From NCBI GenBank assembly GCA_944385365.1, contig CALWWW010000020.1, positions 1 to 41,917 of the forward strand: a stretch of DNA of 41,917 nt, given 5' to 3'. This DNA comes from an uncultured Oscillospiraceae bacterium (GTDB lineage: Bacteria > Bacillota > Clostridia > Oscillospirales > Oscillospiraceae). The translations under genes were made by a program, and so were the position numbers. Of the stretch, positions 1 to 41,917 are shown in pieces (position 1 is the first letter of the stretch; the number at the start of each line of letters is the position of its first letter). Under the pieces are notes generated by a model. The model had not been told where the DNA came from. It worked only from the letters and a program-made list of their open reading frames with translations, and ran no database searches.

Positions 1-240
1 GCCTGACCGGGGCCGTCAGGGATGCCGGCCCCTACGCTGGTGGTGGCCGGCGGTGCGGCGTGGCGGCGGTGGAGTAAACAGCGCAACGGCAAACAGGAAA
101 CCGTTTTGTAGGGCGCGGCATCCTTGACGCGCCTAAACCGCACAGCCTGACCGGGGCCGTCAGGGATGCCGGCCCCTACGCTGGTGGTGGCCGGCGTTGC
201 GGCGTGGCGGCGGGACACGCAGGTCCCGCCCTACGTTCCA
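1..240. repeat. intergenic hairpin mosaic, block A
   Basis: No gene is supported here. Positions 1-69 and 145-213 are a direct repeat differing at one base (g/t at 53/197). Each copy contains the inverted repeat GGGGCCG...CGGCCCC that ends in CCTAC. Between them, near 108-132, is a related module (gtagggcgcggcatccttgacgcgcc) whose stem is changed on both sides to GGCGCG/CGCGCC. The right end (about 205-236) carries the GGCGGGAC...GTCCCGCC hairpin seen in other blocks. The block continues beyond the window start. Confidence 0.75.
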
Positions 241-270
241 GGTTAGCAGGTTGTCCGTGTGCGCGGCCCA

Positions 271-304
271 TAAGAAAAAACCCCCGGCGGGATTCCGCCG
301 GGGG
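271..304 (-). terminator. intrinsic terminator after the sugar-binding protein gene
   Basis: A perfect 10-bp stem (CCCCCGGCGG / CCGCCGGGGG, 281-290 and 295-304) with a 4-nt loop. On the minus strand it is followed by a run of six T. It lies 36 bp past the stop codon at 341 and would end the transporter operon. It is one of only two classical GC-stem/U-run terminators at operon ends in this window. Confidence 0.9.
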
Positions 305-340
305 TCTGTTTCTGCTATGGTTTCAGAGGTTCGGCTGCGA

Positions 341-1507
341 TTAGTCGTAAACCAGAGTAGCCATGTCGGGATCGTCGATGTTGGTGGCGTCGTACCACTT
401 GGCACCGGTGTCCACGTCGGAGACTTCCTCACCGTTGGCAGCGGCAACAGCCAGAGCCACGGCCTGATAGCCGATCTGGACGGGGTCCTGAGTCACGGAG
501 CCGATGAACCAGCCGTTGCGGACGGCGTTCTTCTGAGCGGCGCCAGCGTCGAAGCCGGCAACAACCAGACCGTCGTACTTGCCGCCCTCACCCAGGTCAG
601 CGCCGTCGGAGGTAGCAGCCAGGAAGCCGGTCACAGCGCCTTCGTTGGAGCAGAAGATAGCGGTGATGCCTTCCATGCCCAGCAGAGCGCTGGCAGAGGT
701 CTGCAGGGAGGTAGCCTCAGTGGTGGCGGAAACTTCCACGCGGATGATGATAGCGGGGTTCTCTACCTTCTTCTCCCAGGTGGTGTGACCTTCGATGGAG
801 ACCTTGCCGGGCTGATAGGTCTCGGCAATCTCAGCCATCTTGTTGACGAAACCGGTGGTACGGCCGGTCACGGAAGCGGAAACAGCATCCTGAGACAGGC
901 AGCCGATGACGACGGGAGCGTCGGGAGTGGCGTTCTTCATAGCCTCAACGACGGACTCGGTCTCGTTGAACTTCTCGGCAGCGATGGCAGCAGCGGCCTC
1001 GTTGTCGGTGGAAGCGGTGGCCTTAACAGCGCCGGTGGTATCGCCGGGAACGCCGGAGTCAAAGCCGATGACGGGGATGTTCTTCTCAGCGCAGGTGGCC
1101 AGAATCTCGGTGACGGAGTCGGTGGACAGAGCAGCCAGGGCCATGGCCTTGGGGTTCTTGGCCAGCTCGGTCTGGATCATGTTGACCTGAGCGTCGATCT
1201 CGGTCTCGGAAGCGGGGCCGTTGAAGTAAATCTCCACGCCCAGTTCCTCGGCGGCCTGCTCAGCGCCCTGGTTGACGGCTTTCCAGTAAGCGTGCTGGAA
1301 GCCCTTGGCCATAACGGGGATGTACAGCTTCTCGCCGCTGCCGGTGTCCTCGGTGGCGGTGTCGCCGGTGTCGCCGGTATCGGCAGTGTCAGTGCTGGAG
1401 GTGTCGCCGGTGTCGGGGGTCGTGGTAGTGTCGTTGGACTTGCTGCCGCAAGCGACCATACCGAAGGTCATTACCAGAGCAAGAAGCAATGCAGTCAGTT
1501 TCTTCAT
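341..1507 (-). CDS. sugar ABC transporter substrate-binding lipoprotein (CUT2, RbsB-like)
   Basis: A 388-residue protein that captures a sugar outside the membrane and delivers it to the neighbouring permease. The start at 1507 follows AGGAGGAACC at 1511-1520; an upstream in-frame ATG at 1546 lacks this. The N-terminus is a lipoprotein signal (MKKLTALLLALVMTFGMVAC, lipid cysteine in MVAC), then a Thr/Asp-rich repetitive linker of about 35 residues, then a periplasmic-binding-protein type 4 fold (EKLYIPVMAKGFQHAYWKAV..., NPKAMALAALSTDSV, IPVIGFDSGVPGD, DGLVVAGFDAG). It is the last gene of the ABC operon, behind permease and ATPase. The order with the binding protein last is less usual for this family. 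The sugar cannot be read from the sequence; a pentose or hexose is likely from the family. Confidence 0.92.
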   Translation of the reverse strand: MKKLTALLLALVMTFGMVACGSKSNDTTTTPDTGDTSSTDTADTGDTGDTATEDTGSGEKLYIPVMAKGFQHAYWKAVNQGAEQAAEELGVEIYFNGPASETEIDAQVNMIQTELAKNPKAMALAALSTDSVTEILATCAEKNIPVIGFDSGVPGDTTGAVKATASTDNEAAAAIAAEKFNETESVVEAMKNATPDAPVVIGCLSQDAVSASVTGRTTGFVNKMAEIAETYQPGKVSIEGHTTWEKKVENPAIIIRVEVSATTEATSLQTSASALLGMEGITAIFCSNEGAVTGFLAATSDGADLGEGGKYDGLVVAGFDAGAAQKNAVRNGWFIGSVTQDPVQIGYQAVALAVAAANGEEVSDVDTGAKWYDATNIDDPDMATLVYD

Positions 1508-1545
1508 TTTGGTTCCTCCTAAAAGTTTTAGAATTTTTATAAGCA

Positions 1546-1602
1546 CACAGAAACTGTGGGCCTATCAGATGGGATGGGGGGCCGGGAAGGGCTTAGCCCT
1601 TC
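1546..1602 (-). promoter_or_regulatory. two small hairpins between permease and binding-protein genes
   Basis: CACAG-AAA-CTGTG (1546-1558) lies in the 85-nt gap before the binding-protein gene. GAAGGGC-TTA-GCCCTTC (1586-1602) places the permease stop codon in its loop. Such stem-loops often stabilise the mRNA of the binding protein relative to upstream genes. That role is inference; no convincing promoter is seen in the gap. Confidence 0.35.
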
Positions 1603-2588
1603 TTGACCCGGTTGGCAGCCTTGGTACGCTGGATGTCCAGCAGCACGGCGCCGATGACCACGAGACCGGTGAAGAAGGTCTGCCAGGGGGCCTGGAGGCC
1701 GCAGGCGGAGAGGCCGTTCTTCAGGACGGACATGATGAACACGCCGATGATGGTGCCGACCATGGAACCGGCGCCGCCGCTCATGGACGTGCCGCCGATG
1801 ACGACGCCGGCGATGGCGTTCAGCTCCTGGCCGTTGCCGGTGCCGGGGGTGATGGTGGTGTAGGCGGCGGCGTAGAAGATACCGGCCATGCCGCAGAACG
1901 CGCCGCAGAGGGTGTAGATGCCGACCTTCCAGTTGTCGGTGTTGATGCCGGAGAGACGGGCGGCCTCTTCGTTGGAACCGATGGCGTAGTTGTAACGGCC
2001 GAACTTGGTCTTATGCAGGATCAGGGCTGCGATGATGAAGAAGGCGAACAGCCAGATGGCGCCGACGGGGAAATTCTTGGCACCGAAGAGCTCGGAACGG
2101 ATGAACACGGGCTTGAACCAGCCGCCCACAGGCTCGGTGGCGGTGGGCCAGGTCTGGGACTGCACCTTGGTGAGGATGGAGCCGGCGCCCTGGGCCATCA
2201 TCATGGTGCCGAGGGTGGCGATGAAGGGGGGCAGCTTCAGCTTGGCGATGAGACCGCCGTTGAGCAGGCCGAACACGGTGCCGACGCCCACGGTGAGAAT
2301 CAGGGATGCCACCAGGGGCCAGTCGTGCTGCTTGAAGGTGTAAGCGCCCAGCAGAGCGGAGCACATCATAACCGTACCGATGGACAGGTCGATGCCGCCG
2401 GCGATGATGACGAAGGTGACGCCGAAGGCCATAAAGCCGATGTAGTAGCTGGATTCGAGAATGTTCTTCAGGGTGTCAAAGGTGAAAAAGTTATTGCCGA
2501 AGATGGAGAAGAGAATGTACAGAATCACCAGGGCCGCCGGGGCCAGGAGCTTCTGCAAATCGAATTTCTTTGTACCGAGTTTATCCAT
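1593..2588 (-). CDS. sugar ABC transporter permease (CUT2, RbsC-like)
   Basis: A 331-residue polytopic membrane protein forming the channel of the importer, the usual length for CUT2 permeases. Many hydrophobic segments are visible (LLAPAALVILYILFSIFG, YYIGFMAFGVTFVIIAGG, AIWLFAFFIIAALIL, MVGTIIGVFIMSVL, FFTGLVVIGAVLLD). Family motifs include GGIDLSIGTVM near residue 65 and the cytoplasmic loop with GSNEEAARLSGI that contacts the ATPase. The start at 2588 follows a G-rich site (GTGGGGGAATC). It lies 18 nt after the ATPase gene and upstream of the binding-protein gene, so it belongs to the same operon. Confidence 0.93.
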   Translation of the reverse strand: MDKLGTKKFDLQKLLAPAALVILYILFSIFGNNFFTFDTLKNILESSYYIGFMAFGVTFVIIAGGIDLSIGTVMMCSALLGAYTFKQHDWPLVASLILTVGVGTVFGLLNGGLIAKLKLPPFIATLGTMMMAQGAGSILTKVQSQTWPTATEPVGGWFKPVFIRSELFGAKNFPVGAIWLFAFFIIAALILHKTKFGRYNYAIGSNEEAARLSGINTDNWKVGIYTLCGAFCGMAGIFYAAAYTTITPGTGNGQELNAIAGVVIGGTSMSGGAGSMVGTIIGVFIMSVLKNGLSACGLQAPWQTFFTGLVVIGAVLLDIQRTKAANRVKKG

Positions 2589-2606
2589 AGTTTGATTCCC
2601 CCACTG

Positions 2607-4097
2607 TTAGCGCATGGTAGCGTATGTCATAATTCGTTCCTGAGTGGCTTCGCTGATATCCAGCTCACCGGTGAGACGGCCTTCGCACATGACCATGACC
2701 CGGTCGGACATGCGGAGGATTTCCGGCAGCTCCGAGGAGATCATGATGATGGACTTGCCTTCGGCGGCCAGCTGATTCATCAGCTTGTAGATCTCACTCT
2801 TGGCGCCCACGTCGATGCCGCGGGTGGGCTCGTCGAAGATCAGCACGTCGCAGTCCCGCAGCAGCCACTTGGCGATGACGACCTTCTGCTGGTTGCCGCC
2901 GGACAGGGACCGGGCCAGCGTCTTGCCGGAGGGCGTCTTGGTGCGCAGCTTCTGGATGTACTCCTGGGTGACCTGGGCGATCTTGCCGTCCTGCACAAAG
3001 GGACCGGAGGTGAGCGAATCCAGGGAGGCCATGGCCGTGTTGTCGGCCACGCTCAGGCCCAGACACAGGCCGTAGCGCTTGCGGTCCTCGGAGAGGTAAC
3101 CGATACCGGCCTGAACGGCGTCCTTGGGACGGCGGATTTTGACTTCCTTGCCGTTGACGATGATCTGGCCGGAGGTCTTGGGGTCCGCGCCGGACAGGAG
3201 CCGCATGGTTTCGGTACGGCCCGCGCCCATCAGACCCGCAAAGCCCAGGATTTCACCCTTGCGCAGCTGGAAGGACACGTCCTTGACCATGTCGGAACAG
3301 AGGTTCCGGGCTTCCAGCACCACGGGGGCGTCGGGGGCCACATTGGAATGGCTCTTGGGCTCGTCGAAGATGACGCGGCCCACCATCATCTGCACGATCT
3401 GGTCGATGGTGGTCTCGGCGGTGTTCACCGTGTCCACGTACTGGCCGTCGCGCATGACCGTGACCCGGTCGGTGATCTCCTTGAGTTCGTCCATGCGGTG
3501 GGAGATGTAGATAATGCCCACGCCCGTGGCCTTGAGCCGCCGGATAAAGGTGAAGAGGTCTTCGATTTCGGCGGTGGTCAGGGAGGCGGAAGGCTCATCC
3601 ATGATGAGGATTTTCGTGTTGTTGTAGGAGAGGGCCTTGGCGATTTCCACCATCTGCTGCTGGGCCACGGTGAGCCGCTTGACCACCGTGCGGGCGGTGA
3701 TGTTCAGATGGAGGGACTTCAAAAGCTCGTCGGTCTTGCGGTTCTGTTCCTTTTTGTCCAGGAACAGGCCCTTGGTGGACTCGCGTCCCACAAAGATATT
3801 CTCCGCCACGGTCAGGTCCTGCATCAGGTTCAGTTCCTGGTGCACGATGCTGATGCCCAGCTGCTGGGCGTGGCTGGGGGATTGAATCTCGGTGGGCTTG
3901 CCGTAGAGCTCGATGACGCCGTCATCCTTGGTGTAAATACCGGTGAGAATTTTCATCAGCGTCGATTTACCGGCGCCGTTCTCACCGATGAGGGCCAGGA
4001 CTTCGCCGGCGCGCAGCTCCAACTGCGCGTTGTCCAATGCGTGGACGCCGGGGAAATACTTCTGAATCCCATGCATATTGAGCAAAATCTCAGACAT
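2607..4097 (-). CDS. sugar ABC transporter ATP-binding protein (CUT2, RbsA/MglA-like)
   Basis: A 496-residue double ATPase that powers the importer. The first nucleotide-binding domain has Walker [10 protein letters not shown] (about residues 38-46), the signature region [16 protein letters not shown] and Walker [12 protein letters not shown]. The second has a degenerate Walker A (GLMGAGRTE), signature [15 protein letters not shown] and Walker [13 protein letters not shown]. The weak second Walker A is normal for this family. It is the first gene of the transporter cluster, separated from the upstream binding-protein/kinase genes by 196 bp that hold a candidate promoter and a LacI-type palindrome. 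Confidence 0.95.
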
Positions 4098-4139
4098 TCA
4101 TCGATCAGCCTCCTGTATGCTGTCTGCTCCGGCCAAAAG

Positions 4140-4151
4140 CGAAACGTTTCG
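4140..4151. promoter_or_regulatory. perfect CGAAACGTTTCG palindrome, LacI/CcpA-type operator candidate
   Basis: A 12-bp perfect palindrome with a central CG between AAA and TTT, as in operators of the LacI/GalR family and in cre-like catabolite sites. It lies 43 bp upstream of the ATPase start and about 55 bp downstream of the candidate -10 at 4208-4213, a place where a bound repressor would block elongation. Binding is inference; the flanking bases differ from the full cre consensus. Confidence 0.45.
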
Positions 4152-4207
4152 ACAGTTTCCCATTAAAAAATCGAACCGTGCCGCGGGCCGTTCTTCTTTC
4201 TGTCTAC

Positions 4208-4235
4208 AGCATATCAGAATAACTGGAAAAACCAA
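4208..4235 (-). promoter_or_regulatory. candidate sigma-A promoter of the ABC transporter genes
   Basis: On the minus strand TTGGTT (4235-4230), 16 bp, TATGCT (4213-4208). The upstream stretch 4236-4293 is AT-rich with two TTGTG elements 9 bp apart on the minus strand, a plausible landing area for the AraC-type response regulator of this locus. The hexamers are imperfect, as expected for an activated promoter. Confidence 0.4.
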
Positions 4236-4293
4236 CTGAAAATCGTCCAGCAAAAGGTGAAAAAGATACACAAATTTCACAAGGGTACCAGAA

Positions 4294-5253
4294 CTAGAAC
4301 GGAAATAACAATTTCTGATTGTCAGAATTGTACATATTGTCCTGTGTGATGGTGACACAGGGGATTTCGGTAAAGGCGGGCACCGACTGGCCCCGGACCA
4401 CCCGCACCGCCTGTTCCACGGCGGCATAGCCCATATTGAAGGGCTGCTGGATAATGATGGACTGGATGACGCCCTGTTCCAGATATTGAATCTGCTGGCG
4501 GGAGTTGTCGCAGCCCACCACGGTCAGTTCTCCGCCCAGGCCCTGCTCCGTCAACACCTGGGCCACGGCCAGATTGCACACCTCGTTGGCGCAGACGAAG
4601 CCCCGTAAATCCGGATACTCTTCCAACAGGTCCTTGGCGATGGCGGCGGCGTTGTCCCGGCTGTTTTCGCAGTCGTAGACGCCCACCACCTCCACGTCGG
4701 GGCACTCGGCCAGAACGTCCAGGGCCCCGTCCACCCGTCGAATGCCGGAGGAGGACAGGGTACTGTGGGTCAGCACGGCCACGGGGCCGCTGTCCAGATT
4801 CTCCAGCAGCTGGGCCCCCAGGCTGCGGCCGATTTCATAGTTGTCGCTGGCTACAAAGGTGGTCCGGGCGTCGGTGTTCACGTCGGAATCCATGGTGATA
4901 ACGTCGATACCGGCGGCCACGGCCTCCCGTGTGACACCGGCCAGCCGGTCATAGTCCGACGCCACCAGAATGATGGCGTCGGGACGGGTGGCGATGACGT
5001 CTTCCATGACGGCAATCTGCTGGTCCACTGCCGATTCCGAATCGGAGCCGGTGACGGTGACCTCCACCCCCAGCTCTTCCACGGCGCTGTCCACGCCGTC
5101 CAGGACCTCACCCCAGAATTCCGCCGTCTCCACGGTGGTTTTCAGCACCAGGGCAATGCGGACCCGGTCCTCCTGACCGCCGGCGAAGCGGAAGGCCAGC
5201 AGACCCGCCAGGGCGCAGAGGAGCAGACAGACGATGAGTTTACGATAGCGCAT
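4294..5253 (-). CDS. membrane-anchored sugar-binding sensory protein (periplasmic-binding-protein fold)
   Basis: A 319-residue protein with an N-terminal membrane segment (LIVCLLLCALAGLLAFRF, about residues 6-23) without a lipobox, then a type I periplasmic-binding fold (RIALVLKTTVETAEFWGEV, RPDAIILVASDYDRLAGV, IDVITMDSDVN, VVGCDNSRQQ). It overlaps the histidine-kinase gene by 14 nt and has its own ribosome site (GGAGGAACC). The architecture and position match XylFII-type proteins, which present sugar to a LytS/YesM kinase. I therefore infer a sensory rather than a transport role. The cognate transporter follows downstream with its own binding protein, so two different binding proteins occur in one locus. 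Confidence 0.85.
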   Translation of the reverse strand: MRYRKLIVCLLLCALAGLLAFRFAGGQEDRVRIALVLKTTVETAEFWGEVLDGVDSAVEELGVEVTVTGSDSESAVDQQIAVMEDVIATRPDAIILVASDYDRLAGVTREAVAAGIDVITMDSDVNTDARTTFVASDNYEIGRSLGAQLLENLDSGPVAVLTHSTLSSSGIRRVDGALDVLAECPDVEVVGVYDCENSRDNAAAIAKDLLEEYPDLRGFVCANEVCNLAVAQVLTEQGLGGELTVVGCDNSRQQIQYLEQGVIQSIIIQQPFNMGYAAVEQAVRVVRGQSVPAFTEIPCVTITQDNMYNSDNQKLLFPF

Positions 5254-7000
5254 GGTCGGGTTCCTCCGTTTCCTCCGTCAGCCGGGGCAGAATCAGCATG
5301 GCCGTGGTGCCCCGGTCCGGTTCGGAGAAGAATTTCAGGCCGAATTGGCTGCCGAAGTACATTTGCAGCCGTTCATGGACGTTGTACACGCCGATTTTCG
5401 ACGAGCCCTCGTCGCTTTCCTTGGGTTCCAGAATGTGGGCCAGCTGGTCCGGCGTCATGCCCCGACCGTCGTCCTCCACGGTGATAATCAGCTGGTCCTC
5501 GTCCAGCATGGAGGTGACCCGGATGGAACCGCCGTCCTCCTTGACCTTGATGCCGTGATAGATGGCGTTTTCCACCAGGGGCTGCAAGACCAGCTTGGGC
5601 AGACGGCAGTCCAGCGTGTCCGGCTCCACGTCCAGCTCATAGCGGAGCTTCTCCCGGTAGCGCATTTTCTGAATGGTCAAATAGCTTTCCACGTGGGAGA
5701 CCTCCTCCCGCAGGGTGATAATGTCCTCCCCACGGCCAATGGAGGTCCGCAGCAGCTGGGCCAGCGCCTGGGTCATCTCCACCACCTCTTCATTGCGTCC
5801 GGCGTGGCTCATCCAGATGATGGAGTCCAGGGTATTGTAGAGGAAATGGGGCTTGATCTGGGCTTGCAGCAGCGCCCATTCCGTTTCCCGCTTCTGTTCC
5901 TCCGTCCGCTTCTGCTCGGCCATCAAATCCTGAATGGTGCCGATCATATGATTAAAGGTGTCGCTGAGCTGGGTGACCTCGCTGCCGGAGCGGATATCGC
6001 TGCGGACGGTGAAATCGCCGCCCTCCACCGACTGCATAATGGCCGTCAGCTTTCGCAGGGGGGTGGTGATGGCGCGGGAAATGAGAATGGACAGGACCAG
6101 GGCCGCCCCCACAGCCACGGCGTCAATGACGAGATATTGCCGAAACAGTTCCGATTGGGGCTCCTGGAGTTCCTCGGCGTCGGCTACGCCCACCACGGTC
6201 CAGCCGGTGGATTGGGAACGGTGGGAGAAGTAGAGCCGCTGGCCCTTTTCGTCGTCGATGGTCAGGGGCTGGCTGTCCTCCCGGCCCACGACTTCCATGT
6301 GCTCCTGCAACAGGCCCGCGTTGAGCAATTTCTGTTTGGGATGCCACAGAATACCGCCGCCGCTGTCCACCAGGAAGAGATAGCCCCGGTTGCCCAGGTC
6401 CACGCTGGCGCAGATATCGGTGATGATATCATACCGCAGGTCCACCAGCAGGACCCCCAGGAGATTGCCCTGGCTGTCGGTGATGGCTTGGGACAGGGAG
6501 ATCACCCAGGGATATTGACCCTCCACCAGATTTTCCACACGGGAGGTGGAGATATGGACCTGATCGGGCTGTTCCACCGCCGTTCGGAACCATCCGGCGT
6601 TCTGATAGGTGGCGTAGGGATTGAGCCGGTAGAACGGGTCGTCGAAGAGCACCCGGCCATCGGCGGCGGCCAACGCAATGGCGAAAATCTCATCCCGTGT
6701 GGTGGCCGCATGGCTCAGAATGGACGCAACGGCCTCCTGCTGGGACGAATCCCGCAGATAGGCCGTTACGGCGCTGTTGCGGACGATGAAATTGGACAGG
6801 TCCTTGAGATAGTCCACATACATGTCCATCTGGGAGTTGACCTGGGAGATCAGCTGGTTGGTGTAGTCGGTGGCCACGCTTTGGAGCTGGCGGCGGTTGT
6901 TCTCATAGGAGCGGGCGTTGATAATCAGTGTCACGGCGATAATCAGAATGGTAAAGGCCGTGACCATGGCCGTGGCGATGCTGTAGCGGCGGTGCTTCAT
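5240..7000 (-). CDS. YesM/LytS-type sensor histidine kinase
   Basis: A 586-residue membrane kinase. In order: a transmembrane helix near residues 12-28, an extracytoplasmic Cache-like sensor of about 250 residues (NPYATYQNAGWFRTAVEQ, GYLFLVDSGGGILWHP), a second helix (VIDAVAVGAALVLSILIS), a HAMP linker, a His_kinase domain with phospho-acceptor H385 in IKPHFLYNTLDSI, and an HATPase domain (LVENAIYHGIK, VEDDGRGM, GIGVYNVHERL-like SKIGVYNVHERL). The start at 7000 overlaps the response-regulator stop by ATGA and follows GGAGGAAGG. The kinase gene sits between its response regulator and the anchored binding protein, so all three are probably co-translated and form one sensor unit. Confidence 0.94.
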   Translation of the reverse strand: MKHRRYSIATAMVTAFTILIIAVTLIINARSYENNRRQLQSVATDYTNQLISQVNSQMDMYVDYLKDLSNFIVRNSAVTAYLRDSSQQEAVASILSHAATTRDEIFAIALAAADGRVLFDDPFYRLNPYATYQNAGWFRTAVEQPDQVHISTSRVENLVEGQYPWVISLSQAITDSQGNLLGVLLVDLRYDIITDICASVDLGNRGYLFLVDSGGGILWHPKQKLLNAGLLQEHMEVVGREDSQPLTIDDEKGQRLYFSHRSQSTGWTVVGVADAEELQEPQSELFRQYLVIDAVAVGAALVLSILISRAITTPLRKLTAIMQSVEGGDFTVRSDIRSGSEVTQLSDTFNHMIGTIQDLMAEQKRTEEQKRETEWALLQAQIKPHFLYNTLDSIIWMSHAGRNEEVVEMTQALAQLLRTSIGRGEDIITLREEVSHVESYLTIQKMRYREKLRYELDVEPDTLDCRLPKLVLQPLVENAIYHGIKVKEDGGSIRVTSMLDEDQLIITVEDDGRGMTPDQLAHILEPKESDEGSSKIGVYNVHERLQMYFGSQFGLKFFSEPDRGTTAMLILPRLTEETEEPDHALS

Positions 7001-8562
7001 CGTCCTTCCTCCCGGTATTCCCGTGGTGTTTTGCCCACGGTGCGCTTGAAGGCCACGGAAAAATAGTGGGGGTCCGTGAAGCCGATGCGGTCGGCAATCT
7101 CCTGGGTCCGGAGATTGGAGGTGGTCAGCAGCAATTTTGCTTTTTCCATACGGACCGCTGTCAGATATTCCGTAAAGGTCTGGCCCGTCCGGGCCTTGAA
7201 CGCCGAAGAAAAGTAGCTTTTACTGACGTTGAGCAGGCTCAATAGCTCCGTCAGGGAAAAGGCGCTGTTATGATAGTTCTGCTGAATCAGTCCCATGGCC
7301 CGTTCTACGCAGAGCCGGGCCGGGTCGTCGTCCTCGGAGGTCCGGGCCGAACGCAATAAAAAGGCGGCCAGCTGGGATAATTCCTGCTGGGCCTGGTCCA
7401 GCGTCAGCCATTGGTCCATGGGCGACAGGAGGGGGGCGGCGCTGACGCCGTCGGCGGGAATCAGGTCGGTAAGAATGAAACGGAGCCGTTCCAGCAGGGG
7501 CAGACAGCCGTCACGGTGGAGTTTGCGGCGGCGCAGTTCATCGAACAGGGCCTGCATCCGGCGGTCTACCTCGTCGCTGCTGCCGCCGGCCAGGGCTTCA
7601 CGCAGGGGCTTGGTGGAGGGAAGGGGGTCCGCCTCGGTGACGGACCGTTCGGCGGCCCGGCACAGATGGTCCACCAGCAGCCGCTGGGGCTGGGTGAACG
7701 CATAGCCCAGGGCGTGATGGGCTTCCCGGAAGGTCCGGTGGAGACTGCCGGGGCCGGTGCAGCAGGAGCCGATGCCGGTGGCGGCAGGGGCCCCGGTGAG
7801 CCGGGCCACGGCGTCGGAGAGCATGGTGGCGGCGTCGCGGCAGCGGCTGGTGACTTCCTCATCGGTGCGGCCCCCCACCAGCAGCACCGGGTAGACGTCC
7901 TCCACCACGGCGGCGGTGCAGTGGGGGAAGCGGGTGGCCACGGATTGGGCCGCGTCCTGGAGGTGTTGGGACTGGGTGGCGGCTTCCAGACGGCCCTGGG
8001 GCTGACAGAACACCGCGCCATAGACGGCGCAGCTCAGCTGCAAACCGGCTTCCTCGGCGCTGCGGCGGACCTGGTCGGCGGTGGGCTGGGTCCGCAGAAT
8101 GGTGCGGAACAGGGCGCTGCGGAGGATGGTTTCGGCCTGATAGGCCCGGCTTTGCAGGGAGCGGAGACTGCTCCGCTGGCTGTTGCGGCTGTCCAGATCG
8201 GCGGAGAGCTTTTCCAGAATGGCGCAGAATTCCCGGGGCACGACAGGTTTCAGAATAAAATCATGGACCCGCAGTTTGATGGCCTGTTGGGCATAGGAAA
8301 ATTCACTGAATCCCGTGAGAATCACCACGAAGATGGACGGGTAGTGCTCCTGGAGATGGCGGGCCAACTCCAGACCGTCCACAAAGGGCATACAGATATC
8401 CGTAACCACCACATCGGGCAGGACGGAACCCATGCGTTCCAGGGCTTCGCGGCCGTTTTCGCAGGCGCAGGCCATGGTGAAGCCGTAGCGTTCCCAGTCG
8501 ATATTGTGAATCATGCTTTCGCGGACGATGGCCTCGTCCTCTACCAGCATCAGTTTATACAT
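6997..8562 (-). CDS. YesN-type response regulator, receiver plus AraC DNA-binding domain
   Basis: A 521-residue transcription factor, first gene of its operon. The receiver domain has acidic residues VEDE (8-10), phospho-acceptor D55 in VVVTDICMP and the lysine of FILKPVV. A long middle region of about 270 residues, unassigned here, is common in this family. The C-terminus is a two-helix-turn-helix AraC domain (SLTELLSLLNVSKSYFSSAFK, RTQEIADRIGFTDPHYFSVAFK, TVGKTPREYR). The start at 8562 was chosen because AGGAGG lies about 11 nt upstream and because the promoter -10 at 8597-8602 excludes the ATG further up at 8625. It probably activates the ABC genes downstream. Confidence 0.94.
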   Translation of the reverse strand: MYKLMLVEDEAIVRESMIHNIDWERYGFTMACACENGREALERMGSVLPDVVVTDICMPFVDGLELARHLQEHYPSIFVVILTGFSEFSYAQQAIKLRVHDFILKPVVPREFCAILEKLSADLDSRNSQRSSLRSLQSRAYQAETILRSALFRTILRTQPTADQVRRSAEEAGLQLSCAVYGAVFCQPQGRLEAATQSQHLQDAAQSVATRFPHCTAAVVEDVYPVLLVGGRTDEEVTSRCRDAATMLSDAVARLTGAPAATGIGSCCTGPGSLHRTFREAHHALGYAFTQPQRLLVDHLCRAAERSVTEADPLPSTKPLREALAGGSSDEVDRRMQALFDELRRRKLHRDGCLPLLERLRFILTDLIPADGVSAAPLLSPMDQWLTLDQAQQELSQLAAFLLRSARTSEDDDPARLCVERAMGLIQQNYHNSAFSLTELLSLLNVSKSYFSSAFKARTGQTFTEYLTAVRMEKAKLLLTTSNLRTQEIADRIGFTDPHYFSVAFKRTVGKTPREYREEGR

Positions 8563-8596
8563 AGACAGCCCGCCTCCTGTGGGTCGTATTGGTTTG

Positions 8597-8625
8597 ATTA
8601 TATCGTATTGTGGGAAAAAATGCAA
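8597..8625 (-). promoter_or_regulatory. sigma-A promoter of the regulator operon
   Basis: On the minus strand TTGCAT (8625-8620), 17 bp, TATAAT (8602-8597). Transcription would start near 8590 and give a leader of about 28 nt to the response-regulator start at 8562. Confidence 0.7.
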
Positions 8626-8639
8626 AACTTATCGATAGG

Positions 8640-9215
8640 GCCTCCAACCCGCAAACATGGACGCACCACCAATAAAGAACGTAGGGCGGCACCTGTGTGT
8701 GCCGCCGCCGGTGCGGATTCGCCCAGGTGCCGCATAATCTGCCCAATGGTACCGCCGGGACGATGTGGACATCGTCCCCTACGAACACATACGGACTGCC
8801 GACATGGTTTGTAGGGCGGCACCTGTGTGTGCCGCCGCCGGCAGGCAGCTGCCATTTTCCACAGGCCGATTGGTTCCGCTGTGTAGGGCGGGGGCTTGCC
8901 CCCGCCGCCGTGCCGCACTGCCGACCACCACCGGCGTAGGGGCCGGCATCCCTGACGGCCCCGGATGGGGGGTTCAAAAAGGCCGCCGTCCGCCACCCCG
9001 TGAGGGGGTGGGGACGGCGGCCTTACGGCTGACGCCGTGGAGATTGCGCCATCTGCGGATGGCGCTTTGGGACGATTGGGGAGTTCGCGCCGTGCGCGGC
9101 GCGGGTATTTCGCCCGTTGCGGCGGGCGGGAGTTTCGCCCCGTGCGCGGGGCGACCGGGGGCGCTGCCCCCTGGACCCCTGCGATTTTTTGAAAAAAATC
9201 GAGTAAAACTTTTAT
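8640..9215. repeat. intergenic hairpin mosaic, block B
   Basis: No gene is supported in this 580-bp gap. From left to right: GGCGGCAC...GTGCCGCC hairpin (8685-8706) with an identical 31-bp copy at 8811-8841; GGGACGATG-TGGA-CATCGTCCC (about 8758-8779); GGCGGGGGC-TT-GCCCCCGCC (about 8887-8906); GGGGCCG...CGGCCCC (about 8940-8962); a long hairpin 8979-9024 (AAGGCCGCCGTCC...GGACGGCGGCCTT); a 20-nt TGCG-loop hairpin (9046-9065); three 18-nt TGCG-loop hairpins at 9086, 9111 and 9136 (exact 25-bp period); a GGGGGC-GCT-GCCCCC hairpin; and the T-rich hairpin 9182-9201, ending at the xdhC stop codon. Confidence 0.85.
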
Positions 9216-9220
9216 CTTTT

Positions 9221-9718
9221 TTACTCGGCGGGGAGCTCTTTACCGAGACGGCGGTACATGGTCTTTTTCACCGCCCGCAGGATATTCTGATATCCCGTAC
9301 AACGGCACAGGTGGCCCGACAGCAGCTTTCTCAATTCCTCGTCGCTGTACAGCTTGCCGCTCTCGAGGATCTCCACCGCCGTCATAATAAAGCCCGGCGT
9401 ACAGAAGCCGCACTGAATGGCCGCTTCATCCACAAAGGCCTGCTGAATATCGCTCAATTCGCCATTGGGCCCCAGCAGACTTTCCAGCGTCCGGACGTGC
9501 TTTCCGTCCGCCCAAACCGCCAGATAGATGCAGGAGTTGAAGCACTCGCCGTCAATGATGACGTTGCACGCGCCGCACTCGCCCACCTCGCAGCCCTTTT
9601 TCACCGAGGTCATCCGGTAGTCGTTGCGCAGCACGTCCGTCAGAGACGCCCGCACGTCCACCATGGTTTCCACGTCCTTGCCGTTGAGGTTCCAGTGGAT
9701 CAGCTTATATTGTGCCAT
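9221..9718 (-). CDS. xdhC: xanthine dehydrogenase iron-sulfur subunit
   Basis: A 165-residue electron-transfer subunit with two [2Fe-2S] clusters, passing electrons from the molybdenum centre to FAD. The plant-type cluster motif is GCEVGECGACNV with a fourth cysteine in GECFNSC; the second cluster is QCGFCTPGF plus GHLCRCTGYQN. The length matches stand-alone XdhC proteins (about 160). It overlaps the FAD-subunit gene by one base (TAATG). It is the last gene of the xdhABC operon, and a hairpin mosaic begins right after its stop. The substrate could be xanthine, hypoxanthine or a related N-heterocycle. Confidence 0.93.
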   Translation of the reverse strand: MAQYKLIHWNLNGKDVETMVDVRASLTDVLRNDYRMTSVKKGCEVGECGACNVIIDGECFNSCIYLAVWADGKHVRTLESLLGPNGELSDIQQAFVDEAAIQCGFCTPGFIMTAVEILESGKLYSDEELRKLLSGHLCRCTGYQNILRAVKKTMYRRLGKELPAE

Positions 9719-10599
9719 TACAACGCACCTCCCGCCAGTTCAATGGATTTCTGCAATGCCCGCTTGGCCAGTTCCACCGCGATATGCTGCCGGAAGGCTT
9801 TCGAGGCGCGCCAGCTGTCTCTGGGGTTGATATCCTCCAGAACCGCCTGGCCGAAGGCTTCCACCACCTCTGCTGAAACCGCTTTGCCCTTGGCCAGCGC
9901 TTCCGCCGTGGGGCAACGCATGGGCACCGGGCCTGCCACGCCGTAGGCAATGCGCACGTCCTCCATGGTCTTCTTGTCCGCTGACAGCTTCACATTGACC
10001 GAGCAGCCCGTGGTGGCGATATCCATGGCGTTGCGCATGGCGTATTTGATATAGTGGCCCTGGTAGCCCGCATAGGCTTCCTTGGGAATCAGAATGGCCG
10101 TCTGAATCTCGTCGGGGTGCAAATCCACCACACCGGCTTTAATATAGAAATCCCGGATGGGCAGACGGCGGACGCCCTCCTTGCCCGTCAGTTCCACAAT
10201 GGCATCCCAGGCCAGCAGCGTGGAAGCGGAATCGGCGGAGGTGACGCCGTTGCAGGTGTTGCCGCCGATGGTGCCGATGTTGCGGATCTGCGGGCCGCCC
10301 ACCTGGTCCACGGCTTCGCCCAGCACGTTGATGTGCTCCTGAATGATGGGGCTCTTGGTGATATGGGAAAAGCTGGTCAGAGAACCGATGCGGATGGTGC
10401 CGTCGTCCTCCAGCGCCACACCCCGGAGGGCGTCGATGCCGTAAATGCTGATGAGCTCACAGCCGGCCAGTTTGCCCTCGCGCATTTTAATGAGCACGTC
10501 GGAGCCGCCGGCAATGATATGGGCGTCCGGATGTTCCAGCCGCAGGGAGACGGCTTCCCCGACGCTCTGAGCTTCATAGAGCGCTTTGATATCGTACAT
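9718..10599 (-). CDS. xdhB: xanthine dehydrogenase FAD-binding subunit
   Basis: A 293-residue flavoprotein subunit, almost exactly the length of known XdhB. The FAD-binding motifs are IIAGGSDVLIKMR near residue 30 and the TIGGNTCNGVTSADSA segment near residue 110, followed by the CO-dehydrogenase-flavoprotein C-terminal domain. It accepts electrons from XdhC and passes them to the terminal acceptor (NAD or ferredoxin; not readable here). It starts 15 nt after the xdhA stop and overlaps xdhC by one base, so the three subunits are co-translated. Confidence 0.93.
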   Translation of the reverse strand: MYDIKALYEAQSVGEAVSLRLEHPDAHIIAGGSDVLIKMREGKLAGCELISIYGIDALRGVALEDDGTIRIGSLTSFSHITKSPIIQEHINVLGEAVDQVGGPQIRNIGTIGGNTCNGVTSADSASTLLAWDAIVELTGKEGVRRLPIRDFYIKAGVVDLHPDEIQTAILIPKEAYAGYQGHYIKYAMRNAMDIATTGCSVNVKLSADKKTMEDVRIAYGVAGPVPMRCPTAEALAKGKAVSAEVVEAFGQAVLEDINPRDSWRASKAFRQHIAVELAKRALQKSIELAGGAL

Positions 10600-10614
10600 G
10601 TGCAGGGGCCTCCT

Positions 10615-12897
10615 TTACAGCAGACCGGCTTCGGTGAAGCGGTCGAACAGAATGTGGGGCGTCACCGGGGCGCGGTCCACGGCCACGCCGGTGGCGTTGA
10701 GAATGGCGTTGCGGATGGCCGGCGCGCCGGAACAGGCCGGGGGTTCGCCCAGGGCTTTCGTGCCGTAGGGGCTGGTGGGCTCGGCGTTCTCCACAAAGCC
10801 CACCGTCAGGTCCGGATGGTCCATAAAGGTGGACAGCTTGTAGTCCAGCAGATTGTTGTTCAGGGGCTTGCCGGTCTTGGCGTCGAACTTCAATTCCTCG
10901 CTGAGTCCGTAGCCGATGGCCATGGACATGCCGCCATGGACCTGGGCCTCGGCCAGCTGGGGATTGATCAGGGTGCCGCAGTCGTGGACATTGACCAGGT
11001 TCAGCAGCTTGACCTTGCACAGGGGAATGTCCACTTCCACCTCGGCAAAGCTGCATCCGAAGGAATAGGCGTTGTTCTTGATCTGATAGGTGCTCTCCGC
11101 CGTGAGATGCTCGCTGTGCTCCAGGGAGTACAGGGCTTCCGTGGCCAGTTCGCCCAGGGTCATCAGCTCCCGACCGTCGGAGGTCCGGACGATCTTGCCG
11201 TCCCGGATATCCAGCAGGGAAACGTCCTGCCGGGTCAGCTCCTTGGCATAGCGGAGAATCCGCTCTTTCAGCAGCGTGGCCGTCTGCTTGATGGCGAAAC
11301 CGCCGATGTACGTTTGACGGGACGCATACGCGCCGGTGCCGAAGGGCGTCACGTCGGTGTCCTGGGTGGAAACCGGGTGGACGTCCTCCACGGGGATGCC
11401 CAAGGCCTCGGCGGCCATCTGGGCAAAGGCCGTGTCACAGCCCTGGCCGATTTCCGTTTCACCGGTCTGCATCTGGATGGAACCGTCCTGATTCAGCACC
11501 ATGCGGCAGGAGCTGGACTCCAGGGAGATGGGCCACACGGCGGTGTTGTACCAGAACAGGGCCATACCCACGCCGCGGCGGACGGGGCCGGTCTGGTTGG
11601 CGTATTCCTTCTGCTTGCGGCGGAAGTCGGAGAGAATGAGACCCTTGTCCATGACCTGATTGAAGGTGTCATAGTAGTTCTCGTTCTTGGAGAAACCGTC
11701 CACATAGCCCTGGGGCATGACGTGGGAGCGGCGGAAGTCGATGGGGTCGGCGCCGATGGCCTTGCACACGTCGTCGATGTGGGCTTCCCCGGCGAACATG
11801 GCCTGGGGGATGCCGTAGCCGCGCATGGCGCCGGCGGAGGGACGATTGGTGTAGACGGTGTAGGAATCACATTCCACATTGTCGCAGGGGTACAGCTGGG
11901 GGAACGCGTTCATGCCCTTGGCGTTGACGCCGTGGCCGTGGGAGGCATACGCGCCCTGGTTGGAGAAGCATTCCAGCTTCCGGGCGGCAAAGGTGCCGTC
12001 GGGCCGGACCCAGGAGATGATGTGGGAACGGATGGCGTGGCGGACGCGGTTGGAGACAAAGGTCTCCTCGCGGGAGCAGTCGATCTTGACGAGACGGCCG
12101 CCCAGCATATAGGACAGCCAGGCGCACAGGGGCTCATACAGGGCGTCCTGCTTGTTGCCGAAGCCGCCGCCGATGTAGGGCTTGATGACGCGGACCTTGC
12201 CCCAGGGGATTCCCAATGCCTGACCGACGACGCGGCGGACGATGTGGGGAATCTGGGTGGAGGAGGTGACGATGACGCGGCCCGCCTCCATCTGGGCGTA
12301 ACAGACGTGGTTTTCGATGTGGCAGTGCTGGACCGTGGGGGTGTCGTACCAGCCCTCGACCTTGATGAGGCCCGGCTCCTGAATGGCCTTTTCATAGTCG
12401 CCCTTGCGGACGCTGGTGTGGCCCAGGATGTTGCCGGGGAAATTCTCCTGAATCTGGGGGGCGTCGGGCTTCATGGCTTCCTGCACGTCCAGAACAAAGG
12501 GGAGTTCCTCGTATTCCACGCGAATGGCCCGTTCGGCCTGGGCGGCGGCCACTTCATTTTCAGCCACCACCACACAGACGTCGTCGCCGTAGTAGCGGAC
12601 GTGGCGGTTGAGCAGCAGACGGTCGGCCACATCCTGGTGATGGGGGTCGGTGGACCAGGGGTGACCGGCGGTGGGGAAGGGGACATTGGGAACGTCGAAG
12701 CAGGTAAAGACCTTCACAACGCCGGGGATAGCTTCGGCGGCGGCGGTATCGACGGATTTGACAAAGCCGTGGGCGATCTCGGAATGTTTGATCCGGGCCA
12801 CCAGCGCCGACTTGTCGCACAGATCGTCGGTGTACTTGGCGCGGCCGGTGGCCTTGTCGTAGGCATCGACGCGGGTGACAGATTTGCCTACTACCAT
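10615..12897 (-). CDS. xdhA: xanthine dehydrogenase molybdenum-binding subunit
   Basis: A 760-residue catalytic subunit holding the molybdopterin cofactor. It starts directly with the hammerhead domain (GKSVTRVDAYDKATGRAKYTDDL), so there is no fused iron-sulfur domain. Visible motifs: GGGFGNKQDA, SAGAMRGYGIPQA, GQGCDTAFAQMAAEALG, FGTGAYASRQTYIGGFA and the active-site glutamate in ALGEPPACSGAPA near the C-terminus. AAGGAGG precedes the start at 12897. First gene of xdhABC, divergent from the mocA-like gene, which supplies a modified cofactor in this enzyme family. Family members hydroxylate purines or other N-heterocycles, so the xanthine assignment is by family similarity. Confidence 0.92.
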   Translation of the reverse strand: MVVGKSVTRVDAYDKATGRAKYTDDLCDKSALVARIKHSEIAHGFVKSVDTAAAEAIPGVVKVFTCFDVPNVPFPTAGHPWSTDPHHQDVADRLLLNRHVRYYGDDVCVVVAENEVAAAQAERAIRVEYEELPFVLDVQEAMKPDAPQIQENFPGNILGHTSVRKGDYEKAIQEPGLIKVEGWYDTPTVQHCHIENHVCYAQMEAGRVIVTSSTQIPHIVRRVVGQALGIPWGKVRVIKPYIGGGFGNKQDALYEPLCAWLSYMLGGRLVKIDCSREETFVSNRVRHAIRSHIISWVRPDGTFAARKLECFSNQGAYASHGHGVNAKGMNAFPQLYPCDNVECDSYTVYTNRPSAGAMRGYGIPQAMFAGEAHIDDVCKAIGADPIDFRRSHVMPQGYVDGFSKNENYYDTFNQVMDKGLILSDFRRKQKEYANQTGPVRRGVGMALFWYNTAVWPISLESSSCRMVLNQDGSIQMQTGETEIGQGCDTAFAQMAAEALGIPVEDVHPVSTQDTDVTPFGTGAYASRQTYIGGFAIKQTATLLKERILRYAKELTRQDVSLLDIRDGKIVRTSDGRELMTLGELATEALYSLEHSEHLTAESTYQIKNNAYSFGCSFAEVEVDIPLCKVKLLNLVNVHDCGTLINPQLAEAQVHGGMSMAIGYGLSEELKFDAKTGKPLNNNLLDYKLSTFMDHPDLTVGFVENAEPTSPYGTKALGEPPACSGAPAIRNAILNATGVAVDRAPVTPHILFDRFTEAGLL

Positions 12898-12960
12898 GGG
12901 TTAGCCCTCCTTAATTGTAAATTGTATAAAAAGTGACAGGGTTTTACTTCTGTATTAAAA

Positions 12961-12969
12961 ATTATACCA
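12961..12969 (-). promoter_or_regulatory. extended -10 promoter of xdhABC
   Basis: On the minus strand TGG-TATAAT (12969-12961), an extended -10. The -35 position 17 bp upstream is only a T-run, fitting dependence on the extended -10 or on an activator. The start would be near 12954, giving a leader of about 57 nt. Confidence 0.6.
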
Positions 12970-13031
12970 TAGTTTTGAACCAGAAAAAAGGTACAGGGTA
13001 ATATTTTAAAAAGAATAATGGTGTCCTGCGG

Positions 13032-13060
13032 TTGCGGTGTATGGTTTTTTTGGATATACT
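13032..13060 (+). promoter_or_regulatory. candidate promoter of the mocA-like gene
   Basis: TTGCGG (13032-13037), 17 bp, TATACT (13055-13060). Transcription would begin around 13067, so the ATG codons at 13032 and 13041 fall inside the promoter. This supports the TTG start at 13083. Confidence 0.5.
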
Positions 13061-13082
13061 ACGGGCAAAGGAGGCGGTAGTT

Positions 13083-13667
13083 TTGGAACACTTGCGTGTG
13101 GGCTGTCTGCTGATGGCGGCGGGCAGCGGCAGCCGGTTCGGCGGCTGTAAATTGCAGGCGGAGCTGGATGGAAAAACGCTGCTGGAGCGGGCGTTGGAGA
13201 CGATTCCAGACGGGGTCTTTGAAAAAATTGTGGTGGTCACCTCGCCGGAGCTGGCCGGGCATGTGGAGGGATATCCGGCGGAGGTCTGTATCAATGACCG
13301 GCCGGAGGAGGGCTTGAGCCGCACGGTGCGTCTGGGTACGGAACAGCTGATGGATTGCGACGGAATTCTGTATCTGGTCAGTGACCAGCCGTTGTTGGTA
13401 CCCAGTACGGTGGGCCGGATTGTGTCGGCATGGCGGCAACAGCCGGAGCGCATCGCCGCCGCTTGTCATGGCGCACGGCGGGGAAATCCATGCTTGTTTC
13501 CCAAAAAACTGTATGAGGAATTGTGCAGCCTGACGGGGGATACCGGCGGCAGCGCTGTGATCAAGGCACACGAGACGTTGCTGCTGCCGGTGGAAACCGA
13601 CGAACGGGAGTTGACGGACGTGGATACGCCGGAGACGCTGCGCATCTTAGAAGAGGAAAAAAATTAA
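13083..13667 (+). CDS. mocA: MocA-like molybdenum cofactor cytidylyltransferase
   Basis: A 194-residue NTP-transferase that in this family links CTP to molybdopterin, giving the cytosine-dinucleotide cofactor used by xanthine-dehydrogenase-type enzymes. Evidence is the nucleotidyltransferase loop LMAAGSGSRFGGCKL at the N-terminus, the metal-site region LYLVSDQPLLV, GARRGNPCLFPKKL and the C-terminal DVDTPETL. I chose a TTG start at 13083 because AAAGGAGG ends 8 nt upstream and the upstream ATGs overlap the promoter; an ATG at 13032 would add 17 residues with no family similarity. It lies between two molybdenum hydroxylases, which supports the assignment. Its stop codon TAA forms the edge of the hairpin mosaic. 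Confidence 0.82.
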   Translation: MEHLRVGCLLMAAGSGSRFGGCKLQAELDGKTLLERALETIPDGVFEKIVVVTSPELAGHVEGYPAEVCINDRPEEGLSRTVRLGTEQLMDCDGILYLVSDQPLLVPSTVGRIVSAWRQQPERIAAACHGARRGNPCLFPKKLYEELCSLTGDTGGSAVIKAHETLLLPVETDERELTDVDTPETLRILEEEKN

Positions 13668-14475
13668 AAGTTTTACTCGATTTTTTTCAAAAAATCGCGG
13701 TTTCCAAAGGCAGAGCCTTTGGTCGCGTCTCGCAAGGCGCGAAATTCCCGCCCGCCGCAGCGGGCGAAATACCCGCTGGCCGCAGCCAGCGAAACACCCG
13801 CGCCGCGCACGGCGCGAAACCCCTTGTCGTCCGAAGCGCCATCCGCAGATGGCGCAACCCCCGGCCGCAGGCCATGGCCCCCGCCGCCACCCCTGTGGGG
13901 TGGACGGCGGGGGCCATTTTGCACGGTACCGGGTGCCGCTGTTGTCTGCATTGGAGCGCAATCGGAACCCTCTGCCGGCGGCGGCACACATAGGTGCAGC
14001 CCTACGAACACGGACGGGCTGCCGACATGGAGCGTAGGGCGGGACCTGCGTGTCCCGCCGCCGGTACAAGCCATCGATACCCGGTGTACCGATGGGTTCC
14101 ACTCCGTAGGGCGGGGGCTTGCCCCCGCCGCTGTGCCGCATTACCGATCACCACCGGCGTAGGGGCCGGCATCCCTGACGGCCCCGGATGGGGTGCGGTG
14201 TGGGCGCGTCAAGGATGCCGCGCCCTACGGTGGGGTGTACAAAAAGGCCGCCGTCCGCCACCCCGTGATGGGGTGGGGACGGCGGCCTTACGGCTTCGCC
14301 GTGGGGATTGCGCCATCTGCGGATGGCGCTTTGGGACGATGGGGGATTTCGCGCCGTGCGCGGCGCGGGTGTTTCGCCCGCTGCGGCGGGCGGGAATTTC
14401 GCTGGCTGCGGCCAGCGACCAAAGGCTCTGCCTTTGGAAACCGCGATTTTTTGAAAAAAATCGAGTAAAACTTTT
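13664..14475. repeat. intergenic hairpin mosaic, block C (two opposed arms)
   Basis: The 838-bp gap between convergent genes holds two arms of the same repeat in inverted orientation. Left arm, read from the mocA stop: AAAAGTTTTACTCG, T-rich hairpin, CAAAGGC-AGA-GCCTTTG-like hairpin, four 18-nt hairpins at 13724, 13749, 13774 and 13799, a 20-nt hairpin 13836-13855 and a long hairpin 13874-13917. Right arm, read from the opposite gene's stop: the same order with three 18-nt hairpins at 14400, 14375 and 14350, the 20-nt hairpin 14310-14329 and a long hairpin 14244-14289. The middle (about 13970-14235) holds GTAG-type hairpins. Reading frames in this block are not genes. Confidence 0.88.
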
Positions 14476-14505
14476 AATGTTTGGTGCTGTGCGGGACGGT
14501 GGCGC

Positions 14506-17058
14506 TTACTTCTTACGGGAATACGGCGTATTCTCCAAGGGCAGGGAGGTCCGGAACTGGCCGTCCAGTCGATAATACGCGTCGGCGATAGCCGGAGCCG
14601 TAGGAATAGACGTAATCTCACCGATACCAATAGCGCCCTTGGCCAGCTTCAGGCCCGGCTTTTCTACCAGAATGGCCTTGACCGTGGGAATCTTATCGGC
14701 TTTGAACAATCCCAGCGTACCGAACTTGGCCGTAGGACGGCAATCCACCACAGGGAACTGCTCCGTCAGTGCGAAGCCCAGGGACATGACCACGCCGCCC
14801 TCGATCTGGCCCTCGCAGGCCTTGGGGTTCACGGCTTTGCCCACGTCGTGGGCCGCAATGATGGCGTCCACCTTGCCGTCCTCTTTCAGCAGGCAAACCT
14901 GGGTGGCGTAGCCGTAGGCCACGTGGCTCACGGGGTTGGGCACGTCCGCGCCCAGGGGGTCCGTCTTGGCCAGGTACATGCCGAAATACTCCTTGCCGTT
15001 GAGGGCTTCCAACGGCTGATCGCCCAACGCTTCTTTCAGCTGCTTGGCCGCCCGCAGGCAGGCTTCACCGGTGACCAGCGTCTGACGGGAGCCGGAGGTG
15101 GTGCCGGAGTCGGGGGCGTTGAAGGTGCTGGCCCGCTCATAGACCACCTGATCCCGCCGCAGGCCGGTGGTATCACACACCATTTGCGTCAGAACGGTAC
15201 CCAGACCCTGGCCGATGCAGGACGCACCGGCATTGATGTGGACCTTGCCGTCGATGACGTTCAGCAGCACCCGGCCCGTATCGGGAATGCCCACGCCGAC
15301 ACCGGCGTTCTTCATGGCACAGGCGATACCGGCATAGGGCGTGCTCTCATAATAGGGCTTCACCGCCAGCAGCGTCTCCACCAGACCGGTGGACTCGTCC
15401 ACAATCTGGCCGTTGGGCAGCTCCTGGCCCGGCCGGATGGCGTTGCGGAACCGGATTTCCCAGGGGCTGATGCCCACCAGATCGGCCATTTTGTTCAGCA
15501 GGCTTTCGATGGCAAAGCAGGACTGGGTGACGCCGAAGCCGCGGAACGCGCCGGAGGGCGGGTTATTGGTATAGTAGGCGTAGCCGTCAATCTGGAAGTT
15601 CTGATAGTTGTAGGGACCGGCGGCGTGGGTGCAGGCGCGCTCCAGAACGGGGCCGCCCAGGGACGCATACGCGCCGGTATCGGCGATGATGTTGGCAGCC
15701 ACACCCTGAATGATGCCGTTTTCGTCGCAGCCCAAGGCAAATTCCATTTCCATGGGGTGGCGCTTGGGGTGAATCAGCAGGCTTTCCGCACGGGTCAGCT
15801 TCACCTTCACGGGCCGCTTGGTCAGATAGGCGACCAGAGCGGCATGGTGCTGAACCGTCACATCTTCCTTGCCGCCGAAGCCGCCGCCCACCAGGGCGTT
15901 CTGGACCTTCACCAGCTCGGCGGGCAGACCCAGCATCCGCATGGTCTCATGCTGGGTGTCGTAGACGCCCTGGTCGGTGGAAATGACCATGACGCCGTCG
16001 CCGTCGGGATAGGCCACGGCGCACTCCGGCTCCAGGAAGGCGTGTTCCGTGAACGGCGTGGAGAACCGCTCCGTCAGCACATACTTGGACTTGGCAATGG
16101 CAAACGCCGCGTTGCCGCGCTGGATGTGCTTGTGGGCCAGCAGATTGCCCTCCCGATGGACCAGGGGCGCGTCGGGAGCCATGGCCTCCTGGGGAGAGCG
16201 GACCATGGGCAGCTCTTCGTATTCAATCTTGACCAGCTTTTTCGCCTCTTGGAGAATCTCCTGGGTCTCGGCCGCCACAATGCAGATGGCGTCGCCCAAA
16301 TAGTGGGTGATATCGCCCACGGCGATCATGGTGTCCCAGTCGTGGACCAGATGGCCCACCTTGTTCATGCCGGGCACATCCGCGGCGGTGAACACGCCCA
16401 CCACACCGGGCAGGGCCTTGGCTTCCTCGGCGTCAATGGACAGGACGCGGGCTCTGGGGTAGGCGCTGCGGACGGCACTGGCATAGATCATGCCGTCCAG
16501 ATAGATGTCGTCAGGATACTGGCCGGTGCCCAGGACCTTTTCCGCCGCGTCCACGCGGTGGACGTGGCTGCCCACGTTCCAGTCGTCGGGGGCCTGGGGG
16601 ACAGAACCGTTGCGCAGATATTCGGCGGCCAGCAGAATGGCTTTGATGATCTTCACATAGCCCGTACAGCGGCAGATATTGGTACGGATGGCGAAGGCGG
16701 CTTCTTCCTCCGTGGGGTTGGGGTTGGAATCCAGCAGGGCCTTGGCGCTCATGACCATGCCGGGGATGCAGAAGCCGCACTGGACCGCGCCGGCCTCGGC
16801 AAAGGCGGCGGTGTAGACCTCTTTTTCAAAGGGGGAAAGACCCTCGACGGTGAGGACGTGCTTTCCCTCCAGCTTGGCGGTGGTGGGAACGCAGGCCCGG
16901 GTGGGCTTGCCGTCCACCAGAACGGTGCAGGTGCCGCAGGCGCCCTCGCTGCATCCGTCCTTGACGGACGTCAGGCGCAGCTCGTCCCGCAGAAAACGGA
17001 TGAGTTTTTCGTTGCCGGAGGCGTGGACCTCCGTGCCGTTGACAAAAAATGTTGCCAT
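14506..17058 (-). CDS. selenium-dependent-type xanthine dehydrogenase, fused iron-sulfur and molybdenum domains
   Basis: An 850-residue single-chain hydroxylase, the typical length for the selenium-dependent xanthine dehydrogenase family. Residues 1-160 hold two [2Fe-2S] clusters (C36, C41, C44, C56 in GCSEGACGTC...; C94, C97, C129, C131 in QCGFCIPG and ICRCTGY). The rest is the molybdopterin domain (GGGFGGKEDV, SGAFRGFGVTQS, ASCIGQGLGTVL, DSGTTSGSRQT, active-site glutamate in GIGEITSIPTAP). There is no FAD domain. The start at 17058 is preferred because GAGAGG lies 9 nt upstream; an ATG at 17067 directly abuts it. No selenium-delivery genes are in the window, so selenium use rests on family similarity. 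Confidence 0.87.
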   Translation of the reverse strand: MATFFVNGTEVHASGNEKLIRFLRDELRLTSVKDGCSEGACGTCTVLVDGKPTRACVPTTAKLEGKHVLTVEGLSPFEKEVYTAAFAEAGAVQCGFCIPGMVMSAKALLDSNPNPTEEEAAFAIRTNICRCTGYVKIIKAILLAAEYLRNGSVPQAPDDWNVGSHVHRVDAAEKVLGTGQYPDDIYLDGMIYASAVRSAYPRARVLSIDAEEAKALPGVVGVFTAADVPGMNKVGHLVHDWDTMIAVGDITHYLGDAICIVAAETQEILQEAKKLVKIEYEELPMVRSPQEAMAPDAPLVHREGNLLAHKHIQRGNAAFAIAKSKYVLTERFSTPFTEHAFLEPECAVAYPDGDGVMVISTDQGVYDTQHETMRMLGLPAELVKVQNALVGGGFGGKEDVTVQHHAALVAYLTKRPVKVKLTRAESLLIHPKRHPMEMEFALGCDENGIIQGVAANIIADTGAYASLGGPVLERACTHAAGPYNYQNFQIDGYAYYTNNPPSGAFRGFGVTQSCFAIESLLNKMADLVGISPWEIRFRNAIRPGQELPNGQIVDESTGLVETLLAVKPYYESTPYAGIACAMKNAGVGVGIPDTGRVLLNVIDGKVHINAGASCIGQGLGTVLTQMVCDTTGLRRDQVVYERASTFNAPDSGTTSGSRQTLVTGEACLRAAKQLKEALGDQPLEALNGKEYFGMYLAKTDPLGADVPNPVSHVAYGYATQVCLLKEDGKVDAIIAAHDVGKAVNPKACEGQIEGGVVMSLGFALTEQFPVVDCRPTAKFGTLGLFKADKIPTVKAILVEKPGLKLAKGAIGIGEITSIPTAPAIADAYYRLDGQFRTSLPLENTPYSRKK

Positions 17059-17143
17059 ATCAAACATCCTCTCAGGTACCCCCATGGGGGCGGTCTCATA
17101 GATCGTTGCGGATGCTAAAAAATTTTGTATTACCCTAAAAAAG

Positions 17144-17172
17144 ATTATATACCCTTTTTGCAAAAAAGGCAA
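17144..17172 (-). promoter_or_regulatory. sigma-A promoter of the fused xanthine dehydrogenase gene
   Basis: On the minus strand TTGCCT (17172-17167), 17 bp, TATAAT (17149-17144). The start near 17137 gives a leader of about 80 nt. The spacer contains TTTTTGCAAAAA, a small palindrome that may be a binding site or DNA-bending element. Confidence 0.7.
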
Positions 17173-17289
17173 GAGGGGGCGCTGTTTTTCGTCTGGAATT
17201 GTTAAAATAGTATGAATACTGCCAAACATATACAAATCGGTACGGCGGGAGCGATATTGTTTTATGGAAAATACCATGTGGGCAACCGC

Positions 17290-17318
17290 TTTACAGCAAA
17301 ATCAAAATGGATTATAAT
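17290..17318 (+). promoter_or_regulatory. strong sigma-A promoter of gapA
   Basis: TTTACA (17290-17295), 17 bp, TATAAT (17313-17318). The predicted start near 17325 leaves a leader of about 90 nt before the gene. Confidence 0.8.
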
Positions 17319-17328
17319 AATGGGGAAC

Positions 17329-17376
17329 GAAAAGTCTAACTTTCCTGAACATTTGGTGTGCAGAAGTAGTCTTTTC
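17329..17376 (+). promoter_or_regulatory. 5' leader hairpin of gapA mRNA
   Basis: GAAAAGTCTAACTT (17329-17342) pairs with AAGTAGTCTTTTC (17364-17376) with one mismatch/bulge, giving a stem of about 12 bp with a 21-nt loop. It begins within a few bases of the predicted transcript end, as do stabilising 5' hairpins on highly expressed mRNAs. No U-run follows, so it is not a terminator. Confidence 0.5.
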
Positions 17377-17414
17377 TGATCCAAGTGTATGTATTGAATT
17401 GGAGGAAGTTACAA

Positions 17415-18431
17415 ATGTCTGTTAAAGTTGCGATCAATGGTTTTGGCCGTATCGGCCGTCTGGCTTTCCGTCAGATGTTCGGCGCTGAGGGCTTTGAGGT
17501 TGTTGCCATCAACGATCTGACCAGCCCCGCCATGCTGGCTCACCTGCTGAAGTACGACTCCACCCAGGGCAACTACGCTGCTCAGGGCCATGTTGTTGAG
17601 GCCGGCGAGGACCACATCGTTGTGGACGGCAAGAAGATCACCATCTATGCCAAGGCCAACGCTGCCGAGCTGCCCTGGGGCGAGCTGGGTGTGGACGTTG
17701 TCCTGGAGTGCACCGGTTTCTATACTTCCAAGGCCAAGGCTCAGGCTCACATCGACGCCGGCGCCAAGAAGGTCGTTATCTCCGCTCCCGCCGGCAACGA
17801 CCTGCCCACCATCGTTTACAACGTCAACCACAACACCCTGACCAAGGAAGACAACATCATCTCCGCTGCTTCCTGCACCACCAACTGCCTGGCTCCCATG
17901 GCCAAGGCTCTGAATGACCTGGCTTCCATCGAGTCCGGCATCATGTGCACCATCCACGCCTACACCGGCGATCAGATGATCCTGGACGGCCCCCAGAGAA
18001 AGGGCGACCTGCGCCGCTCCAGAGCTGGTGCTGTGAACATCGTTCCCAACTCCACCGGCGCTGCCAAGGCCATCGGCCTGGTTATCCCCGAGCTGAACGG
18101 CAAGCTGATCGGCGCTGCCCAGCGTGTTCCCACCCCCACCGGCTCCACCACCATCCTGAACGCTGTCTGCGCCAAGAGCGTCACCGTTGACGAGATCAAC
18201 GCCGCTATGAAGGCTGCTGCTACCGAGTCCTTCGGCTACAACACCGACGAGATCGTTTCCTCCGATGTCATCGGCATGCGTTACGGCTCCCTGTTCGATG
18301 CCACTCAGACCATGGTCTGCAAGCTGCCCGACGGCAAGACCCAGGTGCAGGTTGTTTCCTGGTACGACAACGAGAACTCCTACGTTTCTCAGATGGTCCG
18401 CACCATCAAGCACTTCTCCACCCTGCTGTAA
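17415..18431 (+). CDS. gapA: glyceraldehyde-3-phosphate dehydrogenase
   Basis: A 338-residue glycolytic enzyme oxidising glyceraldehyde-3-phosphate to 1,3-bisphosphoglycerate with NAD. The Rossmann start is [15 protein letters not shown]; the catalytic cysteine is C154 in [13 protein letters not shown]; other hallmarks are [29 protein letters not shown] and [13 protein letters not shown]. The start at 17415 follows GGAGGAAG; an in-frame ATG at 17385 would overlap the leader. Codon use differs from neighbours (many GTT, GCT, AAG, AAC codons), as expected for one of the most strongly expressed genes. It is monocistronic, with its own strong promoter and terminator. Confidence 0.98.
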
Positions 18432-18450
18432 TTTCCCCAAAGCATAATAG

Positions 18451-18484
18451 AAAGCCGCTGTCCCTTGGGGCAGCGGCTTTTTTG
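18451..18484 (+). terminator. intrinsic terminator of gapA
   Basis: AAAGCCGCTG (18451-18460) pairs with CAGCGGCTTT (18471-18480), followed by T-rich sequence. The stem is flanked by A on the left, so it may also stop transcription from the convergent gene ending at 18526. Confidence 0.9.
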
Positions 18485-18525
18485 CACCTTTTTGGTGGCT
18501 TATGGATTCCACCTTGTAAAATTTC

Positions 18526-19275
18526 TTACAGTTTGGCAAGATATCCGGGCGTCAAGGTCAGAGCGCCGCGCCCGTTATGTGCGATATCCGCCCATTCCAA
18601 TACCGCAGCCAACACAAAAACAGGGTCATAGACGGAATCACCGTCTGATTTTCCGGAGTAATGCTTGCCAATGTATCCGACAACCGTGGTTTCGTTACAA
18701 TCCGGGTCGCCCAGCTTGCAATTCCGGCCGTTGCCCTTACGGGCGCTGCCGCCGCGAATCAACAGCAGTTCAACCACTTTATCGAATACAGAAAACTGAT
18801 AGGGAGGATGAATGGGGAGTTTATCGCACCACATGGAAGTTCCATCTGATGTAATGCGAATTTCACAGGGCAGCTTTCGGGCGGTGTAGACAACAGCCCG
18901 TCCGCCGTTTTGCAGCAGTTTGGTTTTGATGATTTCCGAGGGGAGAATGCTGGTGCTGTCTTCCAATGGAAAAACGCTGGATACGTCCAGGGCGGGCATA
19001 GTTGCGTCGGCGTCCAATAAACCTAAGGCAATTAACAGATCGTCCAGCTGCTTTTTTGCTGCGGGATAGGATAGAGAAAGTTCTGTTTGGACCGTGCTCA
19101 AATTTCCTCTGCACCGAAGAAAGGTCATAAGAAAGGTAGATTGTTCTGTATTGAGCTTCTCAAATGGAGAAAAAGAAAAGGAATTTCTCAGCTCCAACCC
19201 ACAGGATGCACATTGTAAAGCGGAGATATGCAGCTCCTGACCGCAAGTGGGACAGGTGGTTAATAACTTTTGCAT
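18526..19275 (-). CDS. DUF2089-type zinc-ribbon/helix-turn-helix protein
   Basis: A 249-residue protein of unproven function. The N-terminus is a zinc ribbon (TTCPTCGQELHISALQCASCGLEL: CxxC...CxxC), followed by a DUF2089-like segment (FEKLNTEQSTFLMTFLRCRG, NLSTVQTELSLSYPAAKKQLDDLL) that reads as a helix-turn-helix. The C-terminal 110 residues (from about ARKLPCEIRI) include another possible metal site (NGRNCKLGDPDCNET) and are not recognised. The start at 19275 is chosen because AGAGGTG lies 6-7 nt upstream; ATG 19281 abuts it directly. A transcriptional regulator is likely but not shown. Confidence 0.75.
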   Translation of the reverse strand: MQKLLTTCPTCGQELHISALQCASCGLELRNSFSFSPFEKLNTEQSTFLMTFLRCRGNLSTVQTELSLSYPAAKKQLDDLLIALGLLDADATMPALDVSSVFPLEDSTSILPSEIIKTKLLQNGGRAVVYTARKLPCEIRITSDGTSMWCDKLPIHPPYQFSVFDKVVELLLIRGGSARKGNGRNCKLGDPDCNETTVVGYIGKHYSGKSDGDSVYDPVFVLAAVLEWADIAHNGRGALTLTPGYLAKL

Positions 19276-19294
19276 TTCCATCACCTCTGGTGGT

Positions 19295-19324
19295 ATAGTA
19301 ACATAAAATATATATCGTTGTCAA
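19295..19324 (-). promoter_or_regulatory. sigma-A promoter of the DUF2089 gene
   Basis: On the minus strand TTGACA (19324-19319), 18 bp, TACTAT (19300-19295). The start near 19288 leaves barely room for the ribosome site. The upstream region 19325-19400 is very AT-rich compared with the rest of the window. Confidence 0.6.
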
Positions 19325-19461
19325 TAATAGAATAAATAATTCTAATTCTATTTAGCAAATAGTGCTCATACTATGTTCTATATAACACATAAAAGACGGT
19401 GACATGGGACGTAGGCCGGGGAATGTTTACTCATATTCCCGGAGAATCTTTTCCATTTTGC

Positions 19462-19487
19462 GTAACCTGGACCCCGTGATTCCCGTC
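19462..19487 (+). promoter_or_regulatory. candidate ECF-type promoter of the sigma/anti-sigma operon
   Basis: GTAACC (19462-19467), 16 bp, CGTC (19484-19487). AAC-containing -35 and CGTC -10 elements at this spacing are the usual ECF sigma pattern, so the sigma gene downstream may activate itself. The start would be near 19495, with GGAGGAACC as ribosome site before 19522. Confidence 0.5.
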
Positions 19488-19521
19488 ATTCAGAGTAGAT
19501 GGACAAGAGAGGAGGAACCGT

Positions 19522-20082
19522 ATGGATGACGAAGTAATTTTAGAGCTGTACTTTGCGCGGAATCAGGAGGCCATCCGGGAGACGGACTGCAAATACGGCG
19601 GCTACTGCCGGCGAATCTCACAGAAAATCCTCGGCAGCCGGGAGGATGCCGAGGAATGCGTCAACGATACCTGGCTCCAGGCCTGGAACAAAATCCCGCC
19701 CCAGCGGCCGCAGTATTTTCAGGCGTTTCTCGGATGTATTGTCCGCAATCTGAGCCTGGACCGCTGGGAACAGCGCCAGACGAAAAAGCGGGGCGGCGGC
19801 CAGACCAAGATATTGCTCTCGGAACTGAAGGACTGTCTGCCGTCGCCGGATTTGCCGGAGCGGCGGCTGGAAGAACGGGAACTGGGCAACATTTTGAGCC
19901 GCTGGCTGGCCCAGCAGCCCCAGAAAAACCGGGTGGCTTTTGTCCGGCGGTACTGGTATGCCGATACGCTTGCAGAGACGGCGGCACAGATCGGATGCAC
20001 CACCGGCGCGGCAAAGGCACTGCTCCACCGGATGCGGCGCAGCCTCCGGGCCCATTTGGAAAAGGAAGGTGTATGGCAATGA
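19522..20082 (+). CDS. ECF-family RNA polymerase sigma factor
   Basis: A 186-residue sigma factor with region 2 (ILELYFARNQEAIRETDCKYGGYCRRIS, GSREDAEECVNDTWLQAWNKIPPQRP, FLGCIVRNLSLDRWEQRQ) and region 4 (QQPQKNRVAFVRRYWYADTLAETAAQIGCTTGAAKALLHRMRRSL, here cited in part). Size and layout are typical of ECF factors. The start follows GGAGGAACC. The stop overlaps the start of the downstream membrane protein by ATGA, the usual arrangement of a sigma factor and its anti-sigma partner. The signal it answers is unknown; a candidate autoregulated promoter lies upstream. Confidence 0.9.
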   Translation: MDDEVILELYFARNQEAIRETDCKYGGYCRRISQKILGSREDAEECVNDTWLQAWNKIPPQRPQYFQAFLGCIVRNLSLDRWEQRQTKKRGGGQTKILLSELKDCLPSPDLPERRLEERELGNILSRWLAQQPQKNRVAFVRRYWYADTLAETAAQIGCTTGAAKALLHRMRRSLRAHLEKEGVWQ

Positions 20083-21596
20083 CAGAAAAGGACCTACTGC
20101 GGGGTATTGGTTCCCTGGATGCCAAGCTGGTGGAGGAAGCCGAAGCGTATCAAGCGCCGCCTGCCCGTCATTGGGGGCGGTGGCTTGCGGCGGCGGCCTG
20201 TGTGGCCATTGTGGCGGGCGTGGGCTGGAAGGTTCTGCCCACCCTCACCACGGAGACGAAGCCGCCGCAAACAACAAACGTAACGGAACCGGAAACAGAC
20301 CCCGCGGAAGAAAACACGGGCAGCGTGGCGGTCGATGACGGGGACACGAAGGAGCCGGTGGGGGAAACCCTGGGCGGCGTGGCCATTGGTATGACGCCGG
20401 AGGAAGTGGAAGCCATCTTGGGCAGCAGCTACGAGGTGGATGCGCCTCGGCAGCTGTCGGAAGACTACTGGGACCTTTGCTGGTACTACTCCGGACTTTA
20501 TGTGCGATTTGCGGACCAGGGCGAGGGCTGGTATGTCCGGGAGCTTATGGCACCGGGCGACAGTACCATGACCCTCTCCACCGGGATTGGCGTTGGCTCT
20601 AGCCGGGAGGAAATTCTTGCGGCGTATCCCGATGCCAGCGTTTCTGAGTCGGAAGGCATCTGGTCGGCTCAGGTAAAGTACGAGGACAGCAGCCTGTGGA
20701 TTTTCCATGACGCGAAAAACGGCAATTATATCAACTGGATAGCCCATCAGTATATGGACAATGAAAAGAATTCCACTTGGATTGCCACGTCGTCCCAGAC
20801 GGAACCGGCGGACCCTCTGACCCAGGAATCCATCGGCGGCCTCACCCTGGGCATGACGGAACAGGAAGTAGAAGATGTGCTGGGTTCCGATTATGATTCA
20901 TCTCCGGTGACGGAGCTGCGCGCGGACATCCGGACTGTCACTTGGCGGTATGAGGGGACAGAGCTGCAACTTGCCGACACGGGCGACGGCTGGTTCCTCA
21001 ATGAGATCGTCCTGCTGGAAAGCAGCCCCCTGACCCTGTCCACGGGCATCGGCATGGACGCCACGGAAGCGGAGATCCGGGAAGCCTATCCGGATGTGAT
21101 CCAGACCACCCAGGACACGGACCCCTATGGGGAGGGTGTGGCGGAAACGTATCTTTCCTATGGCGACGTGGTCAGCGGCCTGCACTTCTTTATGGACGGG
21201 GAGACCTTGTACCGCATGGAGCTGGGCCCGCTGGAGTGGGTACCGGACCCGCTGTGGCAGTCTATGGTCTCCGTGAAGATCGCAGCCCATGGCGCTGACG
21301 GCTCCCTGGTGATTCTTAAGGAGAAGGCTGCCAAGACCGTCAGTACCGTCTTGACCGTCTCGGACCCGGAACTGGCGGAAAACCCCGGCGAGAGCCCCCA
21401 GTGGTGGCTGGACTTCGGCAACGATGTGTTTGTGGCCGTCTACGGCCATGACGATCTGGCCACGGTCTATACGGGTCAGTATCTGGATAAGACCCTGGCC
21501 ACCATGACCGAGGAATGGACCGGCGTATATTTGGATTTGGACAGCACCTTGCAGAGTGCTCTGGAGAATCCCACAGAGACGTGGGTGATTGGATAA
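20079..21596 (+). CDS. probable membrane anti-sigma factor with two BamE/SmpA-like repeats
   Basis: A 505-residue single-pass protein. Residues 1-30 are cytoplasmic (MTEKDLLRGIGSLDAKLVEE), next a membrane helix (WLAAAACVAIVAGVGWKV), an acidic Thr/Pro/Glu linker, and two homologous extracytoplasmic units that begin GGVAIGMTPEEVEAILGSSY and GGLTLGMTEQEVEDVLGSDY and each end with TLSTGIG...AAYPD or EAYPD. The C-terminal 130 residues (from about PLEWVPDP) are unrecognised. The start at 20079 is chosen for the ATGA overlap and for GGAAGG 9 nt upstream; an ATG at 20073 is possible. The anti-sigma role is inferred from context and topology, and the duplicated outer domain is the probable sensor. Confidence 0.75.
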   Translation: MTEKDLLRGIGSLDAKLVEEAEAYQAPPARHWGRWLAAAACVAIVAGVGWKVLPTLTTETKPPQTTNVTEPETDPAEENTGSVAVDDGDTKEPVGETLGGVAIGMTPEEVEAILGSSYEVDAPRQLSEDYWDLCWYYSGLYVRFADQGEGWYVRELMAPGDSTMTLSTGIGVGSSREEILAAYPDASVSESEGIWSAQVKYEDSSLWIFHDAKNGNYINWIAHQYMDNEKNSTWIATSSQTEPADPLTQESIGGLTLGMTEQEVEDVLGSDYDSSPVTELRADIRTVTWRYEGTELQLADTGDGWFLNEIVLLESSPLTLSTGIGMDATEAEIREAYPDVIQTTQDTDPYGEGVAETYLSYGDVVSGLHFFMDGETLYRMELGPLEWVPDPLWQSMVSVKIAAHGADGSLVILKEKAAKTVSTVLTVSDPELAENPGESPQWWLDFGNDVFVAVYGHDDLATVYTGQYLDKTLATMTEEWTGVYLDLDSTLQSALENPTETWVIG

Positions 21597-21601
21597 CAGA
21601 A

Positions 21602-21805
21602 AAGGCCCCCGGCCACCACCCATACAGGGTGGGGCCGGGGGCCTTCGGCTTCGCCGGGGATTGCGCCATCTGCGGATGGCGCTATGGACGATTGGGGATT
21701 TCGCGCCGTGCGCGGCGCGGGAATTTCGCCCGTTGCGACGGGCGACCAGAGGCTCTGCCTCTGGACTCCGCGATTTTTTGAAAAAAATCGAGTAAAACTT
21801 TTTAT
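21602..21805. repeat. intergenic hairpin mosaic, block D
   Basis: Lies between the convergent anti-sigma and pyrI genes. Long hairpin 21602-21645 (AAGGCCCCCGGCC...GGCCGGGGGCCTT), a 20-nt TGCG hairpin 21663-21682, two 18-nt units at 21702 and 21727, CAGAGGC-TCT-GCCTCTG (about 21747-21763), and the T-rich hairpin with TCGAGTAAAACTTTT ending about 25 bp before the pyrI stop. The unit at 21727-21744 has stem CGCCCGT/ACGGGCG. The long hairpin may also stop transcription from the plus-strand gene. Confidence 0.85.
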
Positions 21806-21829
21806 TTTGCCGAGTTAGCGGCCCTGATG

Positions 21830-22255
21830 TTACCGCTTGAACTCCGTATCGCAATAGGCGCAGCGATAGGCACGCTTGCCGTCGGCCTTATGGCCCAGCA
21901 GGAAAATGGCGTCCAGCTGGGGCTCCGTGGAGGTGATGCAGCGGGGATTCTTACAATGGATGACATTCACCAGCTTGGTGGGCAGCTCCAGGGGCTTCTT
22001 CTCCAGCAGCTTGCCGTCCCGAATGACGTTGACGGTGATGTCCGGATCGATGTAGCCCAGGACCGTCATATCCAGGTCAATGAGGGAGTCGATCTTGATG
22101 ATATCCTTTTTGCCCATCTTGCTGCTCTTGACGTTCTTGATGATGGCCACGGAGCAGTCCAGCTCGTTGAGCTTCAGATACTTGTAAATCTCCATGCTGC
22201 GTCCGGCCTTGATGTGGTCCAGGACGTAGCCGTTGCGAATGCTGTCGATGTTCAT
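21830..22255 (-). CDS. pyrI: aspartate carbamoyltransferase regulatory subunit
   Basis: A 141-residue regulatory chain that binds nucleotides and holds the catalytic PyrB trimers together through zinc. The N-terminal allosteric domain starts [20 protein letters not shown], and the C-terminal zinc site is visible as CKNPRC and CAYC. The length is close to the usual 140-153. It overlaps pyrB by ATGA and is the last gene of the pyrimidine operon. Its presence implies allosteric control of the pathway at the enzyme level. Immediately downstream is hairpin mosaic D. Confidence 0.96.
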
Positions 22256-23169
22256 GCGTGCACCTCCAGAAGTTTCATAATCAGGGCCATGCGGACGAAT
22301 TTACCATTGGCGGCCTGACGGAAATAGCAGGCTCTGGGGTCCTTGTCCACATCCACGGTGATCTCATTGACGCGGGGCAGGGGATGGAGCACCCGCATTT
22401 CGGGCTTGGCGGCGGCCAGCTTCTCCGGGTCCAGAATGTAGGTGTCCCGCAGACGCAGGTAGTCGGCCTCGTTGAAGAACCGCTCCTTCTGGACGCGGGT
22501 CATGTAGAGGATATCCAGCTGAGGCATGGCGTCTTCCATGCTCTCCACTTCCACATAGTCCTTGCCCTGGGCGTCCAGAACGTTCTCCTTCAGGTAGTCG
22601 GGAATCTTCAGCTCCGGGGGAGAGATAAAGATGAACTTGATGTTCTCATACCGGCACAGGGCGGTGACCAGGGAATGGACCGTGCGGCCGAATTTCAGGT
22701 CGCCGCAGAAACCAATGGTCAGATTGTCCAGATGACCGAACTCTCTGTGGATGGTCAGCAGGTCCGTCAGCGTCTGGGTGGGGTGGTTGTGACCGCCGTC
22801 ACCGGCGTTGATGACGGGGATGGAGGAAACCTGGGTGGCGGCGTAGGGCGCGCCCTCCTTGGGGTGACGCATGGCGATAATGTCGGCGTAGCCGCTGACC
22901 ACCTGCACCGTGTCGCCTACGGTCTCGCCCTTGGCGGCGGAACTGGTGGAGGCGTCGGAGAAGCCCAGGGTCCGGCCGCCCAAATCCAGCATGGCGGCCT
23001 CGAAGGACAGGCGGGTACGGGTGGAAGGCTCAAAGAACAGCGTCGCCAGCTTCTTGCCGTGGCAGACCTCGGCATACTTGGCCGGGTTGGCGATGATGTC
23101 CTCGGCGGTGGTGATCAGCTCGTCGATCTCCTCCACACTCAGGTCGATGATGTCAATGAGATGTCTCAT
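22252..23169 (-). CDS. pyrB: aspartate carbamoyltransferase catalytic subunit
   Basis: A 305-residue enzyme joining carbamoyl phosphate and aspartate to carbamoyl-aspartate. The carbamoyl-phosphate motif [13 protein letters not shown] is near residue 48, followed by [16 protein letters not shown] and [15 protein letters not shown], and the C-terminal aspartate domain has HPLPRVNEI. The length equals that of well-known PyrB. It lies 12 nt after pyrE and overlaps pyrI by ATGA, consistent with balanced production of the two subunits of one holoenzyme. Confidence 0.97.
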
Positions 23170-23181
23170 GGGTTGATTTCC

Positions 23182-23811
23182 TCACTTTCTCCAGCTGTCG
23201 TCGGAAGGATTGTCGCGGAAGGCCTTGAGCCGTGCAATGTCCTCGGGCTTGATGTAGCCCTCCTCGGCGGCCACTTCGCACACGGCGTCGAAGTTGGACA
23301 GGCTCACGTTCTTGGCGTTGGCCGCGGCCAGACGGTCCAGCCCCTTCTGCATACCATAGGTAAAGATGCTCACAATGCCCAGCACATCGGCACCGGCTTC
23401 CCGCAGGGCTTCCACCACTTCGATGCAGCTGCCGCCGGTGGAGATCAGGTCCTCCACAACGACCACCTTCTGGCCCTTTTCCAGCTTGCCCTCGATGCGG
23501 TTGCCGCGGCCGTGGTCCTTGTTGCCGGAACGGACGTAGCCCATGGGCAGGTTCAGAATGTGGCCGCAGATGGCGGCGTGGGCGATACCGGCGGTGGAGG
23601 TGCCCATCAGCACTTCACAGTCGGGGTAGTGCTTGCGGATCAGCTCGCACAGGCCGTTCTCGATCTCCGTGCGGACTTCGGGAGCCGTCAGCGTCAGGCG
23701 ATTGTCGCAGTAGATGGGGCTCTTGATGCCGCTGGCCCAGGTGAACGGGTCGTCGGGCCGCAGAAACACGGCATGGATGGACAGCAATGCTTTGGCAATC
23801 TTCTTTTCCAT
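23182..23811 (-). CDS. pyrE: orotate phosphoribosyltransferase
   Basis: A 209-residue enzyme that attaches orotate to PRPP, giving OMP. The PRPP-binding loop [17 protein letters not shown] is at about residues 119-135. The N-terminal [22 protein letters not shown]-type segment and [11 protein letters not shown] are typical. It lies 44 nt after pyrF and 12 nt before pyrB. Nothing unusual is seen. Confidence 0.96.
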
Positions 23812-23855
23812 ATGTGAATCTCCTTTGAGATGGATTTACTACCGATGGGGTGCGG

Positions 23856-24557
23856 TTACTGGCCCAGGAACTCTTTGCAGCAGCGCTCGTAGGCGGCCAC
23901 CGGGTCGGCGGCCTGGGTGATGGGACGGCCCACCACGATAAAGTCGCTGCCGGACTGACCGGCCCGCTCGGGGGTCATAACGCGCTTCTGGTCGCCCACG
24001 TCGCCGTCGGCAAAGCGGATGCCGGGGGTGACGGTGAGGAATTTCTCGCCGCAGGCGTCCTTGACCTTCCGGGCTTCCAGGGGGGAGCACACCACGCCGT
24101 CCAGGCCGCTGTCGGCGGCGTTCTTGGCGTAGCGCATGACCGTCTCCTCCATGGGGGTGTCAATGAGCAGCTCGTTCTTGAGGGTTTCGGCATCGGTGGA
24201 AGTCAGCTGGGTCACGGCGATCAGCAGGGGACGGGTGCCGTCGGCACGGGTCAAACCCTCCAGCGCGCCTTTCATCATGGCGGACGCACCGGCGGCGTGG
24301 ACGTTGACCATGTCCACATCCAGGTGGCTCAGCACGCTCATGGCCCGCTTGACGGTGTTGGGAATGTCGTGGAGTTTCAGGTCCAGGAAAATCTTGTGGC
24401 CCCGGGCCTTGATCTCCCGGATGATGGCCGGACCCTCGGCGTAGAACAGCTCCATGCCGATCTTCACGAAGGGCTTACGGCCCTGGAACTGGTCCAAAAA
24501 GGCCAGGGTTTCGTCTTTGGTGGGGAAATCCAGTGCAATGATGACGTCCTTGTTCAT
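23856..24557 (-). CDS. pyrF: orotidine-5'-phosphate decarboxylase
   Basis: A 233-residue TIM-barrel enzyme forming UMP from OMP. It begins [14 protein letters not shown] and has the catalytic [14 protein letters not shown] motif near residue 60, the C-terminal VTPGIRFA segment and the phosphate-binding end [11 protein letters not shown]. Length and motifs fit the short bacterial type. It overlaps the pyrD stop by ATGA. Confidence 0.96.
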
Positions 24558-25468
24558 CGGTGTGCGCCTCCTGTCAAGTCACTCAATTTACTTACGCCCA
24601 GGCTCTCGCAGAGCGCGGGCAGGTCTTCAATGATTTTTTTGCAGGCGTAGGGGTCCCGCAGATTGGCCGCGCCCACCTGCACTGCTGTCGCGCCCGCCAG
24701 CATCAGCTCCACGGCGTCCCGCGCCGAGCTGACGCCGCCCATGCCGATAATGGGAATGTTGACGGCCTGATACACCTGATACACCATGCGGACGGCGATG
24801 GGCAGCAGGGCAGGGCCGGACAAACCGCCGGTGCCGTTGGCCAGAATGGGCTTTCTCGTCTTCAAATCCAGCCGCATACCCAAAAGGGTGTTGATCAGGC
24901 TGACGCCGTCGGCGCCCTCGGCCTCGCAGGCCCGGGCGATTTCGGCAATGTCGGTGACATTGGGGGTCAGCTTCATATAGATGGGCTTTTTCGTCACAGC
25001 CCGGACGGCCTTCGTCACCTGGGCCGCGCCCTCGGCGGTGTTGCCGAAGTTCTGACCGCCGCAGTGGAGGTTCGGGCAGGAGATATTGACCTCGATGATG
25101 CCCACCTGGTCACAGTCGGAAATCTTCCGGACGTTTTCGGCATACTCGTCCAGAGAAAAACCGCCGATGTTGGCAACCAGGGGTTTGTGGAAAATCTTGG
25201 CCAGCTCCGGAAGCTCGTGGGCAATGACGGCGTCAATGCCGGGATTCTGGAGACCCACGGCGTTGAGCATACCCGCGGGCGTTTCCGCAATGCGGGGCGT
25301 GGGGTTGCCGAAGCGGGGATCGGCGGTGGTACCCTTAAAGGAAATGCTGCCCAGAATGTCCAGGTCGTAGAACTGGGCAAACTCCTGACCGAATCCAAAG
25401 GTGCCGCTGGCGGGGATGATGGGGTTGTCCAGTTTGACGCCGGACAGCGTTACAGAAAGGTCTACCAT
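24554..25468 (-). CDS. pyrD: dihydroorotate dehydrogenase B, catalytic subunit
   Basis: A 304-residue FMN enzyme oxidising dihydroorotate to orotate. Class 1B is indicated by the catalytic cysteine in [17 protein letters not shown], by [12 protein letters not shown] near the N-terminus and by the adjacent pyrK partner. The C-terminal FMN phosphate site [19 protein letters not shown] is clear. It overlaps pyrK by 7 nt and pyrF by 4 nt, so translation is coupled. Confidence 0.96.
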
Positions 25469-26199
25469 ACAATCTCCTCCTTGCAGAGCACCGGGCCGTC
25501 CTTGCAGATGCGCTTGGTGCCGTACTTGGTCTTGCAGGTGCAGCCGACGCAGGCGCCGAAGCCGCAGCCCATGCGCTCCTCGAAGCTGAACTGGCCGTCC
25601 ACGATCTGGGCCATGGAATCCACAGCCTTGAGCATGGGGATGGGGCCGCAGCAGAGGGCGTAGTCACAATCGGTCTGTTCGATGACCGCCGTCACAAAGC
25701 CCTTTGTTCCGTAGCTGCCGTCCACGGTGGACACTAGCACGGGGCAGCCCAACGCCTTGAACTCGTCTTCATAGAAGAGCTCGCGGGTGCTGCCGAAGCC
25801 CAGAGCCACGGTGGGGGTCACGCCCTTGGCGAGAAAGGCTTTCGCCAGGGCATAGAGGGGCGGCACGCCCACGCCGCCGCCGACGAGGACGGGCTTGTGG
25901 GTCAGGGCCTTGTCCACATCGTAGCCGTTGCCCAGTCCCATGAGGACGTTGAACTCGGTGCCGATGGGGGAAACGCAGAGGGTTTGGGTGCCGCTGCCCA
26001 TGGCGCGGCAAATGAGGACCAGCTTGTCCGCTGCCCAGTCACAGACGGAAATGGGGCGGCGCAGGAAATGGCCCTGGACCGTGATATTGACGAATTGGCC
26101 GGGCCGGGTGATGGCCGACGTGTCGCCGGAGAAGGTCAGCTCATAGACGTCATGGGTCAGCTGCCGTTTTCCTTGCAGGGTCAGAATGGCTTCATTCAT
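25462..26199 (-). CDS. pyrK: dihydroorotate dehydrogenase B, electron-transfer subunit
   Basis: A 245-residue flavoprotein with FAD and a [2Fe-2S] cluster that carries electrons from PyrD to NAD. The N-terminal FAD barrel has GQFVNITVQGHFLRRPISVCD, the middle has the NAD-domain motif VLVGGGVGVPPLYALA, and the C-terminus has the cluster cysteines in GCGFGACVGCTCKT and ICKDGPVLC. I chose the start at 26199 because GGGAGG lies 6 nt upstream; ATG 26217 would deepen the overlap with pyrC and lacks a site. It overlaps pyrC by 8 nt and pyrD by 7 nt. Confidence 0.95.
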   Translation of the reverse strand: MNEAILTLQGKRQLTHDVYELTFSGDTSAITRPGQFVNITVQGHFLRRPISVCDWAADKLVLICRAMGSGTQTLCVSPIGTEFNVLMGLGNGYDVDKALTHKPVLVGGGVGVPPLYALAKAFLAKGVTPTVALGFGSTRELFYEDEFKALGCPVLVSTVDGSYGTKGFVTAVIEQTDCDYALCCGPIPMLKAVDSMAQIVDGQFSFEERMGCGFGACVGCTCKTKYGTKRICKDGPVLCKEEIVW

Positions 26200-27472
26200 G
26201 GGGTACCTCCCGTTCATAGACGATCTTGCCGCCGCAGAAGGTCAAATCCACAGTGGCTTCGGCGGGCATCCCGGCGAAGGGGGTGGCCCGGCCCTTGGTT
26301 ACAAAGGTTTCCGGGTCTACGGGGGCGGCGGGCGTATTGAGGGAGAGCACCGTCAGGTCGGCGGGCTGCCCCTCAGCAATGACGCCGCCGGGGAATCCGA
26401 AAATGGCTCTCGGGCGGGTGATGAGCCGGTCTAGAACGGTGTCCAGAGACACCTTGCCGGGCTTCACCAGATAGGTGTAGACCATGGGGAACGCCGTTTC
26501 CAGGCCAACCACGCCCATGGCGCTGTCCCGGAGCCCTTTGGCCTTTTCCCCGGCGCTGTGGGGGGCGTGGTCCGTGGCGATGCAGTCGATGGTGCCGTCC
26601 AGCAAGCCCTCCACCAATGCGTCCCGGTCGGCCCGGCTCCGCAGGGGCGGATTCATCTTGAACCGGGCGTCCTCCTGCATATCCTCGTCGCAGAGAATCA
26701 GGTAGTGGGGGCCGGTCTCACAGGTGACGGGCAATCCCTTGGCCTTGGCCCGGCGGATCAGCTCCACCGACTCCCGTGTGGAGATGTGGCAGACGTGATA
26801 GGGGCAGCCGGTTTCCTCCACCAGTTTCAGGTCCCGCTCGATCTGCCGCCATTCGCTTTCGGAGCAGATGCCGGGGTAACCGTGGTCCTTGGCCCATTGG
26901 CCGTCGTGGATGCAGCCGCCGCGGAGCAGCTCGTTGACCTCGCAGTGTGCCACAATGTGTTTGCCCAGTTTTTTGGCCTCCACCATGGCGGCCTTCATCA
27001 TGTCGTCGGACTGGACGCCCCGGCCGTCATCGGAGAAGCCCGCCACATGGGGGGCCATGTCGGCAAGGTCCGCCAGCGTCTGGCCCTGTTCGCCCTTGGT
27101 GATGGCACCGTAGGGGTAGACGTGGACGACGGCATCCCGGTCGATAATATCCAGCTGTTCCTGCAACGTCTCGGCGCTGTCGGGGACCGGTTTGAGGTTG
27201 GGCATGGAGCAAACGGCGGTGTAACCGCCGGCGGCAGCGGCGGCGGTACCGCTGGCAATGGTCTCCTTATAAGAAAAGCCGGGCTCACGAAGATGAACAT
27301 GGACATCTACGAAACCCGGAACCAATAACCGCTCATGGAGTTCAATCACCGTATAGCCGGTGGGATCGACGGAGGGGGAAACGGAAACAATACGCCCGTC
27401 AGCAATGGCAACGTCGCGTTTTTCCAGTGCGCCATTGTTCCATACCATACCGCCGGTCAGCAGATACTGCAT
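26192..27472 (-). CDS. pyrC: dihydroorotase
   Basis: A 426-residue zinc amidohydrolase closing carbamoyl-aspartate to dihydroorotate; the length fits class I dihydroorotase. Metal motifs are VDVHVHLREPG near residue 57, HCEVNEL, HISTRES and the catalytic aspartate in IATDHAPHS. It is the first gene of pyrCKDFEBI, with AGGAGG 6-7 nt upstream of the start at 27472. The two carbamoyl-phosphate synthetase genes are not in the window. Confidence 0.96.
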   Translation of the reverse strand: MQYLLTGGMVWNNGALEKRDVAIADGRIVSVSPSVDPTGYTVIELHERLLVPGFVDVHVHLREPGFSYKETIASGTAAAAAGGYTAVCSMPNLKPVPDSAETLQEQLDIIDRDAVVHVYPYGAITKGEQGQTLADLADMAPHVAGFSDDGRGVQSDDMMKAAMVEAKKLGKHIVAHCEVNELLRGGCIHDGQWAKDHGYPGICSESEWRQIERDLKLVEETGCPYHVCHISTRESVELIRRAKAKGLPVTCETGPHYLILCDEDMQEDARFKMNPPLRSRADRDALVEGLLDGTIDCIATDHAPHSAGEKAKGLRDSAMGVVGLETAFPMVYTYLVKPGKVSLDTVLDRLITRPRAIFGFPGGVIAEGQPADLTVLSLNTPAAPVDPETFVTKGRATPFAGMPAEATVDLTFCGGKIVYEREVPHE

Positions 27473-27504
27473 AGCATAACCTCCTGCTTCATTCTCAATT
27501 TTGT

Positions 27505-27533
27505 ATTGTATCGCATGGAGCGGCGAAAGTCAA
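27505..27533 (-). promoter_or_regulatory. strong sigma-A promoter of the pyrimidine operon
   Basis: On the minus strand TTGACT (27533-27528), 17 bp, TACAAT (27510-27505). The start near 27498 leaves a leader of only about 25 nt before pyrC. That is too short for a PyrR-type or other attenuator, and no hairpin/U-run lies in it. Confidence 0.8.
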
Positions 27534-27603
27534 CGATAATTCCCGGCAATGGGCGAAGATCGTGGGAGATGCACCATCGCCCCCATCATACCGATTGGTT
27601 CCA

Positions 27604-28148
27604 CCCCGTAGGGCGGGGGCTTGCCCCCGCCGCCGGTACTGGATGCACTGCCGTCATGGAATGGAGGGCGGGACCTGCGTGTCCCGCCGCTGGTGGGCAT
27701 TTCTTCTTACCTTAAACGTAGGGGCCGGCATCCTTGACGGCCCCGGATGGGGTGCGGTGCGGGCACGTCAGGGATGCCGCGCCCTACGGTGGGGGGGTAC
27801 AATAAGGCCGCCGTCCGCCACCCGCGATGGGGTGGGGACAGCGGCCTTCGGCTTTGCCGGGGATTGCGCCATCTGCGGATGGCGCTTTGGGACGATGGGG
27901 GAGTTCGCGCCGTGCGCGGCGCGACCGGGGGCGCTGCCACCTGGACCCCGCGATTTGGGCTGCCCGCCGCCCGTTGGCAAGAGTGGTCGGCGAGGAATTT
28001 TTCGTCAGAGCAAGGTGCGGGTTCGCAGCCATACTGGATGTATGGCAAGAAACCGCACCGCAGCTATGGCGGAAAAGGCCCGGCGAGCACCGCAGACACA
28101 CGGGCGGTGGGTAGCCCTCACAAGAAAAAAATCGAGTAAAACTTTTAA
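27604..28148. repeat. intergenic hairpin mosaic, block E (interrupted)
   Basis: Downstream of the aminotransferase gene. Modules left to right: GGCGGGGGC-TT-GCCCCCGCC (about 27612-27631), GGCGGGAC...GTCCCGCC (about 27667-27688), GGGGCCG...CGGCCCC (about 27721-27743), a GGGATGCCGCGCCCTAC module, long hairpin 27804-27848, 20-nt hairpin 27866-27885, and a single 18-nt unit at 27906-27923. The terminal T-rich hairpin is split: GCGATTT at 27951-27956 and GAAAAAAATCGAG at 28124 onward are separated by a 167-bp insertion. The anchor ends at the aminotransferase stop. Confidence 0.85.
27957..28123. mobile_element. 167-bp MITE-like inverted-repeat element inside block E
   Basis: The sequence interrupts the T-rich hairpin that is intact in four other arms and differs by paired changes in the sixth. 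Its ends are inverted repeats, GGGCTGCCCGCCGCCCG on the left and CGGGCGGTGGGTAGCCC on the right (15 of 17 positions match). The arms keep pairing inward to a centre near 28034 (GGTGCGGGTTCGCAGCCATAC against GTATGGCAAGAAACCGCACC). The whole element can therefore fold as one long imperfect hairpin. There is no coding capacity, and three T of the target are missing rather than duplicated. A MITE or a structured RNA gene are both possible. Confidence 0.55.
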
Positions 28149-29315
28149 TTAGCCCATTTTCTCGCGGATTTTGGACAGGCGCTCCAGCGCCTCATTAAGG
28201 GTTTCGTCCACCTTGGCGAAGTGCAGCCGGACGATATGATTGACATTCTCCTTGAAGAAGGACGTACCGGGCACGGCGGCGACGCCCACCTTCCGGGCCA
28301 TCTCCTCGCAGAACTCCACGTCGGACTGGCCGGGCTTCATAAAGGGACCGATATCGGCCAGCACGAAGTAGGCACCCTGGGGGTCCGTATAGGGGATACC
28401 GATACGGTCCAGGCCCTCCGTAAACAGCTTCTTCATATGGGCGTAGTGGTCGCCGAACTCCTTATAATAGCTGTCGGGCATATCCAGACCCACAATGGCG
28501 GCCTCCATCAGGGGAGACGCCGCGCCCACGGCGTTGAAGTCGTGGTACTGCTTGATCTTGTCCATGATCTCCTTGGGGGCGATGGCGTAGCCCAGACGCC
28601 AGCCGGTGACGGAGTACGTCTTGGACAGGGAGGAGCAGGAAACGGTCCGCTCCCACATGCCGGGGATGGAGTTCATATAGGTGTGCTTGTGGCCCTCGTA
28701 GACGATATGCTCGTAGACCTCGTCCATGATGGCGTACACATCGTACTTGATGCACAGGTCCGCAATCTGCTTCAGCTCGGCTTCCGTAAACACCTTGCCG
28801 CTGGGATTGGAGGGGTTGCAGATCAGAATGGCCTTGGCGCCCTGCTTGAAAGCGTCCTCCAGCACATTGGCGTCGAAGTTGAATTCCGGCGGCGTCAGCG
28901 GCACAAACACCGGCTCACAGTCGGCAAAAATGGCCTGGGCCCGGTAGTTCTCAAAGTAGGGGGAGAACATAATCACCTTGTCGCCGGGGTTGGTCAGCGC
29001 AAACAGCGTGTCCACCATGGCTTCGGTGGAACCGATGGTTACCACCATTTCCGTGTCGGGGTCCAGGGTACGGCCCATGAACCGGCCGCACTTCCGAGCC
29101 AACGCAGCGCGGAAATTGGGCGCGCCCATGGTGATGGGGTACTGGTGGGGACCCTGATAGGCCACCTCCGCCAGACGGTCCAGCATGGCCTTGGGGGGAT
29201 CAAAGTCAGGAAAACCCTGGGCCAGGTTGATGGCGCCGCAATCCAGGGAGATGCGCGTCATGCGGCGGATGACGGAGTCGGTGAACAGATCGCACTTACG
29301 GCTGAGTTGTTGCAT
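28149..29315 (-). CDS. PLP-dependent class I aminotransferase, probably aromatic
   Basis: A 388-residue fold-type I aminotransferase. The PLP lysine is in SCSSLSKTYSVTGWRLGYA; other hallmarks are NLAQGFPDFDPP, ICNPSNPSGKVFTEAEL, IMDEVYEHIVY and VRLHFAK (substrate-carboxylate arginine). In its operon the logical reaction is transfer of an amino group to an arylpyruvate, giving phenylalanine, tyrosine or tryptophan, or the reverse. That is inference from the neighbouring indolepyruvate oxidoreductase and aryl-CoA ligase. Aspartate/alanine-type activity remains possible. It is the last gene of the T-box operon, 22 nt after the ACT gene, and abuts mosaic E. Confidence 0.9.
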   Translation of the reverse strand: MQQLSRKCDLFTDSVIRRMTRISLDCGAINLAQGFPDFDPPKAMLDRLAEVAYQGPHQYPITMGAPNFRAALARKCGRFMGRTLDPDTEMVVTIGSTEAMVDTLFALTNPGDKVIMFSPYFENYRAQAIFADCEPVFVPLTPPEFNFDANVLEDAFKQGAKAILICNPSNPSGKVFTEAELKQIADLCIKYDVYAIMDEVYEHIVYEGHKHTYMNSIPGMWERTVSCSSLSKTYSVTGWRLGYAIAPKEIMDKIKQYHDFNAVGAASPLMEAAIVGLDMPDSYYKEFGDHYAHMKKLFTEGLDRIGIPYTDPQGAYFVLADIGPFMKPGQSDVEFCEEMARKVGVAAVPGTSFFKENVNHIVRLHFAKVDETLNEALERLSKIREKMG

Positions 29316-29337
29316 GATACGGTACCTCGATTCTTAG

Positions 29338-29769
29338 TTAGTGGATGCCCAGTTCTTCACTGGTGGCAATGGGGATGTTGTGGGATTGCAGCAGGGCCGT
29401 GAACTTGGCCTCGTCGGAGACGCGGAACACCATATAGGCGTTGCCGTTCTGATTGGTGAACAGGGAATACATATATTCAATGTCCAGCTGGCCCTCGGCC
29501 AGCAGGGCCAGCACCTGGGCCAGACCGCCGGGGGCGTCGGGGACGGAGATCACCAGCACCGGCGTTTTGGACAGGATGAACCCCTGTTCCAGAAGAATAT
29601 CGGTGGCTTTCACCGTGTCATCCACAATGACGCGGAGAATGCCGTAATCGGTGGTCTCTGCAATGGACAAGGCCCGCAGGTCGATGTGATGCTCGGCCAG
29701 AATCTGGGTGATCTGGGCCAGCTGGCCCACACGGTTTTCCAGGAATACGGAGATCTGATGGATGGACAT
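29338..29769 (-). CDS. tandem ACT-domain amino-acid-binding protein
   Basis: A 143-residue protein made of two ACT domains, the first MSIHQISVFLENRVGQLAQI and the second from about residue 70 (VLVISVPDAPGGLAQVLALL), each with the glycine turn where amino acids bind. There is no catalytic domain. ACT proteins of this type commonly sit beside paaK in Clostridia. Here it could sense the final aromatic amino acid and adjust the ligase or oxidoreductase; this is inference. It lies 12 nt after paaK and 22 nt before the aminotransferase gene. Confidence 0.9.
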   Translation of the reverse strand: MSIHQISVFLENRVGQLAQITQILAEHHIDLRALSIAETTDYGILRVIVDDTVKATDILLEQGFILSKTPVLVISVPDAPGGLAQVLALLAEGQLDIEYMYSLFTNQNGNAYMVFRVSDEAKFTALLQSHNIPIATSEELGIH

Positions 29770-29781
29770 GGGACAACCTCC

Positions 29782-31080
29782 TTAAATCTTGCGCTTGTCG
29801 ATGATGCGGACGGCCTTGCCCTCGCTGCGGGCGATGGTCTTGGGGGCCACCAGCTTCACACGGGCGTAGATGCCCAGCATGGCCTTGAGGGCCGCCACCA
29901 GGGACTTCTCCATTTCGGTGATCTTGCCCAGGGAGTCGGAGAAGTTCTCCGGCGTCATTTCCACCAGCACGTCCAGCGTGTCGGAGTTGTTGATCCGGTC
30001 CACAATGATCTGGTAGTTGGCCTGGTAGCCCTGCTCAATGAGCACCGCCTCGATCTGAGACGGGAACACGTTGACGCCCTTGACAATGAGCATATCGTCG
30101 CTGCGGCCCATGGGCTTGCTCATCTTCACCAGCGTTCTGCCGCAGGAGCACTTTTCTCTTGTCAGCACGCAGATATCGCGGGTCCGGTAGCGCAGCAGCG
30201 GGAACGCTTCCTTGGTGATGGAGGTGAACACCAGCTCGCCCTTGCTGCCCTCCGGCAGCACTTCGCCGGTGTTGGGGTCGATGATCTCGGCAATGAAATG
30301 GTCCTCGTTGATGTGCATACCCGTCTGCTCGCTGCACTCAAAGGCCACGCCGGGGCCGGAGGTCTCCGTCAGACCGTAGATATCAAAGGCCTTGATGCCC
30401 AGCTGCTTCTCGATGTCCCGGCGCATTTCCTCGCTCCAGGCTTCCGCACCGAAAATACCGGCTTTCAGCTTGATCTGGTCCCGCAGGCCCCGCTCGTGGA
30501 TGGATTCCGCCAGATAGGCCGCATAGGAGGGGGTGCAGCAGAGAATCGTGGACTGCAAATCCACCATAAATTGCAGCTGCCGGTCCGTGTTGCCCGAGGA
30601 CATGGGCAGCGTCAGGCAGCCCACCTTGTGGCTGCCGCCATTGAGACCGGGGCCGCCGGTGAACAGACCGTAGCCGTAGCACACCTGGCACACATCCTCG
30701 TCGGTGCCGCCGGCGGCGGTGATGGCACGGGCACAGCAGTCCTCCCACAGGTCAATGTCGTGCTGGGTGTAGAAGGCAACCACCCGTTTGCCGGTGGTGC
30801 CGGAGGTGGACTGAATGCGGACGCAGTCCTTCAGCGGTTTGGCCAGCAGGCCGTAGGGATAGGCTTCCCGCAGATCGTCCTTGCTGAGAAACGGCAGCTT
30901 GTGGAGGTCGGCCACGCTCTGAATGTCGTCGGGGGTGACGCCTTTTTCCTCCATCTTCTTGCGGTAATAGGGGACGTTGTCCCACACGTGGCGCACCTGC
31001 TTCACCAGGCGCTCATTCTGCAACGCCAGGATGCTCTCCCGGCTGGCACATTCGATTTCGGGTTGATAGTATCGTTCCAT
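29782..31080 (-). CDS. paaK: phenylacetate-CoA ligase
   Basis: A 432-residue adenylate-forming ligase, the standard PaaK length, making phenylacetyl-CoA (or another arylacetyl-CoA) from the acid, ATP and CoA. Motifs: STSGTTGKRVVAFYTQ near residue 90, YGYGLFTGG, FDIYGLTETSGPGVAFEC, RTRDICVLTREKCSCGRTL, and the C-terminal SEGKAVRIIDKRKI with the catalytic lysine region. It lies 31 nt after iorB. In archaea and some anaerobes it can run as partner of indolepyruvate oxidoreductase in either direction, producing ATP in amino-acid fermentation or feeding reductive carboxylation. Confidence 0.93.
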   Translation of the reverse strand: MERYYQPEIECASRESILALQNERLVKQVRHVWDNVPYYRKKMEEKGVTPDDIQSVADLHKLPFLSKDDLREAYPYGLLAKPLKDCVRIQSTSGTTGKRVVAFYTQHDIDLWEDCCARAITAAGGTDEDVCQVCYGYGLFTGGPGLNGGSHKVGCLTLPMSSGNTDRQLQFMVDLQSTILCCTPSYAAYLAESIHERGLRDQIKLKAGIFGAEAWSEEMRRDIEKQLGIKAFDIYGLTETSGPGVAFECSEQTGMHINEDHFIAEIIDPNTGEVLPEGSKGELVFTSITKEAFPLLRYRTRDICVLTREKCSCGRTLVKMSKPMGRSDDMLIVKGVNVFPSQIEAVLIEQGYQANYQIIVDRINNSDTLDVLVEMTPENFSDSLGKITEMEKSLVAALKAMLGIYARVKLVAPKTIARSEGKAVRIIDKRKI

Positions 31081-31111
31081 GGGGCGATGGTTCCTTTCTC
31101 TTTCCGATGAA

Positions 31112-31684
31112 TCAGGCGTTGCGGCCCAGGGTGAACGCCTTTTTGTTCAGCTCCAGGAATTTCTCCGGGACGCTGTGCTCAATGGCGGTCATCCAGTCCT
31201 CCAAAGGCAGATCGAAGCACTTGGAAAGACGGCCCATGAGCACGATATTGACGGCCTTGGGGCTGCCTGCTTCCTCGGCCAGCTTCAATGCGTCGATGGC
31301 GTCCACCTTCAATCCCTTGGCTTCCATCTTGGCCACCAGATCTTCCGGATAGGACGCCGCGCCGGTGATGACGGGCATGGGGTTGATCTGCTGGGTGTTG
31401 GTGACGATGGTGCCGCCGGGTTTTAAGTATTCGGTCCAGCGGGCGGCTTCCAGCAGTTCAAAGGACACAATGTAGTCGGCTTCGCCCTTGTCGATGATGG
31501 GGGAGTAGACCTTGTCGCCGAAGCGGACGTAGGTAACCACGCTGCCGCCCCGCTGGCTCATGCCGTGGACCTCCGACACCTTGATGTCGTAGCCCTGAGT
31601 CAGCAGCAGACGGCCCAGGAGCTTGGAAGCCAGGAGACTGCCCTGACCGCCCACGCCGACGATCATAATGTTTTTCGTTTCCAT
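31112..31684 (-). CDS. iorB: indolepyruvate:ferredoxin oxidoreductase, beta subunit
   Basis: A 190-residue gamma-type domain of 2-oxoacid:ferredoxin oxidoreductases. It begins NIMIVGVGGQGSLLASKLLG, with EVHGMSQRGGSVVTYVRFG near residue 40 and DYIVSFELLEAARW, all hallmarks of IorB. It works with IorA in the reversible CoA-dependent oxidation of arylpyruvates to arylacetyl-CoA with ferredoxin. It lies 2 nt after iorA, so translation is coupled. Confidence 0.95.
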   Translation of the reverse strand: METKNIMIVGVGGQGSLLASKLLGRLLLTQGYDIKVSEVHGMSQRGGSVVTYVRFGDKVYSPIIDKGEADYIVSFELLEAARWTEYLKPGGTIVTNTQQINPMPVITGAASYPEDLVAKMEAKGLKVDAIDALKLAEEAGSPKAVNIVLMGRLSKCFDLPLEDWMTAIEHSVPEKFLELNKKAFTLGRNA

Positions 31685-31686
31685 GT

Positions 31687-33423
31687 TCAGTCCTCCTTCG
31701 GCAGCTGCAAGGCGTCAAATTTGCACAGCTGACGGCATACGCCGCAGCCGGTGCAGAGGGTGTTGTCGATTTTGGCCTTGCCGCCGATCATGCTGATGGC
31801 GGGACAGCCGATCTTCATGCACATGCCGCATTCCTTGCACTTGTCTTCCTCCACAAACAGGGGCTTGCCGTGCTTGACGGTCTTGAGCAATGCGCAGGGA
31901 CGGCGGGAGATGATGACGGAAGGTTCGTCGGCGGCCAGTTCCTCCTGGACCGCCTGATTGCACTCGGCCAGGTTATAGGGGTCCACCACCCGAACGCGGC
32001 GAATGCCGATGGCATGGCAGAGGGTTTCCAGATCAATCTTGGTGGCCGGGTCGCCCTTGAGATTGTAGCCGGTGGTGGGGTTCTGCTGGTGGCCGGTCAT
32101 GCCGGTGATGGAGTTGTCCAGGATGATGACCGTGGCGTTGGATTCATTGTACGCCACATTGACCAGACCCGTCATGCCGGAGTGCATAAAGGTGGAATCA
32201 CCGATAACGGCCACGGTGTTTTTGCTGTCGCCGCCGGACTTTAAGAAGCCGTGGAGACCGGAGATGGACGCGCCCATGCAGATGGTGGCGTCCATGGCGG
32301 CCAGGGGTGCCACCGCGCCCAGGGTGTAGCAGCCGATGTCGCCCATGACCGTCAGCTTGTTCTTTTTCAGCGTGTAGAACAGGCCCCGGTGGGGACATCC
32401 GGCGCACATGACGGGAGGACGGGGCGGGATGGGCTCATCCAGCGCCGTACCGGCGGGAACCGGCAGGCCCAGCTTTTCGGCCACGATATTCTGGCTCAGT
32501 TCGTCGATGCAGGAGAAATAATCCTTGCCGCTGAGGGCCAGACCCAGATTGCGGCAGTGCTCTTCAATGAAGCCGTCCAGCTCCTCCACCACCAGCAGAT
32601 GGTCCACAGTGGCGGCGAAGTCCCGAATTTTCTTCTCCGGCAGGGGCCAGACCATGCCCAGCTTGAGCACCGGGAACCGGTCGCCGCAGACTTCCTTCAC
32701 ATATTGATAGCTGGTGGAACCGGTGATGATGCCGATTTTGTGGTCGCTGCCGTCTTCCATCCGGTTGATCTCGGCGGTCTCGGCCCAGGCGATCAGGTCG
32801 GCGGTCCGCTGCTCCACCACCGGGTGGCGGCGCTTGGCGTTGCCGGGCATCATGATGTACTTGGGGCCGTTCTTCTCGTAGGGCTTGGCGGGGGGGTCGA
32901 CCCGGTCGGACGTCTCCACCACGCTCTGGGAGTGGGAAACACGGGTGCACATCTTCAAAAGAACCGGCGTGTCGAACCGCTCGGAAAGCTCATAACCCAG
33001 CTTGGCAAAGGCCAGGGCTTCGGCGGAGTCGGCAGGCTCCAGCATGGGAATTTTGGACGCTTTGGCGTAGTGGCGGGAATCCTGCTCGTTCTGGGAGCTG
33101 TGCATACCCGCGTCGTCGGCCACGACGATGACCATACCGGCGTTGACGCCGGTGTAGGAAATGGTAAACAGGGGGTCGGCGGCCACGTTCAGGCCCACAT
33201 GCTTCATGCCGCAGAAGCTGCGGTGACCGGCCAGGGCCGCGCCGAAGGCCGATTCCATGGCCACCTTTTCATTGGGGGCCCATTCGGCGTAAATCTCCGG
33301 GTACTTGGCGGCGGCCTCGGTGACCTCCGTGCTGGGGGTGCCGGGGTAGCTGGAGACGAAGCTGCATCCGGCCTCGTAGAGGCCGCGGGCAACGGCTTCG
33401 TTGCCCAGCATCAGCGTTTTCAT
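31687..33423 (-). CDS. iorA: indolepyruvate:ferredoxin oxidoreductase, alpha subunit
   Basis: A 578-residue catalytic subunit with thiamine diphosphate. Domain order: pyruvate-oxidoreductase N-terminal domain (SYPGTPSTEVTEAAAKY), middle transketolase-like region, TPP domain (MCAGCPHRGLFYTLKK, VMGDIGCYTLGAVAPL, VIGDSTFMHSGMTGL, LDNSITGMTGHQQNP) and a C-terminal two-cluster ferredoxin (CKECGMCMKIGCPAIS, CTGCGVCRQLCKFDAL). Length and order match the IorA family. It lies 2 nt after the symporter gene. Reduced ferredoxin could drive the reaction toward arylpyruvate synthesis. Confidence 0.96.
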   Translation of the reverse strand: MKTLMLGNEAVARGLYEAGCSFVSSYPGTPSTEVTEAAAKYPEIYAEWAPNEKVAMESAFGAALAGHRSFCGMKHVGLNVAADPLFTISYTGVNAGMVIVVADDAGMHSSQNEQDSRHYAKASKIPMLEPADSAEALAFAKLGYELSERFDTPVLLKMCTRVSHSQSVVETSDRVDPPAKPYEKNGPKYIMMPGNAKRRHPVVEQRTADLIAWAETAEINRMEDGSDHKIGIITGSTSYQYVKEVCGDRFPVLKLGMVWPLPEKKIRDFAATVDHLLVVEELDGFIEEHCRNLGLALSGKDYFSCIDELSQNIVAEKLGLPVPAGTALDEPIPPRPPVMCAGCPHRGLFYTLKKNKLTVMGDIGCYTLGAVAPLAAMDATICMGASISGLHGFLKSGGDSKNTVAVIGDSTFMHSGMTGLVNVAYNESNATVIILDNSITGMTGHQQNPTTGYNLKGDPATKIDLETLCHAIGIRRVRVVDPYNLAECNQAVQEELAADEPSVIISRRPCALLKTVKHGKPLFVEEDKCKECGMCMKIGCPAISMIGGKAKIDNTLCTGCGVCRQLCKFDALQLPKED

Positions 33424-33425
33424 GG

Positions 33426-34997
33426 TTACAGTTCCTCCTTTACAGTGTCGCGTGGGTTTCCGATGGAGTCCTTGGCGGTGACCACCACTTTTTGCTCATA
33501 GCAGGCGAAGACCTGCTCCACATGCTGCGGGAGCGGGGGCCGGGTCAGCAGACTGACCGCCGGGACAATGACAAGCCCCGCCAGCATACAGAACGCGCCG
33601 GCGTTGATGGGCGATTGGAGCAGCGTGGGAAAGGCGTTTCCGAAAAAGATATTGGCCAGCATGACCACTGTGGAAAAGGCAAAGCTGACGGCGCAGGCGG
33701 CCTTGGTGGTGCGCTTCCAGTACAAACCGTAGAGGAACGGGGCCAGAAACGCACCGGCCAGGGCGCCCCAGCTGACGCCCATGAGCTGGGCGATAAAGGT
33801 GACGCTGGAACGGTACTGGATGATCGCCAGCACCACGGAAATGGCGATAAATACCACAATCAGCAGGCGAATGAGGAAAATCTGCTGTTTTTCTCCCATG
33901 TCCTTTTTGAAGATGGGCTTGATAAAATCCAGCGTCAGCGTGGAGCTGGACGTGAGCACCAGGGAGGACAGGGTGGACATGGAGGCCGACAGCACCAGAA
34001 TCACCACCAGGGCGATCAAAATGGTGGGAAAACCCTCCAGCATGGTGGGAATGATGGAGTCATAGCCGTTCTGGGCCACCAGCTCCGGCGTGGAGAAAAG
34101 CCGTCCGAAGCCGCCCAGGAAGTAGCAGCCGCCGGCCACCACAAGGGCGAAGAGGGTGGAGATCATCATGCCTTTATCAATGGCCTTTTCACTCTGGATG
34201 GCGTAGAACTTCTGGACCATCTGGGGCAGTCCCCAGGTGCCCAGGGACGTCAGCAGCACCACGCCCAGGAGTCCCACCGGGTCCGGGCCGAAGAAGGAGG
34301 CGAAGACGCCGGGGGTGTCCGACGTGGCCGGGTCGCTGACCCGTGCCAGACCGTCCAGGGCCGCTTGGAAACCGCCCTGGCTGTTGAGGACGGCGGCCAC
34401 CACGGCGATAATGCCCACCAGCATGATGATGCCCTGGATAAAATCGTTGATGGCGGTGGCCATGTAGCCGCCGGCGATGACGTACACGCCGGTGAGCACG
34501 GCCATGACCACGACGCACACGGCGTAGTCGATGTGGAACGCCATGCCGAACAGACGGCTCAGACCGTTGTACAGGGAAGCCGTGTAGGGAATGAGAAACA
34601 GAAAGATGATGGCCGATGCCGCCAGTTTCAGCCCCCGGCTGTGGAACCGGTTGGCAAAGAACTGGGGCATGGTGGCGCTGTCCAGGTGCTGGGACATGAT
34701 GCGGGTTCGCCGTCCCAGAACGGCCCAGGCCAGCAGGGAACCCAACAGGGCGTTGCCGATACCGGCCCAGGTGGCGGCCACGCCGAATTTCCAGCCGAAC
34801 TGACCGGCGTAGCCCACGAAGACCACCGCAGAAAAGTAGCTGGTGCCGTAGGCAAAGGCGGTGAGCCAGGGGCCCACAGAGCGGCCGCCCAGGACAAAGC
34901 CGCTGACGTCGGTGGTGTGGCGGCGGCAGTACAGGCCAATGTAGATCATGACGGCGAAGAACACCGCCAGCATACCAAATTTAATGAATAAATCCAT
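33426..34997 (-). CDS. sodium:solute symporter family transporter
   Basis: A 523-residue polytopic membrane protein of the SSS family with about 13 hydrophobic segments (FGMLAVFFAVMIYIGLYCRR, LAASAIIFLFLIPYTASLYN, YAVCVVVMAVLTGVYVIAGG, LVVILVLSASMSTLSSLVL). The family motif region AYGTSYFSAVVFVGYAGQFGW is near residue 50. Known members import proline, pantothenate or monocarboxylates with sodium. Lying between an acyl-CoA synthetase and iorA, it probably imports the acid the operon activates, for example an arylacetate. That substrate is inference. Confidence 0.92.
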   Translation of the reverse strand: MDLFIKFGMLAVFFAVMIYIGLYCRRHTTDVSGFVLGGRSVGPWLTAFAYGTSYFSAVVFVGYAGQFGWKFGVAATWAGIGNALLGSLLAWAVLGRRTRIMSQHLDSATMPQFFANRFHSRGLKLAASAIIFLFLIPYTASLYNGLSRLFGMAFHIDYAVCVVVMAVLTGVYVIAGGYMATAINDFIQGIIMLVGIIAVVAAVLNSQGGFQAALDGLARVSDPATSDTPGVFASFFGPDPVGLLGVVLLTSLGTWGLPQMVQKFYAIQSEKAIDKGMMISTLFALVVAGGCYFLGGFGRLFSTPELVAQNGYDSIIPTMLEGFPTILIALVVILVLSASMSTLSSLVLTSSSTLTLDFIKPIFKKDMGEKQQIFLIRLLIVVFIAISVVLAIIQYRSSVTFIAQLMGVSWGALAGAFLAPFLYGLYWKRTTKAACAVSFAFSTVVMLANIFFGNAFPTLLQSPINAGAFCMLAGLVIVPAVSLLTRPPLPQHVEQVFACYEQKVVVTAKDSIGNPRDTVKEEL

Positions 34998-35019
34998 AGG
35001 GAAGTACCTCCAGGAGCGA

Positions 35020-36657
35020 TTAGTGGGTTGTTTGGGCTTCTACGAGACGACCGCGGCAATATCGCTCCCGGAGCACCGGCTTTTCGATCTTGCCGGTGGG
35101 ATTGCGGGGAACCTTGTCGAAAATGATTTTTCTCGGGCGCTTGTACCGGGGCAGCTCGGCGCAGAAAGCGTTGATCTCCTCCTCGGTGCAGGTCTGGCCC
35201 TCGGCCACCTGGATGATGGCGGCGGCGATTTCGCCAAGACGGGGGTCCGGCAGGCCGATGACGGCCACATCGGAGATTTTTTCGTTGCGGCGCAGGAAGT
35301 CTTCGATCTGTACCGGGTACAGGTTTTCGCCGCCGGAGATGATGACGTCTTTTTTCCGGTCCACCAGATAGTAGAAGCCGTCCTCGTCTTTGCGGGCCAT
35401 GTCGCCGGTCCACAGCCAGCCGTCGTGGAGGACCTCCGCCGTGGCTTCCGGGTTTTTGTAGTAGCAGACCATGACGCCGTCGCCGCGGAGGGCCAGCTCG
35501 CCCACCTCGCCGTCGGGCACGTCGTTGCCCTGCTCGTCTACGATGCGGGCTTCCCAGCCGAAGCCGGGCTTGCCGATGGCGCCCACCTTGTCGATGTTCT
35601 CCACGCCCAGATGGACCGCGCCGGGGCCGATGGATTCCGAAAGGCCGTAGTTGGTGTCGTACTGGTGGTGGGGGAACAGCTTCATCCACCGGTGAATCAT
35701 GCTGGGCGGCACCGGCTGCGCGCCGATGTGCATGAGCCGCCACTGGTCCAGCATGTAGTGGCCCAGGTCAATGCGGCCCGACTCGATGGCTTCCAGCAGG
35801 TCCTGACACCAGGGCACCAGAAGCCAGACGATGGTGCATTTTTCCTCGGTGACGGCCCGGAGAATCCACTCAGGCTTGACGCCCCGCAGCAAAACGGCCT
35901 TGCTGCCGGAGTAGAGGGAACCGAACCAGTGCATTTTCGCGCCGGTGTGGTACAGGGGCGGAATGCAGAGGAACACGTCGTCCCGTGTCTGGCCGTGGTG
36001 GGCCTGTTCCGTGCGGCAGGCGGCCACCAATGCCCGGTGTTTATGTAAAATGGCCTTGGGAAAACCCGTGGTGCCGGAGGAAAAGTAGATGGCCGCGTCG
36101 TCGGTCTCGTCCAGGGCCACCGGGGGCGCGCTGGAGGAACAGAACGTCACCAGACGGCAGCAGTCCTCGGCGTACTGGGGCACATCCCGGCCCACATAGA
36201 ACAGCAGCTTGACGCCGGGGATACTGTCGATGATGGGGTCCATGCGGCTGACAAATTCGGGACCGAAGACCAGCACCGACACGTCGGCCAGATCGAGACA
36301 GTACTGGATTTCATCGCTGGAATAGCGGAAATTCATGGGAACGGCGATGCAGCCCGCTTTGAGAATACCGAAGTACAGGGGCAGCCATTCCAGGCAGTTC
36401 ATCAGCAGAATGCCGACTTTTGTACCTTTCTGCAATCCGCGGCTCAGCAGCAGATTGGCGAAGCGGTTGGCCTTGCGGTCGAAGTCCCGCCAGGTCATTT
36501 CGCGGCGGTAGGGGGCGTCGGGGCGGGCGCTTTCAATCAGGCTGAAATCCCGCCAGGTGACGGCCTTGTCCCGTTCTTCCGAGGGGTTGATCTCCACCAG
36601 AGAGACCTCGGAGCCGTAGAGCCGCGCGTTGCGCTCCAAAAATTCCGTAATGACCAT
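35020..36657 (-). CDS. AMP-binding acyl-CoA synthetase, probably aryl-acid specific
   Basis: A 545-residue adenylate-forming ligase. Motifs: IYFSSGTTGFPKAILHKH (AMP loop), DTNYGLSESIGPG, LWTGDMARKDEDGFYYLVDR, ISGGENLYPVQIEDFL, and the catalytic lysine at about residue 523 in RNPTGKIEKP. The start at 36657 was chosen because TAAGGAGAC lies 10 nt upstream and because the ATG at 36750 falls inside the riboswitch. An odd feature is a short N-terminal duplication, TWRDF occurring twice about 27 residues apart. It is the first gene of the T-box operon and the second CoA ligase in it; the two may serve different acids. Confidence 0.9.
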   Translation of the reverse strand: MVITEFLERNARLYGSEVSLVEINPSEERDKAVTWRDFSLIESARPDAPYRREMTWRDFDRKANRFANLLLSRGLQKGTKVGILLMNCLEWLPLYFGILKAGCIAVPMNFRYSSDEIQYCLDLADVSVLVFGPEFVSRMDPIIDSIPGVKLLFYVGRDVPQYAEDCCRLVTFCSSSAPPVALDETDDAAIYFSSGTTGFPKAILHKHRALVAACRTEQAHHGQTRDDVFLCIPPLYHTGAKMHWFGSLYSGSKAVLLRGVKPEWILRAVTEEKCTIVWLLVPWCQDLLEAIESGRIDLGHYMLDQWRLMHIGAQPVPPSMIHRWMKLFPHHQYDTNYGLSESIGPGAVHLGVENIDKVGAIGKPGFGWEARIVDEQGNDVPDGEVGELALRGDGVMVCYYKNPEATAEVLHDGWLWTGDMARKDEDGFYYLVDRKKDVIISGGENLYPVQIEDFLRRNEKISDVAVIGLPDPRLGEIAAAIIQVAEGQTCTEEEINAFCAELPRYKRPRKIIFDKVPRNPTGKIEKPVLRERYCRGRLVEAQTTH

Positions 36658-36697
36658 AAGTGTTCGTCTCCTTACCAGTGTTGTTCCGGCAGAGAAC

Positions 36698-36727
36698 AAA
36701 AAACGCCCTCTGCCGCAAGAGCAGAGG
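36698..36727 (-). terminator. T-box regulatory terminator
   Basis: On the minus strand CCTCTGC (36727-36721), 7-nt loop, GCAGAGG (36713-36707), GCG, then six T (36703-36698). It lies directly downstream of the T-box sequence and 40 nt before the acyl-CoA synthetase start. The T-box antiterminator would compete with it. Confidence 0.85.
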
Positions 36728-36960
36728 ACGAGAAAATCCCGTGGTACCACCTCAATTTACCGTCGATGACGGCCTCATGGAGCCCCGCAGGCCCCTGCGC
36801 TGTAACGGGCGACCCGTCGGCGTCTACTGAAAAACCTGTTCGACGCCGCCGCTCCGAAGGGTATTCCCCCAACGGCTCCCGACTGCCTCGCACCATACGG
36901 CAGCTCTCTGGACGGTCCTCCGGAGGGGTACTTTGCTTCCTCATCGCGTTTTGCTATTAG
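36698..36960 (-). promoter_or_regulatory. T-box riboswitch, apparent tyrosine (UAC) specifier
   Basis: A transcriptional T-box leader that senses uncharged tRNA. On the minus strand: Stem I base GCGATGAGGAAG with AGTA loop (about 36946-36931), distal AGAGAG and GGTGCGAG elements, specifier loop GGAA-TAC-CC followed by CTTCGGAGC (specifier 36863-36861), Stem III CCGTC-ATC-GACGG (36772-36760), T-box AGGTGGTACCACG (about 36752-36740) and the terminator. The antiterminator bulge reads TGGT, whose last base would pair with discriminator A, as in bacterial tRNA-Tyr or tRNA-Phe, not G as in tRNA-Trp. The T-box itself is clear; the UAC reading depends on my fold of the specifier loop. Confidence 0.88.
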
Positions 36961-36994
36961 ATTGACTTTATCACATTTACCTGCTAAAGTCAAT
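36961..36994 (-). promoter_or_regulatory. promoter of the T-box operon inside a perfect dyad
   Basis: On the minus strand TTGACT (36993-36988), 17 bp, TAAAGT (36970-36965). The same span is a perfect 10-bp inverted repeat, ATTGACTTTA (36961-36970) and TAAAGTCAAT (36985-36994), with a 14-bp centre. It covers both hexamers, as an operator would. The -35 contains the TGA stop codon of the thioesterase gene at 36990-36992. Confidence 0.65.
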
Positions 36995-37418
36995 GGCCTG
37001 GAAAGAAATTCTCGGTCTTTTTTTCGGTGATAAAGCCGTTGACGGTCATGGAAGCCACATGGGTGCCCACATCGTCGGTGAAATCGACGACATAGTGGCA
37101 GGTGGTGCGGCCGGAGCGGACACAGGAGGCCGTGGCCGTCAGAATTTTGCCACGGGCCGGGGCAAAATAGGTGATATCATGCTGGAGGGAGATGGTGACC
37201 CGCTCGGAAAAACTGTTGGCGGCCACGGCAAAGGCCAGATCCCCCAATGTAAAGATGGCGCCGCCCTGGGGGGTTCCGGCGGCGTTGCAGTGGCGGGGCT
37301 CCAAAATCAGCTGACAGACGGACCGGCCGGGGGCGGCGTCCACGATGGTCACGCCGGTGACCTCGGAGGCGAACCGGTCGGCCTTGAAAAATTCCTGGAT
37401 TTCGGCAAGAGTGGGCAT
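36990..37418 (-). CDS. PaaI-family hotdog acyl-CoA thioesterase
   Basis: A 142-residue hotdog-fold thioesterase. The family core is CNAAGTPQGGAIFTLGDLAFAVAANS (about residues 47-72) with the active-site acid in LGDLAF, followed by ISLQHDITYFAPARGKILTATA. PaaI enzymes hydrolyse phenylacetyl-CoA and related aryl-CoAs, rescuing CoA. The start at 37418 follows AAAGGAG 8 nt upstream; longer frames run into repeat DNA. It lies just upstream of, and parallel to, the arylacetate operon, and its stop codon is inside that operon's -35. It may read through into the T-box leader. The substrate is inferred from context. Confidence 0.85.
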   Translation of the reverse strand: MPTLAEIQEFFKADRFASEVTGVTIVDAAPGRSVCQLILEPRHCNAAGTPQGGAIFTLGDLAFAVAANSFSERVTISLQHDITYFAPARGKILTATASCVRSGRTTCHYVVDFTDDVGTHVASMTVNGFITEKKTENFFPGH

Positions 37419-37536
37419 GGAATTGGCTCCTTTCGGTGGGGACGGTATGGATGGAATGACAAGGTATTGCAGGGACATGCTCCCGCCGTGTTCGGTACGG
37501 ATTCGCCCCGGTGCTCCGGTGAATGACGGTTTGCAC

Positions 37537-37858
37537 CGCCGGGGGCACACACAGGTGCCCCCCTACAAACACGAACCAACTGCCCTACTTCTCGTAGGGC
37601 GGGACCTATGTGTCCCGCCGCTGGTACGTACTGACGGGGAAATAAGGATGGCCCCCGGACACCGCCCCACAAGGGCGGGCACGGGGGCCATGGCCTTGCG
37701 GCCGGGGGTTCCGCCATCTGCGGATGGCGGTTTGGGACGATGGGAGATTTCGCGCCGTGCGCGGCGCGGGAGTTTCGCCCGCTGCGGCGGGCGACCGGGG
37801 CTTTGCCCCTGGACCCCACAATTTTTTTGTAAAAAAATTGACTAAAAACTTTTAACTT
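37537..37858. repeat. intergenic hairpin mosaic, block F
   Basis: Downstream of asnS. GGGGGCAC-ACACAG-GTGCCCCC (about 37541-37562), GGCGGGAC...GTCCCGCC (about 37597-37618), long hairpin 37648-37691 (ATGGCCCCCG...CGGGGGCCAT), 20-nt hairpin CCGCCATC-TGCG-GATGGCGG (37711-37730), two 18-nt units at 37751 and 37776, GGGGC-TTT-GCCCC, then a T-rich hairpin CAATTTTTTTG/TAAAAAAATTG. Relative to other blocks the outer pair of the 20-nt hairpin and the second pair of the T-rich hairpin are changed on both sides. Positions 37419-37536 hold no recognisable feature. Confidence 0.85.
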
Positions 37859-37865
37859 TGGGTGC

Positions 37866-39260
<1,395 letters not shown>

Positions 39261-39291
39261 AGTATATACCCTTACTTTCGTAATAATTTAT

Positions 39292-40299
39292 TTACAGTAA
39301 TGTCACACCGGCAGCTTCACAGCCCTTGTGGGTTTCCTCGTCCCACAGGCTGCACTGGACCTCGCCGATGTGGCAGGTGCCGATCATCTGCATGCACAGA
39401 CGGGACTGGCCGATGCCGCCGCCCATGGTCAGGGGCAGCTTGCCCTCCAGCAGCATCTTGTGGAAGGGCAGTTCCCGGCGGTCGTCGCAGCCGGCCAGGG
39501 TCAGCTGACGGTCGAGAGATTCGGGGCTGACGCGGATGCCCATGCTGGACAGCTCAAAGGCCCGGCCCAGCACGTCGTTCCACACCAGCAGGTCGCCGTT
39601 GAGCTGCCAGTCGTCGTAGTCGGGGGCGCGGCCGTCGTGGGGCTTGCCGGACTTCAGCTTGCCGCCGATCTGCATGAGGAACGTGGTGGGATGGTCCTTG
39701 ACAAAGGCGCTTTCCCGTTCGGAGCCGCTCAGGTCCGGATACAGGTCCTCCAGCTCCTGGGTGGTGACAAAGGTCACATTGCGGTCGATGGTGGTATGGA
39801 GACTGGGAAACGCCACGCCAAGGGAATCGGCGGTGTCGCAGATGGCGGCCACAATGGCCCGGACGGTGGATTGCAGATAGGGAATGGTCCGGTCCTCATC
39901 GGTGATGACCTTTTCCCAGTCCCACTGGTCCACATAGATGGAGTGGATGTTGTCCACCTCTTCATCCCGGCGAATGGCGTTCATGTCGGTGTACAGGCCC
40001 TTGCCCTCCCGGAAGCCGTAGCGCAGCAGCGCCAGCCGCTTCCACTTGGCCAGGGAGTGGACCACCTGGGCGTTGGCGTGGACGTCGGGAATGTCGAAGG
40101 ACACGGGGCGTTCCACGCCGTTCAGATTGTCATTGAGGCCCGAATTTTCCGCCACGAACAGCGGCGCGGACACGCGGCGCAGATTCAGGGCATTGCAGAG
40201 GTTTTGCTGAAAGGTGCTTTTGATGAATTCGATGGCCCGCTGCATCTCATAGCCGGACAGCGGGGGCCGGTATCCCTGCGGGATGATCAGTTTGCTCAT
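39292..40299 (-). CDS. asnA: aspartate-ammonia ligase (asparagine synthetase A)
   Basis: A 335-residue ammonia-dependent asparagine synthetase with a class II synthetase-like core. It begins KLIIPQGYRPPLSGYEMQRAIEFIK and contains LRRVSAPLFVAENSGLNDNLNG, SIYVDQWDWEKVI, and the C-terminal LTMGGGIGQSRLCMQMI. The length matches known AsnA (about 330). It is the first gene of asnA-asnS, with its own promoter and a hairpin leader suggesting attenuation. AAAGGGG lies upstream of the start. Confidence 0.96.
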   Translation of the reverse strand: MSKLIIPQGYRPPLSGYEMQRAIEFIKSTFQQNLCNALNLRRVSAPLFVAENSGLNDNLNGVERPVSFDIPDVHANAQVVHSLAKWKRLALLRYGFREGKGLYTDMNAIRRDEEVDNIHSIYVDQWDWEKVITDEDRTIPYLQSTVRAIVAAICDTADSLGVAFPSLHTTIDRNVTFVTTQELEDLYPDLSGSERESAFVKDHPTTFLMQIGGKLKSGKPHDGRAPDYDDWQLNGDLLVWNDVLGRAFELSSMGIRVSPESLDRQLTLAGCDDRRELPFHKMLLEGKLPLTMGGGIGQSRLCMQMIGTCHIGEVQCSLWDEETHKGCEAAGVTLL

Positions 40300-40315
40300 A
40301 ATCGGTACCCCTTTG

Positions 40316-40364
40316 ACAAAAACTCGCGGCGCGGCAGCGCCGCAATGCTGTTTCCAACATTCTC
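40316..40364 (-). promoter_or_regulatory. two-hairpin leader with terminator-like stem before asnA
   Basis: Minus strand from the predicted start: hairpin AATGTTG-GAAA-CAGCATT (about 40361-40344), then GCGGCGC-TGCC-GCGCCGC (40343-40326), then GAG and five T (40322-40318). The second hairpin with its T-run looks like a terminator placed between promoter and gene. No T-box consensus is present, so the antitermination signal, if any, is unknown. Confidence 0.5.
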
Positions 40365-40367
40365 CTT

Positions 40368-40396
40368 AGTATACGATATTCTGCCCGTTTTTACAA
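40368..40396 (-). promoter_or_regulatory. sigma-A promoter of asnA-asnS
   Basis: On the minus strand TTGTAA (40396-40391), 17 bp, TATACT (40373-40368). The -35 begins 5 bp after the stop codon of the upstream membrane-protein gene. Confidence 0.65.
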
Positions 40397-40400
40397 GCCC

Positions 40401-41318
40401 TCAATGGGGGTCCGGCGGCAATTCCAGCAGTTCCAGCAGATATTCCCGCGCTTGCAGGGCGGTTTTCAGGTGGTAATTGCAGACAAAATCGATTTCCTCC
40501 GTGCTCTTGCGTCCGGTAAAGTCCGGCAGCGTCAGACCCAGTGCTTCCAGACGGCGGCGGTTATCCTCGTCGGGGATGCCCGGCAGGTCCAGGGTACACA
40601 GGGCCGATAATTCCTGTTCCATGCGGTCGGCCAGCTGGAACAGGCTCCGCAGAAAGCATAAATCCCGGTCGTGGGCCTCCCTGCGGCGGAAGTGCTGGCG
40701 GCGGAAAATGTCCAGTTCCACATCCAGCGCCCGCAGGTCCGTCACCATGGGGGTCAGGTCCGGCGTCAGATCGCAGACAAACCGCTGTTCCAGACAGGCG
40801 GGGACGGCATCGGCCAGCTTGTGCAGGAGACTGGTCACCCGATGGCGGTTGTTGTAGGGCTTGATCAGCATATTGACGGCCAGGGCCACCACGAGACCGA
40901 TGGACGTGTCAATGAGCCGGAAGCCCAGGGCCGCAATGGGTCCGTCGCCGCCGGTGTTGACACAGACGGACAGCACGATAATTGCCGTCAGGGACACGGC
41001 ATAATAGAGCTTGAAAATGCCGCACAGGGCCAGAGCCACCAGGACGCCGCCGCCGATGAGCAGCACCGACGGGGTGGGGTCGATGACCAGCAGCAGCATA
41101 CTGACGATGCCGCCGAGGATGACGCCGACGAATTGGGTTTTGGCGGCGTCCAGGGATTCCCGCAATGTCCGGGCCATGGCCACCACGGCGCCCAGGCCCG
41201 CAAAGATGGGGCTGTAGGAGTTGAACAGACGGGCGATGGCCAGGGCGATGGTGACGGCCAGGGCGGTTTTGAACATCCGCAGACCGATGTGAAGATGGAG
41301 CTTCTGGTGACGTTTCAT
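40401..41318 (-). CDS. aromatic-acid-exporter-like (ArAE/FUSC) membrane protein
   Basis: A 305-residue protein. The N-terminal half has about four to five membrane helices (MFKTALAVTIALAIARLFNS, FVGVILGGIVSMLLLVID, VLLIGGGVLVALALCGIFK, LTAIIVLSVCVN, SIGLVVALAVNMLIKP), followed by a helical cytoplasmic C-terminal half (VTSLLHKLADAVPACLEQ...). This is the layout of the ArAE_1 family related to aromatic acid exporters. The start at 41318 is supported by GGGAGG 6 nt upstream; longer frames enter repeat DNA. The substrate is unknown. Nearby aryl-acid genes make aryl-acid export a possibility, but the gene is not in that operon. Confidence 0.82.
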   Translation of the reverse strand: MKRHQKLHLHIGLRMFKTALAVTIALAIARLFNSYSPIFAGLGAVVAMARTLRESLDAAKTQFVGVILGGIVSMLLLVIDPTPSVLLIGGGVLVALALCGIFKLYYAVSLTAIIVLSVCVNTGGDGPIAALGFRLIDTSIGLVVALAVNMLIKPYNNRHRVTSLLHKLADAVPACLEQRFVCDLTPDLTPMVTDLRALDVELDIFRRQHFRRREAHDRDLCFLRSLFQLADRMEQELSALCTLDLPGIPDEDNRRRLEALGLTLPDFTGRKSTEEIDFVCNYHLKTALQAREYLLELLELPPDPH

Positions 41319-41463
41319 GGAGCCTCCCTTCCCAGAGCGTGGAACGCTTCTGTCTATACCATACCATACCGACCGGAAAAGGCAAGGATATATTTGTGAA
41401 TTTTGTATGACCAATAGGATACCCCAAACGAGGAAAATGTTGCACGGCAGAAAGATACACGCC

Positions 41464-41917
41464 CCGCCGCCGGTACGCACCATCGACGATTACTGCACCG
41501 ATGGGTTCCACCGTGTAGGGCGGGGGCTTGCCCCCGCCGCTGGTACCGGGTACGATTGCGCCGCCATGCACGGAAAAACGGTACCGGGTACTGCCGGGAC
41601 GATGTGGGCATCGTCCCCTACATTCCTGAACGGACTGCCGATATGGAATGTAGGGCGGGACCTGTGTGTCCCGCCGCCGGTACGCGCTATCGATACCCGG
41701 TGTACCGATGGGTTCCACCGTGTAGGGCGGGGGCTTGCCCCCGCCGCCGTGCCGCACCACGCCCGGTGCGGTGCTTTTTAATCGACCGCGCCAGCGGTCA
41801 CCACACTTCTTCACTTTTCACTATTCTATCTTACTTTGACAAAAGGCCGCCGTCCGCCACCCCGTGATGGGGTGGGGACGGCGGCCTTACGGCTTCGCCG
41901 TGGGGATTGCGCCATCT
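41464..41917. repeat. intergenic hairpin mosaic, block G (cut by window end)
   Basis: No gene is supported. Two copies of GGCGGGGGC-TT-GCCCCCGCC (about 41518-41541 and 41724-41746), GGGACGATG-TGGG-CATCGTCCC (about 41598-41619), GGCGGGAC...GTCCCGCC (about 41653-41674), long hairpin 41843-41888 and the first half of the 20-nt hairpin at 41909. About 75 bp around 41690-41765 nearly match 14072-14147 in block C. Positions 41319-41463 hold only the unassigned upstream region of the exporter-like gene. Confidence 0.8.

Follow-up and report, generated by a model that had tools for sequence, protein, structure and literature searches.

The locus raises the question of which way an indolepyruvate:ferredoxin oxidoreductase (IOR) runs when its genes stand behind a T-box. 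IOR is classically fermentative. T-boxes respond to lack of their amino acid, so a degradative operon under such control would be wired the wrong way. From the features found in the window (the whole stretch of 41,917 nucleotides that was analysed), we consider the locus to be probably a tyrosine T-box operon for the salvage synthesis of aromatic amino acids, serving as a second route beside the chorismate/prephenate one.

The operon consists of seven genes on the minus strand, encoding in order an acyl-CoA synthetase (ACS), a sodium:solute symporter (SSS), IorA, IorB, a PaaK-type ligase, an ACT domain pair protein and an aminotransferase (Table 1). The six intergenic gaps, in gene order, measure 22, 2, 2, 31, 12 and 22 nt. 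Open reading frames, family profiles and the Rfam match thus bear out the initial annotation, which had described seven packed genes behind a T-box. The scores of IorA and IorB identify the pair as a predicted indolepyruvate:ferredoxin oxidoreductase, IorB falling short of a second model, TIGR03334 (192.7 versus a cut-off of 205.8). Solved phenylacetate-CoA ligases are the closest structures to the PaaK-type ligase (2y4o, E 2.4e-122). Assignment to the PaaK equivalog TIGR02155 was rejected on its cut-off, and for that reason the protein is named PaaK-type only. ACS scored under the cut-off for the best 25 of 108 NCBIfam families, the aminotransferase for the best 25 of 76, and SSS under all 10 NCBIfam cut-offs among the matches listed. 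ACS is proposed to be an aryl-acid CoA ligase and SSS is a putative acid importer. The solved relative of the ACT pair protein, 2f06, is a conserved hypothetical protein. IOR, CoA ligase and aminotransferase genes, the set that marks an aryl-acid route, occur within one operon.

Table 1. Coordinates of the operon genes and leader elements in the window.
Feature	Position	Strand	Basis
ACS, AMP-forming acyl-CoA synthetase, 545 aa	35020..36657	-	Pfam AMP-binding 2.9e-73
SSS, sodium:solute symporter	33426..34997	-	PF00474 1.1e-54
iorA, indolepyruvate:ferredoxin oxidoreductase alpha	31687..33423	-	TIGR03336, 693.5 bits, cut-off 650.9
iorB, indolepyruvate:ferredoxin oxidoreductase beta	31112..31684	-	NF005325, 280.5 bits, cut-off 230
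PaaK-type AMP-forming CoA ligase	29782..31080	-	TIGR02155, 503.6 bits, under cut-off 646.3
ACT domain pair protein (ACT_8)	29338..29769	-	PF19571 7.3e-26
Class I/II aminotransferase	28149..29315	-	PF00155 1.2e-62
T-box leader	36721..36953	-	RF00230, 127.4 bits, gathering score 93, E 4.3e-28, model 1-219 of 219
Specifier codon UAC (Tyr)	36861..36863	-	context GGGGAATACCCTTCGGAGC
Sigma-70-type promoter, TTGACT-17-TAAAGT	36965..36993	-	consensus scan; 0.2 such sites expected in shuffles
Intrinsic terminator	36704..36730	-	11 bp stem and T run; -19 kcal/mol, z -5.1

The T-box that had been claimed ahead of these genes is real, carries a tyrosine specifier and is the sole Rfam match in the window at the gathering threshold. 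UAC was read by both automatic rules described below, the stem rule and the fixed-offset rule, the latter run on the identical copy in L002. The specifier context shares GGGAATACC with that of the genome's own tyrS T-box (CGGGAATACCTCCCGGAGC). By their coordinates, the terminator and the T-box share a stretch at the 3' side of the leader, as expected of a competing terminator. Folding either stem I or the antiterminator by itself gave no gain in stability over shuffles (z 0.03 and 0.59, respectively); their support comes from the covariance match. The region initially annotated ends (36994) at the -35 box of the promoter-like site, and this box overlaps the stop codon of an upstream thioesterase gene. 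The same TTGACT box is visible by eye ahead of the T-boxes in L020, L025, L026 and L034. The leader is predicted to respond to uncharged tRNA.

In the working that we propose, accumulating uncharged tRNA-Tyr would pair with the UAC specifier, the antiterminator would form and the seven genes would be transcribed. Aryl acids from neighbours (4-hydroxyphenylacetate, phenylacetate and possibly indoleacetate) would enter the cell, perhaps via the SSS symporter, and ACS and the PaaK-type ligase would convert them to CoA esters at the expense of ATP. IorAB would then carry out the reductive carboxylation of the aryl-CoA esters to aryl-pyruvates with reduced ferredoxin, and the aminotransferase would convert these to Tyr and Phe, while the ACT pair may act as a product sensor. 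We infer this biosynthetic direction from the regulation and the type of ligase.

Relatives contain 27 distinct T-boxes ahead of ACS or iorA, 14 of which read Tyr and 13 Phe by stem-anchored hand reading. Tyr or Phe was also obtained at 25/27 by the stem rule, which hand reading overruled in 2/27 cases, and at 19/27 by the fixed-offset rule, whose eight misses comprise seven one-base shifts and one anchor slip (L195). The initial annotation had named specifier codons unrelated to aromatic amino acids as grounds against it; since the homologous T-boxes read Tyr or Phe, it passes this test. The YerC-type leaders (L056, L075, L088 and L104) are ambiguous, reading Phe by the stem rule and Ser by the fixed-offset rule. 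In L020, a Tyr T-box precedes ACS and a Phe T-box precedes iorA. A Tyr T-box lies directly ahead of ACS in 10 of the 30 ACS loci examined, window included, and in five of these 10 the genome's iorA match is on another contig.

Both rules were written after the sequences had been seen. At 11 control T-boxes, the genes of which were named by eye from translations, the fixed-offset rule gave the cognate amino acid every time (any of Ile, Leu and Val counting as correct for ilvB), and the stem rule was right at eight and off by one base at the other three. A first automatic rule based on loose stems misread many T-boxes, controls among them, and was dropped. Duplicates were merged before counting (four aromatic, three branched-chain). 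Neither the aromatic count nor the branched-chain count given below includes T-boxes that belong to other genes, namely those in L057, L066, L078 and L190, the second one in L173 and the remaining ones in the genome of the window. HMM matches without GGTGG, AGTGG or GGTGA near the 3' end, which include reverse-strand shadows of L138/L139 and a truncated T-box in L162, were left out of the rule-based readings. The truncated L162 T-box reads Ile by eye.

The T-box is not a general feature of the operon: of the 75 operon loci for which 350 nt or more of upstream sequence was available, only 16 have one, and all seven T-box-negative loci submitted to Rfam were negative. Flavonifractor sp. An100 (L023), a cultured isolate, has iorAB, paaK and ACT genes and a divergent ACS, and lacks the T-box. 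An aminotransferase gene is attached in 7 of 80 operon loci, some of them incomplete. The genome retains chorismate synthase as well as both prephenate enzymes, the dehydratase and the dehydrogenase. No pathway gap therefore forces the use of the operon, a gap-filling role is rejected for its own genome, and the operon would be a back-up and not the sole source of Phe and Tyr. De novo genes were looked for in G000 and in the genomes behind 50 of the 80 loci, among them every one of the 16 T-box loci. Of the 17 genomes in which the operon has a T-box, 12 show aroC, PDH_N and PDT all over cut-off and two (L056 and L075) lack only aroC. The remaining three (L026, L042 and L088) have none of the three over cut-off; as their genome completeness is not given, we do not claim that they depend on the operon.

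The retained de novo capacity for Phe and Tyr, the 59 of 75 related operons examined in which the T-box is absent and the classical role of IOR all fit an operon that is mainly fermentative, with IorAB oxidising aryl-pyruvates to aryl-acetyl-CoA, the ligases reversed for ATP and the T-box incidental or vestigial. IOR of Bacteroides thetaiotaomicron participates in the formation of phenylacetate from phenylalanine, according to work cited in the available text of PMC13285125. Nevertheless, we regard this explanation as unlikely. The Tyr T-box of the window exceeds the Rfam gathering score, as do the Tyr/Phe T-boxes at 15 of the 16 T-box loci. Both operon ligases fall in AMP-forming families by their profiles, and AMP-forming ligases normally favour the CoA ester. 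Moreover, the same accident would be required of a parallel operon with matching Ile/Val specifiers.

This parallel operon occurs in the same genome, where an Ile T-box is followed by genes for an MbcS-like ligase, a P-loop protein, VorB, and beta and gamma subunits. VorB scores above its cut-off (NF005507, 542.1 versus 399), and the VOR-type beta and gamma subunits are under cut-offs among the matches listed. NF047394 is the top-ranked family of the ligase, at 443.9 against an equivalog cut-off of 850; assignment to the MbcS equivalog fails on this score, hence the name MbcS-like only. In relatives, hand reading of 31 distinct T-boxes at the MbcS-like ligase gave Ile at 24 and Val at 7, the automatic rules giving Ile or Val at 21/31 (stem rule, overruled by hand in 10/31) and 20/31 (fixed-offset rule). 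T-box, CoA ligase and ketoacid:ferredoxin oxidoreductase are common to both operons, and the existence of the second makes a starvation-induced route of reductive carboxylation more likely. The aromatic operon would be one half of a wider design, with the Ile T-box operon as its counterpart. The starvation-induced salvage originally claimed is thus favoured by the Tyr T-box, the Tyr/Phe specifiers of homologues and the Ile/Val operon, and is reduced to a back-up, present with a T-box in a minority of loci.

Two further explanations concern transport and product. Transporters, with synthetases and amino acid biosynthesis, are usual T-box targets in the available text of PMC3766115, and the best NCBIfam match of SSS is a proline symporter model, under cut-off. 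The operon might accordingly supply Tyr and Phe through a symporter for amino acids or aryl-pyruvates, with the ior and ligase genes clearing or recycling intermediates in either direction. We find this quite improbable, as T-boxes also stand ahead of ACS or iorA where the available sequence has no SSS gene (L021, L022, L034, L173 and L187; 1.5 kb flanks covered for the last two). The presence of two different CoA ligases, whose substrates are not assigned from sequence, would also suit a pathway that uses the aryl-CoA esters for something else, for instance to make a conjugate or a secondary metabolite, and that is merely gated by amino acid levels. This seems very improbable, since family profiles found no acyltransferase among the seven proteins and the aminotransferase and cognate specifiers indicate amino acids.

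Salvage synthesis may extend beyond this locus. It is fairly plausible that T-boxes govern acid salvage in gut Oscillospirales-type bacteria as a general regulon, in which each ligase feeding a ketoacid:ferredoxin oxidoreductase has a T-box to itself and the codon names the amino acid rebuilt (Tyr at ACS; Phe at iorA and at the PaaK-type ligase; Ile and Val at tandem MbcS-like copies). Specifiers would then predict acyl-CoA synthetase substrates, and fermentation acids of neighbours would be recycled in shortage. For the aromatic operon, the T-box pattern tentatively points to 4-hydroxyphenylacetate as the preferred substrate of ACS and to phenylacetate as that of the PaaK-type ligase. As the product can be read from the codon, the T-box gives clues to what the synthetases act on and to the direction in which reversible oxidoreductases run, clues that sequence alone does not supply. 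If this is true, the operon would act as an acid sink under amino acid starvation, within a system that is generally portrayed as a source. Branched-chain acid use by gut anaerobes has long been known, and the Ile/Val operon would give it a genetic basis and a switch.

Parts of this scheme have precedents. Methanococcus maripaludis makes aromatic amino acids from aryl acids by a second pathway with IOR as its enzyme (Porat et al. 2004, cited in PMC4162585). The likeness lies in the aryl-acid substrates, in IOR and in the coexistence of this pathway with de novo synthesis; in contrast, that host is an archaeon, and the available text of PMC4162585 mentions no T-box for it. Rumen anaerobes form phenylalanine from phenylacetate, as given by a reference title in PMC7356843 (Allison 1965), similarly building an aryl acetate into an amino acid in gut anaerobes. 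A biosynthetic role has been proposed, and a ligase assay reported, for IOR and an AMP-forming arylacetate-CoA ligase of Bacteroides (PMC13285125). As here, IOR adjoins the AMP-forming ligase, which is argued there to be a sign of biosynthesis, whereas many IOR/VOR genes near phosphotransacylase/kinase or ADP-forming ligase genes represent a fermentative setting; the present operon lacks such neighbours. The Bacteroides system differs in that the word 'riboswitch' is absent from the available text of PMC13285125 and its Discussion has no second ACS-type ligase. The initial annotation knew of no description of this operon under T-box control; the biosynthetic IOR idea was already in print for Bacteroides, and our literature search, with supplementary T-box regulon tables outside its scope, returned no paper joining a T-box with indolepyruvate, or with phenylacetate and phenylalanine. 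A bacterial T-box appears alongside acyl-CoA synthetase and isoleucine topics in PMC2700814, where the available text places it at leuA only. The leader itself resembles known T-boxes (RF00230) in its full-length match, specifier and terminator. Its targets, CoA ligases and ketoacid:ferredoxin oxidoreductases, set it apart from the usual ones (PMC3766115, available text).

The seven closely packed genes behind a T-box leader described in the initial annotation are borne out by the ORFs, family searches and a full-length T-box, with intergenic gaps of 2 to 31 nt. IorA and IorB, the indolepyruvate:ferredoxin oxidoreductase (IOR) subunits, pass their NCBIfam cut-offs. For the AMP-forming acyl-CoA synthetase (ACS), sodium:solute symporter (SSS), ACT pair and aminotransferase, assignment stops at the Pfam level. 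The PaaK-type ligase scores below the PaaK equivalog cut-off (503.6 vs 646.3); its nearest solved structures are phenylacetate-CoA ligases. Directly upstream of the operon lies a 4HBT-type thioesterase gene with its stop codon within the -35 box of the promoter-like site; such a gene also adjoins ACS in L168, L169 and L170, and could act on aryl-CoA esters. The window also carries GC-rich dispersed repeats; those near 27.6, 27.9 and 37.7 kb fall in the spaces between the genes named here.

Features of the window, its genome (G000; C, contig) and two related loci (L)
Feature	Location	Strand	Basis or content
Operon	window 36657 -> 28149	minus	5'->3' ACS, SSS, iorA, iorB, PaaK-type CoA ligase, ACT-domain pair, class I/II aminotransferase; family searches
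T-box, full-length	window 36953-36721	minus	Rfam covariance match
Promoter-like site TTGACT-17-TAAAGT	precedes T-box	minus	consensus scan
Terminator	at T-box end	minus	site scan and folding
4HBT-type thioesterase gene	window 36990-37550	minus	
Repeat, 53 nt	window 27590-27642, 41497-41549, 41704-41756		
Repeat, 68 nt	window 27856-27923, 37701-37768		
tyrS			T-box codon UAC
valS			T-box codon GUC
ileS			T-box codon AUC
ilvB			T-box codon CUG
homoserine sulfhydrylase			T-box codon AUG
asnB			T-box codon AAC
trpB-like gene	T-box G000:C1:222242-222473		T-box codon UGG
metN			T-box codon AUG
pheS			T-box codon UUC
thrS			T-box codon ACC
cysE/cysS	T-box C3 100563		T-box codon UGC
alaS			T-box codon GCC
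Parallel operon (L133)	G000:C18:127-6077		Ile T-box, MbcS-like acyl-CoA synthetase, P-loop protein, VorB, beta and gamma subunits
Chorismate synthase, prephenate dehydratase	G000 C31		
Prephenate dehydrogenase	G000 C3		
Trp T-box	L066:3437-3678		hand reading
Trp T-box	L078:14342-14604		hand reading

The operon T-box has the specifier UAC, in a context (GGGAATACC) common to it and the tyrS T-box of the same genome. Fourteen T-boxes were detected in this genome at E up to 0.001, five of them above the Rfam gathering score. With codons as we read them, and with the genes behind the T-boxes identified by eye in translation, the specifiers fit the 12 listed genes or gene pairs and the two ligase operons. 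Eleven control T-boxes, ten of this genome plus the valS one of L057, were read automatically. The fixed-offset rule gave the correct amino acid at all 11; the stem rule was correct at eight and missed by one base at valS (L003), at the trpB-like gene and at alaS.

A scan of named genomes yielded at least 592 loci, and the analysis went on with the best 80. Candidatus Avoscillospira avistercoris, at 97% in IorA, is the nearest among the matches listed. Within these best 80, ACS, iorAB, paaK and ACT recur as neighbours in variable order, the aminotransferase is attached in seven loci (some loci are incomplete) and a T-box precedes ACS or iorA in 16; all 16 belong to the 75 loci whose first gene has at least 350 nt of sequence ahead of it. 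Rfam scores above gathering were obtained for 15 T-boxes, one in each of 15 of the 16 loci; the L088 T-box and the first of the two in L020 did not reach that score and rest on our own profile. Rfam found no T-box in any of seven T-box-negative loci searched. Protein searches of 99 genomes, the source genome included, retrieved IorA from 60 genomes and ACS from 40; each search supplied 30 loci with 1.5 kb flanks. The initial annotation had proposed tabulating specifiers in homologues: stem-anchored hand reading assigns the 27 distinct T-boxes from both sets to Tyr (14) or Phe (13), while the stem rule gives Tyr/Phe for 25 of them and the fixed-offset rule for 19. In L020, a Tyr T-box heads ACS-SSS and a Phe T-box heads iorA. 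Of the 30 ACS loci, 10, the window among them, have a Tyr T-box directly ahead of ACS, and five of those 10 genomes, in fragmented assemblies, have an iorA match on a separate contig (G009, G023, G029, G044 and G059).

Four loci (L056, L075, L088 and L104), whose T-box specifiers are ambiguous, carry a YerC/YecD TrpR-related gene between T-box and iorA (tblastn; family search for L075), which suggests a second aromatic-sensing control. In L066 and L078, a Trp T-box and a trpB-like gene directly follow paaK-ACT (family search for L066), and may, like the C1 pair of G000, serve indole salvage. Close IorA relatives also occur in records named for other phyla, namely L061 (Chloroflexi, 4.2 Mb genome; with a Tyr T-box), L040 (Victivallales) and L081 (Synergistaceae), through either horizontal transfer or mislabelled assemblies.

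The C18 operon is a branched-chain counterpart of the aromatic one. Its VorB exceeds the family cut-off; its Ile T-box (65.6 bits) is under the gathering score, and its 757-aa ligase has MbcS as top family (443.9 bits vs cut-off 850). Of the 99 genomes, 59 encode relatives of this ligase, with a T-box ahead in 27 of the 30 best loci (L162 being only a partial match). Hand reading assigns the 31 distinct T-boxes counted to Ile (24) or Val (7); the stem rule gives Ile/Val for 21 of them and the fixed-offset rule for 20. Six loci (L140, L145, L146, L148, L150 and L154) have tandem ligases, one with an Ile and one with a Val T-box. Rfam (E up to 0.01) found 19 T-boxes in 13 ligase loci, six above the gathering score. 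Over flanks of 1.5 kb, six of 30 loci have VorB 3' of the ligase, several flanks or contigs ending too early to show it. This parallel argues that the match of codon and operon is design, not accident.

The operon probably encodes a Tyr-controlled aryl-acid route: low charged tRNA-Tyr would open it, and aryl acids would be imported, activated, reductively carboxylated and transaminated. We infer the switching, substrates, direction, transport and ACT role; T-box regulation and AMP-forming ligases argue for the synthetic direction. The pattern of T-boxes suggests a division of roles, ACS acting for Tyr (on 4-hydroxyphenylacetate) and the PaaK-type ligase for Phe (on phenylacetate); this is tentative because seven ACS-first operons have Phe T-boxes (L019, L022, L025, L026, L027, L042 and L052). 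The genome also encodes de novo aromatic genes, with aroB, aroA and aroE recognised by eye only. C31 carries none of the 14 T-boxes of this genome, and C3 carries a single one, which precedes cysE/cysS.

Main-text term searches of PMC2494555, PMC7778990, PMC7583486 and PMC3766115 returned no ferredoxin or CoA-ligase terms as T-box targets; the 'CoA' matches shown for PMC7583486 denote coaxial stacking. On these main-text searches, priority for a T-box-controlled operon of putative acid salvage is not proven. For Bacteroides, PMC13285125 already proposes that IOR encoded next to an AMP-forming arylacetate-CoA ligase is biosynthetic. The same paper also cites the opposite running direction of IOR and places many IOR/VOR (VorB-type oxidoreductase) genes near fermentative partners. 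Among known systems, aryl acids in M. maripaludis were treated by Porat et al., as reported in a passage of PMC4162585, and phenylacetate by Allison, whose work is cited by title in PMC7356843.
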